A DNA stretch of 64,000 bases from Bacteroidetes bacterium RIFCSPLOWO2_12_FULL_35_15. GTDB taxonomy: Bacteria > Bacteroidota > Bacteroidia > 2-12-FULL-35-15. The position numbers and the translations under genes are program-made. This document shows, piece by piece, positions 1 through 64,000 of this stretch. The stretch spans positions 1 through 64,000 of the forward strand of contig MEPB01000018.1 in the NCBI GenBank assembly GCA_001769385.1, in the 5' to 3' direction. Under the pieces are notes generated by a model. That model searched no databases and was not told where the DNA came from. It was given only the letters and a program-made list of their open reading frames with translations. The stretch's first letter is position 1; every line of letters starts with the position of its first letter.

Positions 1-2
1 AA

Positions 3-34
3 AAAGGATATTGAAACCACTTTCAATATCCTTT
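3..34 (-). terminator. Intrinsic terminator
   Basis: A perfect 14-bp stem (3-16 with 21-34) closes a 4-base loop. Read on the minus strand it ends in a run of T, from the A run at 1-5. It probably ends transcription coming from the helicase gene 120 bp away. Confidence 0.75.
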
Positions 35-153
35 GTTCAAATTCTTTGCTGTATTGCCTTTTAGACAATTTTACCAACTATTTTTTGCTATTATACCCTT
101 TTAAGTTTTCCGGGATTTTTTTTAATAGGAAACTATTGAATAGCGGAAAACTT

Positions 154-1485
154 CTATCCTCTTCTGAACGTCCTGATCTTCCCTTCTTTCCCTTTCATTC
201 TTTCTTTTTGTCCTGGTCCACCGAGGTTCACTTTTTTATTTTTTTCCTTTTTCTCGTGGAAGGCTGCGCCTCTTATTTCTTTTTCAGGTTTCTTTTTTAT
301 GTAGATCTTTTCAAACTTAGGTTTTTCCTTTTCTTCATCCGTAAGCACTTTGGAAACAACTACTTCTTCAGGTAAGGTTTCATATTCCATGGCTTTGTTC
401 ATCATTAACTCAATAGCAGCCTGGTGCTCTTGTTCCGGTTCATTGATAAAAGTAATGGCAATACCATCTTTGTTTGCTCTCCCGGTTCTACCAATGCGGT
501 GAATATAATCTTCAGGAACTTCAGGTGTTTCAAAATTGATAACGTGGGTAACATCCGAAATATCCAATCCACGTGCTGCAATATCAGTTGCAATTAATAC
601 ACGCAAATTACCTTCTTTAAATTGTTTTAAGATGTTGATACGTTGTGTTTGTGATTTCCCGGAATGTATCACACCGAAAGAATCGGGAATCAAGGTATTC
701 ATCTGATCAAGTAATTTGTCTGCTAATTTTTTGCTATTTACAAATACAAGTACTTTGCTTAATTCAGCATCCGTTTTAAGTAAATACTCAAGTAAGTTTA
801 CTTTTGTATTGTAATTAGGGACATGATATGCTTTTTGAATAATTTTTTCTAATGGTGTACCATGTGCAGCTACTTCAATTTTAAGAGGATCATTAAAATA
901 CCTGGAAAGTAATCCTTCAATTTCTTCATTCATTGTTGCCGAAAACAAAATGTTCTGTCTTTTGGTTGGCAATGTTTCTAGAAACGTATTTAGCTGTTGA
1001 CGGAAGCCCAATCCAAGTAGTTGATCCACTTCATCGATCACTAATTTTTGAATATCTTTTAATCGGAGGATTCCTGTTAAGGTTAAGTCTGTTAACCTTC
1101 CGGGGGTGGCGACTAAAATATCGGTACCGTCATACACTAATTGTTTTTGTGTTTTGATATTGGTCCCACCGTAAATACCCTGATAACGTAAGTTTACATA
1201 AGTAGTCAGTTTTTTTATCTCTGCAACGATCTGCAAAACAAGTTCGCGGGTTGGCACAACAATTAATACGCGTGGAAATTTTTGATTGGAATAGGTTAAT
1301 TGTCTTAAAATGGGCAATAAGTAAGCAAACGTTTTACCGGTACCTGTTTGAGCAATTCCTACCACATCCTTTCCCGACATAATTACGGGAAACGCTTTCT
1401 CCTGAATTGGAGTAGGCTGGAAGTACTCCAGATCTGTTAAGGCATTTAATAATGGTTTGCTGATATTTAATTCTTCAAAGGTCAT
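154..1485 (-). CDS. DEAD-box ATP-dependent RNA helicase
   Basis: RNA helicase that remodels RNA or RNP with ATP, likely in ribosome assembly or cold adaptation. Visible motifs in order: Q motif around 22-29, Walker A AQTGTGKT at 45-52, PTREL at 78-82, TPGR at 127-130, motif II DEVD at 151-154, SAT at 182-184, ARGLDI near 305-310 and HRIGRTGR at 330-337. The last 60 residues form a Lys/Arg/Gly-rich tail typical of RhlE-like helicases. Motif II reads DEVD instead of DEAD, a tolerated DExD variation. At 443 residues it has normal family length. It runs on the minus strand behind smpB, with a terminator at 3-34. Subfamily (RhlE/CsdA/DbpA) is not resolvable by eye. Confidence 0.95.
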   Translation of the reverse strand: MTFEELNISKPLLNALTDLEYFQPTPIQEKAFPVIMSGKDVVGIAQTGTGKTFAYLLPILRQLTYSNQKFPRVLIVVPTRELVLQIVAEIKKLTTYVNLRYQGIYGGTNIKTQKQLVYDGTDILVATPGRLTDLTLTGILRLKDIQKLVIDEVDQLLGLGFRQQLNTFLETLPTKRQNILFSATMNEEIEGLLSRYFNDPLKIEVAAHGTPLEKIIQKAYHVPNYNTKVNLLEYLLKTDAELSKVLVFVNSKKLADKLLDQMNTLIPDSFGVIHSGKSQTQRINILKQFKEGNLRVLIATDIAARGLDISDVTHVINFETPEVPEDYIHRIGRTGRANKDGIAITFINEPEQEHQAAIELMMNKAMEYETLPEEVVVSKVLTDEEKEKPKFEKIYIKKKPEKEIRGAAFHEKKEKNKKVNLGGPGQKERMKGKEGKIRTFRRG

Positions 1486-1529
1486 TCTGTTATTTTTTTA
1501 TGGAGCGTGAAGGTAATGAATTTATTGAT

Positions 1530-1563
1530 AAATGAGATTGCTTCGCTTTGCTTGCAATGACGG
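1530..1563. repeat. Half copy of a GCAATGACG-type dispersed repeat
   Basis: The helicase-smpB gap holds one arm (GATTGCTTCG ... GCAATGACG) of the palindromic element that is complete at 56125-56196. No second arm is present here, so it looks like a decayed copy. Confidence 0.4.
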
Positions 1564-1582
1564 TCAATTGGGCGTGTTTTGA

Positions 1583-2035
1583 TTATTTCAACTTCCTGTT
1601 TGTTTCACGTTCTGTGTCACGCTTTTTAATGTCTTCACGTTTATCAAATATCTTTTTTCCTTTCGCTAATGCGATTTCTAATTTGGCTAATCCTTTATCA
1701 TTTATGAATAATCGCAAAGGGATGATTGTTAATCCTTGATCTTTTAATTCATTCTGAAGTCGTTTTAACTCATTTCGATTCAATAATAATTTCCGATCGC
1801 GCTTTTCGGCAACATTATTATAGGTTCCATTAAAATAAGGAGCCACATGCATGTTGCGTATCAATAATTCCTTGAAATCAAAGACACAAAACGCTTCATT
1901 GATTGCAGCTTTCCCTTCACGTATTGATTTTATTTCTGTACCGGTTAATTGAATTCCTGCAACATATTTATCAATGAATGAATATTCAAAAGAAGCTTTT
2001 CTGTTTTTTATGTTAATGTTATTTTCAGTACTCAT
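1583..2035 (-). CDS. smpB: SsrA-binding protein SmpB
   Basis: SmpB binds tmRNA and brings it to stalled ribosomes for trans-translation. The 150-residue protein has the family's N-terminal part (NRKASFEYSFIDKYVAGI), the conserved central stretch LTGTEIKSIREGKA, the segment around YNNVAEKRDRKLLL, and a basic tail with FDKREDIKKRD that in the family becomes ordered on the ribosome. Length matches the usual 150-160. The ATG at 2035 lies only about 8 nt after a -7 element (2043-2050), which suggests an almost leaderless transcript. It sits downstream of the mntR-mntH operon on the same strand but with its own promoter. Confidence 0.96.
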   Translation of the reverse strand: MSTENNINIKNRKASFEYSFIDKYVAGIQLTGTEIKSIREGKAAINEAFCVFDFKELLIRNMHVAPYFNGTYNNVAEKRDRKLLLNRNELKRLQNELKDQGLTIIPLRLFINDKGLAKLEIALAKGKKIFDKREDIKKRDTERETNRKLK

Positions 2036-2042
2036 GAGGGTG

Positions 2043-2050
2043 CAAAGATA
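2043..2050 (-). promoter_or_regulatory. Bacteroidota -7 element for smpB
   Basis: TATCTTTG on the minus strand matches the TAnnTTTG consensus, 8 nt from the smpB ATG. No clear -33 TTG was found. Confidence 0.45.
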
Positions 2051-2105
2051 ACTGAAATTAGATTGATTAGGTTAAAAGGGGTAATTAGGTTAAATAAGTT
2101 AAGTA

Positions 2106-2184
2106 GGTTAATTAAGGAATTAAGTTCAATGGGTAAATATCCAAAAGTTGAAAGACGATTAGTTTTTCAATTCCTTAATTAACT
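2106..2184. repeat. Inverted repeat between mntH and smpB
   Basis: GGTTAATTAAGGAATT (2106-2121) pairs with AATTCCTTAATTAACT (2169-2184) with one mismatch at the end. The surrounding GGTTAATTAAG-like words at 2069-2110 repeat the same motif in tandem. It lies just past the mntH stop and may act as a 3' end hairpin, but has no clean T-tract. Confidence 0.5.
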
Positions 2185-2192
2185 CAATTAAC

Positions 2193-4070
2193 CTATTTGA
2201 CTATAAGCACCGGCACCTTCACATTGTGGCGAACAGCATCCAGAGTAGTTCCAAAAATAATATCTTTTAAAGCTCTGTGGCCATGAGCTCCCATTACCAA
2301 CAGGTCACAATTGCAGGAGTTTACAATTTCGGGGATGCTCTTTTTAGGATTTCCAAAGCCAAGTTTTACCTGAATTTTAAAACCTTGTGATGTTAATTCA
2401 GTTTTGTATTTGTCTAAATTTATGCTATCCGATTCAGTTTCAAAGTCCTTTATTTCATGTCCCATCATCCTTGCACCGGCTGTTTCAACAATGTGAATTA
2501 AAATATATTCGGCTTCTTTTCCTCCTTGCGCAATAGCATTACTAATGGCATTGCTATCAGTGGTGCTAAAATCAACTGTTATAGCAATACGATTATATTT
2601 ATTCTCCATTTTGATCTTTAATTCTTCCGGTTTTCCATCGGGAACCTGATGCTGTTTTTGTTTGGCTTTGTTTATAATTGGTTTAAATGTAACATAGAAT
2701 AACAAAACTCCGGCTCCAACTGCAAGTGGAACGGCAGTAAGATAAATAATTAACGGGCTTTCGGAAGTATGAATCCATTCTAAAAGTGTATCAATAACCA
2801 ATTTTGCATTCAGACTTACAATAATAGCTGCAACTATCCAGGCAAGTATTTTCAGCCACATTTTACTTGCAAATTCACCCATTAACTTTTTATCGCTTGT
2901 CAGGTGAATAAGTGGTATTACAGCAAATCCTAATTGCAAACTTAAAATTACCTGGCTTAAAATTAAAAGACTTCCTAAAGATTCCTCACCTAATACATAG
3001 ATGGTAATGAATGCTGGGATAATGGCAATTAAACGTGTAATAAGTCTTCGAAGCCAGGGCTGAATACGAAGATTCAGGTACCCTTCCATTACAACTTGTC
3101 CGGACAATGTTCCGGTGAGTGTAGAGCTTTGGCCGGCAGCAATCAGTGCTATCGCAAACAATGCCGGTGCAAGACTTGTTCCTAATACATCCTGAAGTAA
3201 CTTATGAGCATCCTGAATTTCTGAAACATGTACTAAACCTGTACTGAAAAAAGCTGCGGCTGCAAGAATTAAAATTGCCGCATTAATGAATAAAGCAGCA
3301 TTTAGAGCAATAAAAGAATCAATAAAATTAAACTTGATTGCTTCTTTTATTCCTTGCGGGGTTCTTTCAATTTTACGCGTTTGTACCAGGGAGGAGTGCA
3401 AATACAAATTATGCGGCATAACGGTAGCTCCGATTATCCCGATAGCAATATATAACGCATTGTTGTTAGGAATAGAGGGGATAAAGCCTTTTAAAAGTTC
3501 AATCCCATCAGGCTTTGCAAATATTAATTCAGCGATAAAAGCGAAACCGATAGTAGCAACAAGCACCAAAATAAATGCTTCCATTTTTCGGATCCCGTAA
3601 CGTTGCAAAACCAATAATAATAATGTGTCGGCCACCGTTATTGAGATACCGGCCAAAAGCGGAATGTGAAATAATAACTGTAAACCTATTGCCATACCTA
3701 TTACTTCGGCAAGATCGCATGCTGCGATAGCAATTTCAGCTAAGATCCAATTTAAAAAATTAACTACCGGAGGATAAGATGCTCTTGAAGCCTGTGCTAA
3801 ATCGAGTCCGCGAACCAATCCTAATCTGGCACTTAAGCTTTGTAATAACAGGGCCATCAAATTACTCATAACTAAAACCCAAAGTAATTTGTACCCAAAC
3901 TGGCTTCCTCCGGCAATATCAGTTGCCCAATTGCCGGGATCCATATAGCCAACACTCACCAGATAAGCCGGACCCATAAAGGCAAAAAGTTTTTTTCCGA
4001 AGCTAAGATTTTTGGTGATCACAACACTTTCGTGAACCTCTGATAATGATTTGTCTGAATTAGGTTTCAT
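2193..4070 (-). CDS. mntH: Nramp Mn2+/Fe2+ transporter fused to a universal stress protein domain
   Basis: Inner-membrane proton-coupled divalent metal importer. Residues 25-470 are the Nramp core with about eleven hydrophobic segments. The metal-site motifs are both present: DPGN at 44-47 in TM1 and MPH at 218-220 in TM6. Residues about 492-625 are a cytoplasmic UspA domain with an intact nucleotide-binding signature G-x2-G-x9-G-T (GAHG at 594-597, GT at 607-608), so it probably binds ATP. Ordinary MntH proteins are about 410-450 residues, so the C-terminal domain is a true extension. The gene starts one base after the stop of the upstream MntR-type regulator, hence one operon. Mn2+ is inferred as substrate from the regulator type; Fe2+ is possible. 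Confidence 0.93.
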   Translation of the reverse strand: MKPNSDKSLSEVHESVVITKNLSFGKKLFAFMGPAYLVSVGYMDPGNWATDIAGGSQFGYKLLWVLVMSNLMALLLQSLSARLGLVRGLDLAQASRASYPPVVNFLNWILAEIAIAACDLAEVIGMAIGLQLLFHIPLLAGISITVADTLLLLVLQRYGIRKMEAFILVLVATIGFAFIAELIFAKPDGIELLKGFIPSIPNNNALYIAIGIIGATVMPHNLYLHSSLVQTRKIERTPQGIKEAIKFNFIDSFIALNAALFINAAILILAAAAFFSTGLVHVSEIQDAHKLLQDVLGTSLAPALFAIALIAAGQSSTLTGTLSGQVVMEGYLNLRIQPWLRRLITRLIAIIPAFITIYVLGEESLGSLLILSQVILSLQLGFAVIPLIHLTSDKKLMGEFASKMWLKILAWIVAAIIVSLNAKLVIDTLLEWIHTSESPLIIYLTAVPLAVGAGVLLFYVTFKPIINKAKQKQHQVPDGKPEELKIKMENKYNRIAITVDFSTTDSNAISNAIAQGGKEAEYILIHIVETAGARMMGHEIKDFETESDSINLDKYKTELTSQGFKIQVKLGFGNPKKSIPEIVNSCNCDLLVMGAHGHRALKDIIFGTTLDAVRHNVKVPVLIVK

Positions 4071-4071
4071 T

Positions 4072-4731
4072 TTATTTTTTAATGACTAAAATATTTTTTG
4101 CGACATCATTACTTATAAAAAGCGTATCTTTTTTGTTAACGATTATTTGCAATGACCTGTCAAATTCAACAATATCTTTGATTTTGATTTCATTACCTAA
4201 AACTAATCCCGATTTATCGAGAAACTGCAAAAATGCTGCTGAATGATCAACTACACCTGTCATAATAGACACATCGTTTTTTTTAAATTTTGATAATACC
4301 TGCGATTTGGAACTAATTAATTTTCCATTTGCGGTTGGAATAGGATCACCATGAGGATCTACCTTCGGAAAATTTAAAAATTTATCAATCTGTTCAATCA
4401 GTTTATCCGAATTAATATGCTCCAATTGTTCTGCTACATCATGAACTTCGTCCCATTTAAAATCCAACTTCTCTACCAAAAACATTTCCCATAACCGATG
4501 TTTCCTGATGATGTTAAGCGCCACTTTTTCGCCTTTTGTAGTAAGCGTAACTCCTTGATATTTCTGATAATTTATTAATTTTTTATCGGAAAGTTTTTTA
4601 AGCATATCTGTTACTGATGCGGCTTTGGTACTCATCCTTTCCGCAAGCGCATTTGTAGTGACCACATCACCTTCCTGCTCAATAAGTTTATAAATAGCTT
4701 TGAGATAGTTTTCTTCCGTGAATGAGTGCAT
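4072..4731 (-). CDS. mntR: DtxR/MntR-family metal-dependent transcriptional regulator
   Basis: Metal-sensing repressor. The N-terminal winged helix (ALAERMSTKAASVTDMLKK and the following wing) is followed by the metal-binding/dimerisation domain (HRLWEMFLVEKL, DEVHDVAEQLEH) and a C-terminal FeoA/SH3-like domain (GNEIKIKDIV to the end), the three-domain plan of IdeR/DtxR-type proteins. The reading frame is open to 4761, but a -7 element at 4751-4758 would place transcription start downstream of that ATG. The ATG at 4731 (MHSFTEENYLKAIY) fits the family start; 4740 is the alternative. It is co-transcribed with mntH and is divergent from the TonB receptor, sharing the palindrome at 4788-4805. 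Confidence 0.9.
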   Translation of the reverse strand: MHSFTEENYLKAIYKLIEQEGDVVTTNALAERMSTKAASVTDMLKKLSDKKLINYQKYQGVTLTTKGEKVALNIIRKHRLWEMFLVEKLDFKWDEVHDVAEQLEHINSDKLIEQIDKFLNFPKVDPHGDPIPTANGKLISSKSQVLSKFKKNDVSIMTGVVDHSAAFLQFLDKSGLVLGNEIKIKDIVEFDRSLQIIVNKKDTLFISNDVAKNILVIKK

Positions 4732-4750
4732 CTGAAACATATATTTAAGA

Positions 4751-4758
4751 CAAATATA
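4751..4758 (-). promoter_or_regulatory. -7 element of the mntR-mntH operon
   Basis: TATATTTG on the minus strand matches TAnnTTTG. It excludes the ATG at 4761 as the likely start and favours 4740 or 4731. Confidence 0.5.
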
Positions 4759-4787
4759 CAAAAAAAATATATTTTAATAAAAATATA

Positions 4788-4805
4788 TTTTAGACTAGTC
4801 TAAAA
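4788..4805. promoter_or_regulatory. Candidate MntR/DtxR operator (perfect 18-bp palindrome)
   Basis: TTTTAGACTAGTCTAAAA is a perfect palindrome, and its symmetry continues outward as AAATATATT arms with one shift. Size, symmetry and TTAG...CTAA half-sites resemble DtxR-family boxes. It lies between the divergent -7 elements at 4751-4758 and 4813-4820, where a -33 box would be, so one bound repressor could silence both directions. Confidence 0.7.
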
Positions 4806-4812
4806 ATATATT

Positions 4813-4820
4813 TATCTTTG
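4813..4820 (+). promoter_or_regulatory. -7 element of the TonB-dependent receptor gene
   Basis: TATCTTTG matches TAnnTTTG, 24 nt before the ATG at 4844 and 7 bp after the palindrome. The expected -33 region is occupied by the operator. Confidence 0.55.
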
Positions 4821-4843
4821 TATAAATAATAATTAAGTACGAC

Positions 4844-7126
4844 ATGAAATTATTCTTACTCTTAAACCTGTTTTTTGTTATATCTGTTAACGCTCAAACC
4901 GGAAGCATAAAAGGAAAAATCACAAGTGATAATAAACCTGTTGAGTTTGTGAGTGTGGGATTAACGGGAACTCAATACAATGCATTCACCGATAAAGACG
5001 GAGCATTCGAGATCTCTCAGATACTTTTCGGAAAGTATGAATTTCAAATAGTACTAGTTGGGTATCAAAGAGTAAAAAAGGAAATTACAATTGATAAATC
5101 CTTGCCATTCGTTATCAGTCAAAATATAATTTCGATGGACAATCGCCTGAATGAAGTTGTAATTACAGGCACTATGAAAGAGATTTCGCGTTCAGAATCT
5201 GCTATACCTATTGAAATTCTGACTCCAAAATTATTTTTAAAAAATCCTACCCCAAGTTTATTTGAATCCATGCAAATGGTAAATGGGGTGCAACCACAAC
5301 TTAATTGTAATGTATGTAACACCGGAGATATCCATATCAATGGCATGGAAGGTCCGTACACTATGATAACAATTGACGGAATGCCTATTGTGAGTGCGCT
5401 ATCAACTGTTTACGGTTTAAGTGGAATACCCAACAGCCTGGTAAACAGAATAGAAGTGGTGAAAGGGCCGGCAAGCACACTTTATGGCTCAGAAGCAGTT
5501 GGAGGATTGATCAATGTAATTACAAAAAATCCATTGAGTGCACCACTACTAAGTGTGGATGTTATGGCAACTTCTGATAAAGAGTATAATCTTGATCTGG
5601 GTGTAAAAACAAAATTAAAAAAATCACATTCATTGCTTGGAATCAATTATTTTAATTTTCAGAATGTGATGGATAAAAATGGAGATAATTTCACCGATGT
5701 TACGCTTCAAAATCGTATTTCAGTCTTTAATAAATGGAGTTTTGAACGCAAGGAGAATAGAATTGCAAACATTGCCGCACGTTTTGTTTATGAAGACAGA
5801 TGGGGAGGAGAAACTCAGTACGAAAATAAATTCAGAGGCACCGATAGTGTCTATGGCGAATCTATCTATACAAGCCGTTACGAGTTAATAGGAGTTTATC
5901 AGTTGCCCTTTAAAAAAGAGCAGGTGTTTCTGCAATATTCATTTAACAACCACAATCAAAATTCTTATTATGGTACAACCTCCTATATGGCACAACAGAA
6001 CATTGCCTTTGCGCAAATGTACTGGAACAAGACGATCAATAAAAATGCTGACCTATTGATAGGAGTTCCTTTTCGTTATACTTATTATGATGATAATACA
6101 CCCGGTACTGAAAGTTTAGATACACTAAATCTTGAAAACAAACCTCAAAATACCTACTTACCGGGAGTATTTGTTCAAAGCAATTTTAAATTTAAAAAAC
6201 TTACCACACTTGCCGGTTTGCGTTATGATTATAATACTGATCATGGGGTTATTTTATCACCACGTTTGGCGTTTAAATATGCACTAAATGATAATAATAT
6301 TTTCAGATTGAGTACAGGAAACGGTTACAGGGTTGTAAATTTATTTACTGAAGACCATGCCGCACTCACAGGTGCAAGAGAAGTTGTAATTAAAAACAAT
6401 TTAAAACCTGAAAAATCATGGAATGCAAATCTGAATTATCAACGGTTTTTCATTTTAACAAATGCTTATATTGGTGTAGATGCCAGTTTATTTTACACTT
6501 ATTTTACAAACAAAATAATTGGTGATTTTACAACAGATGCAAGTAAAATCATTTTTGATAATCTGGATGGGTATGCCATTTCAAAAGGCATCGCATTAAA
6601 TTTGGACATTGCTATTACAAATGGATTGAAAGCCATTATTGGTGGGACATACATGAAGGTTTACAGCGAAGAAAAAGATGCTTCCGGAAAATATGTACGA
6701 ACCCCTCAAATGCATGCTCCTGATTTTTCGGGTAATTTTTCATTGAGTTATACATTTAGCAAATTAGGTGTAAGTCTTGATTATACCGGAAACATTAAAA
6801 GTCCAATGTATTTACCTGTTGTTCCAAACGATTACCGACTGAAACGATCACCCTGGTTTACCATACAGAATATTCAATTAAGTAAAAAATTAAAAAAGGG
6901 AATTGAATTTTATGGCGGGGTAAAAAACATTTTTAATTTCACTCCAAGCGATCCTATTTTAAGGGCTTTTGATCCCTTTGACAAACACATTACCGAAAAC
7001 AATCAGAACAATTATACATTCGATCCATCTTATAATTATGCTCCTATGCAGGGGAGGAGATTTTTTATTGGTATTCGGTATAATTTGTACAAAGATTCTT
7101 TCCGGCAAAAATCCGATAAAAATTAA
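4844..7126 (+). CDS. TonB-dependent outer-membrane receptor, candidate Mn/Fe receptor
   Basis: Outer-membrane importer energised by TonB. A signal peptide (1-18, ending in NAQ) precedes a carboxypeptidase-regulatory-like beta domain (about 20-100), a plug domain (about 105-230, with IDGMPIVS and IEVVKGPASTLYGSEAVGG) and a 22-strand barrel to residue 760 with a terminal aromatic strand. The plug contains C155-x2-C158 and H164 (CNVCNTGDIHING), a possible metal-contact motif. The gene is divergent from mntR-mntH and shares the palindromic operator, so it is inferred to bring Mn2+, or an Fe or Mn chelate, across the outer membrane. Other TonB substrates (haem, siderophore, cobalamin) cannot be excluded from sequence alone. 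Confidence 0.92.
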   Translation: MKLFLLLNLFFVISVNAQTGSIKGKITSDNKPVEFVSVGLTGTQYNAFTDKDGAFEISQILFGKYEFQIVLVGYQRVKKEITIDKSLPFVISQNIISMDNRLNEVVITGTMKEISRSESAIPIEILTPKLFLKNPTPSLFESMQMVNGVQPQLNCNVCNTGDIHINGMEGPYTMITIDGMPIVSALSTVYGLSGIPNSLVNRIEVVKGPASTLYGSEAVGGLINVITKNPLSAPLLSVDVMATSDKEYNLDLGVKTKLKKSHSLLGINYFNFQNVMDKNGDNFTDVTLQNRISVFNKWSFERKENRIANIAARFVYEDRWGGETQYENKFRGTDSVYGESIYTSRYELIGVYQLPFKKEQVFLQYSFNNHNQNSYYGTTSYMAQQNIAFAQMYWNKTINKNADLLIGVPFRYTYYDDNTPGTESLDTLNLENKPQNTYLPGVFVQSNFKFKKLTTLAGLRYDYNTDHGVILSPRLAFKYALNDNNIFRLSTGNGYRVVNLFTEDHAALTGAREVVIKNNLKPEKSWNANLNYQRFFILTNAYIGVDASLFYTYFTNKIIGDFTTDASKIIFDNLDGYAISKGIALNLDIAITNGLKAIIGGTYMKVYSEEKDASGKYVRTPQMHAPDFSGNFSLSYTFSKLGVSLDYTGNIKSPMYLPVVPNDYRLKRSPWFTIQNIQLSKKLKKGIEFYGGVKNIFNFTPSDPILRAFDPFDKHITENNQNNYTFDPSYNYAPMQGRRFFIGIRYNLYKDSFRQKSDKN

Positions 7127-7143
7127 ACTAATAAATACCTTTT

Positions 7144-7794
7144 TTATGGAGCCAAACGCTCAATTTTCCAATTCAAATTTTCGTGTGTATATAAAATCCG
7201 ATCGTGCAAGCGGCTTTCACGACCTTGCCAAAATTCAATAGTGGAAGGCTTCAAAACATAACCACCCCAATGTGGCGGACGAGGGATATTTTCATCCGGA
7301 AATTTTATGGCAAGCCGTTCGTGTTCATCTTCCAGCATTTTTCTGTTTGCTATTACTTTACTTTGATTGGAAGCCCAGGAACCAACTTTATTTCCGTACG
7401 GGCGGGATTTAAAATAGCTGTCGGATTCTTCTTCGGTTTGTTTTTGTATAACACCTTCAATGTGCACCTGACGGCCTAGCTCGGGCCAGAAAAATAGCAA
7501 TGCAGCATTAGGATTTGCCGCTAATTTTTCACCTTTCCTACTGGTATAATTGGAGTAAAACACAAATCCATTTTCATCAAAATTTCTTAATAAAACAATT
7601 CTGGATGACGGTTTACCATCAATTGTAGCAGTGGAGACCGACATCGCATTCGGTTCCTGTATTTTAGCTTCTATAGCTTCTTTCAGCCATTTTTCAAATT
7701 GAGAAAAAGGATTGCGATATACATTTTTTTCGTCTAATGATTCGCTTGAAAAATCATGACGGAGTGAATTGATATAAGCGTTTAAGTCTTTCAT
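7144..7794 (-). CDS. pdxH: Pyridoxamine 5'-phosphate oxidase
   Basis: FMN enzyme that oxidises pyridoxamine/pyridoxine 5'-phosphate to pyridoxal 5'-phosphate, the last step of vitamin B6 synthesis and salvage. Family features are all visible in the 216 residues: NAMSVSTATIDGKPSSRIVLLR, FYSNYTSRKGEKL, the FMN/substrate stretch SRPYGNKVGSWASNQS, and the C-terminal signature EFWQGRESRLHDR followed by W..ERLAP at the end. Length is normal. It is convergent with the receptor gene (17 bp between stops) and has a -7 element 22 bp upstream. Confidence 0.96.
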   Translation of the reverse strand: MKDLNAYINSLRHDFSSESLDEKNVYRNPFSQFEKWLKEAIEAKIQEPNAMSVSTATIDGKPSSRIVLLRNFDENGFVFYSNYTSRKGEKLAANPNAALLFFWPELGRQVHIEGVIQKQTEEESDSYFKSRPYGNKVGSWASNQSKVIANRKMLEDEHERLAIKFPDENIPRPPHWGGYVLKPSTIEFWQGRESRLHDRILYTHENLNWKIERLAP

Positions 7795-7816
7795 GGTTAT
7801 GAATTACGAATTTTAA

Positions 7817-7824
7817 CAAATGTA
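7817..7824 (-). promoter_or_regulatory. -7 element for pdxH
   Basis: TACATTTG on the minus strand matches TAnnTTTG, 22 bp before the ATG. Confidence 0.45.
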
Positions 7825-7898
7825 CGAATCAGCATTAAACAATATGGAGTTTTAATTGGAGTAAAAAAATAGAAATTTAGTGCTTTTTAACACTTTTA

Positions 7899-8750
7899 TT
7901 AATCAGTAGCAATTATTTGCTCATTCAGCTTTTCAATTAATTTTTTTGAAGTATTGTTGAAATATCTTTTTTGTTTGTAAGCCACTACCCAACGAATTCC
8001 ATTGATCGCATTGGTAAAAAACAATTCATCGGCTGCTAATAAAACATTTTGCATCACTGGGATTTCATAAACAGCAATACGATTTGCTTGGGCAATTTGA
8101 ATGATCTTCTTGCGCATGACCCCATCAACACAACCTTCAGAAACAGGAGGCGTATATAGTACACCATTTTTTACAGCAAAAATATTTGAACTGATGGCTT
8201 CTAAAATACTTAGTTTTTCATTCACAATAACACATTCATCCAATGAATGCTGTGTTTTATAAATACCGGCCAAAACATAAATGACACTATTAGCAGACTT
8301 TATGGAGGATAACGGACTTTGCTGTTTCTTGATCTCTGTATAAATATCGATCGTGAATCCTTTTACATTCAAAGTGTAATTTTTCTCTTCCAAGGGAACC
8401 GCTTCCATTAAAAAGGATGTGCCATTATCATTGGGGGCATAGAAACCTCCATCATTCCTGTAAACAGAAAGCCGGATACGACCGTCAGAAGTAATGCCAT
8501 TCTTTTGTGCCAGTTCTAAAATGGCATGTTCAAAAAATGTTTCTGTGAATAAAGGATTGTTTTTCATTTTAAGAACTTGCATTCCTTTAAATAATCGTTG
8601 TAAATGATCATTTAAAAATTGAACAGAATAATTTGCAATCCGAATGGATTCAAACAAACCATCACCATATCGAAATGCTCTGTTATCAGCCTTGATCAAT
8701 GGTTGATCCGCTGGTAGAAGTACCCCGTTATGATTTATGAAAGAGGACAT
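7899..8750 (-). CDS. Class IV PLP aminotransferase (4-amino-4-deoxychorismate lyase or branched-chain aminotransferase-like)
   Basis: PLP fold-type IV enzyme of 283 residues. The N-terminal RAFRYGDGLFESIR block, the PLP-lysine region SSIKSANSVIYVLA and the phosphate-binding region with NEKLSILEAISSNIF are all present. The family covers PabC lyase (folate), IlvE and D-amino acid transaminase. The length and the RYGDGLFESIR form are closest to the PabC/IlvE-like proteins common in Bacteroidota. No pabA/pabB neighbours are present to settle it. Followed by GmhB-like and rhomboid genes on the same strand, but the 160-bp gap suggests separate transcription. Confidence 0.88.
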   Translation of the reverse strand: MSSFINHNGVLLPADQPLIKADNRAFRYGDGLFESIRIANYSVQFLNDHLQRLFKGMQVLKMKNNPLFTETFFEHAILELAQKNGITSDGRIRLSVYRNDGGFYAPNDNGTSFLMEAVPLEEKNYTLNVKGFTIDIYTEIKKQQSPLSSIKSANSVIYVLAGIYKTQHSLDECVIVNEKLSILEAISSNIFAVKNGVLYTPPVSEGCVDGVMRKKIIQIAQANRIAVYEIPVMQNVLLAADELFFTNAINGIRWVVAYKQKRYFNNTSKKLIEKLNEQIIATD

Positions 8751-8806
8751 TTATTAATCGTTTGTTTTTGTAACGGCCTATTCTGAATTGAAAAAAAGTT
8801 CATTGG

Positions 8807-8890
8807 TCATTCGGGCTTGTCGAGAAATCTTTCAACTTCTTAATAATTCTACTTTAAAAATTAAAGATTCCTCGTCTTGAGTCGGAATGA
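8807..8890. repeat. Degenerate inverted repeat (TCATTC ... GAATGA type)
   Basis: The arms TCATTCGGGC... and ...GTCGGAATGA, with AAATCTTT and AAAGATTC inside, form an imperfect palindrome of a dispersed-repeat type. A single arm of a similar element is at 18744-18770. Confidence 0.35.
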
Positions 8891-8909
8891 TATGCTTCAA
8901 CAAAATTGC

Positions 8910-9389
8910 TTAGAATATTTGATTTAAAATAGTTTTCAATGAAATATTTGCTTCAATTAAAATACCTTTTACCCCTGCTTTTTCTGCAGCTTCGGTATCA
9001 CGTTCTTTATCACCAATAAAATAGGATCGTGTGGCATCAATATTAAAACGAGCCAATGCTTTTTCTACAAACAATGAATCCGGCTTACGACAAATGCAAC
9101 GACTTACATCCGGATGATGCACACAATAGTAAATTTCGGAAAGTGTGATTTGATTTTTTGAGAACTCCTTAATCAAATAATTATGTAAAATTTCTACTTC
9201 ACTTTGTTTATACAACTCTTTTGCAACACCACTTTGATTGGAAACAATAATTAATAAATATCCTTTTTTCTGCAATAATTGCAGTACCTCAATAAGATCG
9301 GGTATTATTACAAAATCTTCTAACCGATGAGTATAGCCTCGTTCCATGTTTATTACACCATCTCTGTCTAAAAATATTGCTTTATTCAT
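8910..9389 (-). CDS. HAD-family phosphatase, GmhB/HisB-N type
   Basis: HAD-IIIA hydrolase resembling D-glycero-D-manno-heptose 1,7-bisphosphate 7-phosphatase (LPS heptose precursor pathway) or histidinol-phosphatase. Nucleophile and acid are D8 and D10 in DRDGV, motif II is VSNQSG, and the acidic motif IV is GDKERDTEAAEKAG. The zinc-binding insertion characteristic of GmhB is present as CVHHP followed by CICRKP (C-x-H and C-x-C pairs). At 159 residues it is slightly shorter than E. coli GmhB (191). No other heptose genes are nearby, so the substrate is inferred. Confidence 0.88.
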   Translation of the reverse strand: MNKAIFLDRDGVINMERGYTHRLEDFVIIPDLIEVLQLLQKKGYLLIIVSNQSGVAKELYKQSEVEILHNYLIKEFSKNQITLSEIYYCVHHPDVSRCICRKPDSLFVEKALARFNIDATRSYFIGDKERDTEAAEKAGVKGILIEANISLKTILNQIF

Positions 9390-9464
9390 GTTAATTTTGA
9401 ATTACGAATTCGATAGTTATCTGGATTGAATATACGAATCTTAATGCTAAAAATTTTTAACCAA

Positions 9465-10082
9465 TTACCCAAAAACCTGATCAATGAAGTAGGTAAATAA
9501 ACTTGGCTTTAAAATAAGTGTAAAAGCTACCCCATATATTGCACCCCAAAAATGAGCATCATGCCCTATATTTGATTGTCCGCGCTTGCCTAAATAATAT
9601 TCCACAGCTAAAAATATACCTCCAAAAAGATAAGCTGGGATATCAAAAAATGGTAAAAACATAAAACTCAAAGGGTTCATTGGGTCAAGTATTATGAAAG
9701 CAAACACAACAGATGATACAGCTCCGGATGCACCTAAGGCATTATAATAAATATTGTCTTTGTTTTTTTCGTAAGAATACAGTGAAGATAATGCCAAGCC
9801 CCCCACATAAAGTAAAATAAAAAATAAAGGACCTTTGGCTCCGAATACTTCTTCTTGGCCATACATTGTTTCAACACCTTTACCAAACATATAGAGGGAG
9901 AACATATTGAATGCTAAATGCATAAAATCGGCATGAATTAATCCGCTTGAAAAAAAACGATACCATTCTTTCCTGTTGTGAATCATATAGGCATTGAACA
10001 TCAGTTTGTTTTTAAGTGTATCATTTTCCATGGTGGTGATGGAAATAAAAACTGTGATGGCAATAATAATGAGTGTGATCAT
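9465..10082 (-). CDS. Rhomboid-family intramembrane serine protease
   Basis: Six-helix rhomboid of 205 residues. Loop-1 signature HADFMHLAFNM is at 50-60, the catalytic serine is S119 in GASG (117-120), and the catalytic histidine is most likely H176 in GHDAHFWG (172-179). It would cleave transmembrane segments within the inner membrane. The substrate is unknown and there is no cytoplasmic extension. A -7 element sits 6 bp upstream of the ATG. Confidence 0.92.
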   Translation of the reverse strand: MITLIIIAITVFISITTMENDTLKNKLMFNAYMIHNRKEWYRFFSSGLIHADFMHLAFNMFSLYMFGKGVETMYGQEEVFGAKGPLFFILLYVGGLALSSLYSYEKNKDNIYYNALGASGAVSSVVFAFIILDPMNPLSFMFLPFFDIPAYLFGGIFLAVEYYLGKRGQSNIGHDAHFWGAIYGVAFTLILKPSLFTYFIDQVFG

Positions 10083-10087
10083 AGGGA

Positions 10088-10095
10088 CAAATGTA
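10088..10095 (-). promoter_or_regulatory. -7 element for the rhomboid gene
   Basis: TACATTTG on the minus strand (TAnnTTTG), immediately before the ATG at 10082, implying a nearly leaderless mRNA. Confidence 0.4.
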
Positions 10096-10140
10096 GGTAA
10101 ATTGAGATAATAAAGTTTCCTTTTGGAAATTACAAATTAC

Positions 10141-10148
10141 TATATTTG
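10141..10148 (+). promoter_or_regulatory. -7 element for the 10198 gene
   Basis: TATATTTG matches TAnnTTTG. A TTTG at 10122-10125 lies 15 bp upstream, slightly short of the usual spacing. Confidence 0.45.
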
Positions 10149-10197
10149 GTAAAATAAAGAGTGAATTATTCTTTTTTGAATATTAATTTGGTTTTTT

Positions 10198-11031
10198 ATG
10201 CGAAAAATACTCTTTTCATCTTTTTGTACAATTTTCATTAATCAAATACTTGCGCAAGGTTTTTCAATCGGTTTTGCCGGTGGTTATGGAGCGGGAGTTT
10301 TGACGCAGACATCTGGAAAGAGTGGTGAGAACACTACAATAAATTATGCTACACTCAGTTCAGCGAAACCTTATAAAGTATCATTGGGTAAAGGGGCTGA
10401 TTTTCAAATAGAATTTTCAAATAGTTTTAAGAACGGATTCGAATTTGGGCTTGCAACTAGCTACCATACAGGAATTCCATTTTCTTATAGTTTGTCAACA
10501 GATAATACAACTCATAGTTCAGGTAATTCATCAACCTACAACAGTAAAGAGAGCTTCTCATACAAAAAGATCCATCAACTACAGTTTATGCCTTTTGTTA
10601 AAACTTCCCTTGGAGTCATTACCAAACCTTATTTGAAATTTGGTTTTGTTCTTGGATGTTTAGGGGAAATAGAGTTAGATTACAAAAGAACAGAAATATA
10701 TTCATCCACAAATAATCAACCTCCACCAAATAACGTATCTTCTTATAACACTTTTTCTTCCGAATCAACTACAAAATATAAGGGAGGGACTTCTGCTGGA
10801 TTTATTGGTGCACTTGGGGTTGAAAGGAAACTTATCGGTAGTTCGTTTTTTACTGCTGAATGTTCATTTGTTGCTATGCAGTGGGCTCCAAATAAAGAGA
10901 AGCAATCAAATAGTCAAAGTTATGACTCTATAGATGAAGCCAATAAATCTAATTGGTCGTATAGTAGTTTTAGAATTCAAGCTGGGTTGAGATATATTTT
11001 TGGAAAGAAAAATGTCTCCAAACAAGAATAG
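10198..11031 (+). CDS. Secreted/outer-membrane beta-barrel protein of unknown function
   Basis: A 277-residue protein with a signal peptide ending in LAQ (about residue 20), followed by alternating hydrophobic/polar strands and a C-terminal strand pattern (FRIQAGLRYIFG). This is the usual look of a small OmpW/opacity-type barrel. Ser/Thr/Asn-rich loops (for example around 85-105 and 160-185) separate the strands. No recognisable enzyme motif. Stands alone, divergent from the rhomboid gene. Confidence 0.75.
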   Translation: MRKILFSSFCTIFINQILAQGFSIGFAGGYGAGVLTQTSGKSGENTTINYATLSSAKPYKVSLGKGADFQIEFSNSFKNGFEFGLATSYHTGIPFSYSLSTDNTTHSSGNSSTYNSKESFSYKKIHQLQFMPFVKTSLGVITKPYLKFGFVLGCLGEIELDYKRTEIYSSTNNQPPPNNVSSYNTFSSESTTKYKGGTSAGFIGALGVERKLIGSSFFTAECSFVAMQWAPNKEKQSNSQSYDSIDEANKSNWSYSSFRIQAGLRYIFGKKNVSKQE

Positions 11032-11059
11032 GTGAAAGCAAGATAAGAGTAAATGTTTT

Positions 11060-12109
11060 TTAACTTTTCTTTTTCAAATAATACCTCAACTCATCTCCTG
11101 AAATATTTTGTTTGCTAAAAGGAGTTTCATTTAAAACAGGAGCATTCATACCTTTTGTTATTTCCTGATCAGAAATAAATACACGTGCCTCATCCCATAA
11201 ATTAGCATCAATAAAGCTATTTAATAGTTGTGAGCCCCCTTCAACAATTACCGATTGAATGTTCCTTTTATAGAGTTCATTTAAAACTTGTGGGATAATC
11301 TCTTTTTCAAAATCAATTGTTACAAATTCCAGATTGGTTTCTGTCGCAACAGAGTTTGCGGTGAATATTAGTGTGGGTGTGCTTTTATCAAATAAATGAT
11401 ATTCTTTGGGTATTCGCAACCATTTATCAAAAGTAATTCGTAGCGGATTTTTTCCTTGTACTTCACGAACTGTTAAACTTGGATTATCAAGCAAGGCTGT
11501 GTTTGTACCAACCATAATTGCTTGTTCTTCACTCCGCCATTGATGAAGTAATTTTTTTGATTCTGAATTACTAATTTGTAATGCTTTTTCTGTACCGGCA
11601 ACATTACGTTCCGCATCAATAAAACCATCTGCTGTTTGTGCCCATTTCAGAATAATATAAGGTCGTTTCTTTTCATGAAAAATAAAAAAACGTTTATTCA
11701 ACTCTTTGCATTCTTGTTCCAGAACACCTGTTTTTACATCAATACCGGCTTTTACTAACTTTTCAATTCCTTTACCACTCACCATCGAATTTGAATCAAT
11801 CGTACCGATCACAACATAAGGGATCTTATGTTCAATGATGAGATCAGCACAAGGAGGTGTTTTTCCAAAATGGGAGCAAGGTTCAAGATTAACATAAAGG
11901 GTTGCTTTTTTTAAAAGTTCTTTATTTTCAACCGAATTTATTGCATTTACTTCGGCATGTGCTTGTCCGTAGTGTTGGTGATAACCTTCGCCAATTATTT
12001 TTCCATCAAGAACGATCACTGAACCAACCATTGGATTTGGCGCAACACTTCCTAATCCTTTTGCTGCCAGCTCCAAACAGCGTTTCATGTATGTTTCCTG
12101 AGTATTCAT
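11060..12109 (-). CDS. ribD: Riboflavin biosynthesis deaminase/reductase RibD
   Basis: Bifunctional enzyme for the second and third steps of riboflavin synthesis (pyrimidine deamination, then side-chain reduction). The N-terminal deaminase has the zinc motif H51-A-E53 and C78...C87 (EPCSHFGKTPPC). The C-terminal RibD-C reductase contains GTNTALLDNPSLTVR and VEGGSQLLNSFI. The frame is open further upstream to 12163, but the ATG at 12109 (MNTQETYMKRCLELA) matches the family start and gives 349 residues, near the usual 360. ribH lies 40 kb away; no riboswitch was seen upstream. Confidence 0.95.
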   Translation of the reverse strand: MNTQETYMKRCLELAAKGLGSVAPNPMVGSVIVLDGKIIGEGYHQHYGQAHAEVNAINSVENKELLKKATLYVNLEPCSHFGKTPPCADLIIEHKIPYVVIGTIDSNSMVSGKGIEKLVKAGIDVKTGVLEQECKELNKRFFIFHEKKRPYIILKWAQTADGFIDAERNVAGTEKALQISNSESKKLLHQWRSEEQAIMVGTNTALLDNPSLTVREVQGKNPLRITFDKWLRIPKEYHLFDKSTPTLIFTANSVATETNLEFVTIDFEKEIIPQVLNELYKRNIQSVIVEGGSQLLNSFIDANLWDEARVFISDQEITKGMNAPVLNETPFSKQNISGDELRYYLKKKS

Positions 12110-12158
12110 TATCGAAACCAAAGTTAAGAATATTGTAATCGGTGAGTGATTTTTTTTT

Positions 12159-12365
12159 ACCACATCGAAACATAGTTTTTATTGACGAATTAGTTAGAAG
12201 TAGTACATAGAAAAATGAAATTTTGAACATAGTTGTTTAAATTTATTGAAGCTTTGCTTCAATCTATGTGTAAATTTGAAGCTTAAATCTTATTTAAAGA
12301 TACCACGAATTAATATTTTTAACATTGCAAATTGCAACAAAATAAAAACGATGTTTCTATGTGGT
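12159..12365. repeat. ACCACAT...ATGTGGT dispersed repeat in the ribD-prmC gap
   Basis: The 286-bp divergent gap holds an inverted repeat with arms at 12159-12173 (ACCACATCGAAACAT) and 12351-12365 (one mismatch), with further ACATAG words inside. A similar element occupies 18820-18942. Promoters of ribD and prmC must lie in or beside it. Confidence 0.5.
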
Positions 12366-12395
12366 TAATAATTTAACACAGGTTACGCACTTCCT

Positions 12396-13337
12396 ATGAA
12401 AATCGCCTCCAATAAAATTGCCGATGTACTTCGTTTTTTTCAGGATAATTTAAAAGATATCTATGAAAAAGAGGAGTTGGAAACTATTGTAGCCTATTGC
12501 TTCGAAGAGTTTTTAGGAATTAAAAGATCGGAAATTCTGCAGCGCAAAAATGAAACAATGACTGAATCGCAATTGTTGAAATTTAATTTTGCAATAAAAG
12601 ATCTGAAACGTCAAAAACCTATTCAATATATTTTGGGTAAAGCTGATTTTTATGGCTTGAAATTTATTGTGAATGAACACGTGTTGATCCCAAGGCCCGA
12701 GACGGAGGAGTTGGTGGATATAATAGTTAAAGAGTTTAAAGTTCAACGTTTAAAGTTTAAAAATAGCTCATTACCTGATGAACAAATCTCAAATCTCAAT
12801 TCTCGGGTCTCAGATCTCAATTCTCAATTCTCAATACTAGATATTGGAACTGGTAGTGGTTGTATTCCAATAGCTTTGAAAAAAAATATTCCTGAAGCAA
12901 AAATTTATGGCTTAGATATTTCTGAAAAAGCATTGGATATTGCCAAACAAAATGCAGTATTAAATAAGGTAGAAGTGGAGTTTATTTTAAACGACATTTT
13001 AGATCCGAATATCCAATTTCCAAACTCCAAATTAGATATCATCGTTAGCAATCCACCATACATACGTATTTCTGAAAAAGAAACCATGCATAAAAATGTA
13101 TTGGAGCATGAGCCGCATTTAGCTTTGTTTGTAAATGATAACGATCCCTTATTGTTTTATAAGGCTATTGCAGATTTTGCTTTAAAAAATCTAAACCCAA
13201 CTGGCAAATTGTATTTCGAGATCAATGAAAATTTTGGTTTTGAAACCAAGCAAATGTTAGAAAAAAAAGGATTTAAGAATGTGGATCTGATCAAAGATCT
13301 GAACGGAAAATGCAGAATTATTAAAGCATTTTTTTAA
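12396..13337 (+). CDS. prmC: Release-factor glutamine methyltransferase PrmC
   Basis: Methylates the GGQ glutamine of RF1/RF2 using SAM. The N-terminal helical domain (1-95) leads into the Rossmann methyltransferase with ILDIGTGSGC (GTGSG at 151-155) and the catalytic NPPY at 219-222. At 313 residues it is about 30 longer than usual. The excess is a low-complexity insert at about residues 115-146, coded by repeats of CTCAATT-type and AAAGTTTAAAG-type words (12740-12835), between the conserved PRPETEELV and the SAM motif. The frame is kept. The 3' end overlaps the convergent next gene by 4 bp. Confidence 0.95.
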   Translation: MKIASNKIADVLRFFQDNLKDIYEKEELETIVAYCFEEFLGIKRSEILQRKNETMTESQLLKFNFAIKDLKRQKPIQYILGKADFYGLKFIVNEHVLIPRPETEELVDIIVKEFKVQRLKFKNSSLPDEQISNLNSRVSDLNSQFSILDIGTGSGCIPIALKKNIPEAKIYGLDISEKALDIAKQNAVLNKVEVEFILNDILDPNIQFPNSKLDIIVSNPPYIRISEKETMHKNVLEHEPHLALFVNDNDPLLFYKAIADFALKNLNPTGKLYFEINENFGFETKQMLEKKGFKNVDLIKDLNGKCRIIKAFF

Positions 13338-14032
13338 AATGCGTAGCCTATTTTGAAGCAAGGATTAAATGAAAAATAGGTATCTGAGTTTTCGGAATGT
13401 GTCCCAACAAATGACGGATCAGGATGGGAACCCCAATAAAATTTACTTACTTCAGTTACACTATTTTCGATTCCAACTCCAAAACTTATTGATTTTTCCA
13501 GGAAGAAGTGCTTATATTTTGAAGAGTAAGAGCGAATTCCAATTTGAATTTCTCCTGCAAAAAAATTATTTACTTCTGATTGAACAATATGATTATTGTA
13601 AGAACTCATTCTGGTTCCATAATCATCAAACATTTGGTTTTTGTAGTATCTGTATTTATATAGTAAAGAAAATCCGGTAAAATAAACAGATTTACGTTCC
13701 GCATTTAACATCAAGAAATAACGTAAACTTCCTCTTCCTAAATATCCTTGAGAGGGCCAAAGAGGACTAGGCGATTTTGAAATAATACCATACCGGTATG
13801 AGGGTTGATTAAGCGGAAAAATGTATCCTCCCTCCAATTCAATACTAAAACGTTTTGCAATTTCCCTTTCATAGCTAAAAGTAATTGTATGAGCAATTAA
13901 CGGTAAAAAATTATATTTAATATGATTTTTTGGAAATGCCCTTTCGGATTTTGAAATACTGTCTTGCGAAAAACAATTTGCAGAAAACAGTGTAATGAAA
14001 ATAATTACGGAAATAACCAGACCTTTTTTCAT
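13334..14032 (-). CDS. Secreted protein of unknown function, probable outer-membrane barrel
   Basis: A 232-residue protein starting MKKGLVISVIIFIT with a cleavable signal peptide ending near CFSQ. The mature part has alternating aromatic strands (FSYEREIAKRFSIELEGGYIF, SVYFTGFSLLYKYRYY) and ends in an aromatic strand (CFKIGYAF), as in DUF3575-like small barrels. The frame continues upstream to 14068, but the -7 element at 14037-14044 and the signal peptide favour 14032. No function can be assigned. Confidence 0.7.
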   Translation of the reverse strand: MKKGLVISVIIFITLFSANCFSQDSISKSERAFPKNHIKYNFLPLIAHTITFSYEREIAKRFSIELEGGYIFPLNQPSYRYGIISKSPSPLWPSQGYLGRGSLRYFLMLNAERKSVYFTGFSLLYKYRYYKNQMFDDYGTRMSSYNNHIVQSEVNNFFAGEIQIGIRSYSSKYKHFFLEKSISFGVGIENSVTEVSKFYWGSHPDPSFVGTHSENSDTYFSFNPCFKIGYAF

Positions 14033-14036
14033 GAAA

Positions 14037-14044
14037 CAAATGTA
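14037..14044 (-). promoter_or_regulatory. -7 element for the 14032 gene
   Basis: TACATTTG on the minus strand, 5 bp before the chosen ATG. Confidence 0.4.
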
Positions 14045-14110
14045 GTATTTCCATACTAAAAAAAACAATAAAAATCGTATCTTGCGTGGTAATAGTTAAT
14101 GAATTTTAAA

Positions 14111-14908
14111 ATGAAAAACAGTAAGATATTTATAGTGCTGCTGATACTTTTTTTTTACAACAGCAGTTTCGCTCAAACGTCATTTAATGTAGATGTCTTA
14201 CCATCAAATGTAGGAGGGAAAGCTGAATTTAAGCGGGTATTCGAACAAGAATTAATTTATCCCGAAAGTTCATTAAAGAAAAAAATAGGAGGGAAAGTAG
14301 TTTTCACTTTTTCAATAATGAAAGATAGTTCAGTAACAAACATCGATGCTTCTGAAAGTGGTGCACCCGATATTAATTTGGAAGCAATGCGCTTGTTTAA
14401 ACTGTATCAATGGGTTCCGGCCATAAAAGAAGGTAAATATACCAATTCGAATTGGTCGGTTACTTTTGATTTTGATCCGGAAAAATATCCGAAAATATGT
14501 AAACAAAGAGGATTTACAACATTTAAATATTTACCAAAAACAGAAATTGATAAGTCGGGAGTTATCTATACCAATCCGGATCAGATACCTATGTATCAGA
14601 AAGGGAATTTTGCTTTACAGGATTTTATAAAAGAGAACCTGGAATATCCCCGTCAGGCACAATTATCAAACATTCAAGGTAAAGTAGTTGTAAGGTTTGT
14701 TGTGGAGCCAAGTGGATTGGTGACTAATATCGGTATTGATAAATCTCTTGGTGGTGGCTGTGATCAGGAAGCATTACGAATTATTGAAATGATAAAATGG
14801 TATCCGGGAATGAATAATGAGAAGTTGGTACGCGTACAGATGACTTACCCGATCTATTTTGTATTGAATGATGAGTTTAAGGATAATACCAATGGAGAAC
14901 AAAAATAA
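14111..14908 (+). CDS. Periplasmic protein with two TonB C-terminal-like domains
   Basis: A signal peptide (MKNSKIFIVLLILFF, cleaved after SFAQ) is followed by two repeats of the TonB-C fold: the first with FEQELIYPESSLKKKIGGKVVFTF, the second with IKENLEYPRQAQLSNIQGKVV and FVVEPSGLVTNIGIDKSLGGGCDQEAL. There is no membrane anchor or Pro-rich linker after the signal, so it is not a classical TonB; it may bind TonB boxes or act in envelope structure. An in-frame ATG at 14099 is an alternative start. Its 3' end precedes ligA by 31 bp. Confidence 0.82.
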   Translation: MKNSKIFIVLLILFFYNSSFAQTSFNVDVLPSNVGGKAEFKRVFEQELIYPESSLKKKIGGKVVFTFSIMKDSSVTNIDASESGAPDINLEAMRLFKLYQWVPAIKEGKYTNSNWSVTFDFDPEKYPKICKQRGFTTFKYLPKTEIDKSGVIYTNPDQIPMYQKGNFALQDFIKENLEYPRQAQLSNIQGKVVVRFVVEPSGLVTNIGIDKSLGGGCDQEALRIIEMIKWYPGMNNEKLVRVQMTYPIYFVLNDEFKDNTNGEQK

Positions 14909-14939
14909 TCTAACGTTGAGTTTATTTGCAGATGAGCAA

Positions 14940-16943
14940 ATGAAAAAAGAAATTGAAAAAAAAATAGAAGAATTGTCAGGGCAGATCGAGCAACATAATT
15001 ACAACTATTATGTTCTTGCAAAACCTGTTATCAGCGATTTCGAATTTGATAAATTATTGGAAGAACTAATCAAACTGGAAAAAGAATATCCGGAATTTTT
15101 AAAGTCCGATTCTCCATCACAGCGTGTTGGTGGACAGATCACCAAAGAATTTAAAACGGTAAAACACAAATCTCCCATGTTATCATTGGGAAATACCTAT
15201 TCGGAAGCTGATCTGACTGATTTTGATGATCGTGTAAAAAAAACGTTGCATACCGAATATGAATATGTTTGCGAATTAAAATACGATGGCGTTGCTATTG
15301 GCTTGACTTATAAAAATGGGATATTAGTACAGGCAATAACCCGTGGTGATGGCGAAAAAGGTGATGATGTTACTACCAATGCAAAAACAATAAAAAGCAT
15401 CCCTTTAAAATTACATGGACACGATTATCCGAATGAATTTGAGATCCGTGGAGAAATATTTATGCCACGAAAAGTGTTTGATGAATTAAATAAAGAGCGT
15501 GAAGAAATTGGGGAGCAATTGATGGCAAATCCCCGTAATGCTGCTGCAGGAACATTGAAAATGCAGGATTCGGCAATTGTCGCAAAACGAAACCTTGATT
15601 GCTTTTTGTATTTTATTTTAGGCGAGGACCTTCCTTTTCAAAGTCATTACGAAAACTTGAAAGCTGCAAAAAAATGGGGTTTTAAGATCTCTGATCACAT
15701 GAAAAAAGTGAGTGACATTAATGGTGTTTTTAACTATATAAATCATTGGGACCTGGAAAGAAATAATTTAGCTTTTGATACCGATGGTGTGGTCATCAAA
15801 ATTAATTCCTACGACCAGCAAAAAATGCTTGGCTTTACCGCAAAGTCGCCACGTTGGGCAATTGCATACAAGTTTAAAACACAACGTGTTGCCACCATTT
15901 TAGAATCTATTGTTTACCAGGTGGGAAGAACAGGAGCGATCACGCCTGTTGCTAATTTAAAACCCGTATTACTTGCCGGAACAACCGTAAAACGTGCATC
16001 CTTGCACAATGCAGATATAATAGAAAAATTGGATGTGCGTATCGGAGATACTGTTTTTGTTGAAAAAGGAGGAGAAATAATTCCTAAGATAGTTGGTGTG
16101 GATGAAAGTAAACGACATGCTCATTCTTATAAAGTGATCTATATAACTCATTGTCCGGAGTGTGGAACAGAGCTTATTCGAAGTGAAGAGGAAGCTAATC
16201 ATTACTGTCCTAATTCGCTTGCTTGTCCTCCGCAGGTAAAAGGGAAAATGGAACATTTTGTTGGACGCAGGGCAATGGACATTGATAGCTTAGGTGCCGA
16301 AACGATTGCCCAGCTTTTTGATGCAGGATTGGTGAAAACTGTTGCTGATCTCTATGAACTCAAAAAAGAAGATCTTTTGAAACTGGGTCGGATGGCAGAA
16401 AAGAGTGTGAATAATTTACTGGAAGGAATCGAAGCATCTAAAAAAGTTACTTTTGAGCGTGTGTTATATGGTATCGGTATTCGTCACATAGGCGAAACAA
16501 CTGCAAAAAAACTAGCTTATTATTTCAAAAATATTGATGCACTTAAAAATGCTACATTGGAGCAATTGCTTGAAGTAGGTGATATTGGCGAAACAACAGC
16601 CCAATCGATCATTGATTATTTTACTGATAAACACACGGTTAAAATAATTGAAGATTTAAAATCACACGGGTTACAATTTGAACTTTCGGAAGAGCAATTA
16701 ATAAATACGAGTGATAAGTTAAATGGATTGTCGTTTGTGGTTTCCGGGGTGTTCAGTAAATTTTCGAGGGATGAATTAAAGAAAGCGATCGAACAAAATG
16801 GCGGAAAAAATGTTGGTTCTATTTCAGGAAAAACTAGCTTTGTAATTGCCGGAGAAAATATGGGCCCCGAAAAACATAAAAAGGCTGAAAAATTAGGAGT
16901 TAAAATTATTTCGGAAGATGATTTTATTAAGATGATAGAATAA
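14940..16943 (+). CDS. ligA: NAD+-dependent DNA ligase LigA
   Basis: Joins nicks in DNA using NAD+ during replication and repair. From this start the protein has 667 residues with domain Ia, the adenylation motif KYDG (K114, against K115 in E. coli), the OB fold, a four-cysteine zinc finger (CPECG ... CPNSLACP), helix-hairpin-helix repeats (GIGIRHIGETTA and following) and a C-terminal BRCT domain (LNGLSFVVSGVFSKFSRDELK). The frame is open upstream to 14868 and has an ATG at 14892, but those would overlap the preceding gene and extend the protein beyond the family's usual N-terminus. Confidence 0.96.
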   Translation: MKKEIEKKIEELSGQIEQHNYNYYVLAKPVISDFEFDKLLEELIKLEKEYPEFLKSDSPSQRVGGQITKEFKTVKHKSPMLSLGNTYSEADLTDFDDRVKKTLHTEYEYVCELKYDGVAIGLTYKNGILVQAITRGDGEKGDDVTTNAKTIKSIPLKLHGHDYPNEFEIRGEIFMPRKVFDELNKEREEIGEQLMANPRNAAAGTLKMQDSAIVAKRNLDCFLYFILGEDLPFQSHYENLKAAKKWGFKISDHMKKVSDINGVFNYINHWDLERNNLAFDTDGVVIKINSYDQQKMLGFTAKSPRWAIAYKFKTQRVATILESIVYQVGRTGAITPVANLKPVLLAGTTVKRASLHNADIIEKLDVRIGDTVFVEKGGEIIPKIVGVDESKRHAHSYKVIYITHCPECGTELIRSEEEANHYCPNSLACPPQVKGKMEHFVGRRAMDIDSLGAETIAQLFDAGLVKTVADLYELKKEDLLKLGRMAEKSVNNLLEGIEASKKVTFERVLYGIGIRHIGETTAKKLAYYFKNIDALKNATLEQLLEVGDIGETTAQSIIDYFTDKHTVKIIEDLKSHGLQFELSEEQLINTSDKLNGLSFVVSGVFSKFSRDELKKAIEQNGGKNVGSISGKTSFVIAGENMGPEKHKKAEKLGVKIISEDDFIKMIE

Positions 16944-16972
16944 ATAGGTTCTCATCAGGAAGATTATAAAAT

Positions 16973-17542
16973 ATGAGTTTACTTAAAAATATAAAACTTG
17001 CAATTGCAAACCGGGCATTAAAGCTCGAATTGCAGGATACTACGGGAGAAAGATTGCCTAACAAGTTTAGTTTCGACAAAGTAAAAACGGTTGGGATCTT
17101 ATTTGACGCAACAAATCCGGATGATCTGGAAATAGTAAAACGCTATGTTGTTTATATGCGTGAACACCGTAAAAAAGTAAAAGCAATTGGATTTTTTAAC
17201 ACCAAAGAAATTCCAAGTTTGGCTTATTCGAAATTGGAATATGATTTTTTATCGGCCAAAGAATTGAACTGGTATGGAAAACCTAATTCTGCAGTAGTTA
17301 AAAATTTTATTCAGGAGGAGTATGATCTGCTTATTGATTTGAATGTACATGATCATTTTGTATTGAAATATATTTCCGCCTTATCAAAAGCAAAATTCAA
17401 AGTAGGGAAGTACAATGAGAAGGACGAATCCATTTATGATATGATGATTGATGCCGATAATACGCAAACGCTAAAATATTTTTTACGTCAGGTAGATACT
17501 TACATTGCCATGCTTAATAAAGTTGAACCAAGTTTAAATTAG
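16973..17542 (+). CDS. DUF6913-type conserved protein
   Basis: A 189-residue soluble protein of a family I recognise as restricted to Bacteroidota and of unknown function. Features: a basic N-terminus, VGILFDATNPDDLE at about 45-58, GFFNTKEIPSLAYS, DFLSAKELNWYGKP, and EEYDLLIDLN near 122, a pattern reminiscent of a Rossmann-like alpha/beta fold. It is placed 30 bp after ligA and 8 bp before the GlmU-like gene, so the three are probably co-transcribed. The family name is from memory and should be treated as tentative. Confidence 0.75.
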   Translation: MSLLKNIKLAIANRALKLELQDTTGERLPNKFSFDKVKTVGILFDATNPDDLEIVKRYVVYMREHRKKVKAIGFFNTKEIPSLAYSKLEYDFLSAKELNWYGKPNSAVVKNFIQEEYDLLIDLNVHDHFVLKYISALSKAKFKVGKYNEKDESIYDMMIDADNTQTLKYFLRQVDTYIAMLNKVEPSLN

Positions 17543-17549
17543 AAGGATT

Positions 17550-18725
17550 ATGAATTATATTTTATTTGAAGATCATTCGCGGTTAAATCTATTACCACTC
17601 ACATTTACAAGACCGGTGGCGGACATTCGTATTGGTATATTAACCATTCGCGAAAAATGGGAAAAACTATTAAATTCGAAAACTTCAACAAAAACGGAAG
17701 AATATTTGAGTAAAAAATATCCAACTGAATTCACCATTGATACCGATAATGTTTGGATAAACAGTTCTTTCTGTCCGAATGAAAAGTTAATTGAAGAAAT
17801 AAATTCATTAAAACCAATGGAAGTTTTATTGGATTCTACAATAGTTGTTGCAGCTAATACAGGCGACATTAAGAATTTTGAGATCACTTCTGTTGGAGGA
17901 TATATTAAATATTCGTCCCATGCAAAACCTATGTGGATAGAAAATTTATGGGAAATATTTTCAAAAAATGAGGAAGCAATAAAAGCTGATTTTGAACTTT
18001 TAACACGAGACCGTAAATCATTAGCATTAAGTACAAGCAACCAGGTGATTGGTGTTGAAAATATTTTTGTGGAAGAAGGAGCAAAGGTGGAATGTGCTAT
18101 TTTAAATGCAAGCACAGGGCCAATTTATATTGGTAAAGATGCAGAAATTATGGAAGGAGCAATTGTTCGTGGTCCTTTTGCATTATGTGAACATTCCACA
18201 CTAAAATTAGGTGCAAAAATTTATGGCCCGACAACTATTGGTCCGCATAGCAAAGTAGGAGGAGAGGTAAATAATTCGGTGATCTTTGGCTATTCCAACA
18301 AAGCCCATGATGGGTTTTTAGGAAACTCTGTAATTGGCGAGTGGTGCAACATTGGAGCCGACAGCAATAATTCGAATTTAAAAAATAATTATGCGGAAGT
18401 TAAATTGTGGAACTACGAACAAGGAAAATTAATGAATACAGGATTAACTTTCTGCGGACTCATTATGGCTGATCATAGCAAATGCGGCATCAATACCATG
18501 TTTAACACAGGAACTGTTGTTGGGGTAAACACAAATATTTTTGGAGCAGGATTTCCTCCCAATTTTATTCCTTCCTTTTCATGGGGTGGAGCAGAGGGGT
18601 TTACAACCTATAAGATAAAAGAAGCATTTGAAGTGGCAACCCGCGTGTATGAACGAAGAGGCCTTGTTTTTGACGAAACCGAAAAAGAAATCTTAACTCA
18701 TATTTTTGAATTGATCGGAAAATAA
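17550..18725 (+). CDS. GlmU-family putative sugar nucleotidyltransferase
   Basis: A 391-residue protein. The N-terminal half begins NYILFEDHSRLNLLPLTFTRPVADIRIG, the hallmark of the Bacteroidota GlmU-like family. The C-terminal half is a left-handed beta-helix of hexapeptides (GPIYIGKDAEIMEGAIVRGPF, GPTTIGPHSKVGGEVNNSVIFG), as in acyl- and nucleotidyl-transferases. The classical nucleotidyltransferase G-x-G-T-R-M signature is not visible at the N-terminus, so catalytic activity is uncertain. Probable role in sugar-nucleotide or cell-envelope metabolism. Confidence 0.8.
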   Translation: MNYILFEDHSRLNLLPLTFTRPVADIRIGILTIREKWEKLLNSKTSTKTEEYLSKKYPTEFTIDTDNVWINSSFCPNEKLIEEINSLKPMEVLLDSTIVVAANTGDIKNFEITSVGGYIKYSSHAKPMWIENLWEIFSKNEEAIKADFELLTRDRKSLALSTSNQVIGVENIFVEEGAKVECAILNASTGPIYIGKDAEIMEGAIVRGPFALCEHSTLKLGAKIYGPTTIGPHSKVGGEVNNSVIFGYSNKAHDGFLGNSVIGEWCNIGADSNNSNLKNNYAEVKLWNYEQGKLMNTGLTFCGLIMADHSKCGINTMFNTGTVVGVNTNIFGAGFPPNFIPSFSWGGAEGFTTYKIKEAFEVATRVYERRGLVFDETEKEILTHIFELIGK

Positions 18726-19010
18726 AAAAATTTCTTAAACGAATGTCATTCTGACCGAAACGGAAGAATCTTTATTTTTGATTTTTTTTTTAATACATTA
18801 TAAATTGAAATAAATTTTAACCACATAGGGACATAGAGAAGAAGATAAAACAAAGAAATGAATTTTCACATAGCGTTTTCTATGTTCTGAGCCCTGCGAT
18901 TATGTTAATATTTTAATAATTGAACCTATGTATCTATGTGGTAAATAAAATATAAACATTTAAACTTTAATAATAATATCGAACTAACATCTAATAACTA
19001 ACAACAAAAA
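18726..19010. repeat. Gap with ACCACATAG dispersed palindrome
   Basis: This 285-bp gap holds a single arm of a GTCATTCTGA...GAATCT repeat (18744-18770) and an inverted repeat with 17-bp arms at 18820-18836 and 18926-18942 (ACCACATAGGGACATAG against its complement, two mismatches). It is the same family as 12159-12365. The rest is AT-rich leader of the deaminase gene. Confidence 0.55.
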
Positions 19011-20033
19011 ATGCACACAACTCCAATTGGAAAATTTATTGCCGGAATACCGAAAGCTGAACTACACTTACACATTGAAGGTTCATTCGAGCCTGAATTA
19101 ATGTTTGAAATTGCAAAACGAAACAACATAAAAATAAAATACAAGAACATTGAAGAAGTTAAGAACGCTTATCGTTTTAATAACCTTCAGGAGTTTCTGG
19201 ATATTTATTATGCGGGAGCAAATGTGCTTATCAAAGAACAGGATTTTTATGATCTTACCTATGCTTATCTGACAAAAGTAAACGAACAAAATTTAATTCA
19301 TACAGAGATCTTTTTTGATCCTCAAACACATACAGATAGGGGAGTTGAGTTCTCAACAGTGATCGAAGGAATTCAAAGAGCCTTGGAAGATGGAAGAACG
19401 AAATTGGGCATCAGTTCAAAATTGATCATGTCTTTTCTCCGACATTTGGATGAGGCAGCTGCATTCGTAACTCTTGAACAATCTTTACCTTATAAAGAAT
19501 GGATCACAGCAGTTGGTTTGGATTCCTCTGAGTTGGGACATCCACCATCTAAATTTCAACGCGTATTTGAAAAAGCACAGGAACACGGATTTTTAACTGT
19601 TGCTCATGCCGGGGAAGAAGGTCCTGCAGAATATATCTGGGAAGCATTGAATTTACTAAATATTGCACGTATCGATCATGGAAACCGCTGTCTGGAAGAT
19701 GAGGCGCTTGTGGAAGAATTGGTAAAACGACAAATGGCATTAACACTCTGTCCTTTATCGAATCTGGAATTAAAAGTAATTCAAGAAATGCATCATCATC
19801 CTTTAAATACAATGATTGACAAAGGATTACTTGTTACCATCAATTCTGACGACCCGGCTTATTTTGGCGGCTATATGAATGAAAATTATTATGGAATTGC
19901 TAAAGCATTAGATCTTTCAAAAGAGCAAATTTATCAATTGGCAAAAAATTCTTTTAATGCTAGTTTCTTAGATGAAGAAACAAAAAAAGAAATGATTGCA
20001 AAGGTGGATGAGTATTATTGGAAACACGGCTAA
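19011..20033 (+). CDS. Adenosine deaminase-family enzyme, probably adenine deaminase
   Basis: Zinc amidohydrolase that deaminates adenine (to hypoxanthine) or adenosine (to inosine). Metal and catalytic residues: H19 and H21 (LHLH), the VAHAGEEGP motif, DHGNRC and NSDDPAYFGG. The forms GLDSSELGHPP and INSDDPAYFGGYMNENY are those of the adenine-deaminase branch of the family, not of true adenosine deaminases, which read GIDLAGDE at the first site. Length of 340 is normal. Together with xdhAB and guaD further downstream it would feed purines to xanthine and urate. The substrate is inferred. Confidence 0.9.
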   Translation: MHTTPIGKFIAGIPKAELHLHIEGSFEPELMFEIAKRNNIKIKYKNIEEVKNAYRFNNLQEFLDIYYAGANVLIKEQDFYDLTYAYLTKVNEQNLIHTEIFFDPQTHTDRGVEFSTVIEGIQRALEDGRTKLGISSKLIMSFLRHLDEAAAFVTLEQSLPYKEWITAVGLDSSELGHPPSKFQRVFEKAQEHGFLTVAHAGEEGPAEYIWEALNLLNIARIDHGNRCLEDEALVEELVKRQMALTLCPLSNLELKVIQEMHHHPLNTMIDKGLLVTINSDDPAYFGGYMNENYYGIAKALDLSKEQIYQLAKNSFNASFLDEETKKEMIAKVDEYYWKHG

Positions 20034-20077
20034 TTTATTTCTCGCAGAGGAGCGCAGAGTTTTTCGCAAAGTTGCAC

Positions 20078-20127
20078 TGAACAACAGAGTGCAATTAAGT
20101 CCGCAATCTTTTAGCTTCGTTCGTTAT
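20078..20127. repeat. 50-bp direct repeat, copy 1 (candidate cassette recombination site half)
   Basis: This 50-bp sequence recurs at 22145-22194 with two mismatches. Both copies end in CTTCGTTCGTTAT, after which the flanks diverge completely. TTGCACT/AGTGCAA (20072-20078 with 20088-20094 region) forms a short stem at its left end. See the separate finding on cassette-like boundaries. Confidence 0.7.
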
Positions 20128-20245
20128 TTGCAAAGCATAGGAAAAAAAAGACGAGTGCGAAAAAAACAAATCGACTTTTTAAAACATATTTATATTTCAA
20201 CTTGCATCAGACTGTTGCGCAGAAAAAAAAATAAAAACTGTACGA

Positions 20246-20308
20246 CCTATGCTTGAAGACCCGCACCACTGTAAAAAAGGGGCGACACCGAAAAGTCTTA
20301 TGAATAGG
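20246..20308 (+). promoter_or_regulatory. Candidate structured 5' leader of the 20326 gene
   Basis: Nested complementary segments: CCTAT (246-250) with ATAGG (304-308), AAGACCC (256-262) with GTCTT (295-299) and GGGG (279-282). It is markedly more GC-rich than its surroundings and ends 18 bp before the ATG at 20326. It does not match a riboswitch class I can name. The rest of the 20034-20325 gap holds a CGCAGAG-type repeat (20041-20070) and the 50-bp repeat. Confidence 0.35.
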
Positions 20309-20325
20309 AAAATAATATAAATAAA

Positions 20326-20736
20326 ATGAGAACTAAAATTATTTTTTCGTTTGTTGTTTTAATATCAACAATAAATATATTTGCGCAAAAACAAAATGAT
20401 AAGCCAGTATATACTTTTTGCGGCAAATCTGGAGACTCTTATATTACTTTTGATGAATTAAAGAATTGCAAAAAAGAATTAACTCCGATTGACAAGAATT
20501 TAAAAATAATTTCTTTTGATATAAGCGTGCCCGTAGTTCCTTTAAAAGAAAAAGAATATTTGTTCATTTACAAATCAACAGTTGGTAATATTTTCAGCGA
20601 AACAACGACAGATTTACTGGAACAATTCATTGCTAAAAAAAGATTGCCTCATAACAGAATATTAATAGAGAATGTTCAAGTTTCACAAGGAGACAAAATA
20701 TGGAAAGCTGCTGGTATGTCCATTAAATTAAAATAG
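20326..20736 (+). CDS. Small secreted protein of unknown function
   Basis: A 136-residue protein with a clear signal peptide (MRTKIIFSFVVLISTINIF, cleaved after AQ). The mature part (KPVYTFCGKSGDSYITFDELKNC) has two cysteines and a FDELKNCK segment, then a predicted beta-rich domain. No family recognised. It lies in the accessory patch between the 50-bp repeats, behind the structured leader. Confidence 0.65.
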   Translation: MRTKIIFSFVVLISTINIFAQKQNDKPVYTFCGKSGDSYITFDELKNCKKELTPIDKNLKIISFDISVPVVPLKEKEYLFIYKSTVGNIFSETTTDLLEQFIAKKRLPHNRILIENVQVSQGDKIWKAAGMSIKLK

Positions 20737-20952
20737 AATATTTCTATCTACAACAATTGTCTATTTATGACCCTATTTTACACATAGTCTGCAGAAAAAA
20801 AATTAAACCAAAACGGTTCGACCTGTAACATAAAAATAATTTAATAGGTCAAAAAAACATATTATTTGTTAGAAAATGGAAGAGGAATTGAAAGAGGAAT
20901 AATTAAACCTGTTTTTTCAAAAAATATTTATATTTGTTTAAAATCTAAGACA
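20737..20952 (+). other. Leader of the 20953 gene, related to the 20326 leader
   Basis: GCAGAAAAAAAA ... CGACCT (20791-20825) resembles the stretch at 20219-20248 before the previous gene. Here it is followed by a simple inverted pair GACCT (20821-20825) and AGGTC (20847-20851) without the GC-rich middle. This suggests the two leaders derive from one ancestor. No ORF. Confidence 0.3.
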
Positions 20953-21828
20953 ATGAAAAAATTCAAAGCAACATTAATAATCCTTATTACTATTTATGGG
21001 AATTTATTTTCACAAACTGTAAATTACGGTTATGATTCAAAAGAAATTCAAAATCTTCAGAAAGGTCCTCTTTATATTATTCCAACTGGCAATAAAGCAT
21101 TCGACGACAGTTTAAAAACAGCCATTGATAAATATTGGAAAATATCTACATCCAAAACATTGGCAAGTTCTGAGGTTCAAAATGCTTTACAAGATGAAAA
21201 CAATTGTTTTATTGCTCCATTAGATGGTCTTCGGATGGATTGTTTCCGAAAACCAACTTCCCCTCTTAACAGTAAAGTGATTACTGCTTTATATATCTTC
21301 CATGGTGGAAAAGGCTGTAAAAAAACAACAATTGATGTTCAACTTCCAATCACATCAAGTTCTTTTAATTTTTATGGAAACCAACATGTAGAAAATTGCT
21401 TAGGATTTTTAATTACGGATTTAAATGCACTTATAGATTTAGTTATTACTAAACAGGTTAAGGGACCAAAAAAAGCGTCTGGCGCATTGGACCCTATACT
21501 AATAAAAGGATATCCTAAAGACCCATCGGTTTTAAAAAATAAAACACTACTTATAGACGAGTTAGCTAACAAATATATTTTACCAGATAAAGCATTAAAA
21601 GCATATAAATATCAATATTTAGTTACGAATTTATCTGAAATTATTTCCCTTTTAAAAGCGAATCCTGAAAAGTATTGTTTTTTATCCGATAATGTTATAA
21701 CATCTAGCACAATTAGTATTTTTGACGGCCAAACTTGCAACTTAATATATTTGGACTATAGTTCAAACGGAGGTAAAATTACAGACAAGCAAATTATGGC
21801 GTTAAATATTGCCATTGGTAAAAAATAA
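20953..21828 (+). CDS. Secreted protein of unknown function
   Basis: A 291-residue protein with signal peptide MKKFKATLIILITIYGN, cleaved after FSQ. The frame is open back to 20866, but the signal peptide fixes the start at 20953. The mature protein is soluble-looking, with four to five cysteines (NNCF, DCFRK, GKGCKKT, ENCLG). The N-terminal half binds nothing recognisable; the C-terminal half reads like a second copy of the alpha/beta region (LLIDELANKYILPDKALKAYKYQYLV). No family recognised. Confidence 0.65.
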   Translation: MKKFKATLIILITIYGNLFSQTVNYGYDSKEIQNLQKGPLYIIPTGNKAFDDSLKTAIDKYWKISTSKTLASSEVQNALQDENNCFIAPLDGLRMDCFRKPTSPLNSKVITALYIFHGGKGCKKTTIDVQLPITSSSFNFYGNQHVENCLGFLITDLNALIDLVITKQVKGPKKASGALDPILIKGYPKDPSVLKNKTLLIDELANKYILPDKALKAYKYQYLVTNLSEIISLLKANPEKYCFLSDNVITSSTISIFDGQTCNLIYLDYSSNGGKITDKQIMALNIAIGKK

Positions 21829-22144
21829 CTGCTCAGTTTATAATTTATTGTTTTTGAAAGAATATTAAGTGCTTGACCTTAAAGAATAATTCTAACCGCT
21901 TTTGATAAAAAGGTATGAAAGGTGGCAAAAAATATACGTTATTGTATTATTCCAAGAAGAATTTAAATCGGACAGAATTTTATGAATGGACTTTTTGGTG
22001 TAAACAAGTAAAGGTATACTTGCGTACAACCCACCTAAAATAAATGTGGAGCAAGTGCATTTGCAAATGTTTGTCACAGCGGTATAAATTTATTTCTAAA
22101 CATTTGCAGGAAACAGTTCTGCTTTTAATTTATATTTGTAGGAA
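21829..22144. other. Gap in the accessory patch with a perfect 10-bp hairpin
   Basis: Holds GCAAATGTTT (22063-22072) paired with AAACATTTGC (22098-22107). A possible 42-codon ORF (21915-22043, preceded by AAAAAGG) codes for a basic, aromatic-rich peptide that I do not recognise; it may be a remnant. Otherwise nothing is visible. Confidence 0.3.
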
Positions 22145-22194
22145 TGAACAACAGAGTGCAATTAATTCCACAATCTTTTAGCTTCGTTCGTTAT
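22145..22194. repeat. 50-bp direct repeat, copy 2
   Basis: Matches 20078-20127 at 48 of 50 positions and ends in the same CTTCGTTCGTTAT. The next bases (GCCCAATACC) begin the segment closed by the inverted sequence at 24505-24519. Confidence 0.7.
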
Positions 22195-22204
22195 GCCCAA
22201 TACC
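22190..22204. repeat. Left boundary of cassette-like segment
   Basis: GTTATGCCCAATACC is the reverse complement, with one mismatch, of GGTACTGGGCATAAC at 24505-24519. The pair encloses the TPR-SpoIIE gene. GTTATGC and GCATAAC resemble the paired core sites of integron attC sequences. Confidence 0.5.
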
Positions 22205-22222
22205 ACAGCGATATATACTGCA

Positions 22223-24442
22223 ATGACAAACAGAATAAAATATTATTTCATTGGACTTGCAATTTGTTTTTGTCAAACCGTTTCTGTTGCCCAGCAAAAT
22301 AAAATTGACTCTTTGCAAAATGTTCTTCAAACAACAAAAGAAGACACTATTAAAATAATAACGTTTAATAACCTTTTTTTAGAATTCGAATTTAACAATG
22401 AAACAAAAGCACTAGATTGTTTAAATAAAGCTATTGAATTATCCGAAAAAATTAATTATAAATATGGGCTTGCTATTACTTATAACCATCTGGGTTTTTT
22501 TGCCGAAGACAAAAGAAATTATTCAGAAGCATTAAAAAATTACTTTTCCGCTTTAAAAATAAGAGAAGCTATTGGAGACAAAAAAGGAGGCGCCTCCTCT
22601 TACAATAATATAGCTCGAATTTATTATCGTCAAAATAATTTACCTGAAGCATTAAAATGTTATTTATCAGCTTTAAAAAAATATGAAGTTATTGGTGACA
22701 AAAAAAATATTGCCTATTGTTATGCTAATTCTGGAGTCATATATCATAAGCAAGGTAATATAGCGGACGCATTAAAATCGCATTTTGCTTCTTTAAAAAT
22801 ATTTGAAGAAATAGCCGACAATAAAAGTATTTCATTTTCTTTTAATAATATCGGAGCTGTATATGAAACTCAAGGCAATTATTCGGAGGCTTTAAAAAAT
22901 CACATATCTTCTCTGAAAATAAGGAAAGCAATAGGAGACAAAAAAGGCGTGGCCAATTCTTACAATAATATTGGAAATGTTTATGACAATATGTCTAATT
23001 ATCCCGAAGCATTAAAAAACTATTTCGCTTCTTTAAAAATATGTGAAAGTATTGGAGATAGCCTGGGAATTGGAGGCTCTTATTGTAATATAGGAATTGT
23101 TTATAAACATATAGGTAATTATTCAGAAGCATTAAAAAATTACTTTTCAGGCTTAAAAATTATGAACCAATTAGGCTATAAGGAAGGAATTGCAGCGTCT
23201 TTTCTTAATATTGGATTACTTTATACTAAGCAAAAAAAACTCAAAGAAGCGGAGATATATTTGAATAAAAGCAAAGAACTATCAAAAGAAATTGGACATA
23301 TAGAAAATGTAAAAAATGCTTATGGAGCCTTAACTGAATTAGACAGCACAAAAGGGAATTTTAAAGAAGCTTACGAAAATCACAAACTATACATTATTTA
23401 CCGTGACAGCCTTGATAACGAAGCCACACGCAAAAAAACTATTCAAAGCCAAATGACTTATGATTTTGAAAAGAAAGAGGCGGTTGCAGATGCTGAACAT
23501 AAAAAAGAATTAGAAAATCAAAATTCATTAGCAGAAGAAAAAAGCAGAAAACAAAAAGTTGTACTTGCTTTTGTTGGAGGCGGTTTATTTTTAGTACTTG
23601 TATTTGCAGGTTTTATTTTCCGTTCCTTACGTGTTACACGTAAACAAAAAGATATAATTGAAAAGCAAAAGGGAATTGTTGAGCACCAAAAACTTTTGGT
23701 AGAAGAACATCAAAAAGAAATTGTCGATAGCATTATTTATGCAAAACGTATCCAATACGCGCTACTTGCAAATAAACTATTATTAGAAAATAATTTGCCT
23801 GAACATTTTATTTTATTTAAACCAAAAGATATTGTAAGCGGAGACTTTTATTGGGCATCAAAACGTGATGATAAATTTTACATAGCTGCTTGTGATAGTA
23901 CTGGGCATGGTGTACCTGGAGCATTTATGAGTTTACTTAACATTTCGTTTTTAAATGAAGCAGTAAATGAAAAGAATATTAGTGAACCTAACGAAATATT
24001 AAATCACGTTCGCAGACGGCTAATAGAAAATATGGACGATGGACAAGACGGAATGGACGCAATCCTAATGTGCGTTGATGGTAACAATATTACATACGCA
24101 GCAGCGAATAATTCTCCTTCAATTATCAAAAATGGAAAAACAATTTCATTGCCTACCGACAAAATGCCAGTTGGGAAAGGAGAACGGGCGAACTCATTTA
24201 CATCATATACAATAGAATTTGAAAAAGGAGACAGTTTATATTTATACACAGACGGTTACGCTGACCAATTTGGTGGACCAAAATTCAAAAAGTTTATGTA
24301 CAAACAATTGAATGAATTGATTCTTTCAATATCAAATTTACCAGTGACAGAACAATCAAAAATATTGAATACTAAATTTGAAGATTGGAAAGGAAATTTG
24401 GAGCAAGTAGATGATGTATTAATTATTGGAGCAAAACTTTGA
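22223..24442 (+). CDS. TPR sensor with C-terminal SpoIIE/PP2C phosphatase domain
   Basis: A 739-residue signalling protein. After a signal/anchor (RIKYYFIGLAICFCQTVSVA) come seven to eight TPR units of 40 residues (NYSEALKNYFSALKIREAIG-type) from about 60 to 390. A membrane helix follows (VVLAFVGGGLFLVLVFAGFIF, about 450-470), then a short coiled coil (QKDIIEKQKGIVEHQKLLVEEHQ), then a PP2C-like SpoIIE phosphatase (PKDIVSGDFYWA, ACDSTGHGVPGAFMS, LYLYTDGYADQFGG). It would dephosphorylate a partner such as an anti-sigma antagonist in response to a periplasmic signal. The ATG at 22193 is inside the boundary repeat, so 22223 is preferred. Lone in the accessory patch. Confidence 0.88.
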   Translation: MTNRIKYYFIGLAICFCQTVSVAQQNKIDSLQNVLQTTKEDTIKIITFNNLFLEFEFNNETKALDCLNKAIELSEKINYKYGLAITYNHLGFFAEDKRNYSEALKNYFSALKIREAIGDKKGGASSYNNIARIYYRQNNLPEALKCYLSALKKYEVIGDKKNIAYCYANSGVIYHKQGNIADALKSHFASLKIFEEIADNKSISFSFNNIGAVYETQGNYSEALKNHISSLKIRKAIGDKKGVANSYNNIGNVYDNMSNYPEALKNYFASLKICESIGDSLGIGGSYCNIGIVYKHIGNYSEALKNYFSGLKIMNQLGYKEGIAASFLNIGLLYTKQKKLKEAEIYLNKSKELSKEIGHIENVKNAYGALTELDSTKGNFKEAYENHKLYIIYRDSLDNEATRKKTIQSQMTYDFEKKEAVADAEHKKELENQNSLAEEKSRKQKVVLAFVGGGLFLVLVFAGFIFRSLRVTRKQKDIIEKQKGIVEHQKLLVEEHQKEIVDSIIYAKRIQYALLANKLLLENNLPEHFILFKPKDIVSGDFYWASKRDDKFYIAACDSTGHGVPGAFMSLLNISFLNEAVNEKNISEPNEILNHVRRRLIENMDDGQDGMDAILMCVDGNNITYAAANNSPSIIKNGKTISLPTDKMPVGKGERANSFTSYTIEFEKGDSLYLYTDGYADQFGGPKFKKFMYKQLNELILSISNLPVTEQSKILNTKFEDWKGNLEQVDDVLIIGAKL

Positions 24443-24449
24443 AAATAAA

Positions 24450-24519
24450 TGTTACGCCCATAATATTATATAACTTTATGTTCCTACTGTTACTAGAGAA
24501 ATATGGTACTGGGCATAAC
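24450..24519. repeat. 70-bp inverted structure, right boundary of cassette-like segment
   Basis: GTTACGCCCA (24450-24459) pairs with TGGGCATAAC (24510-24519). The right arm also mirrors the left boundary at 22190-22204. It follows the phosphatase stop by 8 bp and could also act as a 3' hairpin, though no T-tract follows. Confidence 0.5.
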
Positions 24520-24569
24520 AACTAAATTTTAAAAATAACGTTTTTAACCCTTCCAGAGAATCCAGCTCG

Positions 24570-24596
24570 CCCTCGTTTAGCATAGCGTAACGAGGG
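24570..24596. repeat. REP-like hairpin CCCTCGTT/AACGAGGG
   Basis: Perfect 8-bp stem with an 11-base loop containing TAGCATAGCG. GC-rich for this genome and lying between convergent genes, it may be a dispersed REP-type element that also limits read-through. Confidence 0.5.
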
Positions 24597-24634
24597 TGCC
24601 TGAAAAAAGCGTATTTAATGCTTCCCAAAAAACT

Positions 24635-26890
24635 CTACTCCTTCTCATACAATCCCATCAACACTTTTTCAGGAGTAAACGGTGCATCAAATTTTAATTT
24701 ATAATTCGGGTTAAAAGCTTTTACTGCATTTTGTATGGCGAAATATGCTCCAATACCATACATTAAAGGTGGTTCACCAACTGCTTTTGATTTTAATATG
24801 GCTAATTCATGTCCTTGAGTTTCTAATTGTTCAATAAGTAATTCTTTTGGGACAGAATAAATATCAGGTATTTTATAAGTGGACAATGCATTGGAAATTA
24901 ATTTTCCTTTTGCATTGTAAATAATTTCTTCCATAGTCATCCAGCCGATTCCTTGCACAGCAGCACCTTCTACTTGTCCGCGATCAATAATGGTGTTCAT
25001 GCTTTTCCCAAAATCATGCACAATTTTTAATGCATCAATTTCATATCTGCCTCTGATGCAATCAACGGTAACAACTGTAATTGCTGTACCATACACATGA
25101 TAAGCAAATGGATGTCCTTTTTCTATTTCTTTATTGTAATGAATGATGGGTGTTGCATAATGTCCGTTCTCACTCAAGCAAACACGATCTAAAAAAGCGG
25201 TTTCAATTAATTTTTTCCAATCCCATTCTGTTTTTATATTTTTATTATAAACAAATTCATCCTGAATTTTAACATCTGAAATAGCGATGCCTAAATGTTT
25301 AGAAGCTGTTTCTATTAATCGTTTTACCAATGCATTACAGGCAATCTCCAAAGCTTTTCCATTCAGGTCGGCAGTAGCACTTGCTGCCGAAGGGGAAGTG
25401 TTTGCTACTCGTGTAGTATTGGTTGTTTCTAATTTTATTTTATTCGCATTTACACTAAATACAGAAGCAGCAACCTGTACCATTTTTGTATTTACTCCTT
25501 GTCCCATTTCAACAGCACCGGTACTTACCCCAATGCTTCCATCCTGGTATATATGAACCAATGCGCGAGCATGATTCATCACTGTTTTTGTAAAAGAAAT
25601 CCCGAAACTTATTGGCATCAGTGAAATTCCTTTCTTGAAATGTTTATTTTCTTTGTTGAATATTGCAACTTCCTTTTCGAGTTTTTCTAATTCAAATTTA
25701 CTTTTTGCATCCTTCCAGGTGTTTCCAATTTCTACCTGATCAGCAATTTGTCCGTAAGGAAATTCATTCCCGTTTTGCAACAAGTTTTTTTCCTGAATTT
25801 CTCTTGGCGAAATTTTTAATTCATGAGCAGCATGAGCGATTGCCGCTTCTATCACGTACATTCCTTGCGGTCCGCCAAATCCTCTGAAAGCAGTATTAGG
25901 AGGTAAATTGGTTTTGCAACTATAAGCTGTTACTTCCACATTCGGAACAAAATAACTGTTCGTTGCATGAAATAAAGTACGTTCCATTATTGCAGGTGAA
26001 AGATCAGCGGCAGCTCCGGCATTCTGATAGAAAGTTGCTTCATATGCAAGAATTTTCAGATCTTTTGATAATCCAATTTTATAATCCGAACTGTATGGGT
26101 GACGCTTACCTGTCATGCGCATATCATCCATGCGGTGTAAGGAGACTTTTACCGGACGGTTTAGTAATGTTGCTCCCAATGCAGCCATTACCGCCCAGGT
26201 TGTTGCCTGATCTTCTTTTCCTCCAAAACCGCCACCTAAGCGTGTTACATCTACTTCAATTTTATGCATCGGAATACCAAGCACCTGAGCTGTTATTCGC
26301 TGAACAGCCGTTGGTCCTTGTGTAGAAGAATACAATCGGATGCTGTCGTTTTCCATTGGCACTGCATAAGCACCTTGTGTTTCAATATATAAATGTTCTT
26401 GCCCGTTTGAGTTTGCTATTCCTTCAAAGATAAATTCACAATCTTTCCACTTGTTTTTCGGTTCTCCTAATTTAAAAGTTCGGGGAGGCATCACTAATTT
26501 GTTTTGTGCTTTTGCTTCACGTGCGTCAACAATAACAGGTAGTTCATCAACAGTAATGGAAATTAATTTCCGTGCTTTAAAAGCAATTTTTTGTGATTCT
26601 GCTATAATAAGTAAAATTGGTTGTCCCCAAAAATGGATCTCGTTTTCAGCTAATAGTTCCTCATCAGGGAAAATACCTCCGATCTGATTTTGTCCCGGAA
26701 TGTCTTTGGATGTAATTATCTTTATTACTCCTGCTAATTTTTCTGCTTTCGAATAATCGATATTTTTTATTATTCCATGTGCGCAGGTTGAATCAAAAGC
26801 CACTCCATGAAGCGTTCCTCTTAACTCCGGAATATCATCTAAATAAATAGACTCTCCTCTAACATGTCCTCTCGAATCTATATTTTTCAT
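24635..26890 (-). CDS. xdhB: Xanthine dehydrogenase, molybdopterin-binding subunit
   Basis: Large catalytic subunit that oxidises hypoxanthine and xanthine at the molybdenum cofactor. Visible: N-terminal hammerhead domain (RGHVRGESIYLDDIPELRGTLHG), the molybdopterin-contact GGGFGGKEDQATTW, FRGFGGPQGMYVIE, GAVEMGQGVNTKM and VGEPPLMYGIGAYFAI with the family's catalytic glutamate region. Length of 751 fits the separate XdhB type. The companion subunit gene is upstream on the same strand, separated by 271 bp carrying two dispersed repeats, so co-transcription is uncertain. The cofactor-insertion protein XdhC is not in the window. Confidence 0.95.
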   Translation of the reverse strand: MKNIDSRGHVRGESIYLDDIPELRGTLHGVAFDSTCAHGIIKNIDYSKAEKLAGVIKIITSKDIPGQNQIGGIFPDEELLAENEIHFWGQPILLIIAESQKIAFKARKLISITVDELPVIVDAREAKAQNKLVMPPRTFKLGEPKNKWKDCEFIFEGIANSNGQEHLYIETQGAYAVPMENDSIRLYSSTQGPTAVQRITAQVLGIPMHKIEVDVTRLGGGFGGKEDQATTWAVMAALGATLLNRPVKVSLHRMDDMRMTGKRHPYSSDYKIGLSKDLKILAYEATFYQNAGAAADLSPAIMERTLFHATNSYFVPNVEVTAYSCKTNLPPNTAFRGFGGPQGMYVIEAAIAHAAHELKISPREIQEKNLLQNGNEFPYGQIADQVEIGNTWKDAKSKFELEKLEKEVAIFNKENKHFKKGISLMPISFGISFTKTVMNHARALVHIYQDGSIGVSTGAVEMGQGVNTKMVQVAASVFSVNANKIKLETTNTTRVANTSPSAASATADLNGKALEIACNALVKRLIETASKHLGIAISDVKIQDEFVYNKNIKTEWDWKKLIETAFLDRVCLSENGHYATPIIHYNKEIEKGHPFAYHVYGTAITVVTVDCIRGRYEIDALKIVHDFGKSMNTIIDRGQVEGAAVQGIGWMTMEEIIYNAKGKLISNALSTYKIPDIYSVPKELLIEQLETQGHELAILKSKAVGEPPLMYGIGAYFAIQNAVKAFNPNYKLKFDAPFTPEKVLMGLYEKE

Positions 26891-26951
26891 GTGTCTTTAA
26901 TATGCGTTTTTTTAATTGATACATTTTCAAATTAGCGAATTTTCACATTTA

Positions 26952-27032
26952 TTTTGGGCGTTCCCCTGCGGGTCGGGCTATTCACTTCAAATCCTCGCTG
27001 CGCTGCGGGTTTTTCGTTACTATCCCTAACGC
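26952..27032. repeat. 81-bp REP-like repeat, left copy
   Basis: GC-rich element with internal palindromic words (CTGCGGGTCGGGC, CGCTGCGCTGCGGG). It recurs inverted at 29739-29819 with the same length and roughly 90 percent identity by eye. A truncated piece (GCGTTAGGGATAG) is at 29605-29618. Confidence 0.75.
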
Positions 27033-27080
27033 AAACCCTGATAATTTTTGAACATATTTCTTTTTATTTTAGCTAGTATG

Positions 27081-27130
27081 CATTCGTATATTCGTTGTCA
27101 CCCTGAGTTTGTCGAAGGGCGTATTCGTAG
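27081..27130. repeat. 50-bp dispersed repeat, inverted copy
   Basis: Core CACCCTGAGTTTGTCGAAGG. It is the reverse complement of 29411-29460 with a single mismatch, and of 29625-29675 with one extra base. Confidence 0.75.
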
Positions 27131-27161
27131 ATTTTACGTGTTTTCGTAAATATCTCTAATT

Positions 27162-28562
27162 TCATACAATTACTTCTTCTTTAAATGTTGCCGGAAATAA
27201 TTCTAAAAAATGTGCAAAAAATAATTGTCTTAATAATAATCGTTTATATTCTTCTGTTCCTCTTGCATCACTGATTGGTGCAATTTCTGTTTGTATGATT
27301 TCCATGGCAGAAGTAATTGTTTTCATTTCAAGTGTTTTTCCTTTCAAAAAAACACAGGTGTTTTTTAAGTACAATGGAATTGGACCCACTCCTCCTGCTG
27401 ATAAATTTATTTCAGTGATCTTATTTTCTTCTATCTTAATTGAAATGCCTGTATTTACACTCGCTATATCCAAATGAGTACGTTTGCTTACTTTCTCAAA
27501 ATTAAAGTAAGTGGAGGAATCCGTAATAGTAAATTGCAACCGGGAAATATATTCATCTGCATTTTTATCAAGATTTTTATATCCTTTATAAAGATCTTTT
27601 AATAAAATAGTTCTTTCATTATTTGCTTTGTTTTTTAAGACAACAGAACTATTCAATGCAATAAAAAAAACGGTTAGGTCGCCAATTGGAGATGCGTTCA
27701 CAAAGTTTCCTCCAATAGTCCCAATGTTCCTTATTTGTGTGGAAGAAATCAATTTTAAGTGTTTTCTTAAATTCGGAAATACTTTTTTTAATTCTTCAGA
27801 TTCCAATAATTCAGTTACAGTTGCGGCTGCGCCAATGGTACAAAATTTTCCATCAATATGTATTCCTTTTAATTCTTTGTTATTCGAAACAAAGTTGATC
27901 TCTGCTTCTTCCATTTCATCATGCTTCTGCACATACAGATCGGTACCACCGCCAACAATTATTTTTCCTTCAGTTATTTTTGTTGAAACTTCAAGTTTTT
28001 TAATTCGTTCAGGAATTGAAGCAAAATATTCAGGAATAAAATGTTGCTCCACTAACCATTTTACAGGATTAGTCAGATCTTTGTTTTTAAGATTATTATA
28101 AATTCGTTCTCCCGCTCGTTCAATGGATTTATAACCGGTACATCTGCATATATTACCATCTATTCCACTGATCACATCTTCATAAGAAATAGCTTTGTTG
28201 GAAAGACATAATCCTGAAAAAGAAACCACAAAACCAACCGTGCAAAAACCACATTGAGTCCCTGCTTCATCTACCATTGCTTGTTGAACCGGTGTTAGTT
28301 CGGACATGTTTAATCCTTCAATACTAACTACATGTTTCCCGTTAACATTGCCTAGTGGAGTGATGCAGGAAGTAACAGACAGGTATTCCATTTTCCCATC
28401 GGTAAGCTCACCGATCAAAACAGTACAAGCTCCGCAATCACCTTCCCGACATCCAATTTTAGTACCTGTCAGATTTTTTTCATAGCGAACAAAATCCAAT
28501 AAGGTCATTCCTTGGGGCGAATCAGTGGAAATTAATTTATCATTTAATATAAAATTGATCAT
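27162..28562 (-). CDS. xdhA: Xanthine dehydrogenase, FeS/FAD subunit
   Basis: Electron-transfer subunit with two [2Fe-2S] clusters and FAD. Plant-type ferredoxin cluster: C38, C43, C46, C66. Second cluster domain: C104, C107, C139, C141 (QCGFC, ICRCTGY). The FAD domain starts near 190 with IIVGGGTDLYV and continues with IRNIGTIGGNFVNASPIGD. The 466 residues match fused XdhA of bacterial two-subunit enzymes. It is enclosed with the next gene by nested inverted repeats; inversion would separate it from xdhB. Confidence 0.95.
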   Translation of the reverse strand: MINFILNDKLISTDSPQGMTLLDFVRYEKNLTGTKIGCREGDCGACTVLIGELTDGKMEYLSVTSCITPLGNVNGKHVVSIEGLNMSELTPVQQAMVDEAGTQCGFCTVGFVVSFSGLCLSNKAISYEDVISGIDGNICRCTGYKSIERAGERIYNNLKNKDLTNPVKWLVEQHFIPEYFASIPERIKKLEVSTKITEGKIIVGGGTDLYVQKHDEMEEAEINFVSNNKELKGIHIDGKFCTIGAAATVTELLESEELKKVFPNLRKHLKLISSTQIRNIGTIGGNFVNASPIGDLTVFFIALNSSVVLKNKANNERTILLKDLYKGYKNLDKNADEYISRLQFTITDSSTYFNFEKVSKRTHLDIASVNTGISIKIEENKITEINLSAGGVGPIPLYLKNTCVFLKGKTLEMKTITSAMEIIQTEIAPISDARGTEEYKRLLLRQLFFAHFLELFPATFKEEVIV

Positions 28563-28781
28563 ACTAGTTTTTATAAGTGAATTTGCAGCAAAGCTTTATA
28601 TAACTGAAAATTAAATCGGCAGCGTCATTTCGTGGAACATTCTGCGGTGAAGCAGACATTCAATCTCCATGTAAAGCAGTGATTATGGATTGCCTCATTT
28701 CTCGCAATGACGTATTAACAAAAATGTTTTTATTAAAAATTTGTAACATTAGGATCATAAATATATGTTGTCTAAAACTTT
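28563..28781. repeat. Gap with an imperfect GCGTCATT...AATGACG element
   Basis: The 219-bp gap contains a diverged copy (about 28621-28711) of the palindromic repeat that is perfect at 56125-56196. Nothing else is visible apart from AT-rich sequence. Confidence 0.4.
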
Positions 28782-29264
28782 TTAATTAAACCAGACACTA
28801 CTCAAAGCATAATAGATAGCCATCAATCCTGAAAAAGTAGCACTGGCAATAAAACGCAAATTTAAGGGCATTTTATTCTGAATGATATAATTTGCAATAA
28901 AAGATATTGGAATATTTACTAAAAACGACAGGAGGGCAATATGAAATAAGCTCCAATTAATTTCTTCTGTTTTAAATGAAATGAGTTTAATAAATAATAA
29001 ATGCCTTGCGATCCATAATGGATTGAAATACAAAATGGCTAATCCGGTTTTATACAACGACAATTTTAGTCCGGTATATTGTTTGGTGATCTTTGAGATC
29101 CAGTTAAAGTAATTCGGTATTTCAAACGCATAAACGGTAGAGCCGATTAGGATCATCCCTAACATACGATATACATTGAATTGTCCTAACAGAATAGCCG
29201 CTATGGTATCTCCGATGGTGTAGATCAGTGCACCTTTTATTATGTTCTGCAGTTTGTATTCCAT
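28782..29264 (-). CDS. Four-helix membrane protein of unknown function
   Basis: A 160-residue inner-membrane protein with about four hydrophobic segments (IIKGALIYTIGDTIAAILL, YRMLGMILIGSTVYAFEI, ALLSFLVNIPISFIANYII, FIASATFSGLMAIYYAL). The first helix carries a GDT motif and the second an EIPNY segment, loosely recalling Mpv17/AlaE-like small membrane proteins, but I do not assign it. Its place beside xdhA could suggest a purine-related transporter accessory role; this is inference only. Confidence 0.7.
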   Translation of the reverse strand: MEYKLQNIIKGALIYTIGDTIAAILLGQFNVYRMLGMILIGSTVYAFEIPNYFNWISKITKQYTGLKLSLYKTGLAILYFNPLWIARHLLFIKLISFKTEEINWSLFHIALLSFLVNIPISFIANYIIQNKMPLNLRFIASATFSGLMAIYYALSSVWFN

Positions 29265-29883
29265 TCAGTATAAATATACTATCTTAATTCTATAAATGCC
29301 AATGACACATTCAGGAAATGAGCATTATTTGTTTGTAAAAATACTTCAATAAGTTCGAGCTCCTGTTAAAATCCTACTTATATTTGAAAATAATATTGTT
29401 AGTACAGAATCTACGAATACGCCCTTCGACAAACTCAGGGTGACAACTAATATACGAATGAAACAGGAAAGCAATAAAGAATGTAATCTTAAACTTTAGA
29501 CTTTCAATTTAATAAAGAATAGCTTGACCAATATGGAACGTCCATATTAATTAAAAAATTAAGTAAATGTTCAAAATAAAATAGTTTTTAAATTCATGAA
29601 AATCAGCGTTAGGGATAGCAGAAGCTACGAAATACGCCCTTCGACAAACTCAGGGTGACAACGAATATACGAATGATGATATGACAATTTAAAAAACATA
29701 CTAAGCTCATAAAGTATTTCCTAAATTTATGATAATGCGCGTTAGGGATAGAAGCGGAAAACCCGCAGCGCAGCGAGGATTTGCAGCAAATAGCCCGACC
29801 CGCAGGGGAACGCCCAAAACAATTTGAAAATGTTCGAATAAAGAAAAAACAAAAATATTAATACACAAATATTTAATTTACAC
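29265..29883. repeat. 619-bp repeat-filled gap
   Basis: Contains two 50-bp repeats in the same orientation (29411-29460 and 29625-29675), a truncated REP fragment (29605-29618) and the full 81-bp REP copy (29739-29819). The repeats mirror those left of xdhA. No ORF of note; the guaD promoter should lie in 29820-29883 but no TAnnTTTG was found. Confidence 0.7.
29739..29819. repeat. 81-bp REP-like repeat, right (inverted) copy
   Basis: Inverted counterpart of 26952-27032. The outer pair of the nested inverted repeats that enclose xdhA and the membrane protein gene. Confidence 0.75.
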
Positions 29884-30354
29884 ATGCAAAAAGAAGAGTT
29901 TATGAGGGAAGCGATCAGGCTTTCAATCGAAAATGTAGAATCAGGGAATGGCGGACCTTTCGGAGCTGTAATTGTAAAGGACGGGAAAATAATTGCAAGA
30001 GGTGTTAATAATGTGACTTCAACCAATGATCCAACAGCTCATGCCGAAGTGGTGGCGATACGAAACGCCTGTAAAGAAGTTGGTTCTTTTCAATTGGATG
30101 GATGTGAGATTTATACCAGTTGTGAACCTTGTCCGATGTGTTTAGGTGCAATCTATTGGGCACGGCCGGATAAGATGTATTTTGCAAATACAAAAAAAGA
30201 TGCGGCTGCAATTAATTTTGATGACCAATTTATTTATGAAGAATTGGAACTCCCATACTCTAAAAGGAAATTACCTACCGAACAACTTTTAAGAGAAGAA
30301 GCTTTATTAGGATTTAAAAAGTGGTCGGAGAGCACGAAGAAAATCGAATATTAA
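29884..30354 (+). CDS. guaD: Guanine deaminase (CDA-fold)
   Basis: Converts guanine to xanthine, the substrate of the neighbouring xanthine dehydrogenase. Zinc site: H53-A-E55 with C83 and C86 (PCPMC). The stretches GGPFGAVIVKDGKII, NNVTSTNDPTAHAEV, TSCEPCPMCLGAIYWA and the C-terminal part with FDDQFIYEE are those of the 156-residue B. subtilis GuaD, including the exact length, which separates it from tRNA adenosine deaminase TadA. Convergence of function with xdhAB supports the call. Confidence 0.94.
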   Translation: MQKEEFMREAIRLSIENVESGNGGPFGAVIVKDGKIIARGVNNVTSTNDPTAHAEVVAIRNACKEVGSFQLDGCEIYTSCEPCPMCLGAIYWARPDKMYFANTKKDAAAINFDDQFIYEELELPYSKRKLPTEQLLREEALLGFKKWSESTKKIEY

Positions 30355-30500
30355 AAGCTTTTTTTGTGTTTTCAATTTTCGAAATGATAATTATGTTTTC
30401 GGCAGCATAAAAGTGCCATATTGTCCATCATACCTTCTTGGCACATTGATTGAAATCAAAATGGATTATTATTTTACAAACGACAAATTTTACCTAAAAG

Positions 30501-32978
30501 ATGACCGATAATTTTGATTTAAACGACTTATCACCGCTGCTTAGCGACAATATAATAGATGAGGATACTGAGTTTATTCCTTTGCTTTCTTCAGAGGATG
30601 AGCATCAGATGAATTCAGAAAATGTTCCGGAGGAACTGTCAATTTTACCTTTACGTAATACGGTTCTTTTCCCCGGAGTTGTCATTCCTATTACAGTAGG
30701 GCGCGATAAGTCCATTAATCTTATTAAAGATGCTTACAAAGGAGATAAAATAATTGGTGTTGTTTCCCAAAAGAACGATTCTATTGAAGATCCGACTGCT
30801 GAAGATATTAACAGGATTGGAACTGTTGCACAGATCATTAAAATGCTGCGGATGCCTGATGGTAATACAACAGTGATCATACAAGGGAAAAAGCGGTTTG
30901 AACTTAAAGAAGTGATTCAAACAGAACCATATATGAGAGCTGCTATAACTGCTTTTTCTGAAACTCGCCCTAAAAATGATGATCAGGAATTTGCTGCACT
31001 TGTTTCTTCATTAAAAGATCTTGCACTACAAATTGTAAAACATAGTCCGCATATCCCAAGCGAAGCAGGTTTCGCCTTAAAAAATATTGAAAGTCCATCC
31101 TTCCTTATCAATTTTATTTCTTCCAACATGAACGCTCCGGTAGCTGAAAAGCAAAAGATGCTGGAAGTGAAAGACTTAATGGAACGCGCAACACTAGTTC
31201 TTTCAAATCTGACAAAAGAATTGCAAATGTTGGAATTGAAAAGTCAAATTCAATCGAAAGTAAAAGTAGATCTGGATAAACAACAACGTGATTATTTTTT
31301 GCATCAGCAAATGAAAACCATTCAGGAAGAATTGGGTGAAAACAGTTTCACTCAGGATATTCATGAAATGAAAGCACGTGCAAAAGATAAAAAATGGACC
31401 AAAGAAGTTTCAGAGGCATTTGACAAAGCAATTGGAAAACTGGAACGGATGAATCCAAATGCAGCTGAATATTCTATTCAAACCAATTACCTGGAAGTAT
31501 TACTGGATCTGCCTTGGAGCGATATTACAAAAGATAATTTTGATCTGAAACGTGCTGAGAAAGTATTGAATAAAGATCATTTTGGGATGGATAAAGTAAA
31601 AGAACGAATACTCGAACATCTTGCTGTACTTAAGTTAAAAGGCAATATGAAATCCCCGATACTTTGTTTGTACGGACCTCCGGGCGTTGGTAAAACATCA
31701 TTGGGAAAAAGTATTGCAGAGAGCCTGGGCCGTAAATACATTCGAATGAGCTTGGGTGGATTGAAAGATGAAGCAGAGATCCGAGGACATCGAAAAACCT
31801 ATATTGGCGCAATGCCTGGACGGATCTTACAAAGCATAAAAAAGGCCGGTACATCTAATCCTGTTTTTATTTTAGATGAAATTGATAAAGTAGGAAACGA
31901 TTTTCATGGCGACCCATCTTCCGCATTATTGGAGGTTTTGGATCCCGAACAAAATAATTCTTTTTATGATAATTATGTGGAGCTGGAGTATGATCTATCC
32001 AATGTAATGTTCATTGCAACAGCAAATTCATTGAGTTCTATTCAGCCTGCTTTAAGAGATAGAATGGAAGTAATAGAAATTTCGGGTTATACAATTGAAG
32101 AAAAAATGGAAATTGCCAAACGCCATTTATTGCCAAAACAATTGGAAGAACAAGGATTGAAGAAAGATCAATTGAGTTTGAATAAAGAGGTGCTGGAACA
32201 CATCATCGAAAACTATACACGTGAAAGTGGTGTCCGGGGAATGGAGAAAGTAATTGCAAAAGTGGTACGTAATGCGGCTAAATCAATTGCAATGGGTCAG
32301 AAATACAGTCTGAATGTAACGGACAAAGACCTTGCTAAAATTCTAGGTCCTGCTCATGCAAAAGACCGTTATCAAGGGAATGATGTTGCCGGTGTTGTAA
32401 CAGGTTTGGCCTGGACATCCGTTGGAGGTGATATTTTATTTATTGAAACAAGTATTACTAAAGGAACCGGAAAGTTAACATTGACAGGTAATTTGGGCGA
32501 TGTAATGAAAGAGTCTGCTATAATAGCATTGGAATATTTAAAAGCACATAGTGCTATTTTAGGATTAAAACAGGAAGTATTCGATCACTGGAACATACAC
32601 ATTCATGTACCGGAAGGAGCTACTCCAAAAGATGGACCTTCAGCTGGAATTACCATGTTAACAGCATTAGCATCGGCATTAACGCAGCGTAAAGTAAAAA
32701 AACAATTGGCCATGACCGGTGAAATTACATTACGTGGAAGGGTTTTAGCTGTTGGAGGCATCAAAGAAAAAATATTAGCTGCTAAACGTGCCGGTATAAA
32801 AGAAATTATTTTGTGTATCGACAATAAAAAAGATATTGCTGACATTAAAACGGAATATATTAAAGACCTGAAATTTCATTATGTGGAGCAAATGATCGAT
32901 GTTGTGAAATTAGCCTTATTGAAGGAAAAGGTTGATAATCCAATTGATTTCACCATAAAGAAAGAGGAGAAAAAATAA
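30501..32978 (+). CDS. lon: ATP-dependent protease Lon
   Basis: Cytosolic AAA+ serine protease that degrades damaged and regulatory proteins. N-terminal LON substrate domain ([23 protein letters not shown]), coiled linker, AAA+ domain with Walker A GPPGVGKT at 392-399 and Walker B FILDEIDK, and a C-terminal protease domain with catalytic Ser714 in PKDGPSAG and the lysine in [12 protein letters not shown]. The 825 residues include an acidic N-terminal extension of about 45 residues typical of Bacteroidota Lon. A strong terminator follows. Confidence 0.97.
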
Positions 32979-33006
32979 AAAAAGTTTTCTTTAATAAAGT
33001 TTATAC

Positions 33007-33043
33007 AAACCCTAAAGATTTTTTAAAATCTTTAGGGTTTCTC
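33007..33043 (+). terminator. Terminator after lon
   Basis: Perfect 16-bp stem (33007-33022 with 33025-33040) and 2-base loop, followed by TTTCTCTTTTC. The remainder of the 350-bp gap to 33328 is AT-rich with no ORF. Confidence 0.75.
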
Positions 33044-33315
33044 TTTTCAGATTTTAAATTCCTAATCTCTTACAACATTTTCTGAATATGCATTTGATCA
33101 TGTTGAGCGTTTATACAGCATCAAATATGAGATGGCTTCCATAAAAACTTTGTGGGATTAAAAATTTTGAGATAAAAATTATTTAAGACTATTATTCTAT
33201 ATCAAATTTTCTATTTGTTAAATTATCCAAAGACAAAATAAACTTTCATTTTATTTATTTTCCGGGATTGCAATATTTCATTGGAATGCACGTTTTAAAC
33301 CCGAATATTTTTAAT

Positions 33316-33323
33316 TACATTTG
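33316..33323 (+). promoter_or_regulatory. -7 element for porQ
   Basis: TACATTTG matches TAnnTTTG, 5 bp before the ATG at 33329. Confidence 0.45.
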
Positions 33324-33328
33324 CCTTA

Positions 33329-34384
33329 ATGAACTTCAGAAAAATACTTTCTCTTTTATTATTGCTTTCAACTGTTTCCGCTTCAGCTCAGGTTGGAGGG
33401 AATAACACGTATGAGTTTTTAAATTTACCAATTTCGGCAAGAGTATCCTCTTTAGGGGGAAACCTTATCTCTGTGAGAGATAATGATTTAAATGTTTCCT
33501 TAACTAACCCTGCATTACTTACCGATTCGATGGATAATAATGTTGCATTAAGTTATATTAATTATTTTGCCGATGTAAATTATGGCTATGCTGCTTATGC
33601 AAAACATTTTGATAAGATAGGAAATTTTAGTGCCGGAATTCACTATTTAAATTATGGAAAGTTTAAGCGTGCTGACGAAATTGGTATTGTTGATGGATCA
33701 TTTGGAGCAAATGAAATGAGTTTTAATATTGCTTATGCACATTCGGTTTTAGATTCAAACTTAACACTGGGAGCTACTGTAAAGACCATCTACTCCCATT
33801 TAGATTCATACTCTTCGTGGGGGTCGGCCATCGATTTTGGGGCGATCTATAATCGACCAAATCATAATTTTGCAGTAGCAACAGTCGTAAAAAATATCGG
33901 TCGCCAATGGTCAAGTTATAGCGGTCATAAAGAAAAATTACCTTTTGAAATTCAGATTGGTTTTTCAAAAAAACCTAAACATATTCCTTTTCGCTTTTCT
34001 TTAACCTATGAAAATCTTGAAAAATGGGACCTGACCTATGAAGACCCCGCAAATCCCACACTCACTACTGATCCTTTGACAGGCGACCCGATTAAACAAA
34101 AAAAATTCAATATTTTTGGCGACAAATTGATGCGTCATATTGTAATAGGAGGAGAGTTTATTTTAACAAAAAACTTTTTCCTGAGAGCAGGCTATAACTA
34201 TCAACGCAGAAAAGAATTAATGATCCCTGAAAAACGCGGAATGGATGGCTTTTCTTTCGGTGCCGGATTACGCATTTATAAATTTCATATCAGTTATGCA
34301 CGTGCTGTTTATCATTTAGCAGGCGCATCCAATAATTTATCCATCAGCTTTGACATCAATAGCTTTTATCAAAAAAAATCTTAA
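33329..34384 (+). CDS. porQ: Type IX secretion system protein PorQ
   Basis: Outer-membrane barrel of the PorV/PorQ type that works with the T9SS attachment complex. A signal peptide ends in SASAQ (about 21). The family start VGGNNTYEFLNLPISARVSSLGG and NPALLTDSMDNNVALSYINYFADVNYG are clear, as is the C-terminal stretch GMDGFSFGAGLRIYKFHISYARA with an amphipathic end. At 351 residues its length is normal. The pairing with cmk immediately downstream is a common arrangement in Bacteroidota. Confidence 0.9.
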   Translation: MNFRKILSLLLLLSTVSASAQVGGNNTYEFLNLPISARVSSLGGNLISVRDNDLNVSLTNPALLTDSMDNNVALSYINYFADVNYGYAAYAKHFDKIGNFSAGIHYLNYGKFKRADEIGIVDGSFGANEMSFNIAYAHSVLDSNLTLGATVKTIYSHLDSYSSWGSAIDFGAIYNRPNHNFAVATVVKNIGRQWSSYSGHKEKLPFEIQIGFSKKPKHIPFRFSLTYENLEKWDLTYEDPANPTLTTDPLTGDPIKQKKFNIFGDKLMRHIVIGGEFILTKNFFLRAGYNYQRRKELMIPEKRGMDGFSFGAGLRIYKFHISYARAVYHLAGASNNLSISFDINSFYQKKS

Positions 34385-34530
34385 AAAAATAGTTTAAGCT
34401 TTTTTATCCAATAGCCCTGACCGGAGGTAAGTATTTGATTTGAAATTTTGTTCAAATAATTATAATCCACTCCATCCTTTTTTCAAAAAAATAATCAGTA
34501 ATATTGTGTTGTTCCAATTATCTTATTTGT

Positions 34531-35226
34531 ATGTCGAAAATTACCATAGCCATTGACGGTTATTCATCTTGTGGGAAAAGCACATTGGCAAAGGCTTTGG
34601 CTGCGCATTTAGGTTATGCGTATGCTGATTCTGGAGCGATGTATCGTTGTGTAACACTTTTTGCTTTACGAAAAGGTGTTATTAAGGATGGTAGTTTTCT
34701 GCCTGCCGAGATCATTAAATTATTACCTGAAATACATCTCAGCTTTGAATTTAATCAGCATACAAAATCATCTGATACTTTTCTGAATGGAGAAAATGTA
34801 GAGAAAGATATCCGCCAGATGAGTGTATCAGAAAATGTGAGCCAGGTAAGTGCAATTCATGAAGTACGTGTACAAATGATTGCTATCCAACGAAAATTAG
34901 GGAAGAACAGAGGGATCGTGATGGATGGAAGAGATATCGGATCCAATGTTTTTCCGGATGCGGAATTGAAAATTTTTATGACCGCTGATACAGATATACG
35001 TACTCAACGAAGATATGATGAACTAAGTTCAAAGGGACAGCATGTTTCCTACTCCGAAATAAAAGCAAATTTGATCAGCCGCGATCATGAAGATACCCAC
35101 CGTAAAGAAAACCCCTTGGTACAGGCAAAAGATGCAATAGTGCTGGATAATACAGAGTTAACACGCGAACAACAATTAGAATATGTTATAAAGTTGATTC
35201 ACGATCTGACACTTTCTGTCAGTTGA
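34531..35226 (+). CDS. cmk: Cytidylate kinase
   Basis: Phosphorylates CMP and dCMP. P-loop DGYSSCGKST at 9-18, ADSGAMYR, the CMP-binding insertion of bacterial Cmk, and the lid region with DGRDIGSNVFPDAELKIFMTA and RRYDEL. From this ATG the protein has 231 residues, as expected; the open frame back to 34504 adds nine residues not found in the family. It follows porQ by 146 bp. Confidence 0.95.
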   Translation: MSKITIAIDGYSSCGKSTLAKALAAHLGYAYADSGAMYRCVTLFALRKGVIKDGSFLPAEIIKLLPEIHLSFEFNQHTKSSDTFLNGENVEKDIRQMSVSENVSQVSAIHEVRVQMIAIQRKLGKNRGIVMDGRDIGSNVFPDAELKIFMTADTDIRTQRRYDELSSKGQHVSYSEIKANLISRDHEDTHRKENPLVQAKDAIVLDNTELTREQQLEYVIKLIHDLTLSVS

Positions 35227-35236
35227 TATTTCTTTT

Positions 35237-38200
35237 TTATTTTACAAGCATAATAAATCCGTTTCTTTCAATTGGATTATCATCATAGCCGGTAACTTTT
35301 ATCATATAATAATAGGTCCCATCACAGGTATATGTTCCACTGTCTGTTCTCCCATCCCATCCGATATTAATATTATTAATTTGTTTCAGTTTTAATCCCC
35401 ATCTGTCAAAAACAGAACATTCAAATTCTTTTATTCCTGAACCGGTTATAAAAAACACATCATTATTTCCATCCCCATTAGGGGTAAATACATTTGGAAT
35501 AACTAAGGTAAAATTATCATACACTGTTATTGTTACTTCGCTTGTATCAGGACATTGAGAATTAGCAGATGCAATTAATACAACAGTATAAGTGCCGATT
35601 AAAGGATAAGTTTCGGTCGGATCTGTGGATGTGTTTGTGGTAGAATTTCCAAAATTCCAGACATAAGAGGTAGCATTTTGGCTGTTATTTGTAAAATTCA
35701 CGGTTAATGGTGCTGAACCGGATGATGGATTTGCCGAGAAGGAGGCAATTGCTCCTGGATTAACCTGTACTATTGTAGTTCCTACTGTACTATTGCAATT
35801 GCCTACTGTAATTGTAAGCGAATAGGTACCTGACATTGCTGGTGTTGCATTTGTAATTATTGGATTTTGATCAGCGGAAGAAAAACTGTTCGGACCTGTC
35901 CAGTTATAGGTCGCTCCTGATAGTGCTGCTGTTGAAAGAAGAATAGTATTCCCTTCGCAGATCGGAGTGTTGTTACCGGCTGTTATATTTATTGGCGGAT
36001 CAACAGTAACAACATAATTTACAGGTGTTCCGATACAACTATTAGCCGATGGTGTTATTGAATAGGTCACCGTTTCAACTGCAGTTCCTGTATTCGTAAT
36101 TGTTTGAGCAGGTATGGTGTTGGTACCATTTGATGTAAACCCGGTAACACTTCCTGTTCCAACAGCTGTCCATGCAAATGTTGTACCTGTTACATCCGAA
36201 GTTAAAGTTACAGGAGATGTGGTTCCTCCTGAACAAATAGTTTCAGTTAAGGGGGTATTTGTTACCGTAGGAATCGGGTCAACAGTAACCACATAATTTA
36301 CAGGGATCCCTGTGCATAGTGCTGTTTTTGGAGTCACAACATACGTTATTGTTCCTGCAGAAGAAGTGTTGTTTGTCAAAATATCATTTATGGAACTTAC
36401 TCCAGTTGCACTGGTTGTAAATCCCGTTACTATACCTGAAGTATTACTTGCAGTATAATCGAAGGAAGTTCCAATAATACCGGAAGTCAATGAAATATTC
36501 GTATTTGATCCCGAACAAATTGTTTCGGATAATGGGGTGTTTGTAATATTTGGTGTTGGATTAATAGTTACCGTATTTGTTGCTAACGCTATAGCACATC
36601 CTCCGGCAGCCGGTATAGAATCTGTAACTGTATATGTTCCGGGTGCACTTGCAGTCAGATCGATTTGACCTGTACTGGTATTTGTAAAAATCAAACCGGT
36701 AGGACTGGCGCTAAATATCCCTGCACTTGCCCCAATAGCAAATGTTGGGGAAGGATTAGTTCCATCCTCACAATAGGGTCCGTTATAACTAAAAGAAGCA
36801 TCTGGAGCATTGGTTAATGTAACATTAAAAACAGAAGAGTCCGGACATACTGAATTTACGCCATAAGTTATTGCATAGGTTCCTAATGTACTTCCTGCAA
36901 GATCTAATTCACCGGTTCCTGAATTAATAATCAAGCCTGCAGTAGAAGAAAATATACCTCCGTTCAAGCCGGTAATAACCGGTATCGGATTGCTTCCTGT
37001 TTGACAATAAGTAGAGGAGGAGTAGGTGAATGATGCATTATCTTTAGGAGTGATAATTATTGCATAATTTGTTACGACACCCGAACAGCCATTTGCGGAT
37101 GGAGTTACCGCATAAGTTACTGTTCCTGAAGCTGAGCCTGAATTGCTAATGGCCTGAACAGGAATTGTGCCGGTGCCGCTTGCTGTGAAACCGGTAATAC
37201 CACTTGTTGCTGAAGCTGTCCATGAAAAACTTGTTCCGGCAACATCAGATGTCAGATTAACAAGTGCTGTGTTTGTTCCTGAACAAATGGTTTGAGAAAG
37301 CGGAGAATTAGTAACAGTCGGAGTAGGATCCACTGTTACAGATATTGTTTGTGGTGTACCTTGACAAAGACCTGTTGTAGATGTTGGAGTGATCGTATAG
37401 GTAACGGTTTCAGCTACTGTAGTACTGCTGATAATTGTATTGTTTAAAGTACTTGTAGTTTGTGTAGTTAAACTTTCTCCCGTTGTATTTGTATTGTCTG
37501 CCGCAATCCAGGAGTAGGTGGATGTAACATTTGCAGAGAAGGGAATGTTAACTGCATTTCCACTGCAAATTGTTGCTGAACTTGCACTTGTTACTGTAGG
37601 TGTAGGATTAATTGTAACAGTAACCTGACTAAAAACAGTATCATTGCAATACCCAATTACTCCCATTGAAAGTGTTATTGCTCCGGAATCTGTTCCACCA
37701 GCCGTATAGTTTGTAGTTAAAGAAGTTGGTGTGGAAAATGTACCTTGTCCACCTTGCCAAATAATTCCTGAATACGTTCCTGAAGCACTTCCACTTAATG
37801 AAATAGTTCCTGAAGGACACATAGATCCCCCTGTTCCTGCATTAGCAGTGTTTACTACAAATGGCGCCTGACAACCGTTGTTCACATATGTTGCTATGGC
37901 TGCGCCAGGCCAGGAGAAGTTTGCAGTTGCACCATTTCCACCAATTAATAATGAAGGAACATATACAACCGTATCAGAACATCCAAGAAAATTATCGATG
38001 AGCGCAAAAGATCGTGTCCCTGTTCCTGAATTACCAAAATGCCCGGGTGCAGTAGGGAGCACACTTTTTTCATCATGGTAAATAACATAAAGCGTTCCTA
38101 CTAAGGTAGCAAAAGAATTATCTACAGTGCTTACCGTATCACTGGTCAATATTAATACTTCTGCACCAGCCGGAATAATTCCCGCAGGAGGTTCTAGTAA

Positions 38201-38557
38201 TAGACCACATGAACTTTGTACAGTTGCTTGCAATGCAGCAGTTAAAGAAGCTGTTACGGCATTTTGTATCCAACCCTTAAAAGAAATAGTTGTGGTTGGC
38301 CATTTGTTAAGTTGAAATACTCCGGAGGAAGGAGCACTTGCAATAATTAAATTATTGATATTGATTGGAGCCGGTCCCACTTTAAATCGCACCATTTCAT
38401 TGTTTGGTTCCAACGATGTTGCATTACAAGCATCTACCAGGATACTCTCTATTTCAAAGCATTTAGTTGGAGTTTGAGCTTTTAATTGGGGGTGCGAAAA
38501 AAATACTACTAGTAGGCAGGAAATAAAAAAGAGGGAAGATTGCTTTGCGTTATTCAT
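35237..38557 (-). CDS. Secreted repeat protein with PKD domain and T9SS type B (gliding) C-terminal domain
   Basis: Large cell-surface or secreted protein (1106 residues) exported by Sec and then the type IX system. A signal peptide ends near LKAQ (about 28). Residues 30-230 are a lamin-tail-like domain (CFEIESILVDACN...NEMVRFKVG). Then follow about eight PKD-like or Ig-like beta repeats of roughly 90 residues, several starting with the TICSG word. A PKD domain is near 925-1010 (GSAPLTVNFTNNSQNATSYVW). The last 90 residues (VIPNVFTPNGDGNNDVF ... WDGRTDSGTYTCDGTYYY) are the gliding-motility-associated sorting domain. Likely adhesin or surface structural protein. Confidence 0.9.
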   Translation of the reverse strand: MNNAKQSSLFFISCLLVVFFSHPQLKAQTPTKCFEIESILVDACNATSLEPNNEMVRFKVGPAPININNLIIASAPSSGVFQLNKWPTTTISFKGWIQNAVTASLTAALQATVQSSCGLLLEPPAGIIPAGAEVLILTSDTVSTVDNSFATLVGTLYVIYHDEKSVLPTAPGHFGNSGTGTRSFALIDNFLGCSDTVVYVPSLLIGGNGATANFSWPGAAIATYVNNGCQAPFVVNTANAGTGGSMCPSGTISLSGSASGTYSGIIWQGGQGTFSTPTSLTTNYTAGGTDSGAITLSMGVIGYCNDTVFSQVTVTINPTPTVTSASSATICSGNAVNIPFSANVTSTYSWIAADNTNTTGESLTTQTTSTLNNTIISSTTVAETVTYTITPTSTTGLCQGTPQTISVTVDPTPTVTNSPLSQTICSGTNTALVNLTSDVAGTSFSWTASATSGITGFTASGTGTIPVQAISNSGSASGTVTYAVTPSANGCSGVVTNYAIIITPKDNASFTYSSSTYCQTGSNPIPVITGLNGGIFSSTAGLIINSGTGELDLAGSTLGTYAITYGVNSVCPDSSVFNVTLTNAPDASFSYNGPYCEDGTNPSPTFAIGASAGIFSASPTGLIFTNTSTGQIDLTASAPGTYTVTDSIPAAGGCAIALATNTVTINPTPNITNTPLSETICSGSNTNISLTSGIIGTSFDYTASNTSGIVTGFTTSATGVSSINDILTNNTSSAGTITYVVTPKTALCTGIPVNYVVTVDPIPTVTNTPLTETICSGGTTSPVTLTSDVTGTTFAWTAVGTGSVTGFTSNGTNTIPAQTITNTGTAVETVTYSITPSANSCIGTPVNYVVTVDPPINITAGNNTPICEGNTILLSTAALSGATYNWTGPNSFSSADQNPIITNATPAMSGTYSLTITVGNCNSTVGTTIVQVNPGAIASFSANPSSGSAPLTVNFTNNSQNATSYVWNFGNSTTNTSTDPTETYPLIGTYTVVLIASANSQCPDTSEVTITVYDNFTLVIPNVFTPNGDGNNDVFFITGSGIKEFECSVFDRWGLKLKQINNINIGWDGRTDSGTYTCDGTYYYMIKVTGYDDNPIERNGFIMLVK

Positions 38558-38682
38558 TTTTATTATCGGTTTAAGGATATTAAACTGGACAAAGCGGTTT
38601 CAGAGATTTCGAAAAAAAATACTATCGGAACTCTTATAGGGTGTTCACTCTTATCAGAAAATCAATTTCTGATTTTCTAAAA

Positions 38683-38690
38683 CAAATATA
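38683..38690 (-). promoter_or_regulatory. -7 element for the large T9SS protein gene
   Basis: TATATTTG on the minus strand (TAnnTTTG), 126 bp before the ATG at 38557. Confidence 0.35.
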
Positions 38691-38763
38691 AGTTTATTTG
38701 ATAAAAATTGTTGCATTTAATTGTTAAAAAATTATTAAAAAAATAAGAAGTCATTTTATTGAA

Positions 38764-38802
38764 TAAAAAAAAGGCTGCCTCAACTATTCTGGCAGCCTTT
38801 TT
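38764..38802 (-). terminator. Terminator after pirin gene
   Basis: A 12-bp stem AAAAAGGCTGCC (38768-38779) with its complement (38791-38802), 11-base loop, and a T run on the minus strand. It separates the pirin operon from the next minus-strand gene. Confidence 0.8.
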
Positions 38803-38817
38803 CAATTTTTTAAAAAA

Positions 38818-39528
38818 TTATTTCATTGGCACTTCAATTACTAAAATTTCAGAATCGCTTTTCAGTTCGATTGAAAAAGCAGTTGTATCCCAAATGCCAA
38901 TTGCGTCACGTTTCGAAAGGCTTTGTTTCTCAATTACTGATTCTCCTTCGATCATAAAAACATAAGCACCGTTACCTTTATGTTGTATCACATAATCAAT
39001 GGAAGTACCGGCTTTAAATTTTCCGATCGAGAAGTAGGAATCCTGATTGATCCACATCACATCATCTGATTTTACAGGAGCTACAATGGTTTTAAATTTT
39101 CCTTCTTTTTCTTTTTCAGAGAAAATACGTTGCTCATAACGAGGTTCAATGTTTTTTTCTTTTGGAAGTACCCAGATCTGCAAAAGATTAACTTCTTCTG
39201 TTTTAGAATGATTGTATTCCGAATGCATCAGTCCTGACCCGGCACTCATAGCTTGTATCTCATTAGGTTTTATCACCCCAATGTTTCCCATGCTGTCTTT
39301 ATGTTCCAATGCACCTTTCAGCGGTATGGTAACAATCTCCATATTGTCGTGAGGATGCGTCCCAAAACCCATTCCGGGAGCAATAATGTCATCATTCAAT
39401 ACTCGCAATAATCCAAAATGAACTTTTTCCGGATCATAATAGCTTGCGAAACTAAACGAATGCCTGGCGTTTAACCAACCATGGTTTGCATGTCCCCGGT
39501 CAGAAGATCTATGAAAAACGGTTTTCAT
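38818..39528 (-). CDS. Pirin-family bicupin protein
   Basis: Two-cupin protein of 236 residues. The N-terminal cupin has HGWLNARHSFSFASYYDP and FGTHPHDNMEIVTIPLKGALEHKDS, providing the metal-binding His/His/Glu set; the C-terminal cupin is degenerate. Some pirins are quercetin 2,3-dioxygenases, others transcription cofactors. It sits 5 bp after a CDGSH protein gene and downstream of a MarR regulator and a small isomerase-like protein, all on the minus strand. This suggests a response to aromatic or oxidative compounds. Confidence 0.92.
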   Translation of the reverse strand: MKTVFHRSSDRGHANHGWLNARHSFSFASYYDPEKVHFGLLRVLNDDIIAPGMGFGTHPHDNMEIVTIPLKGALEHKDSMGNIGVIKPNEIQAMSAGSGLMHSEYNHSKTEEVNLLQIWVLPKEKNIEPRYEQRIFSEKEKEGKFKTIVAPVKSDDVMWINQDSYFSIGKFKAGTSIDYVIQHKGNGAYVFMIEGESVIEKQSLSKRDAIGIWDTTAFSIELKSDSEILVIEVPMK

Positions 39529-39533
39529 TATTT

Positions 39534-39725
39534 TTATTTATCAAAATCCAAGACTTTGTGTGCACCATCGCAAAAAGGTTTGTTCTTTGATGCGCCACAA
39601 CGGCATAGTGCAGTCATACCTTCTCTCAGCGTTTCTTTGCCATCCTTATCAACAATGGTAATATTTCCGTTAACTAAAAAAGGCCCACCCGGGGCAACTT
39701 GTACTTTCACATTGTTTGTTTCCAT
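39534..39725 (-). CDS. CDGSH iron-sulfur domain protein
   Basis: A 63-residue protein consisting of one CDGSH [2Fe-2S] motif: C41, C43, C52 and H56 (CRCGASKNKPFCDGAH), with alanine in the place of the serine. Such mitoNEET-like modules act as redox or FeS carriers. The gene is tightly coupled to the pirin gene (5 bp). Complete despite its size. Confidence 0.92.
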   Translation of the reverse strand: METNNVKVQVAPGGPFLVNGNITIVDKDGKETLREGMTALCRCGASKNKPFCDGAHKVLDFDK

Positions 39726-39847
39726 CTTTTGTTGTTTTAAGTTTATTTATGATTATTTATTATTTAAAGCTATTATTTTTTATGGGGGAGTAAAACCTAG
39801 AAAATCAATTTCCCAATTGATTAAAATCATTAAAACTTCTTTACTTC

Positions 39848-40144
39848 TTAATTCATTATCATTTTTGGTAATTGATTGGAAATGCTATTCTGAAATGCGA
39901 GTTCAAAAATAGTTGGTATCATAAAATCAACAAGCGGAAAAGTAGAAAATAGTTCCATTGCTTTTCTTTCTGAATTTGCTGCAATTGTTACCCATAATTG
40001 TGAACGATCCAATGCAAGAGAATATTGAATGATTTTTCCATCTTCCATTAATTTATCAATTAAAGCTCTTTGTTTGGGAATTAAGGAAATAAATTCTTGT
40101 GTTAATTCTGTTGGTAGCTGAATGCTAAACATGAATGTTTTCAT
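39848..40144 (-). CDS. Muconolactone isomerase-like small protein
   Basis: A 98-residue protein (start MKTFMFSIQLPTELT) with the ferredoxin-like alpha-beta fold of the muconolactone delta-isomerase/YCII group: repeated beta-alpha-beta with IPKQRALIDKLMEDGKIIQYSLALDRSQLWV in the middle. Catalytic activity is not evident. The frame is open to 40195 but the internal ATG at 40144 removes an unlikely hydrophobic leader that would overlap the palindrome at 40172. It lies 57 bp after marR. Confidence 0.75.
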   Translation of the reverse strand: MKTFMFSIQLPTELTQEFISLIPKQRALIDKLMEDGKIIQYSLALDRSQLWVTIAANSERKAMELFSTFPLVDFMIPTIFELAFQNSISNQLPKMIMN

Positions 40145-40171
40145 TTTGTATATTTTAAATTTTAATAATAC

Positions 40172-40183
40172 ATGTATATACAT
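40172..40183. promoter_or_regulatory. Candidate MarR operator (site 1)
   Basis: ATGTATATACAT is a perfect 12-bp palindrome upstream of the isomerase-like gene. A near-identical site (11 of 12) lies upstream of marR at 40705-40716. Confidence 0.5.
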
Positions 40184-40201
40184 ATATTGTACCAAAAAAA
40201 A

Positions 40202-40651
40202 TTAATCTCTCATTTTATCCAATAACAAATTTATCTGTTCAGCTTCTTCAGCACTTAATTTTTTGAGATTGATTAAAAACAGATCTTCGTTTTGATCTAA
40301 TTCGGTTAGCAGATCTAATCCTTTTTTTGTAATAATAACATTCACTGCTCTGCGATCTTCAGAACAAACTGCCCGTTCCACCAATTTTTTAATTCTCAAT
40401 TTTTCAACTAAACGGGATGCGTTTGAATTTTTATCAAGCATTCTTTCAATCAATAAATTTACGGTTGCCGGTTTAGGATGCTGACCGCGCAATATTCTCA
40501 TTATATTGTATTGTTGCTGTGAAATACCATAAGGTTTTAAACTTGCTCCATGTTTAGACGACAGCCAACTGCTGGTATATAAAATATTAATAAGCATTTT
40601 TTGATGCTCACTTTTAAATTTTGCTTGTTTTATTTCTTTACCAATTTCCAT
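40202..40651 (-). CDS. MarR-family transcriptional regulator
   Basis: A 149-residue winged-helix repressor: dimerisation helix at the N-terminus, HTH around 60-95 (ATVNLLIERMLDKNSNASRLVEKLRIKKLV) and the wing CSEDRRAVNVIITKKGLDLL. It probably represses itself and the downstream isomerase-CDGSH-pirin genes through the ATGTxTATACAT sites. The ligand is unknown; MarR proteins often sense phenolic compounds or oxidants. Confidence 0.93.
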   Translation of the reverse strand: MEIGKEIKQAKFKSEHQKMLINILYTSSWLSSKHGASLKPYGISQQQYNIMRILRGQHPKPATVNLLIERMLDKNSNASRLVEKLRIKKLVERAVCSEDRRAVNVIITKKGLDLLTELDQNEDLFLINLKKLSAEEAEQINLLLDKMRD

Positions 40652-40670
40652 GCTCTTTCAAATAATAAAA

Positions 40671-40678
40671 CAAAGGTA
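40671..40678 (-). promoter_or_regulatory. -7 element for marR
   Basis: TACCTTTG on the minus strand (TAnnTTTG), 20 bp from the ATG. A TTTG at 40693-40696 is 14 bp further upstream, and the candidate operator at 40705-40716 lies behind it. Confidence 0.45.
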
Positions 40679-40704
40679 CTAAAATTTAAATACAAAAACA
40701 TTAT

Positions 40705-40716
40705 ATGTTTATACAT
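40705..40716. promoter_or_regulatory. Candidate MarR operator (site 2)
   Basis: ATGTTTATACAT differs from the palindrome at 40172-40183 by one base and sits directly upstream of the marR promoter, fitting autoregulation. Confidence 0.5.
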
Positions 40717-40802
40717 TTAATTTAATTTTCTCAGAAAAATGATCTACGAATTGATCGTATTAAAAATTTGAAACTAATTTGCTGAAGAAGTTAATTTGGA
40801 TT

Positions 40803-42062
40803 TTATTGTTTTACGAACTTCACAATTTCAAAGTCTGTTTTAATAAAATAAATACCAGAAGAAAGAAAGGAAATATCAAATTCTGCTTTCCTATTTGAAT
40901 CAGGCAGAAAACTCTTCTCCAGAACTATTTCACCGAGCAAATTAACTATAAGGATCTTTTTGCCTCTATTTAAATTTACAGTGATAGAATTGTTAGCCGG
41001 ATTAGGAAAGACAGTAAGTTTTTCTCGTGAATTGGTTAATGTTTGCACAGAGACGTTCGCATGATTTGCCGAAGTTAATTTCAAAATAATTCCATTCATT
41101 CCAACAGCATATCCTATTGAATCACTAGGAAAATGCAATTTGGTCAATCCATCCGAATAAGTATTCATAACTTCCCAGGTAATGCCTCTATTTTTGGTTT
41201 TAAATATAATGCCATTAGGGAAATTATCTTCATAAACATTAAATCCACCACTTATGTATCCAATTGAATCATTTACAAAAGCAACATCATAAAGAGGATC
41301 CGGACATAAAGAATCAGGAGTAGTCCAGGTTAAACCACCATCAGTAGTTTTGGAAATTTTTCCATGATAACCGACTGCAAAACCCGAAAGCGAATCAAAA
41401 AAGAAGCAGGAATAGGGGTAAAAATTAGATGGTATAGGTAAATCAGTCCATGTTGCGCCCCCGCCCATTGTTTTTGAAATAGCGCTTCCCTGATTTGTTG
41501 TGAACATACCATGATAACTGTGAGTAACGTACCCAGTTAGGGAATCAACAAAAGTAAACTTTGCTGTGCCAGGGAAATAAGATCTTCCAGCTGAACCAAA
41601 AAGTCCTACCCAACTAGTACCTCCATTTACAGTTTTCCGGATACCACCATTAAACAATGTCGCATATCCAATCTGTGGATTAATGAAATAAAGAGAAGAT
41701 AAGTCACCCAAGGTGAGAACTTCTCCAACAAAATTCCATGTATTTCCCATATTTGTTGTTCTATAAATCTGGCAATCCTGTCCCCCAGCAAATCCAACTG
41801 AATCATTCACAAATTGAATAGACAATATGTTTGGGAGTTGATATGTTTTATCCCATGTAAGACCGCCATTCATTGTTCTCATAATAGTGCCGCCATAATA
41901 TCCATTCCCTGAATGGTATCCAGCAACAAACCCAGTATCGTTATTTATAAAAAAAATACCTGAAAAAGAATAATCAGTGGAATCAAAAACTGTTTGCCAT
42001 TGTGCAAAGCTTTCACTTGAAAAAGTCAGGTAGAAAAACAGAAGAAGTAAAATTCTTTTCAT
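40803..42062 (-). CDS. Secreted YCF48/BNR-repeat beta-propeller with T9SS type A sorting domain
   Basis: A 419-residue extracellular protein. A signal peptide ends in SFAQ (about 20). Six to seven propeller repeats carry the GFVAGYHSG...GTIMRTMNGGLTWDKT pattern (RT.NGG.TW Asp-box-like), as in YCF48/photosynthesis-assembly-type and BNR proteins. The last 75 residues (LTVFPNPANNSITVNL ... GIYFIK) are a type A T9SS sorting signal. Function is unknown, probably binding or adhesion on the surface. Confidence 0.88.
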   Translation of the reverse strand: MKRILLLLFFYLTFSSESFAQWQTVFDSTDYSFSGIFFINNDTGFVAGYHSGNGYYGGTIMRTMNGGLTWDKTYQLPNILSIQFVNDSVGFAGGQDCQIYRTTNMGNTWNFVGEVLTLGDLSSLYFINPQIGYATLFNGGIRKTVNGGTSWVGLFGSAGRSYFPGTAKFTFVDSLTGYVTHSYHGMFTTNQGSAISKTMGGGATWTDLPIPSNFYPYSCFFFDSLSGFAVGYHGKISKTTDGGLTWTTPDSLCPDPLYDVAFVNDSIGYISGGFNVYEDNFPNGIIFKTKNRGITWEVMNTYSDGLTKLHFPSDSIGYAVGMNGIILKLTSANHANVSVQTLTNSREKLTVFPNPANNSITVNLNRGKKILIVNLLGEIVLEKSFLPDSNRKAEFDISFLSSGIYFIKTDFEIVKFVKQ

Positions 42063-42179
42063 ATTATTCGAATTGGCAATGTTGCACGAATGAATGGTCT
42101 ATTCATTCAGAATACTCAATGAAATCAACTTTGATTCTTATAAAAGGAAAACTCTTTTGCAAAAACCAGAAAAGAAAAT

Positions 42180-42872
42180 TTAATTTGCGATTTTTGTACT
42201 GAGATTCAAAGCCTTGTACTTGCCTTTTATTTCTCCGCCAGCGCTGGTAGCATGTTGAATAGCAGGAGCATAAACACGTTCCATCCAACCTGTACCATTC
42301 CCATTGCCCAAATTTTGTAATTGGTTTGCAGCACAAATAATACTATGAGAAGTAATGTTATTCTGATAAAAAAACTCGCTGTTGTTTTGATTGATTCCAT
42401 CTAACCAAACACTCACACTTTCACTTGCTCTAAGACTATCGCCCACCCAGGTTAATGTATAACTATTTGCAGTATGAATAGTGTCGATAGCAGGAAAAGC
42501 AATTGTTCTTATCCCCGAAATGGAATTAGAAAATGTATTGTTGTCTTTATCTGTATAGCTAAACGTTCCACCGGAAATAAAACCGGCATATTGTTTTTCG
42601 TAATATGCTAAAGCGCTCTGAAAGATCAACACATCGCCATTGAATGATACCGTTGCAGGAGCTGATAATTGAAGATTTGTTCCCAATGCATTGCTGAATT
42701 TAAATGTAGCACGGGCATAAGTTTTGTCCTGATTTTTATCGTAATACACTTCATAATATGTCCAGATTTTATCCTGATCAACGGTATCGGAATTTTCTTT
42801 TTTGCAACTGTTAAACATAAATGCAGGTAACAGTATTGCAAAAGCTAAGAAGGTGTTAATGAAGTGTTTCAT
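42180..42872 (-). CDS. Lipoprotein of unknown function
   Basis: A 230-residue protein with a lipoprotein signal (LLPAFMFNSC, Cys at about 23). The mature protein is beta-rich with repeated YTDKDNNTFSNSISG-like strands and a segment VSVWLDGINQNNSEFFYQ. No family recognised. A -7 element lies 21 bp upstream. Similar single lipoproteins are frequent in Bacteroidota. Confidence 0.75.
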   Translation of the reverse strand: MKHFINTFLAFAILLPAFMFNSCKKENSDTVDQDKIWTYYEVYYDKNQDKTYARATFKFSNALGTNLQLSAPATVSFNGDVLIFQSALAYYEKQYAGFISGGTFSYTDKDNNTFSNSISGIRTIAFPAIDTIHTANSYTLTWVGDSLRASESVSVWLDGINQNNSEFFYQNNITSHSIICAANQLQNLGNGNGTGWMERVYAPAIQHATSAGGEIKGKYKALNLSTKIAN

Positions 42873-42892
42873 CTGAATTGTTTTGGGTTAAA

Positions 42893-42900
42893 CAAATTTA
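42893..42900 (-). promoter_or_regulatory. -7 element for the lipoprotein gene
   Basis: TAAATTTG on the minus strand (TAnnTTTG). Confidence 0.4.
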
Positions 42901-42942
42901 ATAAAAATGCAATAAAAAGCAAATTGAAATGGAAAAAACTTT

Positions 42943-44196
42943 CTATTGGCAGAGTGCCGCGATCCATCCTGTACTCCAGGCATTTTGGAAATTAAAGCCC
43001 CCTGTTATTCCATCAATATCTAAAACTTCACCTGCAAAATAGATATTCGGTATAATTTTACTTTGCATGGTACTCAAATTTATTTCCTTCAAACTGATTC
43101 CACCACAGGTAACAAACTCTTCTTTAAAAGTAGTTTTGCCTTGTACTTTGTATTCATCATTAAGTAGTGTATTGATAAGAATATTTGCACTTTTTTTTGG
43201 TAAGTCTCCCCAACGTAATGTTTCAGAAATATTGGCTTTTATTAAAAAATATTCCCAAAGTCGTTTTGGTAATTCAACCGGACAATGATTGATCATTAAT
43301 TTTGCTCCATTTTCTGTACGGATATTTGCAAATTCAATGCGTAATTTTTCTTCTGTATATTTTGGCAACCAATTCACAATAACGATAAAATTATATCCAA
43401 GATCACTTAGTTGACGTGCGCCCCATGCCGATGCTTTTAAAATAGCAGGTCCGCTAAGTCCCCAATGAGTTATCATTAACGGGCCCACGGTTTCTAATTT
43501 TGTTCCTGCAATTCTGATCTTTGCAAATGGGACCGAAACCCCCATTAATGCAGTTATTGTATTGTTCGGAACATTAAATGTAAACAAAGATGGAACCGGT
43601 TTTATGATGGTATGTCCCAATTTTTTCAACCAATTATAAGCATGTTCATTAGAGCTTCCGCCTGTTGCAATTATTAATTTATCACAACTAAAAGTGCCGC
43701 TATCTTTAAGTTTTAATGTAAACGTTTTATTTTCATTTTTAAGGATTTCTTCAATTTCAATATTTAGTTTTATTTGAACCCCTGCTTTTTTAGCTTCTTG
43801 TAAAAGGCAATTGACAATGGTTTCGGAGTTATCCGAAGATGGAAACATTCTTCCATCATCTTCTGTTTTCAATTTCACTCCACGCTTTTCAAACCAATTA
43901 ATTGTATCGTTTGTTGAAAACCTACTGAATACATTTCGTAATTCTTTTTCGCCACGCGGATAATTCTTAACTAAAATGTTATTATCAAAACAGGCATTGG
44001 TAAGGTTGCATCGGCCTCCTCCTGAAATTCTCACTTTTGTAAGCACTTTGGACCCTTTTTCCACTAACAAAACTTTATAGTCAGGATAATTTTCAGCACA
44101 ATTTATAGCAGCAAAAAAACCTGCTGCACCACCACCAATAATTATTATTTGTTTAGCATCCAAAGCCTTTAATTTTGAGCTTGCAAAAGTACACAT
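42943..44196 (-). CDS. HI0933-type FAD flavoprotein (NAD(P)/FAD-dependent oxidoreductase)
   Basis: Flavoprotein of the HI0933/YhiN/BaiN family. Dinucleotide-binding motif IIIIGGGAAGFFAA, the family signature KVRISGGGRCNLTNAC, and near the C-terminus CGGISLKEINLSTMQSK and AGEVLDIDGITGGFNFQNAWSTG. 417 residues. The substrate is unknown. Start is uncertain: a -7 element at 44184-44191 lies inside the first codons of this ATG-initiated frame. If it is the real promoter, translation would begin at the TTG at 44163 (LDAKQIIIIGGG), giving 406 residues. Confidence 0.92.
   Translation of the reverse strand: MCTFASSKLKALDAKQIIIIGGGAAGFFAAINCAENYPDYKVLLVEKGSKVLTKVRISGGGRCNLTNACFDNNILVKNYPRGEKELRNVFSRFSTNDTINWFEKRGVKLKTEDDGRMFPSSDNSETIVNCLLQEAKKAGVQIKLNIEIEEILKNENKTFTLKLKDSGTFSCDKLIIATGGSSNEHAYNWLKKLGHTIIKPVPSLFTFNVPNNTITALMGVSVPFAKIRIAGTKLETVGPLMITHWGLSGPAILKASAWGARQLSDLGYNFIVIVNWLPKYTEEKLRIEFANIRTENGAKLMINHCPVELPKRLWEYFLIKANISETLRWGDLPKKSANILINTLLNDEYKVQGKTTFKEEFVTCGGISLKEINLSTMQSKIIPNIYFAGEVLDIDGITGGFNFQNAWSTGWIAALCQ
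44184..44191 (-). promoter_or_regulatory. -7 element conflicting with the flavoprotein ATG
   Basis: TACTTTTG on the minus strand fits TAnnTTTG and would start transcription downstream of the ATG at 44196. Confidence 0.35.
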
Positions 44197-44288
44197 TTGA
44201 AAATGTGTTTAAAATTAAATATCTGTGGGTTGAAAAAATTCATGTCCTGCTCAATTTTTAAAATAGTATGAAAATAGTAGTAAATATA

Positions 44289-44320
44289 TTTGACAATTAG
44301 ATTCAATTACTATAAGTTTG
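44289..44320 (+). promoter_or_regulatory. Full Bacteroidota promoter for the SPFH operon
   Basis: TTTG (44289-44292), 20-bp spacer, TAAGTTTG (44313-44320). This is the best complete -33/-7 match in the window, 34 bp before the ATG at 44355. Confidence 0.6.
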
Positions 44321-44354
44321 AATGATAATAAAATATTAACAAAACATATAACAC

Positions 44355-45461
44355 ATGGGACTATTTGATAAATTAAGAGGTGAATTTGTAGATATCATTG
44401 AGTGGACGGACAGTTCAAATGATACAATGGTATGGCGCTTTCCACGCTACCAGAATGAAATAAAGATGGGTGCAAAGCTTACTGTACGCGAATCACAAGT
44501 TGCAATATTTGTGAATGAGGGACAGATGGCTGATGAATATAAACCCGGTATGTTTGACCTTCAAACACAAAACATGCCTTTGCTCAGCACTTTAAAAGGT
44601 TGGAAATATGGATTTAACAGTCCGTTCAAAGCAGAGGTTTATTTTGTAAATACCAAACAATTTACCAATCAAAAGTGGGGAACTAAAAACCCAATCATGT
44701 TGCGTGATGCAGAATTTGGTCCTATTCGTTTACGTGCTTTTGGTACCTATGCTTTACGCATTAAGGATGCAAAAAAATTCTTAAAAGAAATTGCCGGAAC
44801 GGATGCTCATTTCACAACCGAAGAAATTACAGATCAATTACGTAACCTGGTGATCACCCGTTTTACTGATGCTATTGCTGAAAGTAAAATACCTGCACTG
44901 GATCTGGCTTCCAACTATGATGAATTATCAAAATTTGTTCATACCAAGATCAATCCTGAATTTGAAGAATTAGGTGTTGAAGTAATGAAGCTATTAATTG
45001 AAAACATTTCATTACCACCCGAGGTAGAAGCTGCGTTAGATAAACGAAGCAGTATGGGAATCATAGGTAACCTTGGTGCTTACACACAGTTTCAAGCAGC
45101 TAACTCCATGGAAAAAGCTGCCGAAAATGGCAACAGCATGATGGGAGCAGGAATTGGTATGGGAATGGGAATGGGAATGGGAAACCAAATGGGAAACATG
45201 TTCCAGCAAAATCAAGGTAATCAAAATCAAAATACACCACCGCCACCACCTCCGGTAACGCAATATTTTGTTGCTGTGAATGGTGCACAAACAGGTCCGT
45301 TTACAGAGCAAGTACTGATGCAAATGGTTCAACAGGGTTCTTTGAAAAAAGAATCAATGGTTTGGAAAAATGGTATGGCTGCATGGTCCGCTGCTGAACA
45401 GGTTGCCGAATTAGCAAAATTATTTAGCGCTGTTCCGCCACCATTGCCACCTCCAATGTAA
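44355..45461 (+). CDS. SPFH-domain (virion core-type) protein with C-terminal GYF_2 domain
   Basis: A 368-residue protein of the YdjI-type SPFH family: residues 1-245 form the SPFH/virion-core-like domain (start MGLFDKLRGEFVDIIEW, VRESQVAIFVNEGQ, LLIENISLPPEVEAALDKRSSMG). A Met/Gly-rich linker (GMGMGMGMGN) and Pro stretch follow, then a GYF_2 (DUF4339) domain (YFVAVNGAQTGPFTEQVL ... KNGMAAWSAAEQV). SPFH proteins form oligomeric rings on membranes. It is co-transcribed with the zinc-ribbon membrane protein 79 bp downstream, a frequent partner. In other bacteria this pair belongs to envelope-stress type loci; here that is inference. Confidence 0.88.
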   Translation: MGLFDKLRGEFVDIIEWTDSSNDTMVWRFPRYQNEIKMGAKLTVRESQVAIFVNEGQMADEYKPGMFDLQTQNMPLLSTLKGWKYGFNSPFKAEVYFVNTKQFTNQKWGTKNPIMLRDAEFGPIRLRAFGTYALRIKDAKKFLKEIAGTDAHFTTEEITDQLRNLVITRFTDAIAESKIPALDLASNYDELSKFVHTKINPEFEELGVEVMKLLIENISLPPEVEAALDKRSSMGIIGNLGAYTQFQAANSMEKAAENGNSMMGAGIGMGMGMGMGNQMGNMFQQNQGNQNQNTPPPPPPVTQYFVAVNGAQTGPFTEQVLMQMVQQGSLKKESMVWKNGMAAWSAAEQVAELAKLFSAVPPPLPPPM

Positions 45462-45540
45462 GTTAATTAAGATGAATAGTAAATGGTTAATTACGGTGAA
45501 GCCTGATTTAACTTATTAACCCAATACCCCAATTAACTAT

Positions 45541-46665
45541 ATGTTAGAAGAAAAAACAAAAGAAATAAGCAATCAGCTCGACTGTAAGGAATGTGGCGCT
45601 TTATTGAAGTATGCACCCGGAACAGTTCATTTAAAATGTGAATATTGCGGTTGTGCCAATGAGATCAAAGAAGCGGTTGAAGCAACAATAATTGAAGAGA
45701 TCGATTTCGAAAAATTTTTGAATGAAAATGATAGCGGAATTGAAAAGCAAGAAATAGTTACTATAAAATGTGGAAACTGCGGAGCATCAACAACTTTGAA
45801 ACCAAATGTTACATCTGACAGTTGCCCATTCTGTGCTTCTCCAATAGTAATTACAGGCGGTACAGCCAACAGCATTATTAAACCCAAATATTTGCTGCCC
45901 TTTAAAATTGATCAGAAAACAGCTTTTGAAGATTTTAAAAATTGGATCAAAAGTCTTTGGTTTGCCCCTAATGACTTAAAAAATTATGTTGATAATGCTG
46001 AAAAGCTTAACGGAATGTATATTCCATATTGGACCTATGATTCAAAAACAGTAAGTGATTATAGCGGACAGCGGGGAGATAATTATACAACCGTAGAAAG
46101 TTATACAACTGTGGAAGATGGGAAAACAGTGACTCGTGAGCGCACAGTCACCAGGATACGATGGAGCTATGCGAGTGGAACAGTAAATAATGATTTTGAT
46201 GACGTATTGGTTTTAGCGAGTAATTCATTGCCTGAATCTTATACCAATGCTTTGGAGCCTTGGGACATGGGGAATATTACAGCGTATAATGATAAATTTT
46301 TGAGTGGTTTCAGAAGTGAAAGTTATCAGGTGGACGTTAAAACAGGATTTGAAAAATCAAAAGTAATAATGTCTGGTGCCATACGTGATACTGTTTGCAG
46401 GGATATTGGCGGTGACCACCAACAAATTACTTCTGTTAGTACCATCTATAATGATATTACATTTAAACATATTTTATTACCGATCTGGTTAAGTGCATTT
46501 CGATATAACGAAAAAGTGTATCGGTTCATGATAAATGGGCGAACAGGTGAAGTACAAGGAGAACGACCATACAGTACCATAAAAATCATTTTAACTGTTT
46601 TAGCAATTATTGCAATTGGAGTAGGGATTTATTTTGGTGTGAGGTATTATAATCAAAATCAGTAA
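45541..46665 (+). CDS. Zinc-ribbon membrane protein, partner of the SPFH protein
   Basis: A 374-residue protein with two N-terminal zinc ribbons (CKECGALLKY...CEYCGC at 20-40, and CGNCGAST...CPFCASP at 78-100). A soluble beta-rich domain follows (LKNYVDNAEKLNGMYIPYWTYDS, with a TTVESYTTVEDGKTVTRERTV region), then one C-terminal membrane helix (IILTVLAIIAIGVGIYFGV). Annotations of such proteins as primosomal N'/helicase refer only to the zinc ribbon. It is tail-anchored, so the ribbons face the cytoplasm. A terminator ends the operon. Confidence 0.85.
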   Translation: MLEEKTKEISNQLDCKECGALLKYAPGTVHLKCEYCGCANEIKEAVEATIIEEIDFEKFLNENDSGIEKQEIVTIKCGNCGASTTLKPNVTSDSCPFCASPIVITGGTANSIIKPKYLLPFKIDQKTAFEDFKNWIKSLWFAPNDLKNYVDNAEKLNGMYIPYWTYDSKTVSDYSGQRGDNYTTVESYTTVEDGKTVTRERTVTRIRWSYASGTVNNDFDDVLVLASNSLPESYTNALEPWDMGNITAYNDKFLSGFRSESYQVDVKTGFEKSKVIMSGAIRDTVCRDIGGDHQQITSVSTIYNDITFKHILLPIWLSAFRYNEKVYRFMINGRTGEVQGERPYSTIKIILTVLAIIAIGVGIYFGVRYYNQNQ

Positions 46666-46698
46666 TGTAGTTTCTTTTTATGAACCTGAGTGCCCAAT

Positions 46699-46733
46699 AA
46701 AAAAATCGCAGACTTTTTTTCTGCGATTTTTTT
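46699..46733 (+). terminator. Terminator of the SPFH operon
   Basis: 11-bp stem AAAAATCGCAG (46701-46711) with CTGCGATTTTT (46721-46731), 9-base loop, followed by T. Confidence 0.8.
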
Positions 46734-46746
46734 ATTCATTTTTATT

Positions 46747-46955
46747 ATACTATTAGCTTATGCCAATTACAAATATATTTTGGTCCAACAAATTCCTGCA
46801 CACAGTATTCGACAAACTCTGACGGACTTCACACATTGGACCATTTTATAAATATCTTTGGTATTATATAAAATATACCAATTATTTCCCTCTCTTTCGG
46901 AGAGGGATTAAGGGTGAGGTCAGAAAAAAAGCTGTTTTATATAAGCTAATGGTAT
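46747..46955. repeat. 209-bp MITE-like element
   Basis: Flanked by 15-bp inverted ends (ATACTATTAGCTTAT at 46747-46761 and its complement at 46941-46955, one mismatch). Inside are a 93-bp stretch (46763-46855) that recurs inverted at 61912-62004 and a CCCTCTC...GAGAGGG hairpin with GATTAAGGGTGAGG. No coding capacity. Accounts for most of the 309-bp gap. Confidence 0.55.
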
Positions 46956-46974
46956 TAGAAATACAAAAACTGTT

Positions 46975-47334
46975 CTATAAAGGAGTCTTTTCTGTATCTG
47001 TTTTTCCTGCTGTTCTCATGGTTAACAAATATTTTAGTAATTGCTCCTGAGATTTGGCATCAATAATAATGCTGCCGGCCTTTTTATTTGCTTTTGCAAC
47101 CATTTCAGGAACTACTTCCTGCCACTCAGTTTCAGATTGAGAGGAGGGTTTTTTAAACTTATGACATTCATCGCAGTTTTTTATAAAAATTGCTTTCCCT
47201 TGGTTTAAATCTGCTAAAGTATAGCCGGGATAATTGCTTGAAACTCTATCAACATCTGATTGAGTGGGTGTAATCAGTTTGGCGCTGCAAGAACAAAGAA
47301 TGACCAATGTTGAGATAATACTTATTTTTTTCAT
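46975..47334 (-). CDS. c-type cytochrome-like lipoprotein
   Basis: A 119-residue lipoprotein (Cys16 after STLVILCS) with one haem-binding motif C54-D-E-C57-H58 in IFIKNCDECHKFKKP, and a plausible distal Met in EMVAKANKKAG. Probably a small monohaem cytochrome anchored to a periplasmic membrane face. It is upstream-isolated, with the PQQ dehydrogenase-like gene behind it on the same strand 148 bp away; electron transfer between them is possible but not shown. Confidence 0.82.
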   Translation of the reverse strand: MKKISIISTLVILCSCSAKLITPTQSDVDRVSSNYPGYTLADLNQGKAIFIKNCDECHKFKKPSSQSETEWQEVVPEMVAKANKKAGSIIIDAKSQEQLLKYLLTMRTAGKTDTEKTPL

Positions 47335-47481
47335 TTCTAATTATCCGGGTTTATAATTTCTGCAAAAGCATTGTAAATTTAAAAAAAACTACAACACGGT
47401 ATTTTTTTTACTCTTTTACTTTTTTCTATGCTTCCTGCATTATTAAAATTTTATTCCTAATTGGTATAAAAATTCATTTTT

Positions 47482-48459
47482 TTATTGAAAGGATATTCTA
47501 TAAATTTTATCATCGCCAACTAATGGAGGTGGAGATGCAGTTCCAATATTCGAACTTGAAAATAATAAAGAACCATCCGGAGCCTGAATAATATTTCTCA
47601 ATCGTTGAAAATTCCCAACCAAGGTATCTTGCCTGTTCAACACATTATCACCGGTAGCATTCATGTCAAAACGAACCAGGCGCTGACCTCGTAAAGCACA
47701 AAAAATAAAATCACCTTCCCAGGCACCCCATTCTTTTCCTTTAATAAATGTACAGCCTGATGGTGCCCAAACTTCAAATCCGGTTTGATATATTGCAGGG
47801 GTCAATGAATCTGTTTCTGTTCCTCCGATGGCGATAGGCCATCCATAATTTTTACCGGGTAGTATCAAATTAATTTCATCATGACAACACCAACCTAATT
47901 CACCTGAGGGACCATGTTCGGTTGCAATCATTTTGCCTTGTTTGTTCCAATCAAAACCTTGTACATTTCTGTGGCCATAGGTCCAGATACGACTATTGAA
48001 TGGGTTTCCCGGAGCTGCATTCCCGTCCCTGTCGATTCTTAAAATTTTACCTGCTAAGGAAGTGGTGTCTTGTGCTAAAGCTGGAACCTGAGCATCACCA
48101 GTACCTAAATAAAGATAGCCATCCGGGCCAAATTTCAAAGCTCCTCCATCATGATTGTTTATAAAATCGGGGTCGATCGCAAGACCCAGCAAACCTCCTT
48201 CTGAAGTTTGAACTGTACGAAACATAATCAAATTATAATCAGCAGCCTGATTTTTCAGAAGATCGATTTGTCCATCACGCTGACAAAAAATAAAATCTCC
48301 ATTGGGTAGGAAAGCCATTCCCCAGGGAACCTGTAAGTTTTTAATAAAAACTTCTACTTTAAGATGTTTCGCAGGAGGTATGATTGCAGGATCTTTTTCG
48401 CAAGCAATAAATGGAAGCAACAAAAAAGAATAAAGAAGGAGGATGCAATTTTTTTTCAT
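47482..48459 (-). CDS. PQQ-dependent soluble aldose sugar dehydrogenase homologue with internal gap
   Basis: Lipoprotein (LLPFIAC, Cys20) of the glucose/sorbosone dehydrogenase propeller family. The stretches VPWGMAFLPNGDFIFCQRDGQI, TSEGGLLGLAIDPDF, HDGGALKFGPDGYLYLGTGDA, RIWTYGHRNVQGFDW, EHGPSGELGWCCHDEINLI and NYGWPIAIGG are typical. Between DPDFINN and HDGG (residues 101-103) about 50 residues found in relatives (a propeller strand set) are missing in frame, so the protein is 325 instead of about 370-400 long. The histidine expected to be the catalytic base is kept. Activity is uncertain. Confidence 0.85.
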   Translation of the reverse strand: MKKNCILLLYSFLLLPFIACEKDPAIIPPAKHLKVEVFIKNLQVPWGMAFLPNGDFIFCQRDGQIDLLKNQAADYNLIMFRTVQTSEGGLLGLAIDPDFINNHDGGALKFGPDGYLYLGTGDAQVPALAQDTTSLAGKILRIDRDGNAAPGNPFNSRIWTYGHRNVQGFDWNKQGKMIATEHGPSGELGWCCHDEINLILPGKNYGWPIAIGGTETDSLTPAIYQTGFEVWAPSGCTFIKGKEWGAWEGDFIFCALRGQRLVRFDMNATGDNVLNRQDTLVGNFQRLRNIIQAPDGSLLFSSSNIGTASPPPLVGDDKIYRISFQ

Positions 48460-48534
48460 TTAAAAAAAACGTATAAAAAGTGGAAAAATTTTAATCTTAA
48501 GGTCGTTAAAATAAATTAAACCTGTTTTTAAAAA

Positions 48535-49911
48535 TTAAAATCCATGTTGGCTAATCATCCAGATCATTGCAGCCATTGCGGCACCACCTAATTCGAGTTC
48601 CCGTTTATTTACATTTACAAACTCGTCAGTAGCAGCATGATGGTAATCGAAATAACGCTGCGAATCAGGAGTTAGGTCCATGCAAGGGATGCCCATATTT
48701 TTTAAAGGATGAATATCTGAGCCGCTGCCATCTGCATCAAAACTATAAATTCCATAGGGTTCAAAAAGTGGTCGCCAGCTTTTTAATATTAATTTTTGTG
48801 CAGGTGTTACATCACTGCTAAAGCCAAGCGGAGTAAAGCTTCCTGCATCCGATTCTATGGCAACAATATGTTTTTCGTTTTTTTGTTTTACTGACTCAGC
48901 ATATTTTTTCCCGCCCCGTCCGCCATTTTCTTCATTCATAAACGCTATTGCACGAATGGTACATTTCGGTTTTATCCCCAAGGCTTTATAAATCCGGATT
49001 ACTTCCATACTTTGTACAACCCCACAACCATCATCATTAGCACCTTTCCCATTGTCCCAAGCATCCAGGTGACCACCAACAACAATAAATTCATTCGGCT
49101 TTTCGCTTCCCCGTATTTCGCCTATAACATTGTATGATTTTTCATCAGGTAATGTTTGACAATTCATTTTCAGATAAAACTTTAAGTCTTTATCGGTTTT
49201 TAAATAATTGCTTAGCCAATTAGCACCATTGGTACTAATGGCGCAAGTAGGGATCTTTTGAGTACTGTCTTTATAACTCATTACTCCTGTATGCGGATTA
49301 TCATCTTCTAAGAGTGAACAGGAACGAACCACAGCAGCCAATGCTCCATACTTTGCAGCTTCAGATGCTCCTGCCCAACGGTATTCAACTGCATCACCAT
49401 AAGCATCAAAAGTCGAAATTACAGTAGGATCCATGGGGTGATTAAAAAATACAATTTTCCCTTGAATTTTTTCCTTCCCTAATGCTTTTAATTCTTCAAA
49501 GTTTTTAACTTCTATAACCTGAGCGGAGATCCCTTCTGCTGAAGTAGCAATAGAACCGCCCAATGCACAAATAGCAATTTCCTTACTGCTTTTTGAATTG
49601 GAGGTAATTACTTTTGCAATTTCTTTTTCGCCCCGAACCCAATGAGGAACCATACATTCCTGAAGATAAACAGTATCTGCCCCAGTTTCTTTCATGGCTT
49701 TATAAGCCCATTCTACTGCTTGTTGGGCCTGGGGCGAGCCAGCAAGGCGACCGCCAATTTTATTGCATAAATAATCGAGATTAGAATAACTTTTCCCATG
49801 GGTCAATGCTTCATTAAAAATCGTTTTGATAGTTGCAGAATCAGTTTGAGCGATAATACAATTTACTGAAAAGGCAAAACAGAGAATAAAAAGTAGAAAT
49901 CTTATTTTCAT
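48535..49911 (-). CDS. Secreted M28-family zinc aminopeptidase with PA domain
   Basis: Exported peptidase of 458 residues with a signal peptide ending in IIAQ (about 22). A PA-like insert spans about 115-240. The zinc site follows the M28 order: H281 (GGHLDAWD), D293 (GKGANDD), E327/E328 (MNEENGG), D355 (ESDAGSF) and a late His in DYHHAATDEF. Relatives are glutamate/dipeptide carboxypeptidases and aminopeptidases; the exact specificity is not clear. Sits upstream of the dehydrogenase gene on the same strand. Confidence 0.93.
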   Translation of the reverse strand: MKIRFLLFILCFAFSVNCIIAQTDSATIKTIFNEALTHGKSYSNLDYLCNKIGGRLAGSPQAQQAVEWAYKAMKETGADTVYLQECMVPHWVRGEKEIAKVITSNSKSSKEIAICALGGSIATSAEGISAQVIEVKNFEELKALGKEKIQGKIVFFNHPMDPTVISTFDAYGDAVEYRWAGASEAAKYGALAAVVRSCSLLEDDNPHTGVMSYKDSTQKIPTCAISTNGANWLSNYLKTDKDLKFYLKMNCQTLPDEKSYNVIGEIRGSEKPNEFIVVGGHLDAWDNGKGANDDGCGVVQSMEVIRIYKALGIKPKCTIRAIAFMNEENGGRGGKKYAESVKQKNEKHIVAIESDAGSFTPLGFSSDVTPAQKLILKSWRPLFEPYGIYSFDADGSGSDIHPLKNMGIPCMDLTPDSQRYFDYHHAATDEFVNVNKRELELGGAAMAAMIWMISQHGF

Positions 49912-49940
49912 AAATTTAGATTATATAGTTCGAAAGAATA

Positions 49941-50231
49941 TTATTTGAAAATTACTTCATTAATTACGTTTTGCCCGGTAGCATCATTTAACATTTTAAT
50001 GATCTTTGTTTTTGCCAGCGATAATTCATTTCGAAGGGCGGATGAATCAAGTGTTACAAAAAGCTGTTTGTTTTTTATATAGAGGTCTTTTGTATGTTTG
50101 GAGATCATTTCGCCCATAACACTATCCCAGGAACTGATCAGGCGCCTTTCGGCAAGTTTATCATCCAATTTATAGACTTTCAATAATTTATCAATTACCT
50201 CTTTCAGGCTGTGTTCGTTATGCTTACTCAT
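49941..50231 (-). CDS. DUF721/DciA-like protein
   Basis: A 96-residue protein of the DUF721 group (KLAERRLISSWDSVMGEMISKHTKDLYIKNKQLFVTLDSSALRNELSLAKTKI split around its KH-like core). DciA proteins help load the replicative helicase in bacteria without DnaC. The gene lies 43 bp after recF, a widely conserved recF-DUF721 pairing, which supports a role in DNA replication. Confidence 0.88.
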   Translation of the reverse strand: MSKHNEHSLKEVIDKLLKVYKLDDKLAERRLISSWDSVMGEMISKHTKDLYIKNKQLFVTLDSSALRNELSLAKTKIIKMLNDATGQNVINEVIFK

Positions 50232-50274
50232 TGAAGGTGATTTTAAATGATTGAACAGGTTAATAAAGACATAT

Positions 50275-51387
50275 TCAAAAATTAATTTTTGATTCTATGG
50301 TATTATTTTTAATTGAAAATACCTTAAAATCCGCATTTCCTTTGTTGAATATTTCAGCCAGTCGTGTAGGATGTGTATCGGTAATAAATAATTGTCCGAA
50401 ATTATCGCTGCTCACCAGTTCCATTAATTGTTTTACACGCAGGTCATCCAGCTTATCATAGATATCATCCAATAAAAGGATAGGAGTAACCTCTTTAATA
50501 TTTTTTATGTAATCAAATTGAGCTAATTTCAAGGCAATTAAAAATGATTTTTGCTGTCCCTGAGAAGCATATTTCTTTAATGGATGGGTATTTATAGTAA
50601 ATTCCAGATCATCCTTGTGAATTCCAACAGTAGTATATTCCATCATTCTATCACGCTTCAATGCATTTTCCAATACTTCTTTAAATCCAGATGCGTTCAA
50701 ATGGGAATTATATTCTATTCCAACCAATTCGCGGCCTCCTGATATCAATTCATAATATTTTTGAAATATCGGAATAAACTTAGTGATGAAATTTTTTCGG
50801 GTATCATATACTTTTATACCATAAGCAACCAATTGATCATCCCATATTTCTAAGGACTCCTTTTCGAATTTTCCGCTATCAGCAATTTGTTTCAGCAATG
50901 CATTGCGCTGCGAAAGCACTTTGTTGTAATTGATCAGATTTTCAAGGTAAGCTCTGTCGAACTGAGCTATTACACTATCAATAAATTTCCTGCGACTTTC
51001 GCTGCCTTCAGTAATTAGCTCAGAATCAGCCGGAGAGATCATTACCAAAGGGAATAATCCAATATGATCAGCAAGTCGTTGATATTCCTTTTTATTTCGC
51101 TTGAATTGTTTTTTCTGGTTGCGTTTTAACCCGCAATAGATCTCTTCCTCTTTAGCATCGGCATCAAATATTCCTTGAATAAGGAAGAAAGGGGCTTCAT
51201 GTAAAATATTTTGGGTATCGATCGGGTTAAAAAAACTTTTACAAAAGGAGAGATAATGAATAGCGTCCAGAATATTAGTTTTTCCTTCCCCATTATTGCC
51301 CGTAAGACAGTTAACGCGACTATTAAAATCCAATTGTGCCTCCGGATAATTCTTGAAATTCAGTACAGAAATTTTTTTTAAATGCAT
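50275..51387 (-). CDS. recF: DNA replication and repair protein RecF
   Basis: ABC/SMC-like ATPase of 370 residues acting in RecFOR gap repair. Walker A GNNGEGKT at 30-37 in VNCLTGNNGEGKTNIL, the signature KYASQGQQKSFLIALKLAQF, and Walker B PILLLDDIYDKLD. N-terminal MHLKKISVLNFKNYPEAQLDF is standard. Length is normal. Co-directional with the DUF721 gene. Confidence 0.96.
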   Translation of the reverse strand: MHLKKISVLNFKNYPEAQLDFNSRVNCLTGNNGEGKTNILDAIHYLSFCKSFFNPIDTQNILHEAPFFLIQGIFDADAKEEEIYCGLKRNQKKQFKRNKKEYQRLADHIGLFPLVMISPADSELITEGSESRRKFIDSVIAQFDRAYLENLINYNKVLSQRNALLKQIADSGKFEKESLEIWDDQLVAYGIKVYDTRKNFITKFIPIFQKYYELISGGRELVGIEYNSHLNASGFKEVLENALKRDRMMEYTTVGIHKDDLEFTINTHPLKKYASQGQQKSFLIALKLAQFDYIKNIKEVTPILLLDDIYDKLDDLRVKQLMELVSSDNFGQLFITDTHPTRLAEIFNKGNADFKVFSIKNNTIESKINF

Positions 51388-51603
51388 GGCTTTATTCGAA
51401 GGCTTAAAGTTATCTAAAATTGGTAATTATACCAAAGGTATTTTATTTATTGGGCTTATAAGTACTGAATGGGAACATTCGAATGGGAAAAATCCACTTT
51501 GAAAAATTAAGGAAGAGGCACATTTACTCTTTTTTTAAAAACCTAATTTGTTCAGGCAAAAATCATATTTTGTAATTAAATTATAGATATTGCAAAAAAA
51601 ACT

Positions 51604-51611
51604 TATTTTTG
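51604..51611 (+). promoter_or_regulatory. -7 element for the TPR gene
   Basis: TATTTTTG matches TAnnTTTG, 29 bp before the ATG at 51641. Confidence 0.4.
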
Positions 51612-51640
51612 CACGTTATTTTTAAAATTCAATTCATACT

Positions 51641-52324
51641 ATGTCAGAAAAAAATACAAACGAACCAATTGTTGACGTTGCAGAGGCGTTTTCTAAAACC
51701 GAACTTTTTATTGAAAAAAATAAAAAGACCATAATCCTTGTATTCGGTGCTGTTGTTGCATTGGTAGGAGGTTATTTTGCTTATAAATACTGGTATGTGG
51801 CTGGTGAAGAAGAAAAAGCACGTACCGAAATGTTTAAAGCAGAAGATTATTTCGGGAAAGATTCTTTGGACAAAGCTATGAATGGCGATGGAGTTGCTCT
51901 GGGTTTCACACAAATTGTGGATGAATATGGTATTACACCTTCCGGAAATCTGGCCGAATACTATTTAGGTGTTTGTTATCTTAAAAAAGGTCAATTTGAA
52001 GAAGCTATTGAACATTTAGAAGCATTTGACAGTAATGATCAGATGGTTGCCCCTGAAGCAACAGGTGCAATTGGTGATGCAAATATGGAACTAGGGAAAG
52101 TGGATGAAGCGATTACTTATTATTTAAAAGCTGCAGAGCAAAAGCCAAATAAATTTATTTCGCCTATTTATCTGAAGAAAGCTGCGATGGCCTATGAAGA
52201 GAAAGCAAATTATGCTGATGCAGTTAAAATATACGAACGAATAAAAAATGAGTTTGCCGAAACAATTGAGGGTAAAGAGATGGATAAATATATTAGTCGC
52301 GCAAAATCTTTAGGTAATTTGTAA
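51641..52324 (+). CDS. TPR membrane protein (YfgM-like)
   Basis: A 227-residue protein: cytoplasmic N-tail, one membrane helix (TIILVFGAVVALVGGYFAYKYW, about 30-51), then tetratricopeptide units (NLAEYYLGVCYLKKGQFEEAIEHLE; KVDEAITYYLKAAEQKP; NYADAVKIYERIKNEF). It resembles YfgM/BamB-partner type periplasmic chaperone adaptors. In this phylum it commonly precedes ribH, as here (98 bp, with a terminator between). Confidence 0.85.
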   Translation: MSEKNTNEPIVDVAEAFSKTELFIEKNKKTIILVFGAVVALVGGYFAYKYWYVAGEEEKARTEMFKAEDYFGKDSLDKAMNGDGVALGFTQIVDEYGITPSGNLAEYYLGVCYLKKGQFEEAIEHLEAFDSNDQMVAPEATGAIGDANMELGKVDEAITYYLKAAEQKPNKFISPIYLKKAAMAYEEKANYADAVKIYERIKNEFAETIEGKEMDKYISRAKSLGNL

Positions 52325-52346
52325 AAAATTAAAGTTTTAAAAATTC

Positions 52347-52384
52347 AGAGGTGATTTTGCATAAAGGTCACCTCTTATTTTTAT
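52347..52384 (+). terminator. Terminator between TPR gene and ribH
   Basis: 8-bp stem AGAGGTGA (52347-52354) with TCACCTCT (52368-52375), followed by TATTTTTATAT. Confidence 0.65.
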
Positions 52385-52422
52385 ATAGTAATCGTATTTT
52401 TTCATTTATATTATAATTTCAA

Positions 52423-52914
52423 ATGTCATCCTCACTTAAAAATTTATCCGATTTTAATCATACTACTATTCCCAATGGAGCAGGAATGAGAATAGGAATT
52501 GTTGTTTCGGAATGGAACAAGGAGATAACAGGAGCTTTACAAGATGGTGCGGTAAAAACATTATTAGAAAACGGAGTGACCGAAAATGATATCCTCATTT
52601 CTTATGTTCCGGGAAGTTTTGAATTAACAACAGGTTCACAATTTTTATGCGAGGATAAAACAATTGATGCAGTAATAGCTCTGGGTTGTGTGATACAGGG
52701 AGAAACCCGTCATTTTGATTTTATCTGCAATGCCGTGGCGAACGGAATTACAAATGTTGCTATAAAATACAACAAACCGGTAATTTTCGGTGTTCTTACT
52801 ACAAACACACAACAGCAGGCAATAGAAAGAGCGGGAGGGAAGCATGGTAACAAAGGTGATGAAGCTGCTATGACTGCACTTAAAATGATCGCATTGAAAA
52901 ATCAAGGTAAATAA
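52423..52914 (+). CDS. ribH: 6,7-dimethyl-8-ribityllumazine synthase
   Basis: Penultimate step of riboflavin synthesis; condenses the ribityl pyrimidine with a butanone phosphate. 163 residues with IGIVVSEWNKEITGAL, VPGSFELTTGSQFL, IALGCVIQGETRHFDFICNAVANGI (catalytic His), and FGVLTTNTQQQAIERAGGKHGNKGDEAA, all standard. The terminator upstream implies its own promoter or attenuated read-through. Confidence 0.97.
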   Translation: MSSSLKNLSDFNHTTIPNGAGMRIGIVVSEWNKEITGALQDGAVKTLLENGVTENDILISYVPGSFELTTGSQFLCEDKTIDAVIALGCVIQGETRHFDFICNAVANGITNVAIKYNKPVIFGVLTTNTQQQAIERAGGKHGNKGDEAAMTALKMIALKNQGK

Positions 52915-53284
52915 ACCACTACTCCTACAGCAATTTTTTATAAAAATTGGATGCTATATTAGCTCTAAAAATTTTTATATAAACCTCTTATACCAATTGA
53001 AATATAAAATAGGCCAATCATACTCTCCTTTTTTTCAATGAGAGGGTTTGTGTAAGGTTTTAAAAATGGACTATTTTATATTTCAATTGGTCTTATCCAT
53101 ATCATACATTTTTTTGCTGAAATGCCAAAGCTTTTTTTAAGAAATTAATAAATATAATTTTTTCAACAAAAACCCTCTACTTAGTCTGAATTTAGAGGGA
53201 TTGTTATTAACAACACTTTCTCCCTGAAATCGCATTATTCTTGTAAGTATATTTGAAATTCAAACCAAATTTGAAACAAATAAA
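52915..53284. repeat. 370-bp gap with a perfect 21-bp inverted repeat element
   Basis: Perfect 21-bp arms at 52992-53012 and 53071-53091 (each containing ATTGAAATATAAAATA or its complement) enclose 58 bp that carry CTCTCC...GAGAGG. This is a 100-bp non-coding palindromic element. A second small hairpin CCCTCTA/TAGAGGG is at 53173-53199, and a -7 element TATATTTG (53248-53255) precedes the SMC-like gene. Confidence 0.65.
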
Positions 53285-55969
53285 ATGCTTACACGAATTT
53301 CATTAATTAACTCCAAAGTTTTTGGAAAAGCGGAGCTAAAGCTCGATAACTGCGATTCCCTTCAGCTGGTTGGCCCTAATAACATAGGGAAAAGCACCTT
53401 GATCTATGCCTTGAACTTTTTGTTTATTGTGGATGGTCAAAAAATGTCATTCAGCGGTCAACGTAAAGGTGATAAAGAAACCATACATCATTATTTTCCT
53501 ACTCACAACAAAAGTTTCCTGGTGTTTGAGATAAACAAGTTAGGCTACTATTGTATTCTTGTAAAACGCAATACAGAAGGAGAACTGGAATATTATAAAA
53601 TTGAAAGTGAATATAATGAAGAGTATTTCTTTGAAACAGAAGGAACACACCAACGTTTGCTTAATTTTGATGAAGTGCTTGGAAAGCTTATTGTAAAAGG
53701 AATTGCTCATACCAAATTCAGTACAAAAACCGATGTGTTTAATCATGTTTATCACCGGGGAACAAAAAACAATGCTGTTGTTTGGTTAGAAGATACTGTG
53801 AAAGCAGATGGATTAAGCAATAACTTTTCTAAAGTATATCGTTATCTGATCAATTCAAAACTGATCACCAACAAAACATTAAAAGAATCATTGATCATTG
53901 CAGATAATCGGGAGAACGAAAGTTTGAACTTTTCGCAGAAGAACAAAAAGGATATCATCGATCTGTTACGCATCAACGAGGAAATAAAAAGTATTAAGTC
54001 GGTACGAACAGATTTTCTTGAGTTCAGGGAACTGGTAAAAATGTACAATTCAAAAACAAAAATTGTAAGTGAATTACTTTTTGCATTTAATAATTCCTAC
54101 TCAACAGCAATTCCTGAACTGGAAATTACCTCTTTGGATAAGGCAAAAAATATTTCTACCATCCAAAATGAGATCAACGAAATATTAAAACCAAAGGAAT
54201 TAAAATTTGCTTCCCGCATAGGAGAAAAAAACTCCGATATAAAAAATAAAGCGACTGTTTTATTTGAAAAACAAAGTGAATTAGACGAAATAAATAAGTT
54301 TGAAACGGTTCAATTCTTGAAGGAATCATTAAAGAATCTGGATACTGACCGTAAAGAAATAGAAACCAGAATTACAACTGTTGAAAGCCAGAAACTTTCA
54401 AGCAAACAACTTGAATTGCGTATTGATAAGCTGAATCAGCAAATCACATCTCATGAGAACCAGATCGAAAATTACAGTAATCTATTGATCCACAAAATTT
54501 CGGATAATGAAGATGTAAAGAAATTATTGAATTCTGTTTTATCTGAACAGGTAACAAGCCTATCCAGTAAACAGATCAAAAAACCAATTCAAAAAATATC
54601 CGATAAAATACTTGCGATCTTTGATGGACAAATTGATATTTCAAAAGGCATTGAATTAAAAGAATTTAAGTCGATAAAGGAATTAAAAGAGGAATTAAAA
54701 TCTTTACAAGCCGAGAAAAAGCAAACAGAAGGACTTCTTAAAACTGTTGTTGATAAAGAGAAGACAGAGTCTAAATTAAAATCTATTTTATCTGAAATAG
54801 AACTGATCAAAGAAAAAATAAAACGAATTGATAACAAACCAAACCTGGAACATCAGATCACTGCTGTTAATCTGGATGTAAAAAAATTACAGCACGAGAA
54901 AAAAGATCTGGAAGATTTGTTAAACACATTAGTAAAAGAAATTTCTCAAAAAGAAATTACGCTTGAAAAATTACAGGAAGAAAAACGAAACATGGAGCTT
55001 CGTGTGAAGGAGTTGAAGGAGCGTAAGATAGAAACAGAGTCAATAGAAATAGAGCCTACCGAGTATGAAACAAATGATAATCTGGATTATATCTATTCTA
55101 AAATTCAGATCCATCAGAAAGATCGTTTTGAATTAAAAACCAAGAAAGACAGCACATTTGATAATTTGAAATACCGTTTACGTAACAGCAGTGCTGATGA
55201 AGAGCAATTTATAAAATTTGTGGAAGAAGAAATAGCTTGTTTAACTGATAAAGAAAGAAGCATTGATGGCTTGTTGCAGAGCATCTCCACACAATTTGCA
55301 AATCCTGCATATACATTGCTGAAACGTTACGAGGAGTTCAAAGAATTTGTTTACACCAAGTTCAACGATAAACTATCTCAAACACGTATTTCCAATATCG
55401 AATCGATGAAAATTGAATTGTTGGATAATGAACGTATTATAGGTGAATTGAAAAAAATCAGCTCTATTCAGGAGTTCAACGGGCAAATGAGCTTTGAGTT
55501 TGACCAATCAGAGAACCTGAAAGTATTGAACAGTTATTTGGATAGTGGTAGAAAAGTAAGTTTTGATGAGTTGTTTAATATTGAATTATTACTTCAAATA
55601 CAAGGAACAGATAAACGCGTGGATCTTGCAAATCAGGTGGAGTCGGATGGTACAGACAGAATGATCCGACTGGTGATGATCATGTCAATCATTAACAGGA
55701 TGGCCGTTTTAGATGAGCAAAATAAAATCGCATTGTTCATTGATGAGGTTGCAACCATTGATAAACAGAACAGACCGGAGATCGTTAAATTCTGTAAGGA
55801 CCATAATTTCATTCCGATTTTTGCTGCACCGGATGCAGTAGAAGGGTTCAATAAATATTATTTTATTTATGGTTCAAAAACAAAAGTGAATATTAACGAA
55901 AAACAAAATGCAGTAATTGTTGAGCGCAACGGAGTTGTTAAAGGACTTGTTAAACCTCTTAAAAAATAA
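53285..55969 (+). CDS. Compact SMC/MukB-like ATPase of an Mks-type condensin set
   Basis: An 894-residue ABC-type DNA-clamping ATPase. N-terminal head with Walker A GPNNIGKST at 30-38. Then long coiled coils (about 270-640: repeated KSELDEIN-, EIELIKEKIKRID- and LEKLQEEKRNMELRVKELKERK-like heptads) around a small hinge-like stretch. The C-terminal head has a SDGTDRMIRLVMIMS signature region and Walker B KIALFIDEVA. It begins LTRISLINSKVFGKAELKLDNC, as in SMC-like ATPases. It is much shorter than MukB (about 1480) or JetC (about 1100). The two following genes look like a MukF-type and a MukE-type partner, so I place it in the MksB group. Role: chromosome organisation or defence against extrachromosomal DNA. 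Confidence 0.78.
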   Translation: MLTRISLINSKVFGKAELKLDNCDSLQLVGPNNIGKSTLIYALNFLFIVDGQKMSFSGQRKGDKETIHHYFPTHNKSFLVFEINKLGYYCILVKRNTEGELEYYKIESEYNEEYFFETEGTHQRLLNFDEVLGKLIVKGIAHTKFSTKTDVFNHVYHRGTKNNAVVWLEDTVKADGLSNNFSKVYRYLINSKLITNKTLKESLIIADNRENESLNFSQKNKKDIIDLLRINEEIKSIKSVRTDFLEFRELVKMYNSKTKIVSELLFAFNNSYSTAIPELEITSLDKAKNISTIQNEINEILKPKELKFASRIGEKNSDIKNKATVLFEKQSELDEINKFETVQFLKESLKNLDTDRKEIETRITTVESQKLSSKQLELRIDKLNQQITSHENQIENYSNLLIHKISDNEDVKKLLNSVLSEQVTSLSSKQIKKPIQKISDKILAIFDGQIDISKGIELKEFKSIKELKEELKSLQAEKKQTEGLLKTVVDKEKTESKLKSILSEIELIKEKIKRIDNKPNLEHQITAVNLDVKKLQHEKKDLEDLLNTLVKEISQKEITLEKLQEEKRNMELRVKELKERKIETESIEIEPTEYETNDNLDYIYSKIQIHQKDRFELKTKKDSTFDNLKYRLRNSSADEEQFIKFVEEEIACLTDKERSIDGLLQSISTQFANPAYTLLKRYEEFKEFVYTKFNDKLSQTRISNIESMKIELLDNERIIGELKKISSIQEFNGQMSFEFDQSENLKVLNSYLDSGRKVSFDELFNIELLLQIQGTDKRVDLANQVESDGTDRMIRLVMIMSIINRMAVLDEQNKIALFIDEVATIDKQNRPEIVKFCKDHNFIPIFAAPDAVEGFNKYYFIYGSKTKVNINEKQNAVIVERNGVVKGLVKPLKK

Positions 55970-56299
55970 ACCAAAAAAAAGCCACAGATTCACAGATTTG
56001 ATTTATGAATTATTCCGATAAAGAATATTCATTACAAAAGGAAAGCTGTCAACTAACAAATGAAATAATGAACAGAATAGGTTAAGGAAAGAAAGAATAA
56101 ATTCATTGAATTATTTATACGCTTCGTCATTGCGAGGAACGAAGCAATCCACAAGCAAAGCATTATTTAGAGATTGCTTCGTTCCTCGCAATGACGATAA
56201 TTTGAGTTGTTTTAGTATTTCAGGATCTTAACAAATAGAATAAAAATTAATCAGTGAATCTGTGATACATTATTTTATAAAAATTTAAAGAATTAAAGA
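55970..56299. repeat. 330-bp gap with a perfect 25-bp-stem palindromic element
   Basis: 56125-56149 pairs perfectly with 56172-56196 (arms begin CGTCATTGCGAGGAACGAAG), a 72-bp REP-like element lying inside the SMC-kleisin operon. Related, diverged pieces occur at 1530-1563 and 28621-28711. The rest is AT-rich, with no ORF. Confidence 0.7.
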
Positions 56300-57493
56300 A
56301 TGAAAGCAGAACCAAAAACCATCCTGCGTTTTTTATTGGAGTATTTTGATATTGTTGCCGACTTATTTGAAACACAATCAAAAGAGGGGATCATTACTTA
56401 TGAAGTGTTGAACCAGATTACCGGTAAACATGGCAGTGATATTAAAACGCAATTGCTTGACTATAAAATATTAGGTGCAGTTAATGACAATTTTGAAATC
56501 AGAACCGTTTATTATAATCTGATTGAATTTGTTTTAAGTGAATTCAAACCGATGCTGCCCGAAACAATTGAAAAATATCATGTTTCAATTGCTGAATTAT
56601 TCCGGAAGATCAAGGAAAATCTAAATGGCGACAGAGTCATCTTAAATCAAAGATTAGCAGAATTGAGTAACGAGATACGTTCATTTTATGAAATGGTTGA
56701 AAAAAACACCATCAGCTTATTGAATGAAACACGCGAATTAAAAGCAAATGTGAAAAAGATAGATTATCGCGAAAAGATAATCCGCGCTTCCCGCTGGATA
56801 GATGAATATATTATTCCTTTGAACAAAATTCTGGATATCAATCATGTTTCATCCATTGCAAATAAATTATATGATATTTCGGAATACTCGAATAAATACC
56901 GTTTGAATTTTGATGATGAGAATACCCGTGTTCAATTTGAAAAACTTTATTTTCAACTGATCCAGGTAAACGATAATTTATTGCGTCAATCAAAAATATT
57001 AACAAAGGAATTATTACCATTGATCGAACGTATTCGTACGGAATCAACCATATTGTCAGGTTGGATCACCTTCCTTAAAAATCCATATAAACAAAAGGTT
57101 CCAAAGATCTTTGAGGCAAAACGTACCAATATATATTCAAAAAATACATTTTTTAATGCCGCAGAATTTTTCGAGCAATTTAAAAATGATAGCGATGTGT
57201 TTTTCGAAGAAGAATCAAATGATACAGAAAAATGGATCTTTGACAGGGAGCATTATACAGAGAAACTAAAATCAAATTTACCGGTAGCAAATTTCTTTAA
57301 ATGGTGCAATGCTACCTTGAAAGATGAATATAAAAAAGTAGAGATCGAAAAATTCTTTGCCTTGACCAGTCTTGCATTTGACGAAAATCTTCAGCTGGAA
57401 TATCCTGCAAAGGCCGAATACGAAAAAATTAAAATAAACGATTTAACATTAACGGTTCCCAAAATAACAATCAATAACCATGGAATTTCCTAA
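56300..57493 (+). CDS. Putative MukF/MksF-like kleisin
   Basis: A 397-residue protein, mostly helical. An N-terminal winged-helix-like part (TILRFLLEYFDIVADLFETQSKEGIITYEVLNQITG) is followed by a long helical region (about 95-290, FRKIKENLNGDRVILNQRLAELSNEI-type) and a small C-terminal domain ending LTLTVPKITINNHG. This layout fits MukF/JetA-type kleisins, which bridge the SMC heads. It follows the SMC gene by 330 bp and overlaps the MksE-like gene by 14 bp. The family assignment rests on architecture and context, not on a signature motif. Confidence 0.65.
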   Translation: MKAEPKTILRFLLEYFDIVADLFETQSKEGIITYEVLNQITGKHGSDIKTQLLDYKILGAVNDNFEIRTVYYNLIEFVLSEFKPMLPETIEKYHVSIAELFRKIKENLNGDRVILNQRLAELSNEIRSFYEMVEKNTISLLNETRELKANVKKIDYREKIIRASRWIDEYIIPLNKILDINHVSSIANKLYDISEYSNKYRLNFDDENTRVQFEKLYFQLIQVNDNLLRQSKILTKELLPLIERIRTESTILSGWITFLKNPYKQKVPKIFEAKRTNIYSKNTFFNAAEFFEQFKNDSDVFFEEESNDTEKWIFDREHYTEKLKSNLPVANFFKWCNATLKDEYKKVEIEKFFALTSLAFDENLQLEYPAKAEYEKIKINDLTLTVPKITINNHGIS

Positions 57494-58004
57494 TCACCAT
57501 CGCCAAATAGTTGAAGACTTAATGAGCGGTAAATTTATTTTGCCGCAAGAACGAGCATTTGAAGTGCTTAGAGAGAATGAAGATTTTTATATAAATTTCT
57601 TCAAAGCTTCTTTTAACTATGATCTAAAAGTAAACCAGGATTTTGTTTACCTGGTTTCGGATGAATCAAATGAAACACTCTCCCGTGACATCTGTATTTT
57701 TATTGCATTGCTGAGCTATGAGCTTGACAGAGATGGGAAAAATTTTCTGGAACGTATTCAATTCTCTGAGTTTGAAATGGAAGAAATTGAAAGCTATTTT
57801 ACGAATTCTTCCTACATCGATTTGATCTTATCTAACAAACAATTGAAAGATGTGGATTCCCGTAAAAATTTCATAAACACATTAAACCGGAGAAATATCA
57901 TTGAAAAAACTGCGGATAATCGTTTTGTATTTACATCCGCACATAAATTCTTTATGGATTTTGCAACTGATATTGTGAAATTTGAAAATGCAGAAAAAGA
58001 ATAA
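57480..58004 (+). CDS. Putative MukE/MksE-like condensin subunit
   Basis: A 174-residue protein with two winged-helix-like regions: LSRDICIFIALLSYELDRDGKNF and FINTLNRRNIIEKTADNRFVFTSAHKFFMDFA. This is the size and style of MksE/JetB, which bind the kleisin. It overlaps the preceding gene by 14 bp, showing translational coupling. No JetD-type nuclease gene follows; the next gene is 314 bp away and unrelated. Confidence 0.65.
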   Translation: MEFPNHHRQIVEDLMSGKFILPQERAFEVLRENEDFYINFFKASFNYDLKVNQDFVYLVSDESNETLSRDICIFIALLSYELDRDGKNFLERIQFSEFEMEEIESYFTNSSYIDLILSNKQLKDVDSRKNFINTLNRRNIIEKTADNRFVFTSAHKFFMDFATDIVKFENAEKE

Positions 58005-58318
58005 ATAAATTTTCGTTGATACGAATTTTACGAATTTTTTCAGAAGAATTTCCCCTTGAAAAGGTGATTATATATACAAATTTACACAAAAAAATAATCA
58101 TATTGATCTTCGTCAATCTATAAAATGCTATAAATCATTTTATAAGATATTTAATCGTGGTATTTTTAAAATACAATTTTGTTTTGAGGCATAATTTAAT
58201 GTAAATTATTATTTAATTGTTAGTTTTTATAAGAAATATTTTTCACAAAATCAAGTTTTGTCTATATTTTTAATATCATTTTTATTAACATTGCCTAATA
58301 ATTTACACAAAATAAAGC
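58005..58318. other. Very AT-rich 314-bp gap
   Basis: No ORF, repeat or recognisable promoter box; only A/T-rich sequence with short AAGTTTT/AAAATT words. It marks the shift to the more AT-rich operon that follows. Confidence 0.4.
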
Positions 58319-58864
58319 ATGAGTGATAAAAAAAACAAGGAAATTTCATGTATTCCTGTTAAGCAATTGCTTAATTTTGTTCAAAAAGAATGCAATAAAT
58401 ACGATATTTCTGCTATTTATAATGCTATTTTGGCTATATATGGTAACGATAAACGCAGATTAATATCGCTAAATTTTTATATAGATTCAGAAAACAAAAA
58501 AGACATAATAAAATTTATTAGTCAAAAAGGAAAAGAATCTGCTATAAAAAAAAGAATGCAAATGGCAATACATTCTATTCTGACCAAAAAAAGAAATAAT
58601 GATTTATATGAAATTGAATATACTGTCAACCATAATGGATATACCTGTTATGTTGGAGCATTAAAATTTCATGCCCAGGAAAATACAAGAATAATAAGTA
58701 GAGAATATAATGAAGATTCTTGTACTTCAATTGTAAAAGTTGAAGGATATAAAAAGAAAGTAGAAAAAAACACAGGAAAATATAAAAATAGACTTGAAGC
58801 TGCATCAAGGATCCAGTATTATTTAATAGATGAAATATCTAAAAATAAAATATTCTTTAAATGA
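58319..58864 (+). CDS. Unrecognised 181-residue protein, first gene of AT-rich operon
   Basis: Soluble, lysine-rich protein (ISCIPVKQLLNFVQKECNKYDISAIYNAIL at the start, a central VNHNGYTCYVGALKFHAQENTRI beta segment, and an EAASRIQYYLIDEI helix at the end). Codon use leans to ATA, TAT and AAA more than in neighbours. It overlaps the Xre gene by 4 bp (ATGA), so the two are translationally coupled. No domain recognised. Confidence 0.6.
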   Translation: MSDKKNKEISCIPVKQLLNFVQKECNKYDISAIYNAILAIYGNDKRRLISLNFYIDSENKKDIIKFISQKGKESAIKKRMQMAIHSILTKKRNNDLYEIEYTVNHNGYTCYVGALKFHAQENTRIISREYNEDSCTSIVKVEGYKKKVEKNTGKYKNRLEAASRIQYYLIDEISKNKIFFK

Positions 58865-59277
58865 AAAAAGTAATAAAACATAAGAAAGATATTATACAAA
58901 AATCATTAATGTATAATAATCGAAATGAAGAGATTGAGATGCTATCTCATATGGTTAATTCCGACTATGTAGACGCTATAAGGAACGCTTTATTTTCAAG
59001 AAATATATCTCCTTCCAGCTTAGCTGATGATATTGGTGTTTCAAGAAGTTATGTATCACAAATATTTAATGGAAGTAGACATATAAATATTTCTTTTATA
59101 ACAAGAATTAGAAGAGAATATGCTATACCATTGGAACTTATAGATACATCAAGACATTTTAATAATATTACATTTTTTGTATTTGTAATAAATGTTGTAG
59201 ATAATAATGATTTGTATTCAGAAACAATTAATATATCTAACGAACCAAATATAGTAAAACTTGTAATTAGTAAATAA
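58861..59277 (+). CDS. Xre-family HTH protein
   Basis: A 138-residue protein with a Cro/cI-type HTH at about 38-90 (IRNALFSRNISPSSLADDIGVSRSYVSQIFNGSRHINISFITRI in two parts around SYVSQIFNGS). The C-terminal part is beta-rich (NITFFVFVINVVDNNDLYSETI) and may bind a partner such as the following protein. It is the middle gene of a three-gene operon with 4-bp overlap upstream and 1-bp gap downstream. An antitoxin or regulator role is possible. Confidence 0.82.
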   Translation: MKKVIKHKKDIIQKSLMYNNRNEEIEMLSHMVNSDYVDAIRNALFSRNISPSSLADDIGVSRSYVSQIFNGSRHINISFITRIRREYAIPLELIDTSRHFNNITFFVFVINVVDNNDLYSETINISNEPNIVKLVISK

Positions 59278-59278
59278 A

Positions 59279-59668
59279 ATGATACAAATTAAAAATATTT
59301 TATCTTCTAAATCAATTATTGTTGATCAAAATGGACAACTTTCAATAAACCAAATTGTTGATGATATTGCTTGTCAATCCGTCCCGACCAGATTGACTGA
59401 ATTATGTTTTATATTGTTTTTTGAAAGAGATATGAAGGATTCAAACACATTGAATGGTGTTGAAATTACATTATATTTAAATGAAACTATAATCAGTAAA
59501 AATATATTGAATATAGATTTTAAAGGAAGGAAACACAATAGAACAATTGCAGAGTTATCTAATTTAAGTATTACTGCATTAGGAGAATTAAAAATAGTTG
59601 CAAGATTAGAAAACGTAAAAATAGGAGAACATAAAATTGATATTTTAAAAGCAGATATCAATAGTTAA
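59279..59668 (+). CDS. Beta-rich 129-residue protein, DUF6941-like
   Basis: The order VDQNGQLSINQIVDDIACQSVPT ... LCFILFFERD ... LGELKIVARLENVKIGEHKIDI is that of the small beta-sandwich proteins with an N-x-LS-I start and a repeated hydrophobic pattern (DUF6941-like; from memory, tentative). The gene lies 1 bp after the Xre gene. Function is unknown. Third gene of the AT-rich operon. Confidence 0.55.
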   Translation: MIQIKNILSSKSIIVDQNGQLSINQIVDDIACQSVPTRLTELCFILFFERDMKDSNTLNGVEITLYLNETIISKNILNIDFKGRKHNRTIAELSNLSITALGELKIVARLENVKIGEHKIDILKADINS

Positions 59669-59712
59669 TTCAATATCCTATTTATTTAACTTAAATCCAA
59701 TGAAGGCATTAT

Positions 59713-59865
59713 TTCACCTGCATTTTTTATGTTTTTTTAATTAGAAAACAATTATTCCAAAACTATTTTACCTTCCAAATAAATAAACCTTCACCTGCAT
59801 TTTTTATGTTTTTTAATTAGAAAACAATTATTCCAAATGTATTTTATTTTCCAAATAAATAAATC
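59713..59865. repeat. Tandem duplication of a 77-bp unit at the 3' end of the membrane protein gene
   Basis: Two near-identical units (59713-59789 and 59790-59865, starting TTCACCTGCATTTTTTATG). The right unit contains the last codons and stop of the minus-strand gene at 59844; the left one is a non-coding copy of that tail. Confidence 0.7.
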
Positions 59866-60458
59866 TGGTAACCTAGTCTAATTTGCCCTATTCCGTTAAT
59901 GGTTGCACCTATTGCTACCACCTTTACCGGCAAACCGGAGAGATAAGCAATAGGAATAATAAGTGTACCAACTATTAGACATAAAGCAGCCCGGTTGGAG
60001 AATACTTTTGATCGAATAATGGATATTCCAAACAACACATTTCCTGAAACCCAGGTCAAAACACATGCAATTCCAATGGCAATATGACTGTTGGTAAAAA
60101 TTCTTTTGAAAAGCTGTGGAAATTCACTTGCTATTACCGGGACAAATGTTACATCACTACTGAAGATAGATGATCTGAAACCTGTTCTGATCAATAATAT
60201 TATAAAAGAAAAAATACCAATTTTTCCTGCTTTTGATGCATGAACAATATAAATGCCCACCCAGGCAGGCAATGCAATAATGAATACAATCCATAATAAA
60301 GCATGTGCAGGAACCCAAAGAGGATCTGTCCCATAAGTTGCATCTTCTCCTGAAGGATGTAAGAAGAATCCTGCAATCATTAGAATTGCACTAATTATAC
60401 TAATTACACCGGCAATGCGAAAAAAAATGTTGGGAATGGGATTGGTTTCCATATTCAA
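59844..60458 (-). CDS. Multi-pass membrane protein of unknown function
   Basis: A 204-residue inner-membrane protein with about six helices (FRIAGVISIISAILMIAGFF; ALLWIVFIIALPAWVGIYIV; IGIFSFIILLIRTG; SHIAIGIACVLTWVSGNVLFG; AALCLIVGTLIIPIAYL). The segment GFFLHPSGEDATYGTDPLWVPAHALLW sits between the first two. Similar short proteins occur next to metal or copper proteins, but I cannot name the family. It overlaps the Met/His-rich outer-membrane protein gene by 4 bp, so the two act together. Confidence 0.72.
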   Translation of the reverse strand: MNMETNPIPNIFFRIAGVISIISAILMIAGFFLHPSGEDATYGTDPLWVPAHALLWIVFIIALPAWVGIYIVHASKAGKIGIFSFIILLIRTGFRSSIFSSDVTFVPVIASEFPQLFKRIFTNSHIAIGIACVLTWVSGNVLFGISIIRSKVFSNRAALCLIVGTLIIPIAYLSGLPVKVVAIGATINGIGQIRLGYQIYLFGK

Positions 60459-61858
60459 TTACTTTTATATTTTCTGTGATGGCCAACTGCTGAAGGGGCA
60501 ATTCTTAAATAAATTTCTGCCGAGAATGGATTATTGCCGTAAAAGGTTTTTAAATTAGTATCAGGAAAATTTATTGTCCCCTGAATACCCAATGATAAAT
60601 CTGTTTTGAATCGGGTAAATAAAATTTTATTGAATCCTAAGGTAAATGCCTGGATGTTAAATGTCGGATTACTTGTCAATTGGAGCAAATTCAGTTCCTC
60701 ACCATCTTTCTGAATAAACTCGTAACGTGCATAAATGGTTAGTGGAGCAAGTTTTAAATTGCTTTCAAGTAAAATTGAGGTAAGTCTTTTTCCTTTGGGA
60801 ACATGGTTTTGTCCGAATACTAAACAAGAAGCTATAAATTCATCACGCTTCAAAAGTTTTGTGTGAATTATGGATGCAGTCGACCGGATAACACTTTCAT
60901 TAGGATTGAGCACTTCCGGACTTTTAATGAATCCTTGTGAAAACTGTAATGAAAAACTACTGTTTGGGTTGGCACTGATACGATACGAATAACTATCAAA
61001 TGTTGGCTTGTCAAAGTTGTAACGGTTTTCATCGGGTTCCCTGCCGGTAAAAATGCTTCCTTCTGCTTTCATTTTTTTATAGCGGAAACCGATTGTCCCA
61101 ACTCCAAAAGTAATATGCGTAGCATCCTGCCAATGATGCCCAAGAGGCGCATCCGGATTATTTATTGCAGATAAACGATGCATAAAAACACCCGATCCAA
61201 GTGCCGGTTCTCCCGGATAACCGAAATATACATTGATGTCACTGTTTTTTGTGAAGCTGTGAGTATAATTAATAGCAAGTTCTGTAAACAAGTCGTGAGG
61301 ATGCTGTTTGTCCACTAATGGAATGTTATTATATGTTTCGCCTGACTGGAATAGGAGTGGATACCCACTTCCGCTCTCTGTAATTTGTTCCAATGAAAAC
61401 ATGGAGAGAAAAGAAAATACATTTTTGTGCTGTTTATGTGAGAATACGATCATAAACCAATTAGGAGCATCAAATTTTTCTCCACCCCGTTTGCTTTGTT
61501 TTGTTATATCTTGTGAAGTATAACGAAGAAAGATATTTCCATGAAATATCAGTGATGTCATTTTAGAAGAATCCTTCCCTAATATTTTCAGATACATCAT
61601 CATCGGAGATTGATCCGGCTGCCAGCTTGTTCCGCTTCCATCACGGTTCATCGGCAGGTGATTAGAAAAAACAGAAGTCATGTTCATACTATCCATGCTC
61701 ATTTTCATTGTATCTTTCATTTGCATATGATGCGTATCATGCTGTGCAAAAACAATTGATGCCTGAAGAAAAAATGAAAAAAGAAGCAATGGTATTTTAT
61801 TTTTCTTTTTTGAAAAAAAAATAAAGGAGATTAGTATAAATAATAGTTCCCGAGCCAT
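60455..61858 (-). CDS. Met/His-rich outer-membrane barrel protein, possible copper-related
   Basis: A 467-residue exported protein. The first 38 residues include a signal (LLLFSFFLQASIVFAQ). A Met/His-rich stretch follows (HDTHHMQMKDTMKMSMDSMN at about 40-60), a motif typical of copper or silver binding. The remainder is a beta-barrel of roughly 16 strands (FLRYTSQDIT, YGYPGEPALGSGVF-like turns and an HPHD element). It ends with an Arg/Lys tail. Translationally coupled to the membrane protein gene (4-bp overlap). Copper transport is inferred from the motif only; no copper ATPase or cue-type regulator is nearby. Confidence 0.7.
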   Translation of the reverse strand: MARELLFILISFIFFSKKKNKIPLLLFSFFLQASIVFAQHDTHHMQMKDTMKMSMDSMNMTSVFSNHLPMNRDGSGTSWQPDQSPMMMYLKILGKDSSKMTSLIFHGNIFLRYTSQDITKQSKRGGEKFDAPNWFMIVFSHKQHKNVFSFLSMFSLEQITESGSGYPLLFQSGETYNNIPLVDKQHPHDLFTELAINYTHSFTKNSDINVYFGYPGEPALGSGVFMHRLSAINNPDAPLGHHWQDATHITFGVGTIGFRYKKMKAEGSIFTGREPDENRYNFDKPTFDSYSYRISANPNSSFSLQFSQGFIKSPEVLNPNESVIRSTASIIHTKLLKRDEFIASCLVFGQNHVPKGKRLTSILLESNLKLAPLTIYARYEFIQKDGEELNLLQLTSNPTFNIQAFTLGFNKILFTRFKTDLSLGIQGTINFPDTNLKTFYGNNPFSAEIYLRIAPSAVGHHRKYKSN

Positions 61859-61911
61859 GGTTCCTTTGCTGTTTATACATGTGAAATTTTTTTAGATACT
61901 TTATACCAAGT

Positions 61912-62004
61912 ATATTTATAAAATGGCCCAATGTGTGAAGTCCGTCAGAGTTTTTCGAAGACTGTGCGCAGGAATTTGTCGGACCAGAATATATTTGTAA
62001 TTGG
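61912..62004. repeat. 93-bp dispersed repeat, inverted copy of 46763-46855
   Basis: Contains the AGTCCGTCAGAG...GAATTTGTCGGACC core and is the reverse complement of the element part at 46.8 kb with few mismatches. It lies in the 244-bp gap, which otherwise shows nothing. Confidence 0.65.
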
Positions 62005-62102
62005 GATTATGTTTGGGTTGCTGCTATTTCATATACAACCCTAAACAGATTCAATATTTCTTTTTGCAGGAGATATTGAATTATGAACTGCATTGATTTG
62101 AA

Positions 62103-62303
62103 TTATTTTTTTGTTCTTTTAAGCATTTGCTTTTTAACCGGAGGCACTTTATCTCCTTCTTTCCTTGCTTCCGAAAGTCCTATTGCAATAGCTTGTTTAC
62201 GACTGGTCACTTTTTTTCCTGAACCGGATTTAAGTTCACCCTCTTTCAGCTCATGCAGCATCTTTTCAACTTTTTGTTGCGCTTTTTTATCATATTTTGC
62301 CAT
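62103..62303 (-). CDS. DUF6496-type small basic protein
   Basis: A 66-residue, very basic protein (MAKYDKKAQQKVEKMLHELKEGEL, then a SGKKVTSRKQAIAIGLSEARKEG segment and KKQMLKRTKK tail). The middle part is a repeated signature in small stress-type proteins of this phylum (DUF6496, from memory). Probably nucleic-acid binding. Complete. Confidence 0.75.
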   Translation of the reverse strand: MAKYDKKAQQKVEKMLHELKEGELKSGSGKKVTSRKQAIAIGLSEARKEGDKVPPVKKQMLKRTKK

Positions 62304-62369
62304 AATTAAAGTTTTTTATTCCAAATGAAAAATCATTTTTGAACGTTAAATTTATTCTTTAGAAAATTA

Positions 62370-62403
62370 AAAAAAATCCTTAAATCCGGCATTTAGCCGG
62401 ATT
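62370..62403 (-). terminator. Probable terminator of the 62883 gene
   Basis: 8-bp stem AATCCGGC (62383-62390) with GCCGGATT (62396-62403) and a T run on the minus strand after a short spacer. Confidence 0.45.
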
Positions 62404-62448
62404 CAAGCGAATAATCAAATCATCTGGTTTTATAATTAAAAATATGTT

Positions 62449-62883
62449 TTATTCCTGAACATTATCTTTGAATAAATCTTTTAAAGATTGACCAAGTTCA
62501 TCCATATCATGATTAAATTCTTTTTTGAAGGATTCCCATTTTTCTTTTCCTTCATCCTTGTAATTTGCCATGATTTTTTTTTTCATTTCTTTGTTCTTCT
62601 TTTCTAAATTATCAATCTTGCTTTCATAAGCAGCAAGTTTTTCTTTTTTAACCTTATCTTTTTTTGCTTTTAATTCAGCAATTTTCTTTTCATTGTCAGT
62701 AATCTTTTTTTCCTGTTCGGCCCGGTATGCTTTATATTCATCAGCTTGTGTTTTATTCTTTGAATCTTGCAGAGGAAATAAGATTTCTTTCTCATTCTTA
62801 ATCCTTTTTTGAGATATCGTATTCGCTGAAATTAAATTAGTTCCAATCAGAACTCCTGTCAAAATCATTATTAAAATTTTCAT
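62449..62883 (-). CDS. Secreted coiled-coil protein (paralogue 1)
   Basis: A 144-residue protein with a signal peptide (MKILIMILTGVLIGTNLISA) and a charged coiled coil (EQEKKITDNEKKIAELKAKKDKVKKEK). The C-terminal tail KWESFKKEFNHDMDELG...LKDLFKDNV is nearly identical to the tail of the next gene upstream on this strand. Tandem duplicates. Function unknown; periplasmic. Confidence 0.78.
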   Translation of the reverse strand: MKILIMILTGVLIGTNLISANTISQKRIKNEKEILFPLQDSKNKTQADEYKAYRAEQEKKITDNEKKIAELKAKKDKVKKEKLAAYESKIDNLEKKNKEMKKKIMANYKDEGKEKWESFKKEFNHDMDELGQSLKDLFKDNVQE

Positions 62884-62968
62884 AGATTATTTTTTTTAGT
62901 TTAATTATTGTTTTAACTACTTTTTTTTTGATTGTTGCGAATAATTCACAATTGATTATGCGTTTAAT

Positions 62969-63412
62969 TTATTCTTTCACGTTATCTTTAAAAAGATCTT
63001 TTAATGCAACCCCGAGTTCATCCATATCATGATTAAATTCTTTTTTGAAGGATTCCCATTTTTCATTCCCATCATATGTATATTCGTTTAGTCTGGCTCT
63101 CAAATCATTATTATTTTGTTCCAACTCAGTTATTTTTTCATCATAAATTTCCCTGTTCTCTTTTTTTACCTTTAATCTCTTTTCTTTTAATTCATTGATT
63201 TTATTTTCGTTCTCAAGTATTTTATTTTCAATTTCCAATTTAAAAATTTCATATTCGGTATTGAACTTTTCCTGAGCTTTTGTCAAGTCCTGTTGAGCAT
63301 CTTCCACTTTTTCCTGAGCATTTTCGACTTTTTTCTCAGAAGTTTGACAGGATATTATGCTAAATGCCAAAAGAAATCCAAGCAATGCGTACGTAATAGA
63401 TTTTGTTTTCAT
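62969..63412 (-). CDS. Coiled-coil lipoprotein (paralogue 2)
   Basis: A 147-residue protein with a lipoprotein signal (LLAFSIISC, Cys about 22). The coiled coil (ENKILENENKINELKEKRLKV) and conserved tail KWESFKKEFNHDMDELGVALK are shared with paralogue 1. Here the protein is anchored, while paralogue 1 is soluble. 85 bp separate the two genes on the minus strand. Confidence 0.78.
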   Translation of the reverse strand: MKTKSITYALLGFLLAFSIISCQTSEKKVENAQEKVEDAQQDLTKAQEKFNTEYEIFKLEIENKILENENKINELKEKRLKVKKENREIYDEKITELEQNNNDLRARLNEYTYDGNEKWESFKKEFNHDMDELGVALKDLFKDNVKE

Positions 63413-63552
63413 TTTTTTTGTTTAGTATTATTTTTTTACCTGATTTTTGAAAAAAAAAGGGAATTACTACTTGTTAGTAATAAATCCCCCCTTTTATAGA
63501 AGATCATACAGATCAAATGATCTTCAAAAAAGAATAAGCAAAACACAATTAA

Positions 63553-63846
63553 TTATTCACTTTCTTTAACACCAGTTGGCATTGCCTCTTTTTTTTCTTT
63601 AAGTCCACTTTCAGTTTTGCTGCTTTCAGAAGGTTTTACTGCTTCTTTTTGACTGCCTTGCAATTCATCAATAATATCGCTGATTTCTTCCTCAGTTTTT
63701 CCAAGTTTTTTTGAAAGTCCTGATAATAATTCAGCTTCTTTACCCGCTGTATAAACCAATTCAGCATCAGTTAAAATTGGGTATTTTTGTTTTAATTTTC
63801 CTTTAAGCTCATTCCAGTTTGCGATTTTAAGAGTTGTTGTTTCCAT
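63553..63846 (-). CDS. CsbD-like stress protein with acidic C-terminal extension
   Basis: The first 65 residues (NWNELKGKLKQKYPILTDAELVYTAGKEAELLSGLSKKLG) are the CsbD/YjbJ fold, as in small general-stress proteins. The last 32 residues are a Ser/Glu/Lys-rich tail not found in ordinary CsbD. 97 residues. Groups with the neighbouring small stress-type genes. Confidence 0.82.
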   Translation of the reverse strand: METTTLKIANWNELKGKLKQKYPILTDAELVYTAGKEAELLSGLSKKLGKTEEEISDIIDELQGSQKEAVKPSESSKTESGLKEKKEAMPTGVKESE

Positions 63847-63947
63847 TTTTTTTGTTTTTTTAGGTTAAATTAATTATTGATTTTAGGTAAGCCTTAAAAA
63901 TCACAACGTTGCAATTAATAAGGTTTGAGTTTAATTTTTTTAAAAAA

Positions 63948-64000
63948 TTATTTGCGCTTTTTTGAAAATTCTTTTGGTGAACTACCTTTTTGTTGCCCCG
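63948..64000 (-). CDS. Possible 3' end of a partial basic protein
   Basis: On the minus strand the last bases read in one frame as ...GQQKGSSPKEFSKKRK followed by a stop at 63948-63950. Basic tail typical of a small protein, but only 16 codons are visible; the rest lies beyond the window. Confidence 0.3.
   Translation of the reverse strand, partial: GQQKGSSPKEFSKKRK

Follow-up and report, generated by a model that had tools for sequence, protein, structure and literature searches.

A conserved MntR-type box between an mntR-mntH operon and a TonB-dependent receptor that may import manganese in Bacteroidota

In the window, as the whole stretch of 64 kb of DNA analysed here is called, an operon for a metalloregulator and a metal importer is transcribed divergently from the gene of a TonB-dependent receptor, and a palindrome lies between them (Table 1). 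The regulator consists of an N-terminal helix-turn-helix (HTH), a dimerisation domain and a FeoA/SH3-like domain. Its scores of 65.6 bits for PF01325, 112.7 for PF02742 and 31.9 for the FeoA model PF04023 (cutoffs 26, 27 and 23) place it in the DtxR/MntR family, and its nearest solved chains are 5zr4, SloR (5cvi), 8pvt and ScaR (3hrs). In the MntR equivalog models of NCBIfam it stays below all cutoffs (NF047407, 161.3 against 350; NF003025, 71.6 against 138; NF008273, 55.7 against 153). H78, E101, E104 and H105 of the metal site are conserved, and the other two MntR ligand positions are occupied by N8 and K11. The binuclear site of B. subtilis MntR, which we take to be formed by D8, E11, H77, E99, E102 and H103, is therefore not present as such (Asn for D8, Lys for E11), and because of these two residues the regulator is called MntR-type by context and not as an equivalog.

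The importer gene is the second of the operon and starts 1 nt beyond the end of the regulator gene. Its product combines an Nramp domain (PF01566, 5e-134, residues 48-402) with a UspA domain (PF00582, 1.7e-21, residues 492-625) and scores 599.5 bits in the NCBIfam model of MntH, NF001923 (cutoff 430). The motifs DPGN and MPH are present, the Met of the latter being presumably important for Nramp proteins.

Table 1 Features of the locus, with positions in the window
Feature	Position	Strand	Basis or remark
Nramp-type (MntH) importer with C-terminal UspA domain, 625 aa	2193..4070	-	PF01566, PF00582, NF001923
MntR/DtxR-family metalloregulator, 219 aa from ATG	4072..4731	-	PF01325, PF02742, PF04023
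-7-like element TATATTTG, regulator-Nramp operon	4751..4758	-	sequence; similar position in most genus-alignment rows
Putative operator, perfect 18-bp palindrome TTTTAGACTAGTCTAAAA, core TTAG-N6-CTAA	4788..4805		sequence and conservation upstream of receptor homologues
-7-like element TATCTTTG, receptor promoter	4813..4820	+	sequence; 9 nt after operator core
TonB-dependent receptor, 760 aa, N-terminal carboxypeptidase-regulatory-like domain	4844..7126	+	PF13715, PF07715
C155-N-V-C158 codons, receptor plug	5306..5317	+	family alignment
H370 codon, family-specific barrel residue	5951..5953	+	118/118
D417 codon, family-specific barrel residue	6092..6094	+	118/118
H505 codon, in conserved TEDHAAL stretch	6356..6358	+	117/118; residues 504-510 pLDDT <50

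An earlier note on this DNA had described the palindrome as perfect over 18 bp, and an exact match was confirmed in the sequence; two perfect palindromes of this length exist in the whole window, the operator among them. For TTTAGACTAGTCTAAA a single site with two or fewer mismatches is found in the 5.39-Mb genome, and 16 other places have three. The same note had placed the palindrome between divergent -7 elements. Both resemble TAnnTTTG, which we take to be the -7 consensus. The position is correct but not symmetric, with 31 nt between the core and the -7 of the regulator operon. Because the core is so much nearer to the -7 of the receptor, the palindrome overlaps the promoter spacer of the receptor gene more directly.

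The receptor belongs to the TonB-dependent receptors by its plug domain (PF07715, 64.3 bits, cutoff 23.9) and by the fold of residues 103-748, which matches Cir/BtuB (Z about 36) in a structure model with a pLDDT of 80.4 and a pTM of 0.77. The closest solved folds are Cir (2hdi, Z 36.3, rmsd 3.0, 545 aligned) and BtuB (1nqf, Z 35.7, rmsd 3.0, 533 aligned) of E. coli, from which the receptor differs in sequence (about 15-20 % identity). In all 25 listed BtuB and siderophore families it falls below the cutoff, the best score being 103.5 of 599.7 bits (TIGR01779, B12). An identity as siderophore or B12 receptor was rejected on these scores far under the curated cutoffs.

The only cysteines of the receptor are C155 and C158, and the C-x2-C...H motif pointed out earlier, with H164 as third member, is present. 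Its conservation among orthologues was checked: the CxxC occurs at 119/119 class loci in the form C[NSGA][VI]C (CNVC in the window). In the family alignment, made of 117 of the 119 class rows and the receptor of the window (rows below 640 aa were left out), both cysteines are found in 118 of 118 sequences as against 86 for H164, which is thereby ruled out as a member of the conserved motif. All 15 paralogues have D and S in place of the two cysteines; with about 29 % identity, the paralogues lack all five of C155, C158, H370, D417 and H505. From their conservation H370, D417 and H505 appear to be better candidate ligands than H164.

Conservation of the box in orthologues had been set beforehand as the point that could refute the shared control. 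TTAG-N6-CTAA precedes the receptor in 7/8 genus orthologues; orthologue L018 (58 %) has no box within its 94 nt of upstream sequence. For the class sample, receptor homologues were picked by protein similarity (E 1e-90 or better) from 395 genomes, 124 of which contain the receptor family; the sample comprises 119 loci and omits the truncated hits G280 and G215. The box precedes the receptor at 104 of these loci, compared with a mean of 1.3 and a maximum of 4 in dinucleotide shuffles, and each of ten other spacings or half-sites, taken as control, occurs at 0-2 loci; at 15/119 no exact box lies near the receptor. Where no regulator is adjacent the box is kept in 44/54. A second set of 80 loci (L041-L120) came from a search whose patterns include the motif, and conservation of the motif was therefore judged on the similarity-drawn class sample instead. 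In this set, from which L120 was dropped for the box count, the box precedes 40/49 receptors without an adjacent regulator and 9/516 other upstream regions; an exact box near the receptor is absent in 9/79 loci, 4 of which have one further upstream. Alignment A3 contains 38 of 40 rows, themselves every second of the 80 loci (L057 and L059 were left out). Paralogue loci have the box in 0/22 cases. A chance palindrome is ruled out by the conservation in both locus sets, and since receptors far from any regulator keep the box, the receptor appears to belong to an MntR-type regulon as a conserved component and to be more than a neighbour.

We propose the following circuit. When metal is plentiful in the cytosol, metal-loaded MntR dimers would occupy the palindrome, placed as it is on the promoter spacer of the receptor gene and beside the mntR-mntH promoter, so that both promoters are off; when metal is scarce, the block would be lifted from both. 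The TonB-powered receptor would then carry the metal over the outer membrane and the Nramp protein over the inner membrane. The CxxC together with H370, D417 and H505 may act as a capture site or redox gate for the metal; thiolates are unusual ligands of Mn2+, which counts against this main reading, as do N8 and K11 in the metal site of the regulator. Co-regulation of receptor and importer by an MntR-type box, as suggested in the earlier note, is well supported by the sequence comparisons: the box is kept in orthologues and stands at mntR-mntH operons elsewhere. It is supported further by the receptor promoter, which seems to have its own conserved box of the DtxR/MntR type, a box that marks MntH-type importers and not feoB. 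The regulator of the window presumably binds this box. On balance we consider it probable that one operator couples metal uptake across the outer and the inner membrane through repression of receptor and mntR-mntH by metal-loaded MntR. The receptor is most likely an energised outer-membrane importer of Mn2+, or perhaps of Mn/Fe, repressed by metal-loaded MntR. Mn2+ is the presumed substrate, with Fe2+ possible, and is named with this reserve because DR2539, a regulator of related type, is described as sensing both Mn(II) and Fe(II) (PMC3327659).

Only the capture step is touched by a reading, compatible with the main one, in which the CxxC is no metal ligand but a disulfide, either a redox switch or a clamp of the plug, serviced by a periplasmic thioredoxin-fold protein. 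We regard this as possible but somewhat doubtful. A thioredoxin-fold gene lies downstream at 20/119 class and 17/80 second-set loci, with the motifs CKYC/CRYC/CQFC/CKFC/CKIC/CTVC, and the same idea was put forward for a pair of S. maltophilia proteins (PMC13217887). No geometry can be read at the CxxC in the model because residues 154-161 have a pLDDT <50. However, no such gene is adjacent at most loci, including the window, where a convergent ORF (7144-7794, minus strand) follows instead, and the invariance of the cysteines is shared by H370, D417 and H505, although a disulfide alone would not need them. A partner elsewhere in the genome of the window was dismissed, the best matches being generic and about 30 % identical. 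Two plasmid records match the thioredoxin-fold protein; among the 40 of 1315 matches listed, the plasmid-borne relatives of the receptor are distant TonB receptors only (22-28 % identity).

The same circuit could also serve iron: the regulator would sense, and the receptor import, iron as Fe2+ or as a chelate, or else Mn together with Fe. Transport of Fe2+ is within the range of Nramp and ZIP proteins. The strict box has 34 sites in 11 genomes. Of these, 20 belong to receptors, to mntR/mntH, to a ZIP gene or to di-haem oxidoreductases, whereas the other 14 lie elsewhere, 13 of them within ORFs. The boxes before di-haem oxidoreductases (L145, L148, L152), which would suit iron, mean that the regulon is not one of import only. 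DR2539, with the same Lys, is reported to bind the mntH promoter with either Mn(II) or Fe(II) (PMC3327659), and MntH is counted among the ferrous importers (PMC10434265). Against iron, the box lies within 1.5 kb upstream of 14/17 MntH-type Nramps but of 0/19 feoB and 0/4 other Nramps in 20 genomes in which the receptor is apart from the regulator, and a Feo-type iron regulon is thereby ruled out. Furthermore, the regulator has a glutamate (E101), as MntR does, where DtxR and IdeR presumably have a cysteine. Iron, alone or beside manganese, is thus a rather unlikely substrate.

Import of zinc or another metal, with ZIP and ZnuA-type neighbours as the true partners of the receptor, is improbable. 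A ZIP gene follows the regulator at 33 of the 119 class loci, a ZnuA-type binding protein and an ABC-3 permease adjoin some receptors, and Cys, His and Asp ligands fit Zn. However, zinc uptake is usually controlled by the Fur-family protein Zur and not by DtxR-family proteins. ZIP proteins such as ZupT import Mn too (PMC9334652). Moreover, Nramp, found beside the regulator at 6 class loci, and ZIP replace one another in this position within the clade of the window itself; at least four changes of the Nramp label are forced by supported branches of the tree. The tree label 'nramp(remote)', a default for regulators near box sites (L164 unchecked), plays no part in this argument. The ZIP and ZnuA-type neighbours are also compatible with Zn or Fe. 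That the palindrome is solely the autoregulatory site of the regulator and the receptor a chance divergent neighbour is very improbable: the position beside the regulator promoter would fit, as would the autoregulation common among DtxR-family genes, but as a general account this is refuted by the boxed receptors without an adjacent regulator (84/103 over both sets, which may share species), and in 41 of the 104 boxed class homologues a TAnnTTTG begins 5 or 9 nt past the core.

The closest published parallel is orf2357-orf2358 of S. maltophilia, an MntR-regulated TonB-dependent receptor of the CQNC type and its partner pTFP (PMC13217887, 2026). Both systems have a CxxC in the plug, adjacent mntR and mntH and an MntR box, a likeness of motif and context. 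A thioredoxin-fold partner gene follows in S. maltophilia, and likewise at part of the Bacteroidota loci. In contrast to the single shared palindrome of the window, receptor and mntH of S. maltophilia have separate 25-bp boxes; mntP belongs to that module, whereas Bacteroidota loci have ZIP or Nramp as importer, and the motifs differ as well (CQNC with a CAPC partner in S. maltophilia). The Bacteroidota family, in addition, is widely spread in one class. The main text of PMC13217887 has no match for 'bacteroid', and among the papers listed in literature searches none dealt with an MntR-controlled receptor of Bacteroidota.

Compared by description only, MnoT of Burkholderia resembles the candidate as a TonB-dependent system of outer-membrane Mn import but is fed by TseM, a type VI secreted Mn-binding protein, and MnoP of Bradyrhizobium also performs an outer-membrane step of Mn uptake but is a passive channel and not a TonB receptor (PMC9334652). 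DR2539 of Deinococcus resembles the regulator in its DtxR type, its Lys for Glu11 of MntR and its SH3-like domain, and represses mntH via an inverted repeat; it is a dual Mn/Fe sensor, and the available text reports no outer-membrane receptor (PMC3327659).

The passage of Mn through the outer membrane is poorly known, with few cases named in a review (PMC9334652). The receptor is a strong candidate for a manganese gate of the outer membrane, a long-sought kind, because relatives in the class keep the same switch before the same receptor. Tentatively, and with somewhat less than even confidence, we extend this to a dedicated family of outer-membrane Mn importers throughout Bacteroidota, in which an MntR-type box would control the receptor, the CxxC with H370, D417 and H505 would capture or redox-gate the ion and Nramp or ZIP would be interchangeable partners, all under one shared operator in the lineage of the window. 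The candidate is widespread, its operator is defined, the residues worth mutating are few, and isolates suitable for tests exist. Nramp and ZIP have been exchanged repeatedly next to one regulator while receptor and operator stayed the same, which amounts to a natural experiment on the metal served.

The receptor and the mntR-mntH operon are, as far as sequence comparison allows a judgement, very probably co-regulated. The perfect 18-bp palindrome that the earlier note had placed between the divergent regulator-Nramp and receptor genes is exact (table below). Its core at 4790–4803, TTAG-N6-CTAA (the box), ends 9 nt ahead of the receptor −7 element and starts 31 nt past that of the regulator, with TAnnTTTG being what we take to be the −7 consensus. 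The Nramp gene starts 1 nt beyond the regulator end. Metal-loaded regulator would repress both promoters from this single operator, metal scarcity would open both, and the metal would then be pumped inward in two steps.

Features of the regulator-importer-receptor locus
Feature	Position	Strand	Sequence or motif
DtxR/MntR-family regulator, 219 aa	4731–4072	minus	
Nramp importer with C-terminal UspA domain (residues 492–625)	4070–2193	minus	
−7-like element, regulator side	4758–4751	minus	TAnnTTTG
Operator palindrome	4788–4805	none	TTTTAGACTAGTCTAAAA
−7-like element, receptor side	4813–4820	plus	TAnnTTTG
TonB-dependent receptor, 760 aa	4844–7126	plus	

The window contains just one further perfect 18-bp palindrome, at 50275–50292 (TCAAAAATTAATTTTTGA). 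No further copy of the operator 16-mer with ≤2 mismatches was found in the own genome; a degenerate box pattern occurs at one other place, contig C19:256705–256720 (loci L124, L170), where the strict box TTTAGGTTAACCTAAA precedes an 81-aa lipoprotein-like ORF.

Among 36 genomes of the genus, eight contain receptor orthologues (58–100 % identity) and one more a fragment. The box is present between receptor and regulator in seven of the eight despite diverged flanks, and the eighth (L018) has none in the 94 nt of upstream sequence left by the contig end. In the seven boxed loci the regulator is followed by an Nramp gene six times and by a ZIP transporter once (L017). In L015, upstream of 1468 (minus strand), regulator and Nramp appear to share one 464-aa open frame, which may be a true fusion of regulator and transporter or result from a frameshift or the assembly.

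Independently of the motif, 395 genomes of the class were searched by protein similarity alone; the receptor family occurs in 124 of them at E 1e-90 or better, and 119 loci, all outside the genus, were fetched. A box lies within −250 to +60 of the receptor in 104 of the 119, compared with a mean of 1.3 and a maximum of 4 in shuffled controls and 0–2 for each of ten alternative spacings or half-sites. It accompanies 60/65 receptors with and 44/54 without a divergent regulator. Of the 104 boxed loci, 22 have TAnnTTTG starting 5 nt past the core and 19 have it starting 9 nt past, so that the box sits in the receptor promoter spacer; the element was not found in 30. A second set, collected by patterns containing the motif (79 of 80 loci usable), shows the box at 70/79 receptors versus 9/516 other upstream regions of the same loci; four of the nine misses (L051, L053, L055, L059) have it farther upstream of the apparent operon. 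Paralogues (about 29 % identity) have it in 0/22 loci. The box is kept in most receptor orthologues, and the proposed coordination of outer- and inner-membrane metal uptake genes is supported by this comparison across genomes.

In 11 genomes whose receptor stands away from the regulator, the strict box occurs 34 times versus 17 for the backward control pattern: at nine receptors, eight mntR or mntH units (one of them, in L145, lying opposite a di-haem oxidoreductase as well), one ZIP gene and two di-haem oxidoreductase genes. Of the remaining 14 sites, 13 are within ORFs and likely due to chance. In the Chitinophaga genome G042 there are just two sites, one at mntR-mntH and one at the receptor. 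Boxed di-haem oxidoreductase-like genes were found in three genomes (L145 1208–2404, L148 1252–2493, L152 2495–3733), and may form a regulon branch concerned with peroxide or redox; that of L145 matches PF06537 and is followed by a Rieske gene. An odd operon in L147 (2465–4999) consists of the box, a fabH-like gene (ACP synthase III), regulator and Nramp.

The main cargo is probably Mn2+, with mixed Mn/Fe as the main rival. In 77 aligned regulators H78 is found in 76 (one gap), E101 in 77 and E104/H105 in 73; canonical MntR site positions carry Asn for Asp in 66 and Lys for Glu in 72. The closest relatives with solved structures are 5zr4, SloR, 8pvt and ScaR. Deinococcus DR2539, which shares this Lys, is reported to repress mntH in response to either Mn(II) or Fe(II) (PMC3327659), so Fe sensing is possible for the present regulator. 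Across 20 genomes a box lies within 1.5 kb upstream of 14/17 MntH-type Nramps but of 0/19 feoB and 0/4 other Nramp-family genes, which marks this as a regulon for MntH-type metal import and not for iron uptake by Feo. One of the three MntH exceptions (G036) has it farther upstream, ahead of a fabH-mntR-mntH unit. Of these 17 Nramps, 14 lie in 624–657 aa and three in 451–472 aa open frames; from these lengths the Nramp-UspA fusion looks common.

The C-x2-C...H plug motif noted earlier stands only in part: C155 and C158 are invariant in 118/118 aligned receptors (CxxC in 119/119 class loci), but H164 is kept in 86/118, mostly replaced by Ser, Arg or Gln, and is ruled out as a conserved-motif residue. 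Better candidate ligands, on alignment grounds, are the family-specific residues H370 (118/118; Q in paralogues), D417 (118/118; E in paralogues), H505 (117/118; Q in paralogues) and H467 (111/118; mostly Y or F in paralogues). The CxxC may serve either metal binding or as a redox gate. The AlphaFold model has a Cir/BtuB fold (Z about 36); residues 154–161 and 504–510 have pLDDT <50, so their geometry is not readable from it.

The nearest published system is the MntR-controlled CQNC receptor of Stenotrophomonas maltophilia, paired with a thioredoxin-fold protein beside mntR-mntH (PMC13217887, May 2026); the present family is set apart from it by its motif, by sharing one operator, by the type of importer and by its range of taxa. 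No paper on this family was found in the open-licence literature searched. A thioredoxin-fold gene (CKYC, CRYC, CQFC, CKFC, CKIC or CTVC) follows the receptor in 20/119 class loci; none follows the window receptor. Adjoining the regulator, 33 of the 119 loci have a ZIP importer and 6 an Nramp, and the regulator tree forces at least four changes of the Nramp label on supported branches.

A small ORF containing several His residues (c6; L050 7488–7862 and five other loci, 6/80) directly upstream of the receptor has no Pfam match and is possibly a metal-binding exported protein. Near a family receptor, L099 (4096–5376) encodes a fusion of an ABC-3 metal permease with a DtxR-type metal-binding domain (PF02742), which may sense metal at the transporter.

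Follow-up and report, generated by a model that had tools for sequence, protein, structure and literature searches.

In enterobacteria, the condensin Smc-ScpAB is replaced by MukBEF (PMC10586767), while B. longum and T. muris possess only a distant MksBEF (PMC10197239). The published order of Mks operons is mksFEB(G) (PMC10123090). A Hi-C study also describes two gut Bacteroidetes without a known condensin, whose SMC complexes are called unidentified (PMC10197239). The window analysed here, a stretch of 64,000 nucleotides from a Bacteroidetes genome assembly, contains three consecutive genes that we call B, F and E. We consider it likely that they encode a complete, nuclease-free condensin of the MksBEF type that acts as the housekeeping chromosome organiser of its genus in place of Smc-ScpAB. 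The features of the locus are as follows.

53285..55969, + strand: B, a MukB/MksB-type SMC ATPase of 894 aa (open reading frame, motifs, AlphaFold model and fold matches)
53372..53395, + strand: Walker A motif of B, GPNNIGKS (aa 30-37), with N32, N33, G35, K36 and S37 invariant in 17 sequences
55640..55654, + strand: signature-like ABC motif of B, ESDGT (aa 786-790), with S787, G789 and T790 invariant
55727..55747, + strand: Walker B motif of B, ..FIDE, ending in the invariant D820-E821
55983..56264, no strand assigned: probable MITE/REP-like insert in the gap between B and F (nested inverted repeats)
56300..57493, + strand: F, a kleisin of MukF/JetA fold, 397 aa (open reading frame, AlphaFold model, fold and profile matches)
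57480..58004, + strand: E, an MksE (KITE) subunit of 174 aa (Pfam PF21980, E = 2.9e-21)

The initial annotation had described an SMC protein, a kleisin-like protein and an MksE-like protein encoded together, with Walker A and B motifs in the first and a 14-bp overlap of the last two genes, and this description holds: the open reading frames lie as reported, all on the + strand, both motifs are intact with their key residues invariant in relatives, and the start of E overlaps the stop of F by 14 nt. Of 36 related loci, 32 have the same overlap. Against the nearest congeners, dN/dS is 0.03-0.09 for B, F and E each, a mark of strong purifying selection. The low dN/dS and the recurring overlap together indicate that all three are real genes and not products of chance.

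As for the families of the three proteins, E is an MksE, its match to PF21980 reaching 77 bits where the cut-off is 27. Neither B nor F matched any family model above its cut-off, F has no Pfam match (ScpA included), and phmmer and hmmsearch comparisons of B, F and E with PDB sequences returned nothing meaningful, so that the membership of F and B rests on the comparison of folds and profiles. The AlphaFold model of F is of modest confidence (pLDDT 72, pTM 0.44), with a winged helix predicted at both ends, a helical middle and a low-confidence linker at about aa 267-313. Foldseek with this model places JetA or MukF at ranks 1-4, and in VIA-align the eight highest rows are MukF chains (Z of about 12-13) with a large rmsd, which probably reflects a different orientation of the modelled domains. 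The profile of F also aligns over its full length (357 columns, hhalign 93.8%) with the kleisin of L163, an F-E-B operon whose MksE is clear; the profile comparison detected no relation between F and the Wadjet kleisin encoded at G000:C37 in the same genome as the window. The model of B, likewise of modest confidence (pLDDT 69, pTM 0.38), matches MukB at ranks 1-4 (E 3e-14 to 6e-12), followed by Rad50 and JetC. The ATPase head is split into N- and C-terminal parts, and the model predicts that stretches at about aa 218-400 and 465-700 pair as an antiparallel coiled coil around a small hinge region of low confidence (about aa 400-465). The short SMC protein fits the description of MksB (PMC4255302). 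Thus, PF21980 on E and the folds of F and B support the link to Mks that had been proposed from the sequence, and the profile searches suggested at the time have placed E in MksE, with B and F assigned by fold and profile. We conclude that the trio is a MksBEF-type complex.

The window and every related trio examined share the gene order B-F-E, and none of them has the F-E-B order that is typical of MksBEF operons without strictly defining them. The initial annotation had spoken of a reversed order; the SMC gene does come first, but the arrangement is a permutation of F-E-B that keeps F before E rather than a reversal. The gap between B and F measures 330 nt in the window and mostly 0-30 nt in relatives. 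It holds an outer inverted repeat of 16 nt (55983-55998/56249-56264) and a perfect inner inverted repeat of 26 nt (56124-56149/56172-56197) with arms 22 nt apart. Given these repeats and the short gaps in relatives, the gap has probably been enlarged by insertion of a small mobile or repetitive element. The 26-nt repeat is probably a repetitive element of the genome; a related half-site with three mismatches lies at 28688-28711 of the window. No Rfam element was found in the window. A nuclease remnant in the gap was considered and rejected (best tblastn E of 3.5). In another locus (L045:3790-8317, genome G019), about 4.5 kb with two open reading frames of 318 and 1149 aa is inserted between B and F.

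The trio is core in its genus. B is present in 32 of 36 genomes, among them all 26 with a completeness of 90% or more; completeness is 64-80% in the four that gave no match. ScpA (PF02616) and the SMC hinge (PF06470) were each found in none of the 36, and in the sample of relatives the same four outside genera possess both. Related loci have a miaB-like gene (cluster c4, 14 loci) and lgt (c5, 9 loci) as usual neighbours, the former upstream of the trio in most congeners and the latter often downstream; in the window, the genes upstream are instead ribH, one for a TPR protein and recF, as judged by eye from their products. No close plasmid or phage relatives of the trio were found: the sequence relatives of B on plasmids are distant, partial ones, and for F neither plasmids nor phages yielded any. 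In two plasmid regions that we examined, gene lengths suggest the order F-E-SMC-nuclease. Behind the operon, at 58319-59668, lie three small genes encoding a 181-aa protein without an assigned family, a 138-aa HTH_3 protein and a 129-aa protein with a weak DUF6941 match; they were not found at related loci and possibly form an accessory insert.

Beyond the genus the picture is less uniform. In a second family (f11), B occurs in 39 of 46 genomes, and seven genomes that are at least 90% complete, four of them from one genus, have no detectable B, so the trio is not strictly universal there. In a sample of 296 Bacteroidia, B was matched in 41 (36 strongly) and ScpA in 69, and a single genome, G221, has both, its B copy bearing a nuclease gene. 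The mutual exclusion of B and ScpA is significant when counted by genomes (p = 5e-4) and by genera (0.02) but not by family (0.38). About 190 of the 296 gave neither match; in these, a condensin may be dispensable, or other condensins may escape these profiles. Three genomes of family f9 (G307, G259 and G173; loci L162-L164) contain divergent MksBEF trios in the order F-E-B, whose SMC is about 900 aa long and near which no nuclease was recognised. One genome of the same genus as the window (G030, locus L057) has a B of only 50% identity, which clusters outside the genus with the nuclease-bearing copy of G221; this copy was possibly replaced from outside.

The trio could conceivably be a solitary condensin with an auxiliary part, useful without being the main organiser, comparable to MksBEF beside Smc in P. 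aeruginosa, with segregation achieved mostly by other means. The f11 genomes without the trio and the many sampled Bacteroidia with neither system would be in keeping with this, as would the mild phenotype of the P. aeruginosa mksB deletion (PMC4255302). However, we regard it as unlikely, since the trio is core and strongly constrained in a genus in which no Smc-ScpAB is detected, and since the divergent G030 copy looks as if it had been replaced, not lost.

Another possibility is that the trio forms the sensing part of a Wadjet-type plasmid defence whose nuclease is encoded elsewhere, and in its favour a homologous trio does carry such a gene. A second B-F-E copy in the same genome (G000:C31), 31-36% identical to the window trio, has a 269-aa gene between B and F that matches DUF7281/JetD_C weakly and encodes a TOPRIM-like nuclease. 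The survey of neighbourhoods for a fourth gene, proposed in the initial annotation, found a homologue of this nuclease in G221; G292/L090 (probably a single genome), G276 and G349 have other nuclease genes in the same position. Five related trios thus carry a nuclease gene, always in the slot between B and F, and the nucleases of C31 and G221 share E-N and D-x-D-F-x-G residues that fit a TOPRIM site. The genome holds three JetD-type genes away from the window trio, but each adjoins its own, other SMC genes. As had been noted, no JetD-type gene lies beside the window trio, and none was found on its entire contig. Within the genus, D-type nucleases occur in only three of 36 genomes (G000, G008 and G020), never near this trio, and JetD_C passes in G020 only, whereas B is found in every genome of at least 90% completeness. 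Such rarity means that an unlinked effector cannot be the general partner of the trio. Defence systems usually have a patchy distribution, whereas B is core in the genus. A defence core with a distant nuclease therefore seems quite improbable to us. Of the two alternatives raised by the initial annotation, a minimal chromosome-organising complex is favoured and plasmid restriction with an unlinked effector is unlikely. Finally, it is scarcely credible that B is a repair ATPase of the RecN/SbcC/Rad50 type without kinship to its neighbours, the outcome that had been named as speaking against the Mks link, for although Rad50 chains appear among its structural matches, MukB scores above them, and MksE and a MukF-fold kleisin accompany B in every complete locus examined.

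The more appealing scenario remains that of a chromosome organiser, since the trio is core in the genus, ScpA and the SMC hinge are missing, the usual neighbourhood is a housekeeping one and no JetD-type nuclease was found in 33 of 36 genomes. As regards assembly, loop extrusion and the chromosomal role, we infer by analogy with MukBEF and Wadjet that two B subunits would dimerise through the small hinge, that F would link one head, at its neck, to the other, at its cap, and that a dimer of E would bind the F linker and clamp DNA onto the heads. Cycles of ATP binding and hydrolysis could then drive DNA loop extrusion, compacting the chromosome and aiding its segregation.

On a quick tree of B with long branches, at least five switches of nuclease state are required, and hence the family seems to shift between nuclease-free and nuclease-bearing forms. 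These changes may be gains, swaps or frequent losses of an old gene. Identity among the nucleases stands at 30-38% however close or distant their B proteins are, also for B proteins that are 74% identical. A strict rule by which the nuclease occurs only alongside Smc-ScpAB was rejected, as G276 and G292 have the nuclease and no ScpA. It is tempting, if rather doubtful, to propose that the B-F-E family alternates between the roles of chromosome condensin and plasmid cutter as a single TOPRIM nuclease gene is gained, lost or swapped at one fixed position between B and F, and that in some species without ScpA (G276, G292) the nuclease-bearing complex, the sole one of the family found, might serve both roles. 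The C31 locus itself (L007:6965-17496) is Wadjet-like, its genes standing in the order B-nuclease-F-E between an upstream WYL regulator and downstream SbcD/SbcC-like genes; PADLOC recognised none of its B, nuclease, F and E proteins. Two more Wadjet-type loci lie in the same genome (L155 at C37 and L156 at C52). C37 shares the WYL regulator and SbcD/SbcC-like neighbours with C31, although its SMC complex belongs to a different family, which looks like an exchange of the core within common flanks, and C52 has a WYL regulator of the same kind.

In the open-licence literature we found no description of the SMC-first order, of a nuclease gene placed between B and F, or of such a trio being core in a Bacteroidia genus that lacks Smc-ScpAB. 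The trio appears to be the sole conserved chromosome organiser in this uncultured Bacteroidota group. It provides a conserved candidate condensin for Bacteroidia that lack Smc-ScpAB, other than the two gut species of the Hi-C study, within a family that has both nuclease-free and nuclease-bearing members. It does not by itself explain Bacteroides, because most sampled Bacteroidia have no match to the B-F-E family. If our reading is right, the proposed transition between condensin and defence (PMC10586767) becomes testable by comparison of close relatives.

Among known systems, the trio is set apart from Smc-ScpAB by the lack of PF06470 and PF02616 throughout the genus. Its kleisin, KITE and SMC subunits belong to the same superfamily as those of Wadjet (JetABCD/MksBEFG), and the homologous C31 copy has the JetD-like TOPRIM nuclease gene. 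However, no JetD adjoins the window trio, the nuclease of the B-F-E family sits between B and F and not at the end, and PADLOC matches to proteins of the family are weak or absent. With MukBEF of Escherichia coli the trio shares the three kinds of subunit, the probable role of standing in for Smc-ScpAB and the closest structural matches of B and F, but E. coli MukB, at 1486 aa, is much longer than B. MksBEF, as in Pseudomonas aeruginosa, resembles it in the short coiled coil of the SMC, the MukF-like kleisin, the PF21980-type MksE and the lack of a nuclease. The trio differs from MksBEF in that B and F fall below the cut-off of every family model, in its B-F-E instead of F-E-B order, and in belonging to a genome without detected Smc-ScpAB, so that it is probably the main condensin.
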